From Oscillospiraceae bacterium (GTDB lineage: Bacteria; Bacillota; Clostridia; Oscillospirales; Oscillospiraceae): 41,124 nucleotides of DNA. The translations under genes and the position numbers were made by a program. Of the stretch, positions 1 to 41,124 are shown one piece after another. Position 1 is the first letter of the stretch. Each line of letters opens with the position of its first letter. The DNA lies in assembly GCA_017432615.1 (NCBI GenBank), contig JAFRIV010000016.1:1-41124 (forward strand). The letters are read 5' to 3'. The notes beneath the pieces were generated by a model, which worked only from the letters and a program-made list of their open reading frames with translations, did no database searches and had not been told where the DNA came from.

Positions 1-37
1 GTGGTAAATACCGCCTGTTTTGTGTTACAATACTCAT

Positions 38-99
38 GCGATTGAGGCCTTTCATTAGTTTATGGGTGTGGTAACTTTTATTCTAATGAACTCAATCGC
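38..99. repeat. Long stem-loop (terminator-like or element end)
   Basis: GCGATTGAG (38-46) pairs with CTCAATCGC (91-99), and nested inside it TTCATTAG (51-58) pairs with CTAATGAA (83-90). This gives 17 base pairs with a 4-base bulge and a 24-base loop, followed on the + strand by CTTTTG. It could terminate a gene outside the window or mark the end of a mobile element. Confidence 0.5.
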
Positions 100-187
100 T
101 TTTGTATACCCTTTTGTATCACATCTATTGTAACTCTACAATCTTCCCGCAAAAAGTGAGAATTTCTCTTTTCATTTTGTACGTTTC

Positions 188-283
188 TGTGGTAGAATGT
201 GACATGAAGAATTACCTCCGTCTTTGTTTGGTCGAGTTTCGTTTGGTCACTTAATTCTACCACAATTCCGAAGGTAATTCTTC
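188..283. repeat. Two interleaved inverted repeats (A-B-A'-B')
   Basis: Arm A (188-198, TGTGGTAGAAT) is complementary to A' (254-264). Arm B (206-220, starting GAAGAATTACCT) is complementary to B' (269-283) with one mismatch. The order A-B-A'-B' cannot nest, so as RNA it would form a pseudoknot or two mutually exclusive hairpins. B' is followed by a T-rich run (284-290). Confidence 0.55.
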
Positions 284-584
284 CTTTTTTATCCTGTTTT
301 CACGTTTTCTTGTATTTCCTCAATTCTCACCATACTTACTGTTTTCATTTCGCGGAAACTCAAGAAAAGACTCATATTTACAGCAGCGATACAAAATGGT
401 AAAATGGCGTACATTACAAAGAGCAGACTTGGAAGCCTGCTTGTTACGGGGATTATTATGTCATCTGATAATACCGGATATATCCTTGTTGACACGGCGT
501 GAATGTATCATGGGGGTTTTATCAGTATGATATCGCGTTCAAACTGGCAAAGCACAAGCATTATGCGGTAAAGGGGTTGCTGAA

Positions 585-1352
585 ATGAATCCGATCACAG
601 TCAACGAAGAAAAATGTATCGGCTGCTCATTATGCGTTAATGACTGTCCGAGCGCCTTCCTCTATCTGGAAAACGGCAAGGCTCACGCCAACAAGTCCGG
701 CTGTATTGAGTGCGGTCACTGTTATGCAATCTGCCCGCAGGGGGCAATCCGCCTGTCAAACTATCCATGTGAAGACGAGCCGATCGTTCCCATGACAGAA
801 CTGGACAGTGATACGCTTCTCTCTGCCATGCGCAGCAGGAGAACGATCCGCCACTTTATGGACAAACCGGTGGAAGAGGAAAAGATCAGAAAGATCCTCG
901 AAGCCGGACGATACTGTCCAACCGGCGGCAACTCCCAAAATGTGTCCTATACCATTTTGGGAAGCAGGCAGGCAGAAGCGGAGGCAATCTGTGTTGAGCT
1001 TTTCCGAAGAGGCCAGAAGCTCGGCGCTCCGCTGGTGGAATCTCTGAAACGAGTCAATATTTCGGACAGCTTTTTCTTTAAGGGTGCTCCGTTAGTGATC
1101 GTCGTGTCGGGGAAAGATGACGTAAATGCAGCCCTGGCCAGTTCCTATATGGAGATCATGGCCGAAAGCCTGGGTCTTGGGGTGCTGTACAGCGGCTTTT
1201 TCAGAGTATGTGCCGTGATCAGCGGAAAACTTCGCAGGCTGCTAAGCCTTCCCAAAGGGCATAAAGTCGTAACATGCATGGTCATTGGATATCCTTCGGT
1301 AAAATACCGGCGCATCGTGCCCCGGAAGGATCTTCAAATGAAAACGCTGTGA
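585..1352 (+). CDS. Nitroreductase-family protein with N-terminal 2x[4Fe-4S] ferredoxin domain
   Basis: A 255-residue cytoplasmic flavoprotein. Residues 1-60 carry two CxxCxxCxxxCP clusters (Cys11/14/17/21 and Cys40/43/46/50), typical of a bacterial two-[4Fe-4S] ferredoxin. Residues ~75-245 are a nitroreductase fold: SRRTIRHF is the usual FMN-binding N-terminal arginine motif, CPTGGNSQ follows, and GLGVLYSGFF is the conserved middle helix. Family members pass electrons from ferredoxin-type centres to FMN and reduce nitro groups, quinones or similar acceptors; the natural substrate is not evident. AAGGGG at 571-576 supports the start. It heads a run of + strand redox genes (broken ABM monooxygenase, flavodoxin), suggesting shared electron-transfer or detoxification work. 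Confidence 0.88.
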   Translation: MNPITVNEEKCIGCSLCVNDCPSAFLYLENGKAHANKSGCIECGHCYAICPQGAIRLSNYPCEDEPIVPMTELDSDTLLSAMRSRRTIRHFMDKPVEEEKIRKILEAGRYCPTGGNSQNVSYTILGSRQAEAEAICVELFRRGQKLGAPLVESLKRVNISDSFFFKGAPLVIVVSGKDDVNAALASSYMEIMAESLGLGVLYSGFFRVCAVISGKLRRLLSLPKGHKVVTCMVIGYPSVKYRRIVPRKDLQMKTL

Positions 1353-1367
1353 AGGAGGAACCTGTGT

Positions 1368-1652
1368 ATGCTGACCTGGAACGTAACATACCATTGCAGG
1401 AGCGGGAAAAGAGCTGCATTCTATCAGGCACTTTGCGAACTTGGCGTGAGAGCGAATTCTCTGACAGAAGACGGGAATTGTCGCTATGATTATTAATTTG
1501 CGGCGGAAGATCCGGATGCTCTGCTCCTGGTGGAAAGCTGGACCGACCCTGAACACCAGAAGGCGCACTGTGAAACAGAGATCTTTGCCGGGCTTCAGGA
1601 TCTGAAGGCTCAGTTCTGTGAAAGCGTGGAGATCGAAAAATTCTCTTACTGA
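1368..1652 (+). pseudogene. Antibiotic-biosynthesis-monooxygenase (ABM) domain protein, broken by in-frame TAA
   Basis: The frame from ATG 1368 (strong GAAGGAGG at 1351-1358) to TGA 1650-1652 would encode 94 residues plus stop, a normal length for a single-domain ABM/quinol-monooxygenase-like protein. It begins MLTWNVTYHCRSGKRAAFYQ and has the expected RYDY and LLVESWTDPEHQKAH core motifs. Codon 43 (1494-1496) is TAA directly after RYDY, where the family normally continues with an aromatic residue. Both halves are otherwise intact and in the same frame, so a single nonsense substitution (or base error) is the simplest explanation. It lies 15 bases behind the nitroreductase. Confidence 0.75.
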
Positions 1653-1720
1653 TCCGGCTTTTGCTGTGAAACGGTCATTTCCGGAAAACAGAAGATAACG
1701 ATATTGAGGGGGAAATAAAC

Positions 1721-2131
1721 ATGCAAATTGCTGTCAGATATTATACCAAGACGGGGAACACAAAAAAGCTTGCTGAAGCCATCGGTAATGCAGTTGGAGC
1801 AGAGGCGCTCCCGATCAGCGTGCCCATTACGGAACCGGTAGATGTTCTGTTTTTAGGAAATTCCTATTATGCTTTCAGCATTGACCCGGAAGTGAGAGAT
1901 TTTGTAAAGGGGCTTCCCAAAGACAAGGTTGGTAAGATCGTCAACTTTGGCTCGGCTGCCATGCTGAATTCCACCTACAAAAAGGTCAAGGCAGAGGCGG
2001 ATAAGGTCGGCATCCCGATGGATGAGCATGAGTTTCACTGCAAGGGTGAATTCAAAGGCATCCACAAAGGAAAGCCGGATGAGTCCGATATGAAGGCTGC
2101 GGCGGAATTTGCCAGAAAGATCGTTGAATAA
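1721..2131 (+). CDS. Flavodoxin-like protein
   Basis: 136 residues, the usual size of a short-chain flavodoxin. The N-terminal strand is followed by YYTKTGNTKKLAEAI (residues 7-21), matching the FMN-phosphate loop (T/S-x-T-G-N-T). LFLGNSYYAF at ~45-54 and VNFGSAAMLNSTYKK at ~76-90 fit the other FMN-contact loops. It should carry electrons in the cytoplasm, plausibly with the upstream ferredoxin-nitroreductase. TTGAGGGGGAAAT just before ATG 1721 is a strong ribosome binding site. The family identity is clear; the partner is inferred from neighbourhood only. Confidence 0.85.
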   Translation: MQIAVRYYTKTGNTKKLAEAIGNAVGAEALPISVPITEPVDVLFLGNSYYAFSIDPEVRDFVKGLPKDKVGKIVNFGSAAMLNSTYKKVKAEADKVGIPMDEHEFHCKGEFKGIHKGKPDESDMKAAAEFARKIVE

Positions 2132-2249
2132 AATCAGAGACAGTCAGCAATGGATGCGGTGTCTCAACTCCTCCGGAGTTTTGAGGAGAGTTTGTTGACG
2201 TGAAATCATGTACGTATAGACTGATCGGGTTTTGTTTTAGGAGGCGAAA

Positions 2250-2993
2250 ATGATGTTTTGCATGTCCTGCGGAGCCGTTCTTCCTGATAATGCAGCATTC
2301 TGCCCTTGTTGCGGAGCAAAGGCGACCGCAGAAGGCAATCCGGAAAAGTCTCGTCTGCACTCGATGAAATGCACATCCTGCGGGAGCAGTGATCTCCGAA
2401 AAGTATACAGGGATAAATACAGATGCGAAAACTGCGGAACGATTCTTTACCTCGATGGGCAGAGGCAGAATACCGGTGAAGATCAGGAAGCAGTGGCTGC
2501 ACAGGTTGCTGTTTTGCTGTCAGAAGCGGCAGCATTCGCAGAGAAAAAGGATTATCACAACGAGCTCCTGACACTCATCAAAGCAATAAACCTTGCCCCG
2601 GAAGACAACACCGTGCTGTTGAGACTCGGAAGAGCGTACTGGCGGCTCGGCTCATTGGAGAAGGCTATGGAGTATTATCGGATAGCGGAGGACCTGTATC
2701 CGAATGACCCGTCAGTCTATACCAATATTGGCTCGGCCTATTTCAAGTCGGGACATTATTCGCAAGCAAAAGAACAATATGAAAAGGCTGTCGCGATCAT
2801 CGTTTCGGATCCCATGTCGGCATGCGCTGAAGATATCGCTATTACTTACGGGAATTATGCATACTGCCTTGGCAAGCTGGGAGACACGAAAAATGCAAAG
2901 AAATATCTATCTGTCGCAAAAGAAAAAGGCTACAGCAAAGATTCCATCGATACGATCTGCAGAGATCTGCACCTGTTCCGGCTTCTGATATGA
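2250..2993 (+). CDS. Zinc-ribbon and tetratricopeptide-repeat protein
   Basis: 247 residues. Residues 1-25 form a zinc ribbon (Cys4, Cys7, Cys18, Cys21). A second, larger ribbon is at Cys41/Cys44 and Cys59/Cys62. From ~95 to ~230 the sequence is a run of TPR helices, for example LLRLGRAYWRLGSLEKAMEY and YTNIGSAYFKSGHYSQAKEQ, which usually mediate protein-protein contacts. There are no membrane segments and no catalytic motif. TTAGGAGGC precedes a tandem ATG-ATG, so the start may be 2250 or 2253. Such ribbon-TPR proteins are common in Clostridia with no assigned function; an adaptor role is an inference from the domains. Confidence 0.75.
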   Translation: MMFCMSCGAVLPDNAAFCPCCGAKATAEGNPEKSRLHSMKCTSCGSSDLRKVYRDKYRCENCGTILYLDGQRQNTGEDQEAVAAQVAVLLSEAAAFAEKKDYHNELLTLIKAINLAPEDNTVLLRLGRAYWRLGSLEKAMEYYRIAEDLYPNDPSVYTNIGSAYFKSGHYSQAKEQYEKAVAIIVSDPMSACAEDIAITYGNYAYCLGKLGDTKNAKKYLSVAKEKGYSKDSIDTICRDLHLFRLLI

Positions 2994-3074
2994 TCGGCAG
3001 ATTCAAGTCTGTCGGGAAGAAATTCCATCTATTGGAGAAACTGAATGAAACTTGCTGTTGAGGTGAAGAAATTT

Positions 3075-3662
3075 ATGGCTATGAAAAAGAGAAAAGCAGC
3101 TGTCCTGATCATCCTGTGTGTGGTCACACTCTTATCCGCTTGCGGCAAAGAAAAGACGGCAGAAACATCCGTGCCGATCCAGACGACAGAAACAGAACCG
3201 GCAGCCTTGCCGGACGCATCAGATCAGCCTGAGCAGCCGAACGAGTCAGCCCGTTCAGAGGATAAGCCATCTGCACCCGTTGAATTTGAAACGGCAGACG
3301 GCTTTATGAGCTCATTTCTCCTGGCATCTGACAGGGATCTGATTGATACGACCAATGACTATGGCGTTTTTTATAGAGTAGTCTATGAGGCATCATTGAA
3401 AGGCGATGAACTGACAGCCTGCGGATCGATGGACTACAGGAACTTTAAAGATCAGGATCCGATCACCATCTCGTCAGACCAGACGCATATTTTCAAGGTG
3501 GACAATAACACCGTGTACCGGAAGGGCACCGAAGAAGGCGACAAAATCGTTTCAAAGGAAGAATTTGCGGAGCTCCTTGAAAGCAGGAAGGATTCCGGCA
3601 TGTTCTTTGAAGTGGAAAGTAGCGGCGGCGTAGTTAAGGCTGCATATCTTGCCGCACAATAA
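3075..3662 (+). CDS. Lipoprotein of unknown function
   Basis: A short charged n-region (MAMKKRKAA) is followed by a hydrophobic stretch and the lipobox LLSAC, so the mature protein should be lipid-anchored at the outer face of the membrane. Next comes a low-complexity linker rich in Glu, Thr, Pro and Ser (~30-75), then a globular domain of ~125 residues that I do not recognise. An upstream in-frame ATG at 3045 has a GGAG site and would add ten residues; ATG 3075 gives a standard-length signal peptide and has AGGTGAAG upstream, so I prefer it. It follows the zinc-ribbon/TPR gene by ~80 bases and may be co-transcribed. Confidence 0.7.
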   Translation: MAMKKRKAAVLIILCVVTLLSACGKEKTAETSVPIQTTETEPAALPDASDQPEQPNESARSEDKPSAPVEFETADGFMSSFLLASDRDLIDTTNDYGVFYRVVYEASLKGDELTACGSMDYRNFKDQDPITISSDQTHIFKVDNNTVYRKGTEEGDKIVSKEEFAELLESRKDSGMFFEVESSGGVVKAAYLAAQ

Positions 3663-3828
3663 TAAAATTGATAGCTTGTGAGACATAATTGCTCTGATCC
3701 GGCGAGAGTTCTTTTTGGTTCGTGAATCATGAAATGTCTTTTCCTGTGATAGCCGTCATCAGCAGAATATTGCTCAAAGCTTGTGTGCCTGTATATAGTA
3801 GAATGTTCACAAATTATTCATGTGAGAA

Positions 3829-3870
3829 TTAGCACTCTCGGCTTGACAGTGCTAAAAATAGTGCTATAAT
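3829..3870 (+). promoter_or_regulatory. CIRCE (HrcA) operator overlapping a strong sigma-A promoter
   Basis: TTAGCACTC (3829-3837), nine spacer bases, then CAGTGCTAA (3847-3855) is the CIRCE heat-shock operator with one mismatch. A -35 TTGACA (3843-3848) lies across the operator and a -10 TATAAT (3865-3870) follows at 16 bp, so HrcA binding would block the promoter. Confidence 0.85.
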
Positions 3871-3902
3871 CATCATCGAACAGAGGAACGAAGATCGAAT
3901 CA

Positions 3903-4048
3903 ATGACCTTCATCCCCCTTGCTCAATTTACAGACAAACGGAAGAGGATATCCGGACCAGGTTCGGGGATGGCGCCCTGACGCTTGATTTCCCGAAGGAG
4001 AAGCCGGTGGCGCTCCCGGCGCGTAGGACCATTCAGATTCAAGGATAA
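3903..4048 (+). pseudogene. Hsp20 (small heat-shock protein) remnant
   Basis: Downstream of the CIRCE promoter, 3941-4048 reads EEDIRTRFGDGALTLDFPKE, continues for about 15 residues and ends TIQIQG-stop. This matches the C-terminal end of the alpha-crystallin domain (G-x-L-x-L-x-x-P-K) and the C-terminal I-x-I/V anchor of Hsp20. The preceding part of the domain, roughly 100 residues, is absent, and the only nearby ATG (3903) is in another frame. An internal deletion has therefore removed most of the gene while leaving promoter, C-terminus and terminator. The assignment rests on a 35-residue match, so it is likely rather than certain. Confidence 0.6.
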
Positions 4049-4060
4049 TCAAAACTGCTC

Positions 4061-4087
4061 AAGCGCCCTGCCGACAGCGGGGCGCTT
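4061..4087 (+). terminator. Rho-independent terminator of the hsp20 remnant
   Basis: AAGCGCCC (4061-4068) pairs with GGGCGCTT (4080-4087), followed by TCTGTTT. It separates the heat-shock promoter from the DUF1269 gene. Confidence 0.7.
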
Positions 4088-4111
4088 TCTGTTTGAGAGG
4101 AGATGTTTGAA

Positions 4112-4729
4112 ATGAAAGAGAATGTAATTCTGGTAAACTACAACGTGGAAAGTGAGGCGTACCAGGCGCTGTCGGAGCTAAAACGCGAGACATCAAACGC
4201 AAACTATACGATTTCGCAGGCGGCGGTCGTAAAGAAAGAAAACGGTACGCTCCATATCATGGACAGCTTTGTAAACGGAGCTGCGACGGGGGATGATACC
4301 TGGAAAGGCAGCCTGATCGGCAGTCTGGTCGGTATTCTCGGCGGCCCGCTTGGTGTATTGCTGGGCGGAAGCATGGGCATGCTCATTGGCGGCGCGGTGG
4401 ATGCAAATGATATGGCAGATAACGCATCTTTGTTGGAAAAAGCCGGTGACAGCATTTCCGACGGTGAAACTGCGATCATCCTGCTGGCTCAGGAAGAGCA
4501 TGAAACCGCCCTTACCGCAAAGCTCAATCATTTTGAAGCGACGATCACAAGATTTGACGCGGCAGAGGTCGCAGCGGAAGTTGAACATGCCCGTGAAGTC
4601 GAGAAACAGATGGCCAGAGAAGCCAGAGAAAAGATGCGGGAAGAGCGGTCCGAAGCATTCAAAGAATCCGTCGCCGAAAAGAGCGAAGAGCTGAAGAACT
4701 GGTTTTCTCATCTGGGCAAAGGTGAATAA
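4112..4729 (+). CDS. DUF1269 family protein
   Basis: 205 residues. The N-terminal ~60 residues and the region ~115-145 form the alpha/beta part of the DUF1269 family. Between them (~70-100) is a glycine-zipper-like hydrophobic stretch, LIGSLVGILGGPLGVLLGGS onward, that probably inserts in or associates with the membrane. The C-terminal ~55 residues are a charged helix, likely coiled coil. ATG 4112 is preferred over 4103 because AGGAG lies 9 bases before it but directly abuts 4103. The function of the family is unknown; members are often stress-associated, which fits the neighbouring heat-shock remnant, but this is only an inference. Confidence 0.72.
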   Translation: MKENVILVNYNVESEAYQALSELKRETSNANYTISQAAVVKKENGTLHIMDSFVNGAATGDDTWKGSLIGSLVGILGGPLGVLLGGSMGMLIGGAVDANDMADNASLLEKAGDSISDGETAIILLAQEEHETALTAKLNHFEATITRFDAAEVAAEVEHAREVEKQMAREAREKMREERSEAFKESVAEKSEELKNWFSHLGKGE

Positions 4730-4760
4730 ACCAGAATAGTGGAATTCTCAGGATCAGATC

Positions 4761-5690
4761 ATGACAGCAGAAAACCTGATTAATCTCCTATTGTTATTTT
4801 TCGCATACGCTTTTATCGGATGGTGTATTGAGGTCACGCTGAAGTATTTCCAGTTTCACCGGTTCATTAACCGTGGTTTTCTGACCGGGCCCTGGCTGCC
4901 GATTTATGGCTCCGGTGCGGCATTGATTACCGTTGCCGTCAGGGGGCTGGCTCCATTGGAGTCCTCAGTCGGAACAACATTCGTTATTTCTTTTATTCTT
5001 TGCGGCATCGTTGAGTATATGACAAGTTTCGTTCTTGAAAAACGATTCCATGCCCGATGGTGGGATTACAGCCAAAAGCCCATGAATCTGCATGGCAGGG
5101 TCTGGATCGGAAATCTGATTCTCTTTGGCCTGGGCGGCGTCCTGATCATTGAGCTGTTCAATCCGCTGCTCTTTCGGCTGTTTGGAAACACGAGCTTTCG
5201 CCTGCGGGAGTCTCTGACCATAGTCCTGTCATGTATCTTTGCGGCTGACTATGTGATGTCCCACTTTGTGCTGAAGCTGGTAAAATCCGGTGTTGAGAGC
5301 AGCGAAGCTGACGATACGGAAGCGATCAACAAAGAGGTCCGTCTGCTGCTGCTTGACCGCTCCTTCTTCCACCGCCGCTTTGCGGAGGCCTATCCGGAAG
5401 TCCTATACCGGACGGAACGTATTGCCGCCAGAGTGGAAGCGATCAAAACCGAGACCGAGAGGCTGCGTCTGGAGGCCGAACAGCATGCAGCAGAGGTAAA
5501 GCGCGAGGTTGAAGTGAATCTTGAGCCAACCGCCAAGGTCAAGAACACGATCATTGAAAAGCAGGAGGCCCTGATCGATCTGCTGTATCAGGAGGACACT
5601 GCAAGCGACGAAATCAGGACTCTTAAGCGGGAAATAGAAGAGAAGCAGGCAGTGCTCCAAAAGCGCCGCGACCTTCTTCCAAAACTGTAA
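4761..5690 (+). CDS. PF06541-type membrane protein (putative ABC transporter permease) with C-terminal coiled coil
   Basis: 309 residues. Residues 1-~175 contain four to five membrane segments starting LLLLFFAYAFIGWCIEVTLK, with the conserved GFLTGPWLPIYGSGA and WWDYSQKPMNLHGRVW motifs of the PF06541 (CmpB-like) family common in Clostridia. Residues ~190-309 are soluble, strongly charged and predicted coiled coil (long Glu/Lys/Arg-rich helices). The family name is historical; no ATPase partner is nearby and transport has not been shown for it. It lies 31 bases after the DUF1269 gene with only a weak AGGA site, so it is probably co-transcribed. Confidence 0.75.
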   Translation: MTAENLINLLLLFFAYAFIGWCIEVTLKYFQFHRFINRGFLTGPWLPIYGSGAALITVAVRGLAPLESSVGTTFVISFILCGIVEYMTSFVLEKRFHARWWDYSQKPMNLHGRVWIGNLILFGLGGVLIIELFNPLLFRLFGNTSFRLRESLTIVLSCIFAADYVMSHFVLKLVKSGVESSEADDTEAINKEVRLLLLDRSFFHRRFAEAYPEVLYRTERIAARVEAIKTETERLRLEAEQHAAEVKREVEVNLEPTAKVKNTIIEKQEALIDLLYQEDTASDEIRTLKREIEEKQAVLQKRRDLLPKL

Positions 5691-5801
5691 ACACAGGAAG
5701 TAAGCTTGGGTAAAGGACAATAGGAATAGAGGGAACTCTCGAAATCTATGGATCCGACAAATTCCTTGAAAGACTTGTAGAATTATTAAGTGTAAAAAAC
5801 G

Positions 5802-5840
5802 GCGGTGCCGGAATGTTCAGTTCCGACACCGCTCTTTTTT
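5802..5840. terminator. Bidirectional terminator
   Basis: GCGGTGCCGGAA (5802-5813) pairs with TTCCGACACCGC (5821-5832) with one mismatch. T6 follows on the + strand and an A6 run precedes it, giving a U tract for the - strand. It sits between the converging PF06541 and LysR genes. Confidence 0.85.
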
Positions 5841-6711
5841 ATTTGTCTGGAATCCGCTCGAGAGAGAAATGCAAAAAGTTCTCGGCAGCCGGTGAGCGAA
5901 CCGCTTTTCTCGGCGCGGCGATTCCTATCTCTATTTCACACCGCGGCTGTGTTTCGAGTGCTGCAATGCCGTTCAGATCAAGACCGTGAGCGAGAATGGA
6001 ATTACACAGACTGACTCCCAGCCCGGCAGCTACCATGGCTCGCGTAGCCTGTATATCTACTGAGAGAAACTGTCCGTGCGGAGAGAGTCCGTTGGCACGG
6101 AAAGCACGCTCGTTGTCGGTCTCCTGTCCGGGATAGGTGTCTATATAAGGCTCCGATACAAAGTCTTTAAGCGGATAGGATCCGTCCTTCACGCGGGGAT
6201 GATCTGCAGGTACCCACGCTACAAGCGGGTCACGCCGGAGTGGATAGAAATCATAATCTCCCTCACGCCGGCTCACAATGCAGAAGTCGACCTCGTGCTC
6301 GGCCAAAGCGGCATAGAATTCGCTGCTGCTTCCTTGCAGAAATCGGATCTCAATACCGGGATGCAGCGCCGAAAAGCTCGCGATCATTTGCGCAAGCCAG
6401 TCATAGTAGGCGCTGTAAACGCTTCCCACGCGAATCACACCAGTTTCCAGACCGCACACCGCGGAAGTGCACTCCTCATATAGTCCTCCCAGACGGGCAA
6501 GTTCTTTCACCGTAGGCAGAAGTCTTATGCAGTCTTTCGTCGGGACAACGCCGCTTTTGCTTCGTACAAGCAGAGGAAATCCGCTTTCCGTTTCCATCGC
6601 AGCCATCATCCTGCTCATGCCGGAAACGGTATAGCCCAGCTTCTCCGCTGCAGCCGTGATACTTCCTCTCTCGATTACACAGAGCAGAGCCGCGCATTTT
6701 TCGGTATCCAT
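5839..6711 (-). CDS. LysR-family transcriptional regulator
   Basis: 290 residues, typical for LysR. The N-terminal ~60 residues form a winged helix-turn-helix (ITAAAEKLGYTVSGMSRMM is the recognition region). The rest is a periplasmic-binding-like effector domain, with FCIVSRREGDYDFYPL and ATRAMVAAGLGVSL as conserved family positions. ATG at 6711 is chosen because the family starts about five residues before the first helix (MDTEKCAALLCVIERGS); a longer frame to 6834 would cover the divergent promoter. It diverges from the EamA transporter gene with a 113-bp gap, the classic layout of a LysR regulator and its target. The effector is unknown. Confidence 0.9.
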   Translation of the reverse strand: MDTEKCAALLCVIERGSITAAAEKLGYTVSGMSRMMAAMETESGFPLLVRSKSGVVPTKDCIRLLPTVKELARLGGLYEECTSAVCGLETGVIRVGSVYSAYYDWLAQMIASFSALHPGIEIRFLQGSSSEFYAALAEHEVDFCIVSRREGDYDFYPLRRDPLVAWVPADHPRVKDGSYPLKDFVSEPYIDTYPGQETDNERAFRANGLSPHGQFLSVDIQATRAMVAAGLGVSLCNSILAHGLDLNGIAALETQPRCEIEIGIAAPRKAVRSPAAENFLHFSLERIPDK

Positions 6712-6774
6712 CGTCAGAGCACTTCCTTGACATTTTAGCAAGTATATATTGAAATAATCTCGCTTTACACAAGG

Positions 6775-6789
6775 ATAACATGAGGTTAT
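6775..6789. promoter_or_regulatory. Candidate LysR operator (ATAAC-N5-GTTAT)
   Basis: A perfect 5-base inverted repeat in the T-N11-A format usual for LysR boxes, in the shared regulatory region of the LysR and EamA genes, 35 bases before the EamA start. Confidence 0.5.
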
Positions 6790-6824
6790 ACTTCTTGTCA
6801 AGAAAACAAACCGGAGGAATTGAC

Positions 6825-7745
6825 ATGAAGACAAAGAATCTCTCCCGCAGCCGTGCGGAGCTGCTCCTTGCCGGCGTGATTATCGCGCGGGCAACAAGCT
6901 ATATGTTTTCAAAGCTCATACTGAAAGGCATGGGCGTGTTCAACCTGTTGGGGGTACGCTTCATTTTGGGTTTTGTTTTGCTTGCGGCTCTGTTTCTTCC
7001 CCGCCTGAAAAGGCTGAACAGAAAAACGCTGCTGGCCGGCGCTATCATGGGCGGAATGTTCTTTCTTGTCATGACGGCGGAGCTGAACGGGCTGAAACGC
7101 ACTGCTTCAGGGACTGCCTCTTTTCTCGTAAATACTGCAATTGTTCTCGTCCCCCTTCTTGAAGCTGTCCGGACGAGACATTTTCCGAAAACAAAGACCC
7201 TCCTCTCCGTACTCCTCTGCTTTGCGGGTGTGGCCTTTTTGACGCTGGCCGGCGGCGTGCGCTTCGGTGCCGGAGAACGCTGGTGCCTGGTCGCGGCACT
7301 TCTCTATGCATGCACAATTCTGATCACCGATCGTTTGAGTCACAGCGGGATCGACACACTGGCAGCGGGAATCGTGCAGGTTTGCACGATCGGTGTACTC
7401 AGTCTTGTGGCAAGTTTCCTGTTTGAAACGCCCAGACTGCCGTGTGGGAGTATGGAATGGATCGGAATCGTCATGCTGGCGGTTGTCTGTACGGGCTTTG
7501 GCTTTACGCTCCAGCCCGTCGCCCAGAGCGGAACCACAGCCGAACGGGCAGGGATGTTCTGTGCGCTGAACCCGATGGTGGCGACAACACTCGGAATGAT
7601 TTTCCTCGGCGAGTCCTTTACCGTTCAGAGCGTTGTCGGAAGTCTGTTTATTCTCTCCGGAATCCTTCTTGTGGAGTTGCCTGAACGGAAATTCCGGAAA
7701 AAACATCTCCTGAGAAAACAGGTCAAAGTCCGCTGCGCAGAATAA
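6825..7745 (+). CDS. EamA/DMT-superfamily transporter
   Basis: 306 residues, about ten hydrophobic helices in two five-helix EamA repeats (~15-145 and ~155-290). The signature is a drug/metabolite transporter; individual members export amino acids, metabolites or drugs, and the substrate cannot be read from sequence. CGGAGG at 6812-6817 lies 7 bases before ATG 6825, so the in-frame upstream ATG at 6780 is rejected. It is probably controlled by the divergently encoded LysR protein. The Arg/Lys-rich C-terminus is cytoplasmic. Confidence 0.88.
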   Translation: MKTKNLSRSRAELLLAGVIIARATSYMFSKLILKGMGVFNLLGVRFILGFVLLAALFLPRLKRLNRKTLLAGAIMGGMFFLVMTAELNGLKRTASGTASFLVNTAIVLVPLLEAVRTRHFPKTKTLLSVLLCFAGVAFLTLAGGVRFGAGERWCLVAALLYACTILITDRLSHSGIDTLAAGIVQVCTIGVLSLVASFLFETPRLPCGSMEWIGIVMLAVVCTGFGFTLQPVAQSGTTAERAGMFCALNPMVATTLGMIFLGESFTVQSVVGSLFILSGILLVELPERKFRKKHLLRKQVKVRCAE

Positions 7746-7799
7746 CCCCTTTCCCGCCGGCGCCTTTCGGCAGCAATACCTTTCTTTCGATACTGAAAT

Positions 7800-7842
7800 A
7801 CCCTGAGCGATCTGAGCCCCTTGGGCCCGGACATCTCAGGGT
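7800..7842. terminator. Long hairpin behind the EamA gene
   Basis: ACCCTGAG (7800-7807) pairs with CTCAGGGT (7835-7842), with GC-rich sequence inside. GATTTTCATTTTT follows on the + strand. Likely the EamA terminator. Confidence 0.6.
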
Positions 7843-7959
7843 GATTTTCATTTTTCCCTTACTTTATGCGGGTTTTCGATCTTCGATGATTGACCGTTTA
7901 TTCCGATACGGATCTGAGAAAATCTCATGATCGGTAGGAGAAATATACCCGAAAGTCGG

Positions 7960-8757
7960 TTAAGATGTGCGGGACGCTTTCCCGGAAAGTCTCTTTCTAA
8001 GGGCATCCAGCAGTCTCAGATACAGCGTGCCCACCGCCAGAAGGAACAGCAGGATCGCCAGGATCCACCAGGCGCTTCCCATGAAGGGGAGTTCGTTTGT
8101 GAATCCGAAGGCTCCGGCGGGGCTGCCCCAGTTGAGAAAGAAATACGGATAGTGAACGCCTCGGGCAAACTCCCAGCCTGACAGATAGGCGATCCCGGCA
8201 TAGACGGCATAGGCCGCGGGCGGGATCGTGACATAAACGATACTGCGTTTGGGGATCCTGCCGCAGATGCCGGTTACAAAAAAGTCCAGCACCGAGGTGA
8301 TCGGCACCACGACATGCGTCAGCGTGTTCTGCACATTCCAGGCAAAGCGGCCCAGCGTCGGTGCCAGAACGAAAGCGAAAACGACGCCGGTCAGCGTGAT
8401 GGACACGGTGCTGATAAGCTTCAGGACATACCACCACGCCGGTACAGCGCGGTTTCGCAGCAGGAAAACCGCGCCCGCGAGACACAGGATCGCCATAAGG
8501 AGATTGGACTGAATCGTAAAATACATGAATACCTGCCTGCCGCCCATGAAGCTGTTCCTGCCCGCGGCATAGCTGAGACAGGTGCCGATTACAGCCGAGA
8601 AAATCACAACGGCCTTGAGAGCGAGAGACAAGGCTTTGAGACGGGAAGGCAAGCGGATCAGCGTTCCTGTTTCCTTCTCGTTAACCATCCTGACGGCGTC
8701 CGGCTCACCCTGCCGGGATTTGAGCAGGACGTTTCTTCCTTCTGCTGTGACCGACAC
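7960..8757 (-). CDS. Pr6Pr-family membrane protein
   Basis: 265 residues with six to seven transmembrane helices after a polar ~35-residue N-terminus. The pattern FTIQSNLLMAILCL, WNVQNTLTHVVVPI (with the conserved HxxxP) and YPYFFLNW is characteristic of Pr6Pr family proteins, whose role is unknown. The start is GTG at 8757: AAGGAGG at 8766-8772 lies 8 bases upstream and no ATG fits as well. It begins 26 bases after the lipase-like gene on the same strand, so the two are probably one operon. Confidence 0.78.
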   Translation of the reverse strand: MSVTAEGRNVLLKSRQGEPDAVRMVNEKETGTLIRLPSRLKALSLALKAVVIFSAVIGTCLSYAAGRNSFMGGRQVFMYFTIQSNLLMAILCLAGAVFLLRNRAVPAWWYVLKLISTVSITLTGVVFAFVLAPTLGRFAWNVQNTLTHVVVPITSVLDFFVTGICGRIPKRSIVYVTIPPAAYAVYAGIAYLSGWEFARGVHYPYFFLNWGSPAGAFGFTNELPFMGSAWWILAILLFLLAVGTLYLRLLDALRKRLSGKASRTS

Positions 8758-8783
8758 GTGTTTTCCTCCTTGTCCTGGTGCTT

Positions 8784-9467
8784 TCAGTTTACCGGCAGTT
8801 GATCGATCAATTCCAGCAGCTCCAGGTAGAACGGCCGGATGTTGTTTCGCTTCATCATGCCGCCCTGCAGGGACATGTGATCGCCGGAATAGGTCGGCAG
8901 GATCTGCCAGATCCCCGGTACCGCCGCATCGGGGCCAAAGATCGTACTCGGCTCACCGACGGGCGCCATGGCCGAGACCGTGTTGACCAGACCGTCATTT
9001 TCCTGCCAGGTCTCGTCGATCACAAAGCCGCCCGCGGACATGCCGGTATAGGCGCCCATCTGTGCGGAGCTGCGGAGGAACATGGGCTCCATTCTGGAGC
9101 GGATCGGGCGCTGTACCCCGTCTGCGGGCTCGGTCGCGCTGCAGGGAACGGCAAAGTAATAGACCTGCGGCAGGGTTGCGATCCGCGCGTTCATGGCCAG
9201 GGCGTTGTCGATATGCATATCAAAGGCGGCGTAGTCCTCCTCGGATCGGCCGTCCTTCTCCGCCTGCTTGCGGTTGCTGAAGAAATTGCCCCAGTAGGGC
9301 ATCCGTTTGTAGGTCTTGTCATAGCTCCCCCATCCGGAGAGGCCGTGGACAAAGATATACTCGGTGTCGGATCGCTCCGGTACGGGCGTCGGCTCCGTCC
9401 CGCACGCTGTCAGGAAAAGCAGCCCGATGCCCAGAAGAAGAGCCGGATATTTTCCGTTTCGTTTCAT
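8784..9467 (-). CDS. Lipase-like lipoprotein lacking the catalytic-serine region
   Basis: 227 residues from ATG 9467. A signal sequence with lipobox FLTAC predicts a lipid-anchored extracytoplasmic protein. YIFVHGLSGWGSYD is the oxyanion-loop region of staphylococcal-type triacylglycerol lipases. Near the C-terminus, WQENDGLVNTVSAMAP resembles the catalytic-Asp region and YSGDHMSLQGG the catalytic-His region. The segment that normally separates these (roughly 200 residues, including the GHSxGG nucleophile elbow) is missing: the sequence jumps from RMPYWG to NFFSNRKQAEKDGRSEEDYA. The frame stays open, so an in-frame deletion has probably made an inactive protein. No conventional ribosome binding site is obvious. 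A TTG at 9482 is a less likely start. Confidence 0.65.
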   Translation of the reverse strand: MKRNGKYPALLLGIGLLFLTACGTEPTPVPERSDTEYIFVHGLSGWGSYDKTYKRMPYWGNFFSNRKQAEKDGRSEEDYAAFDMHIDNALAMNARIATLPQVYYFAVPCSATEPADGVQRPIRSRMEPMFLRSSAQMGAYTGMSAGGFVIDETWQENDGLVNTVSAMAPVGEPSTIFGPDAAVPGIWQILPTYSGDHMSLQGGMMKRNNIRPFYLELLELIDQLPVN

Positions 9468-9492
9468 TCCAATCACACCCAATAAAAGAGTA

Positions 9493-9813
9493 TTATTCTG
9501 TTTCCCGGTCTGCCAGCGCCCATTGGATCAAAGCGGTCAGAATGGGCTGGAGTTTTCGTGCCTTGTCGGTCAGCCCGTATTCCACGCGGATTGGCACCTC
9601 CAGATACTCTGACCGCTCCACCAGCCCGTCGTCCTCCATCTCCTTCAAGGTCTTGGATAGCATGGTGTTGGAGATACCGCAGATGTTCTTCAGCAGCTCG
9701 TTATACCGGCTTGTGCCGTTTGAAAGCAGGGAACAGAGAATCGGCAGCTTCCACTTTCCGCCGATGGCATTCAGTGCGCCCTGCAGGACACACTCCGGGG
9801 AGCAGGGTTTATT
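9493..9813 (-). pseudogene. HxlR-family regulator without a recognisable start codon
   Basis: The open frame gives 106 residues beginning NKPCSPECVLQGALNAIGGK. It has the HxlR hallmark IGGKWKLPILCSLL, the helix-turn-helix RYNELLKNICGISNTMLSKT, and the wing LVERSEYLEVPIRVEYGLT. Length and content are those of a complete HxlR protein. However, an in-frame TAA (9814-9816) lies immediately before the domain, no ATG, GTG or TTG occurs in the first third, and the first in-frame ATG falls inside the recognition helix. The N-terminus has therefore been lost or mutated, or a non-standard start is used. HxlR proteins normally sense aldehydes or redox signals and regulate neighbours. Confidence 0.65.
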
Positions 9814-9972
9814 TTATAAAGGTGGTATTTTATCCTCACAAAACAAACCCTGACTGTGGCTCATTTGTGGCATAGTGACACAGCAGTTGGGAGAAAGGAC
9901 AAATAACCACCTAAGATGCGAATTTCCATTAACCCCCAAGTATCACACCATCACGAAAGGAGCCACTTGAAC

Positions 9973-10110
9973 ATGAAAATCTCGTATTCTCAATTGCTGA
10001 CAATTGATCGTGTGCAAATGGCTATTTTCAATGAAAGACATGTACAAGCCGGATATCGGCTCACGTCTTTTGAACTTTTTTGCGGTATTGCGCAGGGGTA
10101 TAGCCTGTAA
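9973..10110 (+). pseudogene. Short reading frame with good ribosome binding site, possibly a 5' gene remnant
   Basis: AAAGGAG (9956-9962) precedes ATG 9973 at a workable distance. The 45-residue product (beginning MKISYSQLLTIDRVQ) resembles nothing I recognise, and its last third overlaps the 3' end of the AraC gene on the other strand. It may be the front of a gene cut off when the carbohydrate locus was inserted or rearranged, or chance. Beyond HxlR, this short frame and the AraC tail, the 9814-10060 gap shows nothing else. Confidence 0.2.
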
Positions 10111-11317
10111 TATCCCGAAAACTCTGGATGAAATAGTTTACTGTATTGAAGGCCAGGCGCTCCGAAAGGTCCTTAATACTCAGATCCGTGGATTCCAGCA
10201 GCACCTTCGCGCGCTCCACCTTCACATAGCGGATATAGCTGCTGACAGATTGCCCGGTCTCTTTCTTGAACTTCTCCGTCAGATAATACTCCGTATAGCC
10301 AACCAAGGCCGCCAAATCGGCAGTCTTTATCTTTCGATCCAGGCTCAGCTCAATATAATCGCAGCATTTCTGGATAGCGTGAGAATAGTTTGGATTTACA
10401 CGCAAATGGTGAACACGATAGATAAAATCATGGTACATGGCGTGGGCCAGCGCAGAGAGTTCCCCGGAATCATGGCAGTCTTCCACAGCCTGTATATAAG
10501 AATCCCCCAATGGATAGGCAATTTCCGGAGACAATCCGCCCTCCATAGCGGCACGGCAGACCAGAGTCGTAAAGACGACGTTGCTTGTTTTCATCTGCCG
10601 CAGAGGATCCTGACCCTTGATTGGAACGCCCGGACTTAAACGGATGCTGTTTTGGAACACATTGTAGTAATTGATATCGCCGTTTCTCACCATTTGCAGC
10701 ATAGCTCTCTCGGCAAGATAAATCTTGTTCCGATCCCGCATCTTCTCATCGGACGCGTGGTGCATCTGCTCCGCCTGCTTCACCTCGGTACGCAGCGCGT
10801 CAAGGCCGATCTGCTGCCCGGTGAGTGTGTTATGAACCATGATGGTATAACGGGTGAAGATTGCATAGGACATGACCGGCAGATCCGGAAGGAGCCGGAT
10901 GAGTGCGGAGGCCCAGGCAGCGTTCTCCAGGCTGCGGGAGTAGGGACTCAGCGCCACCCTGAGTTGCCGGTCGGTCGGCAGCGTATAGAACACAGGGCCT
11001 ACGGCGAAGATTAGACTGCGGTTGCGTTCCGATTCGTAGCTCAGCGCCCACTGCATCCCAATGAGAGAACCGATGATCTGCGGCCGGGTGTTGTCGGTAT
11101 CCCCTGCGTAGCGGAGAAGTTTTTCCCGGCCGCCCAGTATTGTAAAGGCATTCTCCAAAATCTCGCGCTCCGGAGCCGGGCAGGAGGTGGCAATAAAACT
11201 GCCGTTCTGATCATAACACCAGACATAAAGCCTCTCGCTGACGGGGATCAGGCTTTCAAGCAGGACAAGATTTTGCTCCCCACTGGTCATCCACTGTCGC
11301 ACACCGCTCAGATCCAC
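10061..11317 (-). CDS. AraC-family transcriptional regulator
   Basis: 418 residues. The C-terminal ~100 residues are an AraC DNA-binding domain with two helix-turn-helix motifs (IKTADLAALVGYTEYYLTEK and LSIKDLSERLAFNTVNYFIQ) ending in the signature FRDITGYTPAQYRKK. The N-terminal ~300 residues are a sensor region I cannot assign; it has no membrane segments, so it should sense a cytoplasmic ligand. The start is GTG at 11317 behind GGGAGGTGA. The gene diverges from the GPH symporter/glycosidase operon (184-bp gap), making it the likely activator of that operon in response to an imported sugar. Confidence 0.9.
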   Translation of the reverse strand: MDLSGVRQWMTSGEQNLVLLESLIPVSERLYVWCYDQNGSFIATSCPAPEREILENAFTILGGREKLLRYAGDTDNTRPQIIGSLIGMQWALSYESERNRSLIFAVGPVFYTLPTDRQLRVALSPYSRSLENAAWASALIRLLPDLPVMSYAIFTRYTIMVHNTLTGQQIGLDALRTEVKQAEQMHHASDEKMRDRNKIYLAERAMLQMVRNGDINYYNVFQNSIRLSPGVPIKGQDPLRQMKTSNVVFTTLVCRAAMEGGLSPEIAYPLGDSYIQAVEDCHDSGELSALAHAMYHDFIYRVHHLRVNPNYSHAIQKCCDYIELSLDRKIKTADLAALVGYTEYYLTEKFKKETGQSVSSYIRYVKVERAKVLLESTDLSIKDLSERLAFNTVNYFIQSFRDITGYTPAQYRKKVQKT

Positions 11318-11418
11318 GGCATATCACCTCCCAAGCTTTTGTAATCCATATTACCACCAGTCCCGGTAAAAACGCAAGAATCATCCGTAATTTTTGTAAT
11401 TTTTCCGGATTTTTTGAG

Positions 11419-11448
11419 TTTACGATTTCTTCTGTTTTCCTGTAAAAT
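11419..11448 (+). promoter_or_regulatory. Promoter of the glycoside-utilisation operon
   Basis: -35 TTTACG (11419-11424), 18 bp, then extended -10 TG-TAAAAT (11441-11448), 53 bases before the symporter ATG. The weak -35 fits activation by the divergent AraC protein. Confidence 0.5.
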
Positions 11449-11501
11449 AGGATCATCGCAAAACCCAATACCATCATTACAAGAAGTAAGGAGAAAGCAT
11501 C

Positions 11502-13019
11502 ATGGCAAAGGAAAAAATCAGCACAAGTCAGATCGACGGCGTCGACTATCGTCGCGCAAAACTGTGGCAGATCATTTTGGTGGCCTTCAACGCCTTCAAC
11601 GGCATGGCCATGTATTTTCTCATCGGGCTTGCCAGCTACTCGGCAAGCATCGGCTACGGCATCGCGACTCTGGTGGTCGGCGGCCTGCTGACCTTCACCC
11701 GCATCTTTGACGCTATCACCGACCCCCTCCTCGCCTTCGTCTATGACCGGGTCAACACCCCTTTCGGTAAGGTGCGGCCCCTGATGTTCCTCGGCTGGGC
11801 TGTACAGAGCGCAGGCGTGCTGTGCATGTTCAACTTTTTCTCAAGCAAGGGTCACGGCGTTGGCTTTTTTCTGCTGTTCTACATGGTCTACGTTATCGGC
11901 TACACCATGGTGAATATGACTGCTCAGACGCTGCCTGCCCTGATGACCAACGACCCCAAACAACGCCCTACCGTCGGTGTGTGGCAGACAGCACTGAATT
12001 ATATCACGCCGATGGTGCTGAACATCGTGGTTTACACGAAGCTCATGCCCGCTTTCGGTGGCAGCTTTAACCAGGAATTCCTGAATGTTGTGACCTGGCT
12101 CTGCATCGGCATTTCCTTCGTTGGCGTCGTTCTTGTCTGCATCGGCATCTCTGCCTTTGATAAGCCGGAAAACTTCAAGGGCATCGGCAAAACCGAGCAT
12201 CTCAAGCTCAAGGACATGTGGGACGTGCTGAAGAACAACAAACCCCTGCAAAGCTACATCATCTCCGCCTCCTCTGACAAGATAGCACAGCAGGCCTCCG
12301 CTGCCTCCATCGTCAGTACGATGTTAAACGGCATACTCATCGGCAATATGGGTCTTGCCACCACGCTGAGCATGATCGGTATGCTGCCCTCTATTTTGTT
12401 TGCGATTCTCGGCGCCCGCTATGCCGGCAAGCACGGCAACAAGGAATCCATTGTTGCCTGGACGCGCTACAGCATTATCGCAAATATCACGATGATTGCC
12501 TTCTTTATCATCACCCGCCATACAGTGGGTACCACGGCCATCTCCACCTCGCTGATCTTCAAGATCCTCTTCATTGTCCTGACCTTCGCGGTCAACGGCT
12601 TTTCAATGGGTGTCACCACCGCCAACACTGGCTTTATGGCCGACCTGATCGACTTCGAACTGGATCGCTCCGGCAAGTACATCCCTGCCGTCGTCTCCGG
12701 CACCTACAGCCTGGTGGACAAAATCGTCTCTTCCTTCTCCGCCGCCATTGCTACCGGCTGTGTTGCCCTGATCGGTTACACGGCCACGATGCCCCAGCCC
12801 ACCGACGAGGCGACCCCCGGAGTGTTCTGGATGACTATGTTCCTGCGCTACGGTCTGGCGGTTCTGGGCTTCATCTGCACGCTGCTGGCCATGCACGGCT
12901 GTAAGCTGGGCAGACCTGAGATGATCGAGGTGCAGAAACGCATTGCCGACAAAAAGGCCGCTGCAAAGAGCGAGTTTTTCGAGAAAAAACTGCACGAAGG
13001 AGACTCTGTCAATGCGTAA
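11502..13019 (+). CDS. GPH-family glycoside/pentoside/hexuronide:cation symporter
   Basis: 505 residues, twelve predicted membrane helices. The motif FDAITDPLLAFVYDRVNTPFGKVRP (~65-90) contains the GPH cation-site aspartates and the conserved DR-x-x-T-x-G-x-x-R/K-P loop; an FELDRSGKY segment occurs in the second half. GPH carriers import glycosides or small oligosaccharides with Na+ or H+. TAAGGAG lies before ATG 11502. It is the only transporter in the operon, so all downstream glycosidases probably work on what this carrier brings in. The stop overlaps the next gene's start by 8 bases. Confidence 0.9.
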   Translation: MAKEKISTSQIDGVDYRRAKLWQIILVAFNAFNGMAMYFLIGLASYSASIGYGIATLVVGGLLTFTRIFDAITDPLLAFVYDRVNTPFGKVRPLMFLGWAVQSAGVLCMFNFFSSKGHGVGFFLLFYMVYVIGYTMVNMTAQTLPALMTNDPKQRPTVGVWQTALNYITPMVLNIVVYTKLMPAFGGSFNQEFLNVVTWLCIGISFVGVVLVCIGISAFDKPENFKGIGKTEHLKLKDMWDVLKNNKPLQSYIISASSDKIAQQASAASIVSTMLNGILIGNMGLATTLSMIGMLPSILFAILGARYAGKHGNKESIVAWTRYSIIANITMIAFFIITRHTVGTTAISTSLIFKILFIVLTFAVNGFSMGVTTANTGFMADLIDFELDRSGKYIPAVVSGTYSLVDKIVSSFSAAIATGCVALIGYTATMPQPTDEATPGVFWMTMFLRYGLAVLGFICTLLAMHGCKLGRPEMIEVQKRIADKKAAAKSEFFEKKLHEGDSVNA

Positions 13020-15198
13020 GATTACGACGCTGACCGACGGCTGGCACTTTCTGAAAAGCGCCGTCTCGGCAGAAGAGGCATACAAGGCAGCCATGCGGGG
13101 CGAGGCTGTCACCCTGCCGCACACCTGGAACGCCGTGGACGGCCAGGACGGCGGCAACGACTATCATCGCGGCATTTGCTGGTATGTCCGCGAACTGTCC
13201 AAAAACGAGACCACCGGAGACCGGCTGTTTCTGGAGCTGAACGGTGCTGCCCACACCTGCGAGGTCTATCTCAACGGTGAAAAACTCTGTCATCATGAGG
13301 GCGGCTACTCCGCCTTCCGCGTGGAGCTGACAGAAAAGTTGGGGGAAAAGAACACGCTTGCGATCTCCGTGGACAACAGCAGCAACGACCGTGTCTATCC
13401 CCAGAAAGCAGACTTCACCTTCTACGGCGGCCTGTATCGCACAGTCAACTTGATCGCCGTTCCTGCCGAGCATTTTGAGCTTTTGAAGGACGGCACCCCC
13501 GGCATCAAGGTCACGCCGGTGGTCGATCTTGAAAAGAAGACGGCGACTGTCACCGTAGAGACCTGGCACAACGCCCCTTCTGTGGACATCACTGTCAACG
13601 GCGAAACGAAAACCACGGAGCGCTGCGCGCAGTTCATTATTGAAAACGTGCACCTCTGGGATGGCGTGGACGATCCCTGGCTCTATATGGCTACGGCAAA
13701 GCTGTCCTCCGGCGACGAAGTGTCATGCCGCTTTGGCTGCCGCGTCTTTTCCTGCGATCCCAATAAGGGTTTTTTCCTTAACGGGCGCAGCTATCCGCTG
13801 CGCGGTGTGAGCCGCCACCAGGATCTCAAGGGCAAGGGCAACGCCTTGTCTTATGAAGACCATGCGGCCGACATGGCCATCATCCGGGAGCTTGGCGCCA
13901 ACACCCTGCGTCTGGCCCACTATCAGCACGCGCAGGAGTTTTACGATCTTTGCGACGAAAACGGCATAATTGTCTGGGCTGAAATTCCCTATATCACCAT
14001 GCACATGACAAACGGGCGGGAGAATACTCTCAACCAGATGCGGGAGCTGATCACCCAGTGCTATCATCATCCCTGCATCGCGGTCTGGGGCCTCAGCAAT
14101 GAGATCACCGCCGCCAGTGCCGTCAACGAGGATCTCTTGGAGAACCATCGGCTCTTGAACGAATTATGCCACCGTCTCGATCCTACGCGCTTGACAACCA
14201 TGGCCAATGTCTTTATGCTGGAGATCGAAAGCCCCATTCTGGAGATTCCGGATATCAACAGCTATAACCTCTACTTTGGCTGGTATCTTGGGGAGCTGGA
14301 GCAGACGGACGAATTCTTTGACGAATATCACGCCAAATACCCGGGTCGGGTCATCGGCTTCTCCGAATACGGCGCGGACGCCAATCCCGCTTTCCACTCC
14401 TCACGCCCTGAGAAGGGCGACTATACCGAGGAATACCAGGCGTTGTATCATGAGCATATGCTCTGCATGATCGAAGCGCGGCCGTACCTCTGGGCAACGC
14501 ACGTCTGGAACCTCTTCGACTTCGCCGCCGATGGGCGTGACGAGGGCGGCAAGCACGGTGAAAACCAGAAGGGGCTTGTCACCTTTGACCGCACACTAAG
14601 GAAGGACGCTTTCTATCTTTATAAGGCAGCCTGGAACAGAAAAGAATCCTTCGTTCATCTTTGCGGCAAGCGCTACATCAACCGCTGCGAGGCCGAGACT
14701 GAGATTAAGGTATACTCCAACGCAACCGAGGTGCGCCTCTATATGGACGATACGCTGATTGGTGAGCAGCAGGGTGAGACTATCTTCCGCTTTGCTGTTC
14801 CGCTTATGGGTGAACACCTGATCCGCGCCGAAGCAGAGGGCTGCAGTGACACCATGATAATCCGCCGGGTAAACGAGCCGGACGAGAACTACATCTTCAA
14901 TAAAGCTGCAGCTTCCGTCACCAACTGGTTCGACGCCGATGAGATCGACCCGAGCTGTTTCTCCATCAATGATACGCTGGGAGAGATTCGCTCTCATCCG
15001 CAGGCCGGAGCAATCGTGGACGCCATGATGGCTAAGGGCGCCTCTGAGCGAGGAGATGTGGCCGATGCAGTGAAGGATAATCCCGCGCTTCAGCGGATGA
15101 TGGGCCGCATGACCATGCTGAGCCTCCTCAAACAGGGCGGCGCAGACGAGGAAAGCATCAAACAGCTCAATCGCGTTTTGCAGGGCATTAAGAAATGA
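13012..15198 (+). CDS. Glycoside hydrolase family 2 enzyme (beta-galactosidase/beta-glucuronidase type)
   Basis: 728 residues, no signal peptide. Order: sugar-binding jelly roll (~1-175, with TLPHTWNAVDGQDG and the FYGGLYR motif), Ig-like domain (~180-260), TIM barrel (~265-570), then further C-terminal domains. LRGVSRHQD opens the barrel. Glu364 in WGLSNE is the expected acid/base and Glu452 in GFSEYGAD the nucleophile. The last ~75 residues are an extra helical domain of unknown role. Specificity (galactoside, glucuronide or other) cannot be fixed from sequence. ATG 13012 with GAAGGAG is used; a longer frame would run inside the symporter gene. The coupling implies co-expression with the carrier. 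Confidence 0.9.
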   Translation: MRKITTLTDGWHFLKSAVSAEEAYKAAMRGEAVTLPHTWNAVDGQDGGNDYHRGICWYVRELSKNETTGDRLFLELNGAAHTCEVYLNGEKLCHHEGGYSAFRVELTEKLGEKNTLAISVDNSSNDRVYPQKADFTFYGGLYRTVNLIAVPAEHFELLKDGTPGIKVTPVVDLEKKTATVTVETWHNAPSVDITVNGETKTTERCAQFIIENVHLWDGVDDPWLYMATAKLSSGDEVSCRFGCRVFSCDPNKGFFLNGRSYPLRGVSRHQDLKGKGNALSYEDHAADMAIIRELGANTLRLAHYQHAQEFYDLCDENGIIVWAEIPYITMHMTNGRENTLNQMRELITQCYHHPCIAVWGLSNEITAASAVNEDLLENHRLLNELCHRLDPTRLTTMANVFMLEIESPILEIPDINSYNLYFGWYLGELEQTDEFFDEYHAKYPGRVIGFSEYGADANPAFHSSRPEKGDYTEEYQALYHEHMLCMIEARPYLWATHVWNLFDFAADGRDEGGKHGENQKGLVTFDRTLRKDAFYLYKAAWNRKESFVHLCGKRYINRCEAETEIKVYSNATEVRLYMDDTLIGEQQGETIFRFAVPLMGEHLIRAEAEGCSDTMIIRRVNEPDENYIFNKAAASVTNWFDADEIDPSCFSINDTLGEIRSHPQAGAIVDAMMAKGASERGDVADAVKDNPALQRMMGRMTMLSLLKQGGADEESIKQLNRVLQGIKK

Positions 15199-16040
15199 AA
15201 AAAGCTGTACAACAGATCATGCTGGGCACCGTGACCGGAAACGAGGTACAGGCTCGCGACACCTTGCAGAGAATCAAGGCCGCCGGATACGAAGGCCTTG
15301 AGCTCAATCACTTTATGATTCATCCGAGCTCTCTGATGGTGCGGCTCATGACCCGCGCCGCCGGAATGCCCACCGGAAACGGCGGAAAGCTTGACTGGCA
15401 CACACTCGTAAAAGAGAGCGGCCTTGCGGTGGTAAGTCTCCATACCGACCTGGGGAGCTTGGAGCGGGAGCCGGAGGTAATTATTGGAGAGGCGAGGAGC
15501 TTCGGCACCGATAAAGTCGCCATCACCGGAATGTACCGCTTTGACTATTCCGACGAAGCTGCGGTGCGTGAACTGGCAAAACGTTTGAACAAGGCAGGCG
15601 AAACAATGAAAGAGAGCGGGCTTTCGCTGCTTTACCACAACCACAACGTTGAACTGTTGCCGGTCAATCCGAGCCTTCGCGCCTATACGATCCTGATCGA
15701 AGGCACGGATCAGAATTATGTAAACTTTGAGTTTGACAGCTACTGGTTCACTGATGGAGGCGCAGATGCAAAAGCGTGGATGCAAAAACTGGGCAGCCGC
15801 ATGAAGCTCTGGCATATCACCGACCGGGGCAGCCGCCAAAAAGGTCGCGCCATGACGCCGATCCTGAAAGCGGACAGTATGGAGCTTGGCACTGGGAACA
15901 TGGATCTTGATGGTCTGATGATGATTGCCGTTTCCAACGGCATCGAGGCCGTGGTGCTGGAGAGCCATAAAAACTGGATCGACAAGGACCCTGTCAAAAG
16001 CCTGGAAGTAAGCGCAAAGTGGTTAAAAGAGAGGTTTTAA
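15195..16040 (+). CDS. Sugar-phosphate isomerase/epimerase-like TIM-barrel protein (AP endonuclease 2 fold)
   Basis: 281 residues, cytoplasmic. The fold is that of xylose-isomerase-like barrels. Likely metal ligands are in YHNHNVEL (~149-156), FEFDSYWFTD (~178-187), LWHITDRG (~205-212) and ELGTGNMD (~230-237). The family includes sugar isomerases and epimerases as well as enzymes acting on 3-keto-glycosides and C-glycosides, so placement between glycosidases makes a role in opening an unusual glycosidic bond or converting a released sugar plausible. There is no oxidoreductase partner in the operon. Its ATG overlaps the TGA of the GH2 gene (ATGA), indicating translational coupling. Confidence 0.82.
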   Translation: MKKAVQQIMLGTVTGNEVQARDTLQRIKAAGYEGLELNHFMIHPSSLMVRLMTRAAGMPTGNGGKLDWHTLVKESGLAVVSLHTDLGSLEREPEVIIGEARSFGTDKVAITGMYRFDYSDEAAVRELAKRLNKAGETMKESGLSLLYHNHNVELLPVNPSLRAYTILIEGTDQNYVNFEFDSYWFTDGGADAKAWMQKLGSRMKLWHITDRGSRQKGRAMTPILKADSMELGTGNMDLDGLMMIAVSNGIEAVVLESHKNWIDKDPVKSLEVSAKWLKERF

Positions 16041-16041
16041 C

Positions 16042-18300
16042 ATGAGCCTGATTCGAAATAAACTCCCTGACGTCTGGAAGGCAAAGTGGATTGATCCGGA
16101 GCTGCCGCACGAGTCTGAGAAGAGGCAGCCTTCTTCGGTTCTGCGGCGCGTATTCGCGGCAGCACAGGCGGAAAACGCTTTCCTGTACATCACTTGCCAC
16201 GGGCTCTATGAAGCGCGCTTGAACGGGCAGCGCGTGGGTGATTTTGTGCTCTCCCCTGGAACGGGTGACTATGCCAAACGGCTCACGGTGCAGTGCTACG
16301 AGGTCTCGGATCTGCTGCGGGAAGGCGAAAATGAGCTGACTGTTACCCTGGGCGACGGCTGGTACCGTGGCAGCGTGGGTATCGACGGCCTGCGCAATTA
16401 CTATGGCAAGGATCTGGCGCTCCTGTGCCAGCTTGAGGTGGATGGAAAAGCTATCCTTTGCAGCGACGAGCGCTGGGAGGCCAGCCAGAATGGCCCCACA
16501 AGGGAAAATGACCTGCAGCAGGGCGAGCGCTATGATGCCCGGATGGAAGAGATCCGCGACTGGCATAGCGTGACGGTACAGGATTTTGGCTATGAAAATC
16601 TCGCGCCGACGGAGAGCGTACCCATTCTGGAGCAGGAGCGCTTTGACGGAATACTCATCACCACGCCAAACGGCGAGACAGTGATCGATTTTTCACAGAA
16701 TCTCGCGGGCTACACGGAACTGCGCGTCACAGCAAAAACCGGGCAGACGATCACGCTTTGGCACGGCGAAGCATTGGATGAAAACGGGAACTTTACCCAG
16801 AAGAACTTCTATCCGGGCGAACGCAACAAAAGTGGCATCCCGCAGAAAATCACATACATCTGCAAGGACGGAGAGAACATCTATAAGCCATCCTTCACAA
16901 TTTTTGGCTTCCGATACGCGAAAATCGAGACAGAGATTGATCTCAAAGACGCAAAATTTACCGCCATAGCCGTCTATTCCCAAATGCTGCAAACCGGGTT
17001 TTTTGAGTGCGGAAACGCGGATGTGAACCGTTTATTCCTCAACAGTCTCTGGAGCATGCGCTCCAACTTCTGCGACATTCCCACCGACTGCCCCACCCGC
17101 GAGCGGGCGGGCTGGACAGGCGATGCGGGTATCTTCACTCCGACAGCGGTGTATCTCATGGACTGCCTGCCGATCCTGCGCAAATGGTTGGGCGAGTGCC
17201 GTCTCGCACAGGGGGACGATGGGCTTGTGCAGAATATTGCCCCCGTGAATAACAGGGGCGGCATGATTTCCAACATGCTGCAGGGCTCCGCCGGTTGGGG
17301 CGACGCCTGTATTCTTGTCCCCTGGGCGCTGTATGAGGCTTACAGCGATAAAACAATTCTGGCAGAGAATTACGATATGATGAGCCGCTGGATGAGCTAT
17401 TGCGAAAAACGTGCCCAAAAGACCCGGCCGCATAATCTTTTGAATCCGTATCACAAGTATTTGGTGGACGAGGGCTTTCATTTCGGCGAGTGGTGCCAGC
17501 CGGATGTGGACAACGGCGAGAGCATGAAGAAGACCATGATACTCGGCGCACCGGAGGTAGCCACCGCCTATTACCACCGCTCCGCGGCACTGATGGCACA
17601 GATTGCCGAGATCCTTGACAGGCCGGAGGATGCAAAACACTACGCGGATATCGCGGAGAACGCGAAAAAAGCCTATCGCCACGCCTGCGCGAAAAAAGGG
17701 AAGATCACGTCCGACCGTCAGTGTGAATATGTGCGGCCGATCGCTTTCGGCCTGCTGGAGGGCGCGGAGGCACAGACAGCGGCGGATGCCCTGAACGCGC
17801 TGGTGTTGAAGAACAACTTCCACCTGAACACGGGCTTCCTCTCCACGCCAGACCTGTGCCGTGTGCTAGCGGACAGCGGCCATTCAGAAACAGCTTACAA
17901 GCTCCTGCTGCAGGAGGACTGTCCCGGCTGGCTCTATGCCGTCAAAAAAGGCGCCACCACGATCTGGGAGACCTGGGATGGCGTCCGCGCCGACGGCACG
18001 GTGCACGATTCGCTGAACCACTACTCCTACGGGGCTGTCAGCGGCTGGCTCTTCTCCGGTGTCTGCGGCATTTCCCTGAAAGCGGGCAAGCTGACGATCA
18101 AACCACAGCCGAGCAGAGTCCTTGGCTATGCGAAAGCCGAATGGCGTTCTCCTGTGGGAATAATTCAAAGCGCATGGGTGTATGAAGGCAATCGTCTCAA
18201 CATAGATATTTCGGTTCCAAGCCCGGCAGAGGTCATTCTCCCAAACGATGAGAAATACGAGCTAACGGAGGGAAGCTACCACTATGAAATTCTACTGTAA
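16042..18300 (+). CDS. Glycoside hydrolase family 78 alpha-L-rhamnosidase
   Basis: 752 residues, no signal peptide. N-terminal beta domains include LYITCHGLYEARLNGQRVGD, the usual rhamnosidase N-terminal sandwich. The (alpha/alpha)6 barrel spans ~330-660. DCPTRERAGWTGDA supplies Asp349, Glu354 and Asp361, equivalent in position to the conserved acidic residues of GH78. SAGWGDA and the late WETWDG (Glu643) complete the active site, and a C-terminal beta domain follows. It removes terminal alpha-L-rhamnose, so the imported substrate is rhamnosylated. It begins one base after the isomerase stop codon and its 3' end overlaps the GH43 gene by 17 bases. Confidence 0.93.
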   Translation: MSLIRNKLPDVWKAKWIDPELPHESEKRQPSSVLRRVFAAAQAENAFLYITCHGLYEARLNGQRVGDFVLSPGTGDYAKRLTVQCYEVSDLLREGENELTVTLGDGWYRGSVGIDGLRNYYGKDLALLCQLEVDGKAILCSDERWEASQNGPTRENDLQQGERYDARMEEIRDWHSVTVQDFGYENLAPTESVPILEQERFDGILITTPNGETVIDFSQNLAGYTELRVTAKTGQTITLWHGEALDENGNFTQKNFYPGERNKSGIPQKITYICKDGENIYKPSFTIFGFRYAKIETEIDLKDAKFTAIAVYSQMLQTGFFECGNADVNRLFLNSLWSMRSNFCDIPTDCPTRERAGWTGDAGIFTPTAVYLMDCLPILRKWLGECRLAQGDDGLVQNIAPVNNRGGMISNMLQGSAGWGDACILVPWALYEAYSDKTILAENYDMMSRWMSYCEKRAQKTRPHNLLNPYHKYLVDEGFHFGEWCQPDVDNGESMKKTMILGAPEVATAYYHRSAALMAQIAEILDRPEDAKHYADIAENAKKAYRHACAKKGKITSDRQCEYVRPIAFGLLEGAEAQTAADALNALVLKNNFHLNTGFLSTPDLCRVLADSGHSETAYKLLLQEDCPGWLYAVKKGATTIWETWDGVRADGTVHDSLNHYSYGAVSGWLFSGVCGISLKAGKLTIKPQPSRVLGYAKAEWRSPVGIIQSAWVYEGNRLNIDISVPSPAEVILPNDEKYELTEGSYHYEILL

Positions 18301-20074
18301 TCCCATCAACATCAACTACCGCTATCAGTTCAACGCCGACCCGCGCCGACACGGCGAACTGCAGATCTGCAGGGAAGCGGCAGATCCTTCGATGATCCTG
18401 TTCAAAGGGCGCTATTATATCTTTGCCTCCATGACCCTGGGGGTCTGGGTGTCGGACGATCTGGTGAACTGGGAAAACCACCGCCTGCCTGATGAGTTGC
18501 CTCTCTATGACTATGCCCCCGATGTGCGCGTGTTGGACGACTGGGTGTATTTCTGCGCGTCCAACCGCGACCACAACTGCGACCGCTGGCGTACGAAGAA
18601 TATTCTGAACGGCCCCTATGAAAAGATCGAAGGGAGCTTTCCGTTTTGGGATCCCAACCTCTTTGCGGATGACGACGGTCGTGTATATTTCTACTGGGGC
18701 TGCTCCAACGTCACACCCATATATGGCGTGGAGCTGAACCCGAAAACCATGCTGCCCAAAACGGAGCCAAAGGCCCTGATCGAGGGGCACCCCTTTGAGA
18801 TCGGCTATGAACGTTTCGGGGAGAACAACAGCATCCTCCCGGCCTCTGAGGAGGAGATCGACGCCAAATACAAGGCCTTCCATGAGATGCAGGGCATCCC
18901 GGAGAGTATGGTGCCGGAGGAGGTCAAGCCTTTGATCCGCGGTATGTTCTCCAACAGGCCCTATATTGAAGGGGCATGGATGGACAAGCATAATGGGAAG
19001 TATTATCTGCAGTACGCCGCCCCCGGCACTCAGTTCAACAGCTACTCCGACGGCGTCTATGTGGGTGACAGCCCCCTTGGCCCCTTTGAACTGGCTGGAA
19101 ACAATCCTTATTCTTACAAACCCGGTGGCTTTCTGCCCGGCGCTGGCCATGGCTCCACCATGGAGGACAAAGAGGGGAAGCTCTGGCACACAGCCACGAT
19201 GCGCATCAGTAAGAATCACGACTTTGAGCGCCGTGTCGGGATTTTCCCCGCAGGCTTTGACGCTGACGGTGAGCTCTTCTGTAACCAGCGCTACGGCGAC
19301 TGGCCAATGCCTGTCCATGGCGATCCCTGGCGCGGACCGGCATGGATGCTGCTGAGCGTTCACAAAGTGGCTGCTGCCTCCTCTTATCTTCCCGGTCACG
19401 ATCCGGAAAAAGCCACGGAAGAAAACGTCCAGACTTGGTGGCGAGCTTCCTCCAACAGCCGGGACGAATGGCTGTGCGTAGATCTGGGAAAGGTCTTTGA
19501 CGTACACGCGGTGCAGGTGAACTTTGCCGATGACAAGCTCAACATCCCATGCCCCGGCGAAATCCGTCCGGGTTCCCAGGCCCGCTATATTGAGGAAAAG
19601 GATTATGCCACGCAATGGAAGTTGGAGGGCTCCCTGGATGGGGAAAACTGGTTTGTGATCGAGGACAAGTCCGAAGCGACGACCGATCTCTGTCACGATC
19701 TGATCATCCGGGAGGATGGCTTTGCCGCCCGTTATCTCTGTTTGCGCGATATGGCGGTACCTTATGGGCAGAATCCCTGCATTTCCGGCTTGCGCGTGTT
19801 TGGGCTGGGCGACGGTGAAAAGCCCGCGGCGCCGAGCTTTGCGGCAGACCGAGTCAATGATCTGGATATGCTGGTAAACATTTTGCCGCAGGAAAACGCG
19901 CTTGGATACAATATTCTTTTCGGAGCAGAGCCGGAAAAACTCTATCACAGCTGCATGGTTTTTACATCCGGTGAACACCGTCTGGGTGCGCTGATCAAGG
20001 GCAGAGAATACTTTGTGCGTGTGGATGCTTTCAACGAAAACGGCATCACTGAGGGGGAGGTTATTCGCTTATGA
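18284..20074 (+). CDS. Glycoside hydrolase family 43-type enzyme with C-terminal discoidin-like domain
   Basis: 596 residues, no signal peptide. Five-bladed propeller over ~1-350: Asp34 in ADPSMILF is the likely base, Asp123 in FWDPNLFADDDG the pKa modulator, and Glu229 in RPYIEGAWM the acid, the GH43 pattern for beta-xylosidase or alpha-L-arabinofuranosidase activity. Residues ~365-510 look like an F5/8 type C (CBM32-like) carbohydrate-binding domain (WWRASSNSRDEWLCVDLG); the last ~75 resemble a fibronectin-III-like module. With GH78, GH2 and GH35 it suggests a glycan or glycoside containing rhamnose, a pentose and a beta-linked hexose. The ATG overlaps the GH78 gene. Confidence 0.88.
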   Translation: MKFYCNPININYRYQFNADPRRHGELQICREAADPSMILFKGRYYIFASMTLGVWVSDDLVNWENHRLPDELPLYDYAPDVRVLDDWVYFCASNRDHNCDRWRTKNILNGPYEKIEGSFPFWDPNLFADDDGRVYFYWGCSNVTPIYGVELNPKTMLPKTEPKALIEGHPFEIGYERFGENNSILPASEEEIDAKYKAFHEMQGIPESMVPEEVKPLIRGMFSNRPYIEGAWMDKHNGKYYLQYAAPGTQFNSYSDGVYVGDSPLGPFELAGNNPYSYKPGGFLPGAGHGSTMEDKEGKLWHTATMRISKNHDFERRVGIFPAGFDADGELFCNQRYGDWPMPVHGDPWRGPAWMLLSVHKVAAASSYLPGHDPEKATEENVQTWWRASSNSRDEWLCVDLGKVFDVHAVQVNFADDKLNIPCPGEIRPGSQARYIEEKDYATQWKLEGSLDGENWFVIEDKSEATTDLCHDLIIREDGFAARYLCLRDMAVPYGQNPCISGLRVFGLGDGEKPAAPSFAADRVNDLDMLVNILPQENALGYNILFGAEPEKLYHSCMVFTSGEHRLGALIKGREYFVRVDAFNENGITEGEVIRL

Positions 20075-21720
20075 TTCCGCATATCGAGCAAAAGAACGGC
20101 CATCCGGTTCTGATGGTTGAGGATAAGCCTTTTATACTGCTGGCGGGCGAGGTACACAATTCGGATTCTTCTTCCCCGGAATACATGGAAAAGATCTGGT
20201 CTATCGCCCAAGAGCTCGGAATGAACGCGCTGCTGCTCCCTGCAACGTGGGAAATAATCGAACCGACAGAGGGGCATTTTGACTTTTCCGTGCCGCAGGC
20301 GCTGATCGACCAAGCCCGTGAGCGTGACATGCGCATTGTGTTTTTGTGGTTCGGAAGCTGGAAAAACGCCGAATGCATGTACGCTCCCGCCTGGGTCAAG
20401 CAGGATATAAAACGCTTTCCGCGCGCCCAGATAGAAAAAGGGAAAAACAAAGCCGGGCGTCAGGTCTCCCCGACGATTCCGGTGAAGATGCCGTATACGA
20501 CTCTTTCCTATCTGGGGCAAGAGGCGATGAAAGCCGACAGTCGCGCTTTTACCGCTTTCATGGGCTTTTTGAAGGAATATGATAGTGAAATCCAGACCGT
20601 GGTGGCTGTGCAGGTAGAGAACGAAACGGGCTTGCTTGGTGCTGCCCGTGAAGTCTCCGACGAAGCCGACGCTCTGTTTGCTGCCCCGGTTCCCGCAGAC
20701 TTTGCCGTCTATATGCGCACTCATACCGACACCATGACCGAAGAGATGCGCACCGCTGTTCTTTCCGGAAAGGATGAAGGAACTTGGAGTGAGGTCTTCG
20801 GTTCCGTCGCTGATGAGCTGTTCTCTGCGTACCATGTTGCCCTTTTTGTCAATACCGTGGCGGAGGCGGGCAAGGCTGTCTACCCTCTTCCCATGAGCGC
20901 CAACTGCTGGCTGGACAAGGGCGGCAAGCCGGGCAGCTATCCCACCGGCGGGCCGGTATCCAAGGTGCATGAGGTGTGGGACTTCTGTGCGCCGAGCATC
21001 GACGCCTATTGCCCGGACATCTATGTGCCGCAGTTCAAGGAGGTTTGTGAGGAGTATACCCGCCGGGGAGGCGCGCTTTTTATCCCGGAGGCCGCCACCC
21101 ACAGCTACTGCGCGCCGCGCCTTGTCTACGCCGTAGGGCACTACCATGCCATGTGCTACTCTCCCTTCGGCTTTGACGATATCGGCCATCCGTTTACCGC
21201 CGTGCAGGGTTTTCTGTTTGGAATGGATATCAGCGATCCCGCGCTGAAAACACCTCAAAGCTTTGAAGAATACGGTGCTTTTGGGAAGATTCTGCGGGAG
21301 ATGATGCCCATGCTGTCCTCTGCCTACGGCACGGATCGTCTGCAGGCCGTCTCCGCGGAGACCGATCCGGCAATCCCCTCGCCGGACCGAAACCCCTTCG
21401 GTGCGATCCCGCCTGCGATGGAATTTGATGCCTTTCGCCTGAGCGTCGGTTTCCAGAGTCCTCTCAATCCCCGCACCGATGGCGTTTGCCTTTGCCTCGC
21501 GGTGAGTGATAACGAATGCTGGGTTGTCGGCAACGCCTGCAGCCTTACATTCAGCTCTGGTAGAGCCGAACGCCCTAATCTGGATCTGCTGCTTGTGGAG
21601 GATGGCCGCTTTGAAAACGGCACATGGATTCCCGGCCGCCGGCTGAACGGCGATGAGACCGCCAATCTCTCGCTGAGCAAGCCCACAGTGCTGCATATAG
21701 AGTTCTTCACTTACGAATGA
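20071..21720 (+). CDS. GH35/beta-galactosidase-type glycoside hydrolase
   Basis: 549 residues, no signal peptide. LLAGEVHNSDSSSPEYMEKI and MNALLLPATWEIIEPTEGHFDF are the start of a GH35/GH42-like clan A barrel. Glu185 in VQVENETG is the predicted acid/base and Glu340 in FIPEAAT the nucleophile. The C-terminal ~130 residues resemble the extra beta domain (DUF5597 type) seen in many bacterial members. Beta-galactosidase activity is usual but other beta-glycosides are possible. Start ATG overlaps the GH43 stop (ATGA). It is the last gene of the operon. Confidence 0.85.
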   Translation: MIPHIEQKNGHPVLMVEDKPFILLAGEVHNSDSSSPEYMEKIWSIAQELGMNALLLPATWEIIEPTEGHFDFSVPQALIDQARERDMRIVFLWFGSWKNAECMYAPAWVKQDIKRFPRAQIEKGKNKAGRQVSPTIPVKMPYTTLSYLGQEAMKADSRAFTAFMGFLKEYDSEIQTVVAVQVENETGLLGAAREVSDEADALFAAPVPADFAVYMRTHTDTMTEEMRTAVLSGKDEGTWSEVFGSVADELFSAYHVALFVNTVAEAGKAVYPLPMSANCWLDKGGKPGSYPTGGPVSKVHEVWDFCAPSIDAYCPDIYVPQFKEVCEEYTRRGGALFIPEAATHSYCAPRLVYAVGHYHAMCYSPFGFDDIGHPFTAVQGFLFGMDISDPALKTPQSFEEYGAFGKILREMMPMLSSAYGTDRLQAVSAETDPAIPSPDRNPFGAIPPAMEFDAFRLSVGFQSPLNPRTDGVCLCLAVSDNECWVVGNACSLTFSSGRAERPNLDLLLVEDGRFENGTWIPGRRLNGDETANLSLSKPTVLHIEFFTYE

Positions 21721-21787
21721 GGATATACGAACGAGTTTATTTCAATGGTATTTTGATCTTGTGCTGTTACAATGCATATGATATAAA

Positions 21788-21817
21788 TATCCCCCAAGCA
21801 TTTTTGCTTGAGGGATA
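21788..21817. terminator. Stem-loop after the glycosidase operon
   Basis: TATCCCCCAAGCA (21788-21800) pairs with TGCTTGAGGGATA (21805-21817), 12 of 13 pairs, loop TTTT, 67 bases after the GH35 stop. No U tract follows on the + strand, so it may act as a 3' stabiliser rather than a strict terminator. Confidence 0.5.
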
Positions 21818-22344
21818 AAACAATCCTTTCTGGAGGCGTACAGCTTCGCTGGAAAGAAGCTCGTGTCTTTCTGCATCTCTGGAGGGAACGATACAAAAGC
21901 GGCCTGCGCCCGGCTTTGCACGTGGAAGATCCGGCTGTTCCCGACCGGGACGGGCTGATCTATATTGCTTCGTTCCGGCTCAAATAAAGCTTTCAACGAA
22001 AAAGTCCTGCGGCCTGATCCTCTTTGTCCGATTTGTCTGGCGCGCGAATCTGCATGTCCGCTGTAATAATCGCGTTCTGCCTGCCCGGTTATCCGGTACT
22101 TGTCAGGAACATGGGGATGTGAAGTCAGGGTGAGTTTTATCTCTCCTTTTCTTCACAGCCCCTTTTCTTTTCTTTTTTCAAGACGCCGGTATTTCCGGGC
22201 TTTTCAGCATTTAAGGCAGCTCTCGGATGCTTCCGAGGCCGGTCTTTTTTGCTTTTATGCGGTTTCTGAAGCATCCCGGAAAATCCGGGTTCGTCGGAAT
22301 GATGGGTAATATGCGTCCGTTTTTATGGCTTGATTGTTCTCCTG
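21818..22344. other. Region with no supported gene; possible gene-tail remnant and hairpins
   Basis: A + strand open frame ends at TAA 21985-21987 with a protein-like tail (DPAVPDRDGLIYIASFRLK) but has no convincing start; it may be the 3' remnant of a lost gene. CTCGGA/TCCGAG (22222-22237) followed shortly by T6 could be a + strand terminator, and CCCGGA/TCCGGG (22275-22289) is a small hairpin beyond the DUF5131 gene's 3' end. Nothing else is recognisable. Confidence 0.35.
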
Positions 22345-23226
22345 TTACCCCGCGTTTTTGCATTTGCCGCACCGGCTGCAGCCATTGCAGGTAAGTCTCA
22401 TCCCGCAGTTCTGACACTTTGGGCCGAAGGATGGTTTATAAAGCTTCTCCTCAGGTATGGGCCGGCCCCATTCATCTGTCAGTTTGAATTGAATTGGGTT
22501 TCCCAGAAAACTGAGCCCTGATTTGAATGCCTGCTCACTTTGCAGACCGTTGCCTTCAATTTTATACAGTTTGCCATCTTTGACAAACCGTCTGCCGGTT
22601 CCGCAGAAAACGAAAGTAATGTTGCAGATCCTGCATTCATCGTGAAGTGCTTTGACCCACTCATAATGGCAGGGACGGGAGCCGTTATAGTTCTCACCAT
22701 CACAGTACACCTGCTCGATCTGTCCGTAAGGCAGATACTCTTTGATGGACACCGGGCCGATGAAAGGCGCACACATGATGCCTTTATGCTTAAAAGGAAG
22801 CTCCAGCAGGATCGGGATCCGTTCATCCGCCCGCCGCTGATTTTCGCAGGTAACATTGAACATCACATTCTCCCAGCCGTCACCCCAGTCGGCGGGCAGA
22901 TGTTCTGCAACCCGCTGAGGCCGTTTGGTCAGGAGATAGAACTTCACGTCCGGCCGCTGACGGATAATGTCCCAGGCTTCCTCTCTCCAGGCATCTGCTT
23001 CTTCCAGGAAGAAATCCGAGGTCATGCAAACCCGGATCATTTCACCGCTTTTGACTTTATACTGTCCGTTTCTGTCCTTTGAAAGAGGATATCGGAAGCC
23101 GGCCTTGGTCCGGTAGATCTCTGATCCATCCTTATCCCGAAGGGAGTCGAGATAATACATATAACAGTTCCGGCAGCCTTCACTGCACTTTCTGCAGCCG
23201 TGCCAGGGATTCCATATATCGTGCAG
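22345..23226 (-). CDS. DUF5131 family protein (phage Gp37/Gp68-like), apparent CTG start
   Basis: The protein reads 293 residues if translation begins at CTG 23226-23224. An in-frame TGA lies three codons earlier, the first in-frame ATG (23160) would cut off the conserved N-terminus, and GGAGGTGA (23233-23240) stands 6 bases before this CTG. The N-terminus has the family motif WNPWHGCRKCSEGCRNCY (Cys11, Cys14, Cys18, Cys21), a cysteine pattern compatible with a metal or radical-SAM-like iron-sulfur site. YLLTKRPQRV and FIGPVS match later family positions. The C-terminus adds a zinc-ribbon-like CQNCG...CSRCGKC. The function of the family is unknown. It follows the MmcQ-EVE gene by 14 bases. 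Confidence 0.75.
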   Translation of the reverse strand: MHDIWNPWHGCRKCSEGCRNCYMYYLDSLRDKDGSEIYRTKAGFRYPLSKDRNGQYKVKSGEMIRVCMTSDFFLEEADAWREEAWDIIRQRPDVKFYLLTKRPQRVAEHLPADWGDGWENVMFNVTCENQRRADERIPILLELPFKHKGIMCAPFIGPVSIKEYLPYGQIEQVYCDGENYNGSRPCHYEWVKALHDECRICNITFVFCGTGRRFVKDGKLYKIEGNGLQSEQAFKSGLSFLGNPIQFKLTDEWGRPIPEEKLYKPSFGPKCQNCGMRLTCNGCSRCGKCKNAG

Positions 23227-23240
23227 CGAAGGTCACCTCC

Positions 23241-23990
23241 TTACTTTTTCAGTGCCGAGCTAAGCCCGTTCGGAATTCCTCTCGGACCGCGCACGGCAAA
23301 GATCCCGTATTCATTATTCAGCCTCTCGAAAGTGAACTGATCCGGGGAATACCGCCGCTTAAGGCGGATCTTCATAAGGGCTGTCATGGATAGGTTCTTG
23401 TCCGCGTAGGTGAAAGGAATATCTGTTTCGGTGACAACGCATTCATACAGGATCGCGGATACAGGCGCTGCCACATACATAAATACTGTGTCTCCGGTCC
23501 GGATTCCGGCACCCTGTTTCCAGTCAATTTCTTCCTGCTGATCAAAGGCATGCACAATATCGTAATACTTCGGGTTGGCGGGAACGACCCATTCTTTCGG
23601 CGGACGGATTTTCTGCTTCTTCCTGGAAGAAGCTGTCACACGATAGCTTAAGTCGATCATGTCCTCAATCTCCTCCTCTGGGACCGTTCCGTCCAGCAGG
23701 ATCGAGATCCAGTTTCCACGGTTCAGATGATACCCCCGCAGATAACCTTCCCGTTGTACCAGCATATCGGCAAGCAGCAGGTCATCCAACTTCACATTCA
23801 GGATATCAACACGGTCCTCGCCGGGAAGCCCCAGATTCTTACGCGGCACGTCCATGATCAGCCCGTACCATTTCCGGTTATCCTCATGGCGGAAGACCGC
23901 ATAATCCGGAAAGCGCAGCCAGAGGTACTCCGGTTCATTTCCGTATTTCTTTTTCACGTATTGGTATACCTTCTCACGGACAGTAAGCAT
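23241..23990 (-). CDS. MmcQ/YjbR-like protein fused to an EVE/PUA-like domain
   Basis: 249 residues from ATG 23990, behind AAGGAG. Residues ~1-115 fit the MmcQ/YjbR (DUF419) fold (WLRFPDYAVFRHEDNRKWYG, LNVKLDD, NRGNWISI), proposed to bind DNA or nucleic acid. Residues ~130-249 begin EWVVPANPKYYD and include GDTVFMYVAAPVSAILYECV and a late YGIFAVRGPRGI, the layout of EVE/PUA-like domains that bind modified bases in nucleic acid. It is directly upstream of the DUF5131 gene with the ribosome binding site of the latter touching this stop codon, so the two are one transcriptional unit. The biochemical role is inferred only from the folds. Confidence 0.72.
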   Translation of the reverse strand: MLTVREKVYQYVKKKYGNEPEYLWLRFPDYAVFRHEDNRKWYGLIMDVPRKNLGLPGEDRVDILNVKLDDLLLADMLVQREGYLRGYHLNRGNWISILLDGTVPEEEIEDMIDLSYRVTASSRKKQKIRPPKEWVVPANPKYYDIVHAFDQQEEIDWKQGAGIRTGDTVFMYVAAPVSAILYECVVTETDIPFTYADKNLSMTALMKIRLKRRYSPDQFTFERLNNEYGIFAVRGPRGIPNGLSSALKK

Positions 23991-24234
23991 TCTGCTCCTT
24001 CTTCTCCTTCCGTTATCTGCGTGCCGGAACACAGACAATGACGGCAGCACCGGTAGCCACCCCTGATTCCGTGATTGCCTTTACACTTCCCGGGACTTCG
24101 ACTGTACTGCTCTCAGCCTGAATGCCAATACCCAAAGCCGCGGTCACCGGTTGCGTTCGCTGCGGCATCCCCTTTGATCCGAATCTGAATTGTCCCGCTT
24201 TTTCTCGGATCGGTATTTACGGCAGAGGCTTGCC

Positions 24235-26076
24235 TTATTTTATCCTGGCGACTATAGCTTCGTACGGCCTGAACCATTCTGCATTCGCCTCGGTTTCGTC
24301 GATCCCTTCATAGCTGCTCAGGAGGATCTCCGGTTCCGTCATGGATCGGATTCCGGATTCGGACAGATCGACCGCGGCGTCCTCACCGGTGAAGTTCACT
24401 GCCACGAGTAGTTTTTCATCCTCGTCTTCCCTCAGAAAAACATAGACCTGTTCGCTGTCAGCATCGATCTCCGTGTAGTTTCCGCCGATGAGAACCTCAT
24501 TCATTTTCCTGAAATCCGCCAGGGTAATATACCATTCCAGCACGGATGCGGGGGCAGACGCCTCTCCCACTGCATTCTCCTGCAGATAATCGTCATGGAC
24601 CGGCAGCCAGGGCGTACCGGTGGTAAAGCCCGCATTCGCTTCATCGTTCCACTGCATGGGCGTACGTGCGTTGTCGCGGCTGTAGCGCTGCACAAAAGCC
24701 AGGGCTTCTTCTTCGGTATAGCCCTGCTCCAAAGCGGTGTCATACTGGTTTCTTGAATTCAGATCGTTGTAATCATCAATGCTCGGCCACGCCACATTCC
24801 CATAACCCAGCTCTTCTCCCTCATAGAGGAAGGGGGTACCGCGCAGCGTAAGGAGCACGGTTCCCAGGGCGCGGCCGGCGAGTACCGGGTCGGCGTCCGC
24901 GGGGAAGAAGTTGTTGATGGAACGGGCTAAGTCATGGTTTTCAAAATAGATCGGGTACCAGCCGTTCTCCGCCGTGGTCGCCTGGTTGTCTGACAGCGCT
25001 TTCTTCATATCCGTGAGAGGCCGGTCGTTTACCTCGCACCAGATCTCTCCGCCGGGCAAATGGTCAAAGGAAAAGACCATATCGAACACGCCCCTGGTGC
25101 CGACCCATTCCGGGAGGTCTTCCGCGTGAACCCCGTTTGCCTCTCCCACCGTAAAGATATCGGTTCCGTCCTGTACCTGTTCTTTAAATTCATGCAGAAA
25201 ATCCAGGATACCCTCGGTATTCGCGATCATGGTATGCACGCTCACCGTGCCGTCCGGACTGTCCGGTTCGCCGTCGGAAAAGTCGGCGGGCTTTTTGATA
25301 TAGGGGATGGCGTCCATGCGGAATCCCCCCGCGCCTTTGTCTACCCAGTAATTTGCAATGTCATACAGTGCCCGGCGCACTTCCGGGTTTTCCCAGTTCA
25401 GGTCCGGCTGGGATTCGGCAAAGGAATGCATGTAATACTGCTGCCTGGCTTCGCACCAGGTCCACACAGAGCCTCCGAAGATGCTGCGCCAGTTATTCGG
25501 CACGCTCCCGTCCGGATTTGCATCCCGCCAGATATACCAGTCGCTGTAGTCGTTGTCGCGGCTCTTCATGGACTCCCGGAACCATTCATGCTGGTCTGAC
25601 GTGTGATTGAATACCAGATCCATGACGATGCGGATCCCTTTCTCTCCGGCTTTCTCCAGGAGATTGTCCATGTCCTTATTGCTGCCGTACAGGGGGTTGA
25701 TCGTGTAGTAATCTGCCACGTCGTATCCGTTGTCCTTCATGGGGGAGACAAACACGGGCGTAAGCCAGACGGCTCCTACCCCCAAGGTCTCAAAATGATC
25801 CAGGTGCTCCGTGACCCCGTTGATGTCTCCGTAACCATTCCCGTCCGTATCCTGGAAGCTGTTGACATACACTTCGTAGGCATTCGTCCTCTGCCACCAG
25901 GACAGTTCCCCGTTATCTGATTTGCCGAAGGCATCTGACGCATCATCACCCGAGGCGAAGGAAGCGGTTCCTGCAAACATGCTCACCAGAACGAGCACTG
26001 CGATCAGTGAAACCGATCTCTGTGTGAAACGTTTGTTTTTGCCATGATATGATCTCCTTATACCGGATCTCTGCAT
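24235..26076 (-). CDS. Secreted GH13 alpha-glucosidase/alpha-amylase
   Basis: 613 residues as an intact frame. A hydrophobic segment (VSLIAVLVLVSMFAGTASFA) predicts Sec export. The GH13 barrel shows all conserved regions: DLVFNHTSD, GGFRMDAI with Asp255 nucleophile, FTVGEANG with Glu312 acid/base, and YFENHDLARS with Asp382. DTDGNGYGD near residue 77 is the loop Ca site seen in oligo-1,6-glucosidase-like subfamilies. It should cleave alpha-glucosidic bonds of starch oligomers outside the cell. The N-terminus is ambiguous: the best ribosome binding site serves an ATG (26045) one frame off, so the true start may require a repaired frameshift; 26076 is an in-frame alternative with a weak AGGGAA site. 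Confidence 0.88.
   Translation of the reverse strand: MQRSGIRRSYHGKNKRFTQRSVSLIAVLVLVSMFAGTASFASGDDASDAFGKSDNGELSWWQRTNAYEVYVNSFQDTDGNGYGDINGVTEHLDHFETLGVGAVWLTPVFVSPMKDNGYDVADYYTINPLYGSNKDMDNLLEKAGEKGIRIVMDLVFNHTSDQHEWFRESMKSRDNDYSDWYIWRDANPDGSVPNNWRSIFGGSVWTWCEARQQYYMHSFAESQPDLNWENPEVRRALYDIANYWVDKGAGGFRMDAIPYIKKPADFSDGEPDSPDGTVSVHTMIANTEGILDFLHEFKEQVQDGTDIFTVGEANGVHAEDLPEWVGTRGVFDMVFSFDHLPGGEIWCEVNDRPLTDMKKALSDNQATTAENGWYPIYFENHDLARSINNFFPADADPVLAGRALGTVLLTLRGTPFLYEGEELGYGNVAWPSIDDYNDLNSRNQYDTALEQGYTEEEALAFVQRYSRDNARTPMQWNDEANAGFTTGTPWLPVHDDYLQENAVGEASAPASVLEWYITLADFRKMNEVLIGGNYTEIDADSEQVYVFLREDEDEKLLVAVNFTGEDAAVDLSESGIRSMTEPEILLSSYEGIDETEANAEWFRPYEAIVARIK
26043..26059 (-). promoter_or_regulatory. 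Strong ribosome binding site and ATG out of frame with the GH13 gene
   Basis: AAGGAG (26054-26059) with an 8-base spacer precedes ATG (26043-26045). This start reads MAKTNVSHRDRFH then stop. Adding one base to the A5 run at 26036-26040 would convert it to MAKNKRFTQRSVS and join the signal peptide of the amylase, so a one-base deletion is likely. Confidence 0.6.
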
Positions 26077-26197
26077 GTTTTCCCTGAAATCCGGGTCCCA
26101 AAACTGCTTTTATTGTATCGTATTCCTTTGCCGGATTCAAGGAAAACTTCGGTGTTCCCGTATCCGATACCCGGGGTTTGTCATGGGGAAATGCTCC

Positions 26198-26225
26198 TTT
26201 ACAGGGTTTTTGTTCATGGTATAAT
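26198..26225 (+). promoter_or_regulatory. Promoter of the permease-kinase gene
   Basis: -35 TTTACA (26198-26203), 16 bp, -10 TATAAT (26220-26225), about 70 bases before the start codon. Confidence 0.65.
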
Positions 26226-26293
26226 TTAATTTATCAGGGCGGGTTAAAGAGGCAATTCACGCTTTCGCTCCGGAAGGATAACAGAGAAAATAC

Positions 26294-28813
26294 ATGAATA
26301 CTGAAATGACAACTATTTCCAAACCACTGGATCGGTATTTGTCCGTGATCGACGTCTGGGCAATGGCCTTTGGCTGCATGGTCGGCTGGGGCGTGTTCGC
26401 CATGCCCGGAACCACCTTTCTTCCGGTCGCCGGGCCGCTTGGCACAGTGATCTCGATGCTGATCGGCATGGTCATCATGCTGATCATTGCCGATAACCTG
26501 TCCTATATGATGGGCCGCTCACCCCTGACAGGCGGCATATACACTTATACCAAAGAGGCCTTCGGAAGGGATCATGCCTTCTTAAGTTCGTGGTTTCTGT
26601 GTCTTTCCTATCTGACCATTGTTTTTCTGAACGGAACGGCACTGTTCTTTATCGTCCGGACGCTGTTCTCCGACGCTGCACAAAGCGGCATACACTACAC
26701 GGTATCCGGGCACACCATCTATCTGGATGAGACGCTGGTGTCCGTCCTGGTGCTTGCAGGCACAGGATTCCTTTTTGTGGCAGCCAAACCGGCGCTGCAG
26801 CGCATCCATACCGTGCTTTCTGTTGTTCTCTTTGCGGGAATTATCGTGACAGCCGTATTCTGCCTGCCTCACGCTCTTGAAAACGGAGCCCTGCACTCCT
26901 TCGGGATCCTGGGCTTCAATAAAAGCTATGCGGTTTTCAGTCTGGTCATCCTTGCGCCGTGGGCTTACGTGGGTTTTGAGGTGACAGCCTTTGATACCGC
27001 GCATTTCAGGTTTCCGATCAAACACGCAAAGAAGATCCTGTTCCTTTCCATTCTGGCAGCGGCTGTTGCGTATGCTTCCATGGCCCTTGTCAGCATAGCT
27101 TCCGTTCCGGACGGATTTTCCACCTGGCAGGAGTATCTGGCCGGTCTGGATAAAATGAGCGGTGTGGCTTCCGTGCCGACCTTCTATGCCGCCGGAGCCA
27201 TCATGGGCCCGGCAGGGCTTGCCGTCATGACGGTGACTGCAGTCGCCCCCATTCTGACAGGCATCATTGGCGGCTACCGGGCGACGACCCGTGTCCTGTC
27301 AACGATGGCGGAGGACCGCATCCTCTCGGAAAAGTTCTCCCAAACAACGTACAGCATCGTGTTCATCATGGTGCTGTCCATCCTGCTGTCACTGCTCGGC
27401 AGGAACACGCTGAACTGGTTTGTGGATCTCACCTCCTTCGGCGCAATCGTCGGTTTCGGATATTCCTCTGCCGCTGCCTGGAAGATAGCAAAGGCTGAAG
27501 GAAACAGAAAAACGGTCGTGACGGGGCTGATCGGAACGATCCTTTCCGCAGTCCTCGCCGTTGTTCAGCTCGTTCCGCGGCTGGCAGCCATGGAGGCGAT
27601 GGGGAGCGAAGCCTTTTTGCTGCTTTCCCTGTGGTGTCTGCTTGGCTTTGTTTTCTACTGGAGGACCGTCGTCCGGAGCACACTCACAGAATACAGCGGG
27701 ATATCCACATCGGGCATCGTGCTTTTTGCCCTGCTGGTGTATTCCGCGCTGATGTGGATGGCAAAGCTGCTCATCGCCGGAGAAAGCGCAGAGCAGATGA
27801 AGCAGGCGCTCACCCGGGGAGGCATTGTGCTTATGGCAGTCATCTTTGTGGGGCTCGCTGTGATGCTGTATGTGCAGAATATTGTCCGGACGAAGCATGA
27901 GGCTGCCGAAAGGGAGAAGATCCATGCGGTGGAAAGCAGCCTTGCCAAAAGCAGGTTCCTGTTTAATATGTCGCACGACATCCGCACCCCGATGAACGCG
28001 ATCATCGGCTATACCGGCCTTGCACGGAAAGAGACAGACCCCGCGACAATAAGCGGGTATCTGGATAAGATCGACAGCTCCAGCCGTCATCTGCTTGCAC
28101 TGATCTATGATATTCTTGAGATGAGCCGCATTGAAAACGGCAAGATTCAGCTGGAGTATGTGCCGCTGGATCTGTGTACTGTCTTTGAGGAGATCCGGAG
28201 TCTGTTCTCGGAACAGATGAAACAGAAAAACCTGGATTTTCAGGTACACACAGGGCAGGTACGGAACCGCTTTGTCTGGTGTGACAAAAACAGCCTGAAC
28301 CGTGTGCTTCTTAACATCCTCAGCAACGCATACAAGTTCACGCCGGACGGCGAGGCCATCACCCTCTCACTCCTGGAAACAGGCGGCGGAGAAGACGGGT
28401 ACGGTTCCTACGAGATCCGCGTGCAGGATACCGGAATCGGCATGTCAAAAGAGTTTGCGGAAAAGATGTTTATCGCCTTCGAAAGGGAACGCACTTCCAC
28501 TGTCAGCGGCATAGAAGGGACGGGCCTTGGAATGTCGATAACCAAAAGCATCGTCGACCTGATGGGCGGTTTCATCGACGTGCTGACAGCGCCTGGATCC
28601 GGCACGACGATCATTATCCGCCTCCGGCTCAGGCTGGCTGAAGAGAGTGATATCCGCAGCGTGGAAGAAAACGGCGGCGGAGATGAAAATGCCGATTCGG
28701 AAGCAGAAACGGAGATGGCTTTTACCGGAAAACGCCTTCTTCTGGTGGAAGACAATGCGATCAATATGGAGATCGCGAATATGCTTCTCTCGCAGGCCGG
28801 TTTTATCGTGTAA
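26294..28813 (+). CDS. APC amino-acid permease fused to sensor histidine kinase (hybrid kinase, truncated)
   Basis: 839 residues. Residues ~15-450 are an APC-superfamily permease with about twelve helices (WGVFAMPGTTFLPVAGPLG is the unwound helix 1 region; GGIYTYTKEAFG follows), plus two or three further helices up to ~535. Then come a linker helix, a HisKA domain with NMSHDIRTPMNAIIGYT (His561), and a HATPase_c domain with NILSNAYKF, DTGIGMS and GTGLGMSI. The C-terminus begins a receiver domain (RLLLVEDNAINMEIANMLL) and stops at TAA 28811-28813. Kinase function should be intact and phosphotransfer to the cis receiver lost. Coupling of transporter and kinase suggests amino-acid sensing or transport-gated signalling, analogous to SLC5-type CbrA kinases. 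ATG 26294 lacks a close Shine-Dalgarno. Confidence 0.88.
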   Translation: MNTEMTTISKPLDRYLSVIDVWAMAFGCMVGWGVFAMPGTTFLPVAGPLGTVISMLIGMVIMLIIADNLSYMMGRSPLTGGIYTYTKEAFGRDHAFLSSWFLCLSYLTIVFLNGTALFFIVRTLFSDAAQSGIHYTVSGHTIYLDETLVSVLVLAGTGFLFVAAKPALQRIHTVLSVVLFAGIIVTAVFCLPHALENGALHSFGILGFNKSYAVFSLVILAPWAYVGFEVTAFDTAHFRFPIKHAKKILFLSILAAAVAYASMALVSIASVPDGFSTWQEYLAGLDKMSGVASVPTFYAAGAIMGPAGLAVMTVTAVAPILTGIIGGYRATTRVLSTMAEDRILSEKFSQTTYSIVFIMVLSILLSLLGRNTLNWFVDLTSFGAIVGFGYSSAAAWKIAKAEGNRKTVVTGLIGTILSAVLAVVQLVPRLAAMEAMGSEAFLLLSLWCLLGFVFYWRTVVRSTLTEYSGISTSGIVLFALLVYSALMWMAKLLIAGESAEQMKQALTRGGIVLMAVIFVGLAVMLYVQNIVRTKHEAAEREKIHAVESSLAKSRFLFNMSHDIRTPMNAIIGYTGLARKETDPATISGYLDKIDSSSRHLLALIYDILEMSRIENGKIQLEYVPLDLCTVFEEIRSLFSEQMKQKNLDFQVHTGQVRNRFVWCDKNSLNRVLLNILSNAYKFTPDGEAITLSLLETGGGEDGYGSYEIRVQDTGIGMSKEFAEKMFIAFERERTSTVSGIEGTGLGMSITKSIVDLMGGFIDVLTAPGSGTTIIIRLRLRLAEESDIRSVEENGGGDENADSEAETEMAFTGKRLLLVEDNAINMEIANMLLSQAGFIV

Positions 28814-29119
28814 GGAGCAGAGAACGGGAAAATAGCCCTGGATATGGTTTCCTCCTCTCAGCCGGGCTACTATGACGCCATCCTGATGGATATCCAGATG
28901 CCGGTGATGGACGGTTATGAGGCAACGCGGGCAATTCGTGCGTTGGAGGATCCTGCATTGGCCGAAATACCGATCCTGGCCATGACCGCAAATGCCTTCA
29001 AAGAGGATGAGCTGGCGGCAGAGCAGGCAGGCATGCAGGGGCATATAGCAAAACCGATCGATATCGGGAAGATGATGGAAATGATCCGGAAGGTATTGTC
29101 GAAAACGCAGGCCAGGTAA
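28811..29119 (+). pseudogene. Receiver-domain remainder of the permease-kinase, separated by in-frame TAA
   Basis: Reading straight on from the TAA in the same frame gives [20 protein letters not shown], then [20 protein letters not shown] with the phospho-acceptor Asp (position 866 counting the stop), [10 protein letters not shown], and HIAKPID with the conserved Lys-Pro, ending at 29119. This is the rest of a normal hybrid-kinase receiver; intact, the protein would be 941 residues. The TAA sits where relatives usually have Glu, one substitution from GAA. The stop forms TAAGGAG, but no standard start codon lies at a suitable distance; ATG 28844 is 26 bases away and would lack the first receiver aspartates. 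Confidence 0.8.
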
Positions 29120-29121
29120 TG

Positions 29122-29164
29122 ACAACGGGCGGCTGTTCTGATGAACTGGCCGCCCGTTGTTTTT
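29122..29164 (+). terminator. Strong rho-independent terminator
   Basis: ACAACGGGCGGC (29122-29133) pairs perfectly with GCCGCCCGTTGT (29149-29160), followed by TTTT. It lies between the converging kinase and tctA genes. Confidence 0.88.
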
Positions 29165-29181
29165 GTATCGGTACGTTTTTT

Positions 29182-30684
29182 CTATTGTTTTGCCGGAGCC
29201 CCTTTTTTCTTTTTGATCCGTTCGGAAATGATCGGGTAGGCTATTGCCGCAATCGAGATCAGGAACAGGATCACCGTCAGCGGCCGTGTCACGAACCCCA
29301 TAGGCCCGGTCACCATCATGGTCTGCACAAAGTTCTCTTCGATCAGTTTGCCCAGCACCAGCCCCAGCACGATGGGAGATGCCGGATAATCATACTTCTT
29401 GAAGATCCAGCCGATCACGCCGAAAGCCAGGCAGGTACACACATCGAACATGGATTTTTTAATGGAGAAGGAGCCGAGGATCGCGAAGGCGAAGATCAGC
29501 GGATAGAGGATCGTTTTTTTGATGTATCCCACGCGTACCCAGACCTTGGCGCCGAAGTGCCCCACCAGGCCCATCAGCACATTGGCCACAAACATTGAGG
29601 CAAACAGACCGTAAACCAGCTGCGGTTCATTGGTGAACAGCTGCGGCCCGGGGTTCAGGTTGTGGATCATCAGCGCGGAGAGAAGCACCGCCGCCGTGGA
29701 CGAGCCCGGGATGCCCAGCGTCAGCATCGGCACCATTGCCCCGCCCACTGACCCGGAATTGCTTGCTTCCGCCGCCGCCACACCGGCCGGTGCGCCGTGG
29801 CCGAACTCTTCCGGATTTTTGGACACTCTCTTTTCCACGTCATAGGCCAGGAAAGATGCGATCGTTCCGCCGGCACCCGGGAAGATCCCGATCAGGCAGC
29901 CGATCAGCCCGGCGCGGAGAATGCTCCATTTCAGCTTCAGGTAATAGCTGAATTTCGGCATTTTGTAGTCCACATTCTCGTGCCTGACCGTTGCTTTGGG
30001 ATCATAGTGCTCCAGATTGCTGAGCACTTCTCCCAGCGCAAACAGCCCGATCAGCACAGGCACCATTTCAAACCCGTCAAACAGCTTCGTCACGCCGAAG
30101 GTAAAGCGCTTGATGCCGAAGGTGGGGTCCAGACCCATGGTGTTGAGCAGCAGTCCGAACAGGCAGGTGACCAGCGCCTTCTGCCAGTTTTTGCCGCCCA
30201 GCGTGGCAACCGTGGTAAGGCCCATAATGCACAGGGCAAAGTACTCACTGGGCCAGAACTTCAGCGCTGCTCTGGAAAGAGGCACCGAGAAAAACATCAG
30301 GATAAAGATACTGAGCACCCCGCCGAAAACGGATGCCCACAGCGAGATGCCCATGGCCTCCCCCGCTCTGCCCTTTTTCAGCAGAGGATATCCGTCAAAA
30401 GCGGTCACGGTGGCCGAAGGCGTGCCCGGCGTATTGATGGCAACCGCTGTAATGGAGCCGCCGTAATTCGCGCCGATGTAAATGCCCATCAGCATGATCA
30501 GCGCTACCGTGGGGCTCATGGCATAGGTCATCGGGAGAAGCAGCGCCACCGCCATGGAAGGCGAAATGCCCGGAATAGCGCCGCCCAGGATGCCCACACA
30601 TACCCCGACCAGGATCCATACAATGGACTGCAGATTGCCGACCGTGGCAAAGCCCATCCCCAGATTCTTAAATATTTCACCCAT
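29182..30684 (-). CDS. tctA: Tripartite tricarboxylate transporter large permease TctA
   Basis: 500 residues, about eleven to twelve helices. Motifs GAIPGISPSMAVALLLPMTY, GGSITAVAINTPGTPSATVTAFDGYPL and GIFPGAGGTIASFLAY are the two inverted-repeat substrate loops of TctA (DUF112). It forms the membrane channel with TctB and receives substrate from the binding protein TctC. Start: GGGAGGC before ATG 30684. It is 15 bases after tctB and the last gene of the cluster. The substrate is a carboxylate-type compound by family, not citrate specifically. Confidence 0.93.
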   Translation of the reverse strand: MGEIFKNLGMGFATVGNLQSIVWILVGVCVGILGGAIPGISPSMAVALLLPMTYAMSPTVALIMLMGIYIGANYGGSITAVAINTPGTPSATVTAFDGYPLLKKGRAGEAMGISLWASVFGGVLSIFILMFFSVPLSRAALKFWPSEYFALCIMGLTTVATLGGKNWQKALVTCLFGLLLNTMGLDPTFGIKRFTFGVTKLFDGFEMVPVLIGLFALGEVLSNLEHYDPKATVRHENVDYKMPKFSYYLKLKWSILRAGLIGCLIGIFPGAGGTIASFLAYDVEKRVSKNPEEFGHGAPAGVAAAEASNSGSVGGAMVPMLTLGIPGSSTAAVLLSALMIHNLNPGPQLFTNEPQLVYGLFASMFVANVLMGLVGHFGAKVWVRVGYIKKTILYPLIFAFAILGSFSIKKSMFDVCTCLAFGVIGWIFKKYDYPASPIVLGLVLGKLIEENFVQTMMVTGPMGFVTRPLTVILFLISIAAIAYPIISERIKKKKGAPAKQ

Positions 30685-30699
30685 AAAATTGCCTCCCTC

Positions 30700-31275
30700 T
30701 TATAAAAGCCCCTTGAACAGGGACCCGACCGGCAGGGAAATGAACAGAAGCTTATTGAACACAAAATAGGTGAAAATGCACCAGACGATTGGGGTAAGGA
30801 TCAGCTGCAGCTTGTTTTTCTCTCCCATGGCGATCATCACGGTGACGATAAACAGCGCGCTGCTCAAATAGTAGCCGATCCACTGGAAAAGTGCCACGCT
30901 GACGATGGAACCCAGGGCAACCAGCAGGGCAAATACCCAGCGGTCAAACTTTTTATCCGGCTTGTTGTCTTTTTTCAGAATGGCGATATAGGCGCCGACA
31001 GAGGCAAACGCCATCAGAAATGCCCACAGCCGCGGCATGGTGCGGGGGGTCGCACCGGACTGTGCAGCCATTTTGCTCACGCGCAGGGAGAAGGTCAAAA
31101 GATAATAGAGCAGTGTGATCAGGTCCATGCCGACCACACACAGAAGCTGCCCTTTTACGGGTTTTGTGCGCGGGATCACATTAAAGAGAAAGTAAAAAGC
31201 GACCAGCAGCACCACAAGCCCGCCGATGATATAGCCGTAGCTCAGCGAACTCAGCCATTTTGAGAGTGCTGTCAT
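30700..31275 (-). CDS. tctB: Tripartite tricarboxylate transporter small subunit TctB
   Basis: 191 residues with four hydrophobic helices (DUF1468/TctB-like), e.g. IIGGLVVLLVAFYFLFNVIP and ALLVALGSIVSVALFQWIGY. It partners TctA in the membrane. ATG 31275 is taken because AAAGGGG lies at the right distance; an upstream in-frame GTG-type extension to 31335 would run through the tctC-tctB intergenic hairpin. Poorly conserved family, so identity rests on topology and position between tctC and tctA. Confidence 0.85.
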   Translation of the reverse strand: MTALSKWLSSLSYGYIIGGLVVLLVAFYFLFNVIPRTKPVKGQLLCVVGMDLITLLYYLLTFSLRVSKMAAQSGATPRTMPRLWAFLMAFASVGAYIAILKKDNKPDKKFDRWVFALLVALGSIVSVALFQWIGYYLSSALFIVTVMIAMGEKNKLQLILTPIVWCIFTYFVFNKLLFISLPVGSLFKGLL

Positions 31276-31317
31276 ATAAGCAACCCCTTTCTTCTTTGCA
31301 ATGCGGAAATGCAGAAC

Positions 31318-31347
31318 ACCGGCGGGAACTGTCATATGCCCGCCGGT
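31318..31347. repeat. Intercistronic stem-loop between tctC and tctB
   Basis: ACCGGCGGG (31318-31326) pairs perfectly with CCCGCCGGT (31339-31347). No U tract follows, so it probably stabilises the 3' end of tctC mRNA so that binding protein exceeds permease. Confidence 0.6.
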
Positions 31348-31383
31348 GCATGCATTCCTTGCTCTTTCGGGCAGAAGGTTCTC

Positions 31384-32370
31384 TTACCGGATATAATCCT
31401 CAGAGATCTGGTCTACGCTCTTGAGCACTTCAATGGTGCTGTTCACTTCATCTTCCACGATCTGGGTGAATGCTTCCGTACGATCCGTACGGACGGCAAT
31501 CAGCTGATTTTCCATGTATTCGACCCATTCCGGATCGGCAGAGATCTTGTCGCAAAGATCCTGGAACCAATCGATCATTTCATCCGGGGTACCTGCCTTC
31601 ACGGCATAGCCTCTCCACATCCAGATGCCGTCAAGCTTGCTGCTGTAGCCCAGTTCCTCATAGGTGGGCACATCGGGCAGGCCGGCCAGTCTCTCGGTAG
31701 AGCCGACTACAAGCGCTTTGACCTCATACTTGGAGGTGTCGCCGGGGTTGCCGACAGAAGCGACTGCCTGGCCGCCCAGGAGTGCTGCAAAGTTTTTCTT
31801 GGCTCCGCCGTAGGAGATCGCCTGGAAGTCAACGCCGACTTCATCAAACACCTGAACGGCGTCAATATATTTTGCACCGTAGTTCGGCTCGGAGAGGGTG
31901 AGCTTGTTGGCGGGATCTTTTGCCCATTCCACCAGTTCTTCAAAGGTGTCGAAGGTCGGGTTGCCGGCTTCCGGCTTAATGGGGACCAGCACGCAGTACG
32001 GGTCAGCCATCAGGTTATAGACAAACTTGAAGCCGTCAACATACTCTGCGCAGTCCAGCTCAGACTGGACAACGGCATCGATGTACGTCGGAGCAAGAGC
32101 GAAAACGGTATAGCCGTCGGCTTCCTGGCCGAGCACCCACTCACCGGCGGTCAGGCCGGAAGCGCCGTCGTTATTGTCCACAACAAAGGTTGCATCGGTA
32201 TACTTTGACGCCAGTTCCACCCATTTGCGGGAATACAGATCCATGGCGCCGCCGGCTGCCACATGATTCATAATGGTGATCGGCTGGCTGGGGGTCCACT
32301 CAGCGCTTGCGCTGACAGCAAACAGGGTGAAGAGCATGACCATTGCCAAAAACAGAGACAGTTTTTTCAT
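31384..32370 (-). CDS. tctC: Tripartite tricarboxylate transporter substrate-binding protein TctC
   Basis: 328 residues with a Sec signal peptide (MKKLSLFLAMVMLFTLFAVS, cleavage near ASA-EW). The mature part is a Bug/TctC two-lobe binding protein: ITIMNHVAAGGAMDLYSR gives the phosphate-type ligand loop, followed by VVDNNDGASGLTAGEW, YGGAKKNFAALLGGQ and ALVVGSTERLAGLPDVPTYEELG, all family hallmarks. It captures an organic acid outside the membrane and hands it to TctAB. AAAGGAG precedes the ATG. First of the tct genes, 49 bases after ppx. Confidence 0.93.
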   Translation of the reverse strand: MKKLSLFLAMVMLFTLFAVSASAEWTPSQPITIMNHVAAGGAMDLYSRKWVELASKYTDATFVVDNNDGASGLTAGEWVLGQEADGYTVFALAPTYIDAVVQSELDCAEYVDGFKFVYNLMADPYCVLVPIKPEAGNPTFDTFEELVEWAKDPANKLTLSEPNYGAKYIDAVQVFDEVGVDFQAISYGGAKKNFAALLGGQAVASVGNPGDTSKYEVKALVVGSTERLAGLPDVPTYEELGYSSKLDGIWMWRGYAVKAGTPDEMIDWFQDLCDKISADPEWVEYMENQLIAVRTDRTEAFTQIVEDEVNSTIEVLKSVDQISEDYIR

Positions 32371-32419
32371 GGGGTTCTCCTTTCAGATGATAAAATATTG
32401 TACAAAAACGTGTAACACG

Positions 32420-33334
32420 TTATTTGTTCAGAAGATCAAATGCCAGCCCGTGGCGCAAACCGCGGTCGCTGATAGTAAGCTGAGGGGCATCCAGACGCTG
32501 GAGGATGTCTTTCAGGATGCAGGCGCCGGCCAGGATCACATCCGCACGCTTCGGCTGCAGCCCCGGCAGTTCACGGCGCTCGGCGATGGTGCGCGCCGCA
32601 TAGGCTTCCACCTGTTCATCCACATCCTCTTTCGTCAAGGCGCTGCCCTGGATCACATCCGGGTCGTACTTGACCATTTTGTGTTTTACCGCACCCATAC
32701 TGGTGACCGTGCCGCCCATGCCGACGAGCTGCGCAGGCTTCCCGTTTACGCCGGCTTCGGCAAATTCCCTGTCGATCTGGGCAATGGCCTTTTCCACGCT
32801 GCCCTCTTTGACCGGGTCATCGGCGAAGAAGTCTTCCGTGATGCGGTTGGAGCCGAGATTGACGCTGAAGCGGTTTTTCAGTTCCGTGCCGTGGCCGAAG
32901 ATAAATTCCGTGCTGCCGCCGCCGGTATCGAAGATCACAAGATCGCCGTCTTTCAGCGGAAGACCCGAGAGCACTGCCAGATAGCTCAGGCGCGCCTCTT
33001 CTTCACCGGGGATGATCTGTACGTCGACATCGCACAGTTCCTTTACGCGTGCCACGAAATCCGCGCTGTTTTCCGCGCTGCGCAAGGCCATCGTCCCGAC
33101 GGAAACGATCTTCTCCGCCCCCAGCTCTCTTGCCTTTGCTGCAAAGGCTGCGACCGACTGGGCATTGCGCTCCAATGCTTCCTCGCTGATGCGGCCGGTC
33201 TTGCTCAGGCCCTCACCCAGAGCCGCAATATCGTTGGTGTCCAGCAGCGTCTTGATGGAGCCGTCTTCCTGCTTCTCTCCGACAAAAAACTTGATCGATT
33301 TGGAGCCGATATCGATGATTGCTACTTTTTTCAT
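32420..33334 (-). CDS. Ppx/GppA-family phosphatase (exopolyphosphatase-like)
   Basis: 304 residues, cytoplasmic, the short single-module form (actin-like ATPase fold). IDIGSKSIKFFVGE is the phosphate-1 loop, GTMALRSAENS the region with the catalytic-type residues, IPGEEEARLSY the conserved Glu motif, FDTGGGSTEF the phosphate-2 loop, and VGMGGTVTS the adenosine-type loop. It hydrolyses terminal phosphate from polyphosphate and/or pppGpp. AAGGAG precedes ATG. It lies between the CYTH-like gene (37-base gap) and tctC (49-base gap), so polyphosphate/stringent metabolism is apparently co-expressed with a carboxylate transporter. Confidence 0.9.
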   Translation of the reverse strand: MKKVAIIDIGSKSIKFFVGEKQEDGSIKTLLDTNDIAALGEGLSKTGRISEEALERNAQSVAAFAAKARELGAEKIVSVGTMALRSAENSADFVARVKELCDVDVQIIPGEEEARLSYLAVLSGLPLKDGDLVIFDTGGGSTEFIFGHGTELKNRFSVNLGSNRITEDFFADDPVKEGSVEKAIAQIDREFAEAGVNGKPAQLVGMGGTVTSMGAVKHKMVKYDPDVIQGSALTKEDVDEQVEAYAARTIAERRELPGLQPKRADVILAGACILKDILQRLDAPQLTISDRGLRHGLAFDLLNK

Positions 33335-33371
33335 GCTTTGTTTCTCCTTTCCCTTCAGGAATTTCTGAAAC

Positions 33372-33950
33372 TCAAAGGCCGACGGCCTGCTTCATCGCAT
33401 GAATGTAATTGATGTTCGGGAGCCCTTCCAGGCCCAGCTTGCGGACCACACTCATGACCAGTGCCGGATCGATATGCTCTACGCAGACCGTGCGGTTGGG
33501 AACGCCGTTGAACTCCGTCTCTGCCACTTCCACGATGGTTTCATCAATATTGGTGATATGGCGGACCTTCTTGACATCCACCACGCACAGATCCTTCTGT
33601 GCGCTGCACAGTTCCACAAAGGCGGCATACTCATAGGCATCCTGCAGATCTGCCGGCACATCCACCTTGAAGTAGTTTTTGAACAGATCGGTTACGGCCG
33701 CCTTATCCAGCGGGAAGGTCAGCTTCATCGTGGGATACCACTGCTCCAGCTTGTCTTCATTCACATTGACAGGAGACTTGATGTCCATCAGATCGTCACG
33801 GATCTTGCAGTTTTCGTTGCTGTTGCGGGAAAGGATATACTTCTCTCCGCTCTTTTTTTCGGAAGGATTCATTGCCATGATCTTCTCATCGGCACCGTTA
33901 AAGTTGTCGCCGAATGTGCGCCATTCCCAGCGCGGAATAATGTTCCCCAT
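33372..33950 (-). CDS. Protein of unknown function, possibly CYTH-like
   Basis: 192 residues from ATG 33950 (AGGAGG at a normal distance; frames reaching 34103 would cover the promoter). No signal peptide or membrane segment. IIPRWEWRTFG at the start, KYILSRNSNENCKIRDDLMD in the middle, and a late VEVAETEFNG ... VCVEHIDPALV ... INYIHAMKQ recall CYTH/triphosphate-tunnel proteins, which alternate charged strands and act on tripolyphosphate-like substrates. The canonical ExExK is not present, so this is tentative. Its place directly before an exopolyphosphatase-like gene supports a polyphosphate connection. It is the first gene after a near-perfect promoter. Confidence 0.6.
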   Translation of the reverse strand: MGNIIPRWEWRTFGDNFNGADEKIMAMNPSEKKSGEKYILSRNSNENCKIRDDLMDIKSPVNVNEDKLEQWYPTMKLTFPLDKAAVTDLFKNYFKVDVPADLQDAYEYAAFVELCSAQKDLCVVDVKKVRHITNIDETIVEVAETEFNGVPNRTVCVEHIDPALVMSVVRKLGLEGLPNINYIHAMKQAVGL

Positions 33951-34026
33951 TCTTTTTTCCTCCTGTATATTTTTTATGAGCATGCTATCTTCCGCCCGCG
34001 GGCGAAATCGTTGTAAACCTGTGCAT

Positions 34027-34055
34027 ATTATAAAAATCCGCCGGTCTGATGTCAA
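34027..34055 (-). promoter_or_regulatory. Consensus sigma-A promoter of the CYTH-like/ppx/tct operon
   Basis: On the - strand: TTGACA (34050-34055), 17 bp, TATAAT (34027-34032). Both boxes match the consensus exactly. The leader contains a short CGCCCGCGGGCG palindrome (33993-34004). Confidence 0.85.
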
Positions 34056-34133
34056 GAAAAAATATGCACTTTGCCGTATAAAAAGTTGCCGGAGGCCGGG
34101 CATTTCCCACTGCCGCAGAAATAAATTTTCCGC

Positions 34134-34196
34134 GGGCGGTACGGAAGACCGCCCGTGAAGGCTGATGAAAAGGGCTGCCCGCTTCCCGGCAGCCCT
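34134..34196. terminator. Two hairpins ending the DUF362 transcript
   Basis: On the - strand AGGGCTGCC/GGCAGCCCT (34171-34196) is followed by TTTTC, a rho-independent terminator 41 bases after the DUF362 stop. A second hairpin, GGGCGGT/ACCGCCC (34134-34154), lies just beyond. Confidence 0.75.
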
Positions 34197-34237
34197 TTGA
34201 AAAATGCGGATTCTTTTTTAGCGGAAAACAGGCAGGA

Positions 34238-35275
34238 TCATCCGCGCCTGTTGCGGCCCCAGAACGTGTTGTAACGATCCGGCTTCCACCCCGGTGCGAT
34301 ATCTTTTACAGCTTCTGCCGGTGAGATCACGGCATCATTGTTGTCGATATCGATCAGCTTGTAGCGGTCATTGCCCATCCCCAGTTCTTTCATATAGCTG
34401 AGCTGCCGCAGGCCGTGACGCGTCTCCACCCGTTTGATCAGCGCCTTGCCGCCGTTGCCCGGCAGCGCATAGATCAGGTCTATGCAGGCATTGTCCACCG
34501 CAAGAATATCCAGAGATGCCAGGATGCCTACATCCGGTGTGACAACAGGCTCTGCCTCGGCTCCTGCGCAGTCGCAGTCGACCGACATGTTGCGCATTGT
34601 GTTGATAAAGCAGACGTGGGGAGCAAAATGATCTACCGTGGCTTTGGTGCTCTCCGAAATACGCTCCATCAGTTCTTCCTCAGCAATGCTCCACATTCCC
34701 TCGTTGGGATGGGAATGGATCTCCTTCTTGCCGATGCGCCCGTCTGCGCAGCCGATCCCGATGTTCTTGTTGGATCCGCCGAAGCCTCCCATCGTGTGCC
34801 CTTTAAAATGCGTCAGCACCAGAAGAGAATCATACTCCGGCAGTGTCTTGCCCACGTGCATCTCCGTAAACCATTTGCCGCCCTTGACAGGCAGCGTCGT
34901 CACGCCCTCGGCATCGGTGATATCCACCGGGCAGAAAGTCCAGCCGTTGATCTCCAGCGTTTTGCGGTGCTCCTCGGTGGTATAGCGGCTGCCTTCGTAG
35001 TAGGTGTTTGTTTCCACGATGGTGGCATCCGGCAGCCGGGAGGCAACAAGCTCTTTCACCCACGGACGCGGCAGGATATTCGGGCCTTCCGCCTCTCCGG
35101 TATGCAGCTTGATGGCCACCTTTCCGCACAGCACGGACGCGACCCTGTCATAGATCTTCTTCAGTCCTTCTTCTGAGAGATCGCGGGTAAAATATACTAC
35201 GGAACCCTCACCGGTGCGCTCTTCAAAGGGGATATACCGGTTGCCGCCTTTTCCGGGAACAGGTCTGTTTTCCAT
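34238..35275 (-). CDS. DUF362 domain protein
   Basis: 345 residues from ATG 35275 (AGGAGGAG upstream). [60 protein letters not shown] and [15 protein letters not shown] are the conserved blocks of DUF362, a family often accompanied by ferredoxin domains; this member has no additional cysteine cluster of the CxxCxxCxxxC kind. The enzymatic function is not established. It is a single-gene unit with its own promoter and terminator, diverging from the dehydrogenase-like gene at 35432. Confidence 0.82.
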
Positions 35276-35329
35276 ATTTCTCCTCCTTATCTGGCAAAAA
35301 CATACCAATGTCTGTTTTTTGATGTCCGT

Positions 35330-35358
35330 ATTATATCATACGCCCGAGGGGAATACAA
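35330..35358 (-). promoter_or_regulatory. Promoter of the DUF362 gene
   Basis: - strand TTGTAT (35353-35358), 17 bp, TATAAT (35330-35335), 54 bases before the ATG. Confidence 0.7.
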
Positions 35359-35369
35359 GTTATTACCGC

Positions 35370-35398
35370 TTGACTTTGTCCGGGAAAAGGATTATGAT
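35370..35398 (+). promoter_or_regulatory. Promoter of the dehydrogenase-like gene
   Basis: TTGACT (35370-35375), 17 bp, TATGAT (35393-35398), 33 bases before ATG 35432. It is back-to-back with the DUF362 promoter. Confidence 0.7.
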
Positions 35399-35431
35399 AT
35401 TTTTATATCAAATTTAAGGAGGTCCTTCATA

Positions 35432-36454
35432 ATGGACAAAATTAAAGTTGTACAGTACGGCTGCGGTAAGATGAGCAAATATACCCTGCGGTATCTCTAT
35501 GAAAAAGGTGCACAGATCGTCGGTGCCATCGGCCACGCCCCTTCCCTCGGCCAGGATGTGGGCGACTGGGCAGACCTTGGCGTAAAAACGGGCATCATCA
35601 TCTCGGACGATGCGGAAAAAGTGCTGGATGAATGCGATGCCGACATCGCCATCATCACCACCCGCAGTTTTATTGCAGATATTTATGACGCCATCGAACA
35701 GTGTGTATCCCGCGGGATCAGCGTGATCACCACCTGCGAAGAAGCCATCTATCCCTGGACGACTTCCGCTGCAATGATCAATCGTCTTGATGCCATTGCA
35801 AAAGCCAACAACTGCACGATCGTCGGCAGCGGAATGCAGGATATCTTCTGGATCAACATCGTCGGCCTTGTTGCCGCCGGCTGCCACAAGATCACCAAGA
35901 TCAAGGGGGCTTACAGCTACAACGTGGATGAATACGGCCTGGCACTGGCAAAAGCCCACGGCTGCGACCTGACCCCGGCAGAGTTTGAGGAGCAGATCGC
36001 GCATCCGTCCGATTTCGAACCCTCTTACGCCTGGAATGCCGCAGAAGCCATCTGCAACAAGCTCGGCCTTACCATTAAGAATATCACGCAGAAGCATGTG
36101 CCCTATGTCATCGATCATGACATCTACAGCTCCACCCTCGGAAAAGAGATCAAAGCGGGCAACTGCATCGGTATGTCTGCCGTTGTTACCATTGAAACCA
36201 TGCAGGGCATTGAAGTGGAAGAAGAGACCATCGGCAAAGTATACGGCCCGGATGACGGGGATATGTGTGACTGGTGGATCACCGGCGAGCCCAACACGGA
36301 ATTCCATGTGGTCAAGCCCGCTACCGTGGAACACACCTGCGCCACCATTGTCAACCGGATTCCTTCCGTTCTCTGTGCCCCTGCCGGTTATGTGACGGCC
36401 GATCAGCTGGATCCCAACGAGTATCTCACCTATCCGATGGAGTTTTACTGCTGA
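35432..36454 (+). CDS. NAD(P)-dependent amino-acid dehydrogenase-like protein (DapB-like/2,4-diaminopentanoate dehydrogenase family)
   Basis: 340 residues, cytoplasmic. [20 protein letters not shown] is a Rossmann dinucleotide-binding start (G-x-G-x-M), followed by [12 protein letters not shown] and [11 protein letters not shown], a pattern shared with dihydrodipicolinate-reductase-like dehydrogenases, including the 2,4-diaminopentanoate dehydrogenase of clostridial ornithine fermentation. [19 protein letters not shown] and the C-terminal [20 protein letters not shown] are also family-like. The other ornithine-degradation genes (ornithine aminomutase etc.) are not in the window, so the substrate is open. 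A perfect AAGGAGG precedes the ATG. Confidence 0.78.
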
Positions 36455-36483
36455 TCCTCTTGCCTGCCGGCGGAAAAGATCTC

Positions 36484-37071
36484 ATGGACAAAGTACTCCT
36501 TGTGGACTGCTGTCTGCGCGGAGAGCAGTCGCGCACCGCAAAGCTTCTGGAAGCCTTTGCGGAAGCCCTCCCCTCTTCCGTGGAAACGGAAACCCTGGTC
36601 CTTGAAGAGGAAAACCTTGCCTGCCTGACCGGCGCTTATCTGGCGCAGCGCCAGCGCCTGCTGGCGGAAGGCTCCCTGGATCATCCGCGGTTCCGGTATG
36701 CCCGTCAGTTTGCCGAAGCGGACGTTGTCTGCATTGCCGCGCCTTTCTGGGACCTGAGCTTTCCTGCGCTGCTGAAAGTCTATATTGAACAAATAAGTGT
36801 TGACGGCATTACTTTCGGCAGCCGCCACGGTGGGCTGGAAGGTCTGTGCCGCGGGAGAGCGCTTGTCTTCCTCACGACGCGGGGCGGCGTTTACACCGGC
36901 GATCCGATGGAAATGGGCAGCCGCTACCTCGACGCTCTGCATTCTTTCTTCGGTTTTGCCCGCTATGACTGTATTGCCGCTGACGGTATGGATATGAGCC
37001 GCTATGATACGCAGGCAGTTCTGGAAGAGGCCAAAGAAAAAGTCCGCATTCTGGTACGGCAGCTGTTTTGA
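36484..37071 (+). CDS. Flavodoxin-fold NAD(P)H oxidoreductase (azoreductase-like)
   Basis: 195 residues. LLVDCCLRGEQSRTAKLLEA is the FMN-phosphate loop of the NQO1/AzoR-like flavodoxin fold, IAAPFWDLSFPALLKVYIEQ the second flavin loop, and LTTRGGVYTG the third. It reduces quinones or azo compounds with NAD(P)H. It starts 29 bases after the dehydrogenase-like gene with a weak GGCGGAAAAG site and is probably co-transcribed with it. A terminator follows. Confidence 0.82.
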   Translation: MDKVLLVDCCLRGEQSRTAKLLEAFAEALPSSVETETLVLEEENLACLTGAYLAQRQRLLAEGSLDHPRFRYARQFAEADVVCIAAPFWDLSFPALLKVYIEQISVDGITFGSRHGGLEGLCRGRALVFLTTRGGVYTGDPMEMGSRYLDALHSFFGFARYDCIAADGMDMSRYDTQAVLEEAKEKVRILVRQLF

Positions 37072-37092
37072 CCTGCCTCCCTTATTTAGCCG

Positions 37093-37126
37093 AACGGCAG
37101 CTCCCGCAAAGGAGGGCTGCCGTTTT
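37093..37126 (+). terminator. Rho-independent terminator
   Basis: AACGGCAGC (37093-37101) pairs with GCTGCCGTT (37116-37124), with a further CUCC/GGAG-type extension and a T-rich tail. It ends the dehydrogenase/oxidoreductase transcript. Confidence 0.85.
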
Positions 37127-37151
37127 TCTGTCTTTTTCTGTGCAAAAAATC

Positions 37152-37180
37152 TTGCATCCGCTGCGTGATACGCGTATAAT
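37152..37180 (+). promoter_or_regulatory. guaA promoter
   Basis: TTGCAT (37152-37157), 17 bp, TATAAT (37175-37180). The leader to the ATG is only ~30 bases, leaving no room for a purine riboswitch. Confidence 0.75.
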
Positions 37181-37215
37181 AACCGCGAAATTTTGATTGA
37201 TACGGAGGCATAACC

Positions 37216-38196
37216 ATGGCAAACAATCTGAGACCGGAATCGATGCAGCGCATCACCACAGGCGATCTGGCAGAGGCTTTTATTTCCGAACAGATCACCG
37301 CCCTTCAGCAGCAGATCGGCGACAAAAAGGTTCTTCTTGCTCTTTCAGGCGGTGTAGACTCTTCTGTTGTGGCAGCCCTTCTCATCAAGGCAATCGGCAG
37401 CCAGCTGACTTGCGTGCATGTCAACCACGGCCTGCTGCGCAAAGGGGAAAGCGAGCAGGTGATTGAAGTGTTCAAAAACCAGCTCGGTGCAAACCTTATC
37501 TACATCGATGCCACCGATCGTTTTCTGGATAAGCTCGCCGGCGTCAGCGATCCGGAAAAGAAGCGCAAGATCATCGGGAAGGAATTCATTGATGTTTTCG
37601 CCGAAGAAGCCAAAAAACTGGACGGGATCGAATTCCTCGCTCAGGGCACCATCTATCCCGACATTCTGGAAAGCGACGGGATCAAGGCGCACCACAACGT
37701 CGGCGGCCTGCCGGAGGATCTCCGCTTTGAACTGGTGGAACCGGTAAAATTCCTCTATAAGGACGAAGTGCGTGTAGTCGGCCTGGCCCTCGGTCTGCCC
37801 GAGAGCATGGTATATCGCCAGCCCTTCCCCGGCCCCGGACTCGGCGTGCGCTGCGTCGGCGCTATCACGCGCGACCGGCTGGAAGCCGTACGGGAAAGCG
37901 ATGCGATCCTGCGGGAAGAGTTTGCTCTCGCCGGGCTGCAGGGCAAAGTCTGGCAGTACTTCACGGTGGTGCCTCCGTTTACCTCCACCGGCATCAAAGA
38001 CGGCAAACGCACGGATGACTGGATGGTCATTCTGCGCGCCGTGAACAGTGTGGATGCCACTTCCGCCACCGTGGAAGAGATCCCGTATTCCCTGCTTTAT
38101 AAGATCCGTGACAGGATCCTTGCCGAAGTGAAGGGTGTAAACCGCGTGCTGTATGATCTCAGCCCGAAGCCCATCGCCACGATCGAGTACGAATAA
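37216..38196 (+). CDS. guaA: GMP synthase ATP-pyrophosphatase subunit (no glutaminase domain)
   Basis: 326 residues. LLALSGGVDSSVVAALLIKA (~40-59) is the N-type ATP-PPase loop; VHVNHGLLRKGE, LAQGTIYPDILES and RQPFPGPGLGVRCVGAI are GuaA core motifs, and the C-terminal dimerisation domain ends SPKPIATIEYE. It amidates XMP to GMP. The ~190-residue class-I glutamine amidotransferase domain present in the common bacterial enzyme is absent, so ammonia must come free or from a separate glutaminase subunit not in this window. Start supported by CGGAGG. It has its own promoter and terminator. Confidence 0.92.
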   Translation: MANNLRPESMQRITTGDLAEAFISEQITALQQQIGDKKVLLALSGGVDSSVVAALLIKAIGSQLTCVHVNHGLLRKGESEQVIEVFKNQLGANLIYIDATDRFLDKLAGVSDPEKKRKIIGKEFIDVFAEEAKKLDGIEFLAQGTIYPDILESDGIKAHHNVGGLPEDLRFELVEPVKFLYKDEVRVVGLALGLPESMVYRQPFPGPGLGVRCVGAITRDRLEAVRESDAILREEFALAGLQGKVWQYFTVVPPFTSTGIKDGKRTDDWMVILRAVNSVDATSATVEEIPYSLLYKIRDRILAEVKGVNRVLYDLSPKPIATIEYE

Positions 38197-38354
38197 GGAA
38201 AAAGTGATTCTTCGAGACCGCGAGGCCTTGAAAATACTGGCTTTTTGAGCTTCCACTACTCCGATTGATAGCAAATTGATAGCACAAGAACCCGAGATTT
38301 GTTGAGAGCAAATCCAAGGGTTTGCGAGTGTGCTGTTTCCCATTATCATAAACC
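38197..38354. other. Repeat-rich scar after guaA, candidate integration-site region
   Basis: The 10-base direct repeat ATTGATAGCA occurs at 38264-38273 and 38275-38284, followed by small overlapping inverted repeats such as GATTTG/CAAATC and CAAATCC/GGGTTTG. No gene is visible. The 3' end of guaA is a known chromosomal insertion site for integrative elements in Bacillota, and direct repeats next to gene debris fit an excised or decayed element. Confidence 0.4.
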
Positions 38355-38400
38355 AAAGAGGTCAACCTGACTTTTGCAAGTCGGGTTGACCTCTTTCTTT
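38355..38400. terminator. Strong hairpin terminator behind guaA
   Basis: A 19-base arm starting AAAGAGGTCAACC (38355-38373) pairs with 38378-38396 with one mismatch and a 4-base loop, followed on the + strand by CTTTTTT. Confidence 0.88.
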
Positions 38401-38417
38401 TTTGCCTTTGAATGTCC

Positions 38418-38666
38418 TTATCCTTTTTTAAGTTCTTCGATCAGCGCATCGGACAGAGCTTGCGAGGGTACTTTGGCCCACCGCCCGGCTTTATCCAACT
38501 CCGGGTACTTGTAGCGCCAGCGGTCGTATTCCTCTTTGCTGATCTCCCCGCGCTCCAGCTTGGACGCTAGCTTCCTCCAGGAACGAAACATATCAAATAG
38601 TTGAAGATAAGTAGATCCTTTTGACTTATCCAGCCGCAGGCAAACTTCGCCGTCGATCTCTCCGGC
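38418..38666 (-). pseudogene. Unidentified gene tail joined to truncated mnmA
   Basis: In the same frame as mnmA, directly after its TAA (38667-38669), an open frame of 82 residues runs to TAA 38418-38420. It includes LQLFDMFRSWRKLASKLERG, EEYDRWRYKYPELDKAG and WAKVPSQALSDALIEELKKG. An internal ATG (38591) would give 57 residues but has no clear ribosome binding site. It does not resemble MnmA; the style recalls C-terminal tails of mobile-element proteins, though I cannot name the family. Confidence 0.45.
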
Positions 38667-39137
38667 TTACCGAACATAGCTTTGATCCTTGCTCCCGTCC
38701 ACCGCTTTGCGGAGCTGCCAGCGCCCGGTACTCCGATCCTGCGCGATCCGGGCGTAATGGCCGGTCACGAGGCAGTCAAAGCCTTTTTCCAGAGCCAGCG
38801 AAAGCAGCAGATCGAATTTCAGGCAGCGATTGCAGACGATGCAGGGATTTGGCGTCCGTCCGGTTTCATACTCCCGGATAAAGTTTTGAATGACTGTTTT
38901 TTCAAACTCTTTGGTACAGCAGAGAGGCTCAAACGGGATGCCCAGCTGCCAGCATACATAAGCGGCATCATCCTCATCCGCGTCGCTGCAGCAGCTTTTC
39001 TGTGACGCACGCTCCATTCCCGGCGCTCGGAACAGCCGCATGGTGACGCCTGTGCAGTCATAGCCCGCCTGCTTCATCAGAAGCGCGGCGACCGAACTGT
39101 CCACCCCGCCGCTCATAGCGATCAAGGCTCGCTTCAC
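38667..39137 (-). pseudogene. mnmA: tRNA-specific 2-thiouridylase MnmA, 3'-truncated
   Basis: 156 residues of a normally ~360-residue protein. Present: MSGGVDSSVAALLMKQAGYD (PP-loop), GVTMRLF, PNPCIVCNRCLKFDLL with the first catalytic-type cysteine, VTGHYARI and KDQSYV. Normal MnmA continues from this point (DQSYVLY...) into the region with the second catalytic cysteine and two C-terminal domains; here SYV is followed by Arg and TAA. The enzyme, which thiolates U34 of Glu/Gln/Lys tRNAs, cannot be active. Its start overlaps the AGCS stop by 4 bases (ATGA-type), so it is co-translated with the transporter. Confidence 0.82.
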
Positions 39138-40525
39138 GTCTCTTCGATCCGTGCCTTGTCATAGGCGGCAAAGAAATCCTTTGTGTCTTTCACGACCACG
39201 CTGCCGAACAGGATCAGTGAGAAGAGGTTCGGGATCGCCATGAGGCCGTTGCACACATCTGCCGCGTCCCACAGCAGCTGCACGCTGATTAGGGCACCGA
39301 GAGCGCAAATCACCATGTGCAGCACGCGATAGATCTTCACCTTGTGTACGCCGAACAGGAAGGCGAAGGCAGACTCGCCGTAGGTATACCAGCCCAGCAC
39401 CGTGGACAGGCAGAACAGGATCAGCGACACGACGAGGACGATCTGCCCCAGCCCGCCCAGATTTTGCTGGAAAGCTGTGGAGGCCAGCACCGTGCCGTCC
39501 GTGACGCCGCTGTTCCACACGCCGCTGACCATGATGATAAGAGCGGTAAAGGTGCAGATCACAAAGGTGTCAAAAAAGACCTCAATAATGCCGTAGAGTG
39601 CCTGCTTGACCGGCACATCCACCTTGGCGGTCGCATGCACCATGGCCGAGGAGCCTGTGCCCGCTTCGTTGGAAAAGACGCCGCGCTGGACGCCGCGACG
39701 GATCGCGACACCCATGGTCGCACCGGCCACGCCGCCGATCACCGCGTCGCCGGTGAAAGCGGACTTGACGATGAACCACAGCGCCTGCGGAATGAGCGCG
39801 ATGTTCATGATGAGGATCACAAGTCCGAAGCCCAGATAAATGATCGCCATGATGGGCGTGAGATAGGTGGTCACGTCAGAAATCTTTTTTACGCCGCCGA
39901 AGATGACCAGCCCGTCAATGCCCAGGATTAGGACCGCAATGACCCAGGGGATCGCGGTGCCGCCGCCTGCGAGGCCGCTGACCGCGCTGCCGATCGTATT
40001 GACCTGCAGCGCACCGCAGGAGATGAAGGAGACAAAGACCGTGAAGACCGCGAAGGCGCCACCCAGGATCCTGGCGATTGTCTTCTGCTTCATGCCCTGT
40101 GTCAGGATGTACATGACGCCGCCGCGGAAGTTGCCCTCCTCGTCCTGTACACGATAATGCATGGCCAGGGCGATCTCCGCAAATTTAGTGGCCATACCGC
40201 CCAGCGCGGCGATCCACATCCAGAAGATCGCGCCGGGTCCGCCTACGGCGATCGCATAGGCCACACCGACGATGTTGCCGTTTCCCACACAGGAGGACAG
40301 GGCTGTAGCGAGCGCTTTGTAGGAGCGGATCTGCCCGATACCATCGTCGGACTTCTTCTCCACGTTCCATACGACTTCCCGGAATGCGGTTCCGAAGCGG
40401 GTAAACTGAATTCCGCGGAGGCGGATGGTAAAGTAGAGCCCAACGCCGAAAAAGACGACCAGCATAATGGGACCGAACAGAAATGTACCCAATTCTCCGA
40501 GGATTTTTCCAATGACAGCTTCCAT
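39134..40525 (-). CDS. AGCS-family amino acid:cation symporter (alanine/glycine type)
   Basis: 463 residues, ten to eleven membrane helices. Family motifs: FGPIMLVVFFGVGLYFTIRL, LATALSSCVGNGNIVGVAYA, GPGAIFWMWIAALGGMATKF, and GVQRGVFSNEAGTGSSAMVH. Normally imports alanine or glycine with Na+ or H+; related small amino acids are possible. AAAGGAG precedes ATG 40525. It is preceded by a terminator hairpin and a cysteine-rich leader ORF, which points to attenuation control, and is followed by overlapping mnmA'. Confidence 0.92.
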   Translation of the reverse strand: MEAVIGKILGELGTFLFGPIMLVVFFGVGLYFTIRLRGIQFTRFGTAFREVVWNVEKKSDDGIGQIRSYKALATALSSCVGNGNIVGVAYAIAVGGPGAIFWMWIAALGGMATKFAEIALAMHYRVQDEEGNFRGGVMYILTQGMKQKTIARILGGAFAVFTVFVSFISCGALQVNTIGSAVSGLAGGGTAIPWVIAVLILGIDGLVIFGGVKKISDVTTYLTPIMAIIYLGFGLVILIMNIALIPQALWFIVKSAFTGDAVIGGVAGATMGVAIRRGVQRGVFSNEAGTGSSAMVHATAKVDVPVKQALYGIIEVFFDTFVICTFTALIIMVSGVWNSGVTDGTVLASTAFQQNLGGLGQIVLVVSLILFCLSTVLGWYTYGESAFAFLFGVHKVKIYRVLHMVICALGALISVQLLWDAADVCNGLMAIPNLFSLILFGSVVVKDTKDFFAAYDKARIEET

Positions 40526-40542
40526 TTTCTTTTCTCCTTTGC

Positions 40543-40582
40543 AAAAAAAGTACCGGGGAACTCATATCGCGAGTTCCCCGGT
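40543..40582 (-). terminator. Terminator/attenuator hairpin upstream of the AGCS gene
   Basis: Arms 40552-40563 (ACCGGGGAACTC) and 40571-40582 (GAGTTCCCCGGT) pair perfectly, loop 7. On the - strand it is followed by ACTTTTTTTGC. It lies between the leader ORF and the AGCS ribosome binding site. A TTTT on the other side makes it potentially bidirectional. Confidence 0.85.
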
Positions 40583-40611
40583 TTTTGCGTCTCTGCCCAT
40601 AAAGGCACGGC

Positions 40612-40725
40612 TCAGACATCGACGCAGGAAAGCGTGAACTCGAGAAAATGGGCGCAGTTACACATACACATGTCTGCAGACATGCGCAGCACAGAAGCGA
40701 AGTATTTCTCGAATACAGCTTTCAT
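40612..40725 (-). CDS. Cysteine-rich 37-residue leader ORF
   Basis: AAGGAGGA is 4-5 bases before ATG 40725, one of the strongest ribosome binding sites in the window. The product begins MKAVFEKYFASVLRMSADMC and contains Cys at 20, 22, 24 and 34 (codons TGT-ATG-TGT-AAC-TGC, later TGC), ending TLSCVDV. No signal peptide or known domain. It sits between a TTGACA/TATAAA promoter and a terminator that precedes the AGCS gene, the layout of an attenuation leader peptide; cysteine-codon stalling is the natural guess. It could alternatively be an independent small protein. Confidence 0.6.
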   Translation of the reverse strand: MKAVFEKYFASVLRMSADMCMCNCAHFLEFTLSCVDV

Positions 40726-40737
40726 GGCTCCTCCTTT

Positions 40738-40762
40738 TTAACCTATTGACTTAATAGGTTAA
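40738..40762. promoter_or_regulatory. Perfect palindromic operator (10-5-10)
   Basis: TTAACCTATT (40738-40747), GACTT, AATAGGTTAA (40753-40762). It covers the -35 of the rightward promoter and the start region of the leftward one, so one bound dimer could control both. The size and AT-rich character fit an Rrf2/CymR- or LysR-type site; the regulator is not in the window. Confidence 0.65.
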
Positions 40763-40774
40763 TTTGTTTATACT
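40746..40774 (+). promoter_or_regulatory. Promoter of the thiS-like gene
   Basis: TTGACT (40746-40751), 17 bp, TATACT (40769-40774). The -35 lies in the palindrome. Confidence 0.7.
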
Positions 40775-40795
40775 GCATTTGTTCTCCTTTGTCAA
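40767..40795 (-). promoter_or_regulatory. Promoter of the leader ORF/AGCS/mnmA' transcript
   Basis: - strand TTGACA (40790-40795), 17 bp, TATAAA (40767-40772). Its -10 coincides with the -10 of the opposing promoter, so the two should be mutually exclusive. Confidence 0.72.
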
Positions 40796-40819
40796 GAGGG
40801 AAAGAGAGGATTTGAGACT

Positions 40820-41041
40820 ATGATGATTCAAGTTTCCGGAAAGAAAACAGAAGTTGAAAACGGAATAACCGTCATGCAGTTGATGGAACAGCAGAAGATG
40901 GAGACGTCCCAATATGTGACCGTTGCGGTCAACAACGCATTCCTTCCGATGGATTGCTACGAGTGCTTTTCTCTGAAGGAAGGCGACGCGGTAGAGTTTT
41001 TGTACTTTATGGGAGGCGGTTGCGATGGCGCTGAGCAGTGA
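40820..41041 (+). CDS. ThiS/MoaD-like sulfur-carrier protein
   Basis: 73 residues (or 72 from the second ATG at 40823), a small beta-grasp protein: IQVSGKKTEVENGITVMQLM, VTVAVNNAFLPMD and LKEGDAVEFLYFMGGG. Sulfur carriers are adenylated and thiocarboxylated on a terminal Gly-Gly and donate sulfur in thiazole, molybdopterin or cysteine biosynthesis. Here six residues (CDGAEQ) follow the glycines, so processing would be needed, or the tail is a consequence of the overlap with the next gene. GAGAGGA upstream. The next gene, an E1-like enzyme, starts 17 bases before this stop. Confidence 0.82.
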   Translation: MMIQVSGKKTEVENGITVMQLMEQQKMETSQYVTVAVNNAFLPMDCYECFSLKEGDAVEFLYFMGGGCDGAEQ

Positions 41042-41124
41042 ACAGCTGGAACGCTACTCCCGGCATATCATTCTGAAAGAAGTCGGGCTCAGAGGGCAGA
41101 AGCCAAGTATGATCTCATGCCGGA
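41025..41124 (+). CDS. ThiF/MoeB/HesA-type E1 enzyme, 5' end only
   Basis: Only 33 codons are in the window. MALSSEQLERYSRHIILKEV then GLRGQK is the typical MoeB/ThiF opening, the enzyme that adenylates ThiS/MoaD carriers, consistent with the upstream gene. The last eight codons (PSMISCR...) do not match the expected run into the VLIIGAGGLG nucleotide loop, possibly a sequence error at the edge. Overlap with the carrier gene indicates translational coupling. Confidence 0.72.
   Translation, partial: MALSSEQLERYSRHIILKEVGLRGQKPSMISCR

Follow-up and report, generated by a model that had tools for sequence, protein, structure and literature searches.

The window, by which we mean the whole stretch of DNA analysed, covers positions 1 to 41,124 of contig JAFRIV010000016.1 (41,124 nucleotides; GenBank assembly GCA_017432615.1, Oscillospiraceae bacterium). 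Close to its end, a leader region with promoter, palindrome, ribosome binding site, short ORF and terminator (40543-40795, minus strand) lies upstream of a gene for a carrier of the AGCS family, with 6cse as a relative (Table 1). The carrier gene starts 17 bases after the T7 tract of the leader terminator and is followed by a truncated mnmA gene, described earlier as a tRNA thiolase remnant. The gene is indeed truncated in the window, but at the loci considered (L027, L031, L115 and L108) ORFs of 359-363 aa follow AGCS in three relatives, the L031 copy with all three Pfam MnmA domains. Another MnmA-like start is present in the window genome (L108). In the opposite direction runs a thiS-like sulfur carrier gene, whose product ends in GGGCDGAEQ and would therefore need trimming to obtain a Gly-Gly end; the next ORF, cut by the window end, is presumably thiF-like.

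The neighbours of the AGCS leader differ among relatives. The divergent thiS-like operon also encodes a JAB-domain protein in L113 (15909-17378) and, by eye, in L028; we take such a ThiS/ThiF/JAB operon to resemble those for sulfur-carrier-dependent synthesis of cysteine or homocysteine. In L116 (4984-5832; by eye also in L027, L114 and L115) a divergent CN-hydrolase (nitrilase-like) gene replaces thiS, while the intergenic region and the leader are similar. The CN-hydrolase gene is accompanied by a PLP enzyme of cysteine/methionine metabolism in L116 and, by eye, L027, and CysK is the neighbour in L114. The sulfur theme proposed in the preliminary description is supported, with ThiS, cysK and met genes as neighbours or as targets of the wider leaders discussed below.

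Table 1. Features of the leader locus in the window, and genes found after the wider Met/Cys leaders.
Feature	Position or locus	Strand	Basis
Leader promoter, -35 hexamer TTGACA	40790-40795	-	read from sequence
Leader promoter, -10 hexamer TATAAA, 17-nt spacer to the -35	40767-40772	-	read from sequence
Palindrome TTAACCTATT-GACTT-AATAGGTTAA, perfect 10-bp arms	40738-40762	.	read from sequence
Ribosome binding site (AGGAGG), 4 nt before the leader ATG	40730-40735	-	read from sequence
Leader ORF, 37 codons, MKAVFEKYFASVLRMSADMCMCNCAHFLEFTLSCVDV	40612-40725	-	ORF list; homologues in relatives
Region 1 (protector), 5' strand of the predicted long leader hairpin	40705-40723	-	folding
Apical hairpin CATGTCTGCAGACATG, immediately upstream of the Cys codons	40669-40684	-	alignment and folding
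Codons Cys20, Cys22 and Cys24, proposed control codons together with Met19 and Met21	40654-40668	-	alignment
Region 2, 3' strand of the predicted long hairpin, with antiterminator arm CGAGTTC inside (40636-40642)	40628-40647	-	folding
Intrinsic terminator stem-loop (regions 3 and 4), GC-rich	40552-40582	-	sequence and terminator scan
T7 tract of the terminator	40543-40549	-	sequence and terminator scan
AGCS (sodium:amino acid symporter) family carrier, the gene proposed to be regulated	39134-40525	-	TIGR00835 / PF01235 above cut-off
Truncated mnmA, 156 aa, probably co-transcribed with AGCS	38667-39137	-	ORF list and domain search
Divergent thiS-like sulfur carrier gene	40820-41041	+	ORF list and domain search
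Divergent promoter TTGACT-17-TATACT of the thiS-like gene (position of -10 TATACT)	40769-40774	+	promoter scan
MetQ/NlpA lipoprotein after leader	L118, L132, L133, L195, L196, L201, L204		Pfam NlpA above cut-off; MetQ label is the best NCBIfam hit, below cut-off
MetN-like ATPase after leader	L122-L125, L128, L203		best NCBIfam hit, below cut-off; L123 and L125 by eye
O-acetylhomoserine sulfhydrylase (metY-like) after leader	L129, L139, L140, L146		NCBIfam OAH-sulfhydrylase above cut-off; L140 by eye
Homoserine O-succinyltransferase (metA-like) after leader	L198, L199, L207		Pfam succinyltransferase above cut-off
CysK after leader	L121		NCBIfam above cut-off
ABC permease after leader	L205		no terminator found by script

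The anatomy of the leader agrees with what had been described before, from the promoter and the ribosome binding site to the T7 terminator, including the coordinates and the positions of the cysteine codons (20, 22, 24 and 34). The TATAAA promoter is absent from the promoter scan because the scanner demands T as the last base of the second hexamer. Four cysteines in the 36 residues after the start have a probability of about 0.002 at an assumed cysteine frequency of 1.5%, and methionine is equally frequent, with four residues. No Pfam or NCBIfam match was obtained for the ORF. Both rows of the terminator scan represent one hairpin seen on the two strands (shuffles mean 0.6), its stem counting 12 pairs by reading and in the plus-strand row and 13 in the minus-strand row. 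The 241-nt region 40530-40770, palindrome and terminator included, has a folding z-score of -6.35, and 0 of 200 shuffles were as stable. The layout of an attenuator that had been proposed is found here: close to the transcript start a short ORF preceded by a ribosome binding site, an intrinsic terminator before the gene, with hairpins in the orthologues too, and alternative pairings between them.

Five AGCS orthologues from relatives (G002, G020, G031, L027 and L028) are 88-93% identical to that of the window. Counting the window, all six close orthologues with upstream sequence are preceded by a homologous leader; L031 and L024/L029 (apparently one contig present twice) begin inside the AGCS gene and were left out of this count. 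The six leaders are 47-73% identical overall and share the invariant core M-x3-M-C-M-C. Numbered from the ATG of the core, the invariant residues are Met at -12, 0 and +6, Cys at +3 and +9, Ala at +18 and Phe at +24. The codons of the two core cysteines (Cys20 and Cys22) vary between TGT and TGC, and those of the alanine and the phenylalanine differ in the third base only. The expected conservation of the cysteine codons is thus confirmed for Cys20 and Cys22 in all six leaders, but not for Cys24 (+15), which is Arg in two of the six (G031 and L028) and Cys in the other four, nor for Cys34, which is not conserved. As putative control codons, Cys20 and Cys22 are invariant with synonymous changes in 6/6 leaders. 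Conservation of the peptide is poor beyond the core, lengths and C-termini differ, and L027 and G031 have Ser in place of Phe30, in agreement with their terminator arms. Judging from the alignment, this is the pattern to be expected if selection acts on the translated core through its sulfur residues, and on the remainder mainly as RNA.

A seventh leader (G015; L004 / L114) precedes what is, by eye, a mere C-terminal remnant of AGCS; it has ACG at the position of the start codon and retains the MCMC core. Near it, a small ORF runs into an apparent C-terminal remnant of MetY (by eye). Searching the relatives with the leader peptide returned matches in 16 of 99 genomes at E<=1, four of which are true leaders by eye (the window's own, G031, G002 and G015), the other matches being apparent coding or chance frames. 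The G020 leader was missed by this search and found by inspecting the sequence upstream of the G020 AGCS gene. In a scan for leaders before distant AGCS genes, covering 78 loci (L027-L106 except L029 and L031) and ATG-initiated ORFs no further than 600 nt away with three or more Cys, an MCMC leader occurs in L027 and L028 only.

For six of the seven leaders the predicted structure is a single long hairpin that spans roughly codons 3 to 33 and bears at its tip a small hairpin followed by the Cys codons; G002 has a related fold, not the common long hairpin. Folding z-scores range from -4.9 to -0.7, those of G020 (-0.68) and G002 (-1.37) not being distinctive, and an ungapped RNAalifold of the leaders recovered the long hairpin in part only. 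The alternative pairing that the preliminary description proposed to look for over 40583-40640 exists: in the window, CGAGTTC in region 2 can pair with GAACTCG in the 5' arm of the terminator. In L027 and G031 the partners are CGAGTCC and GGACTCG, in L028 and G002 GAGTTC is kept and pairs with GGACTC through one G-U, and in G020 and G015 there is a different, bulged pair at the same place, with a changed terminator arm.

To mimic a ribosome in the simulation, all sequence as far as 13 bases beyond the first base of the A-site codon was deleted, and folding was carried to the end of the 14-nt terminator arm, leaving out the terminator 3' arm. When the ribosome was stalled at Cys22, region 2 paired with 8.3-10.8 of these 14 nucleotides in all seven leaders; with a stall at Cys20, this falls to 3.7 nt in G031 and 5.8 nt in G020. 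Unstalled, 0.0-1.6 arm nucleotides paired with region 2 in 6/7 leaders, the exception being G002, whose antiterminator does not depend on a stall (6.6 nt); the unstalled arm of L027 is engaged with other parts of the leader, by 6.1 nt in total. When the ribosome was placed at the stop codon, the arm paired with the remaining spacer over 5.6 nt (window leader), 5.8 nt (L027), 3.5 nt (G015) and 3.3 nt (L028), and over less than 1 nt in G031, G002 and G020. According to the model, such pairing elsewhere would compete with the terminator. The stalled value was reached in 0.3-14% of shuffles (300 per leader, segment downstream of the stall), and the low unstalled value in 1-23% of shuffles of region 1; G031 (14%) and L027 (9%) are the weakest single leaders, and the seven tests are not independent because the leaders are related. 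A test of duplex energy between leader and terminator arm, which was not significant against shuffled leaders in any of the seven (7.9-95%), was superseded by this ensemble pairing test. Computationally, the antiterminator excludes both terminator and protector, with a weak protector in G002 and not every leader significant singly. The antiterminator duplexes (-9.1 to -15.2 kcal/mol) are weaker than the terminators (-17.7 to -30.5 kcal/mol), so that the order of folding must decide. A ribosome stalled at codons 20-24, if taken to reach 13 nt from the A-site codon, ends just short of the arm at 40636-40642; one at Cys34 would, in the same model, cover the arm.

The ORF, its codons, the terminator, their conservation and the alternative pairings are features of the DNA as it stands. 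Given this anatomy, conservation and predicted switching, the element is most likely a ribosome-mediated attenuator that belongs to a wider set of Met/Cys leaders. We consider it likely that it acts on transcription, reads the charging of tRNA-Cys and probably also of tRNA-Met, and controls AGCS. When charged tRNA is plentiful, the ribosome would reach the leader stop codon, region 1 would then pair with region 2, leaving the terminator arm free, and transcription would end before AGCS. When charged tRNA is scarce, the ribosome would stall on Met-Cys-Met-Cys-x-Cys at the tip of the hairpin and hold it open, and region 2, ahead of the stalled ribosome, could pair with the 5' arm of the terminator, allowing read-through into AGCS. 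We infer here the stalling, the termination and the signal (Cys, Met or both), as well as the repressor considered next and the substrate of the carrier.

The palindrome between promoter and ribosome binding site covers both the -35 hexamer of the divergent thiS promoter and the point at which the leader transcript probably starts. It is possibly the operator of an Rrf2 (CymR/IscR-type) repressor. As the -10 box TATACT of the thiS promoter overlaps the leader -10 TATAAA, a repressor sitting on the palindrome could close both promoters; an Rrf2-type protein would then probably set promoter activity in both directions, as a second layer above the attenuator. In the window genome, a cysK ORF has a site resembling CCTATT-N5-AATAGG (one mismatch) 18 nt ahead of it, and an iscS-like ORF has another 75 nt ahead; the names iscS and iscU are our own assignments. 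The count of palindromes with <=1 mismatch in this genome (3 forward and 3 reverse) is no higher than that of the reversed control (6 and 10), and the argument for an operator is therefore one of placement only. In G002 and G020 an Rrf2 gene, which we assume to be CymR/IscR-like, is divergent from cysK; in G020 a CCTAT..ATAGG site lies between the two genes, and the corresponding site of G002 is less regular. In L033 an Rrf2 gene is divergent from a 53%-identical AGCS gene, with CCTATTTACACGATAGG between, and palindromes of Rrf2 type precede the L132 and L139 leaders (by eye). The window assembly, which is 87% complete, contains one Rrf2 gene above cut-off (L111), and a CymR-like regulator was not found in it. 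We take the L111 gene to be YwnA-like, and the ORFs after it to be macro-domain-like and sirtuin-like.

Leaders of this kind are not restricted to AGCS genes. The pattern GGAG-N(4-12)-ATG-N(12-42)-ATGTGYATGTGY, which does not fit the window leader, where the distance from ATG to core is greater, returned 15 rows in 394 genomes of the order, 14 in 391 genomes of the class and 16 in 400 genomes of the family, against 2, 4 and 1 with the reversed pattern; the three samples share some genomes, and L131 is present in all of them. The rows were sorted by eye, not blind to the downstream gene, on the presence of a short ORF with its own ribosome site, then a hairpin with a T-run and then a gene start. 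On these grounds 21 of the 45 rows were judged leaders (8 from the order, 3 from the class, 10 from the family), the control rows totalling seven. A stricter pattern gave five rows in 400 family genomes, including L118 and L121 (L208 is L121 again), and the wider loci number 22 in total. They precede genes for sulfur amino acids or amino-acid transport, the kind of place where the preliminary description proposed to look. Rows judged not to be leaders are L117, L120, L126, L127, L130, L131, L134-L138, L142-L145, L147-L149, L197, L200, L202, L206 and L209. L141 has an ORF MRERSKTMRPYFNTEICCCMCMCESLYSQGQKALGCMASCLAPERD, a terminator-like hairpin, a tRNA-like stretch (by eye) and a metK-like ORF 432 nt downstream.

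Pooling 20 non-redundant leaders (the window and 19 others), Met accounts for 88 of 569 residues (15.5%) and Cys for 35 of 569 (6.2%) outside the start and the MCMC core, both far above the 3% and 1.5% taken as background; 19 of the 21 wider leaders counted have more Met than Cys. Simulation of the antiterminator in 12 of the 22 wider leaders was clear against shuffles in two (L118 and L133), gave 9.5% in L139 and was unremarkable in nine. The leader-plus-terminator layout recurs, and the modelling supports the exact switch only for the AGCS leaders and a few others. Four other leaders had no Pfam match, and a search of 20 leader loci against Rfam gave a single match, to SRP RNA, and none to a cis-regulatory family. 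With neither these four nor the window ORF matching a protein family, and 20 loci without a cis-regulatory match, such leaders are easily missed in annotation.

In a census of cysK, a Cys-rich ORF followed by a strong terminator was present in 2 of the 29 scored loci. L160 and L168 have Cys-rich leaders without MCMC (MNKAIFNCMMCCDMRCGIRVRFALPI and MAQTLCNCMKCCDVRCEMRIRFVVPICVLP) and strong terminators before cysK. Other short ORFs (MSLLRERCCP.., MILLKERCCP.., MILLTGRC) stand just before cysK in L156 and L160 (there as a second ORF), and between Rrf2 and cysK in L185. A second type of small ORF, ending in ..LxRxNFRFGRM(C) or in the variants NWRNGRM, NWRYGRM, NFRNGRM and NFRFGRT, precedes genes that by eye are metY-, metQ- or ABC binding-protein-like (L210-L216 and L218; also L129, L132, L146 and L114:13426-13692). 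A search for this ending returned nine rows in 9 of 137 genomes (control 1), eight of them such ORFs, and the string NFRFGRM was not found in the literature text searched. A role as an arrest peptide or as a translational leader peptide is conceivable for this ORF.

The wider leaders are rich in Met as well as Cys, and the signal is therefore probably the supply of sulfur amino acids rather than of cysteine alone. The cysteine supply proposed at first is consistent with the conserved Cys codons, but Met is invariant in the core and makes up 15.5% of the pooled residues, so that methionine is probably read too. We lean, though only slightly, towards a family of Clostridia leader peptides with an MCMC core that reads tRNA-Met and tRNA-Cys jointly and controls both transport (metQ, metN, AGCS) and synthesis (metA, metY, cysK) by attenuation, in place of SAM riboswitches and cysteine T-boxes and sometimes atop an Rrf2-type operator.

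It might be argued that the leader reads mainly methionine, with the Cys codons riding along and AGCS being a methionine- or SAM-linked gene. The three invariant methionines of the AGCS leaders, the excess of Met over Cys in the pooled and in the individual wider leaders, and the predominance of metQ-, metN-, metA- and metY-like targets all speak for this. Nonetheless, we regard it as unlikely: Cys equals Met in the window leader, a third Cys follows the core in four of the six AGCS leaders, and cysK, ThiS and JAB-domain genes adjoin or have operator-like sites in common. Moreover, conservation of the Met codons may partly reflect the apical hairpin, and is ambiguous because ATG has no synonymous codon. 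Much less probable is that the ORF encodes a functional small Cys-rich protein, binding metals or redox-active, with an ordinary terminator behind it and AGCS under the Rrf2-type operator only. A conserved MCMC core and a palindrome at the promoter would suit such a protein, but its sequence outside the core is poorly conserved, with variable length and C-terminus, the replacement of Phe30 in L027 and G031 tracks the terminator arms, the long hairpin covers the ORF, and no Pfam or NCBIfam family matches it. We find it scarcely credible that the leader is a nascent-chain arrest peptide, sensing a sulfur metabolite in the ribosome tunnel instead of tRNA charging; in the AGCS leaders the short core is strongly conserved and its distance to the pairing region does not vary, but residues around the core vary in the wider leaders while sulfur residues recur. 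Finally, next to no weight can be given to a metabolite riboswitch or T-box overlapping an ORF by chance, since, for all the strong RNA structure, the window has no Rfam match at gathering score, the eight matches below that score in 40400-41000 (E 0.42 or worse) include no T-box or SAM element, and both identities were rejected for want of a T-box or SAM-family match.

If the joint reading of Met and Cys is correct, a recurring leader attenuator adds a ribosome-based layer to regulation in gut and rumen Clostridia. A single peptide would integrate both sulfur amino acids, and the reading of two amino acids by one leader becomes testable. By its sequence the Met/Cys leader would also be a simple marker of genes regulated by sulfur, this AGCS and other uncharacterised carriers among them.

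The usual view is that sensing of sulfur amino acids in Firmicutes relies on T-boxes, SAM riboswitches and CymR (compare PMC2940859), and ribosome-mediated attenuation is known classically from trp and his. A Met/Cys leader family in Clostridia was not among the literature matches listed, from a search outside which subscription papers mostly fell. The cysteine T-box of C. perfringens at cysK, cysP1 and cysP2 (PMC2940859, in the excerpts available) likewise responds to the supply of cysteine and acts through premature termination on amino-acid symporters and cysK, but it binds the tRNA directly and has no ORF, while the window has no Rfam match. In the CymR/Rrf2 regulon of Firmicutes, as partially available in PMC3828012, where CymR is also proposed for C. 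acetobutylicum, sites stand before cysK and cystine transport genes, comparable to the candidate operator-type site before a transport gene and cysK here. Unlike that regulon, the window combines the candidate operator with an attenuator, in an assembly where no CymR-like regulator was found. RNA control of an AGCS-family carrier has a parallel in Streptococcus pyogenes, where, according to the portion of PMC5829553 at hand, a small-molecule riboswitch for glycine, unlike the leader of the window, precedes the gene.

Among cysteine leaders, the uORFC-8-2 motif is a predicted attenuator before cysS in Rhodobacterales (PMC8632094), similar in its Cys codons in the first stem and its terminator; in the available part of that source it has tandem Cys at codons 14-15, is confined to alphaproteobacteria and cysS, and no MCMC core is stated. 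Identity with it is ruled out by the AGCS gene downstream, the Oscillospiraceae kin and Cys at 20/22/24. Mycobacterial cysteine leaders are reportedly the subject of Canestrari 2020 (cited in PMC13236596), and leaderless by its title. The predicted ones before the mycobacterial cys operons (PMC1262725, as excerpted) are Cys-rich like ours, but their Cys runs lie near the stop and no conserved terminator hairpin was found there. The Shine-Dalgarno site and the terminator of the window rule out a mycobacterial polycysteine leader.

Predicted attenuators closer to the classical type include the His leaders of bacilli (PMC2965389) and the methionine leader MetL before metBA in Campylobacter jejuni (PMC3847290), both as given in the passages available. 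With these and the classical attenuators, the window leader shares a short ORF with control codons and the mutual exclusion of antiterminator and terminator. It differs from them in its mixed Met-Cys codons, in a stall site at the hairpin tip between regions 1 and 2, and in its Clostridia host and sulfur genes. By analogy, the window leader most likely acts in the manner of the trp attenuator, its control codons being those for sulfur amino acids.
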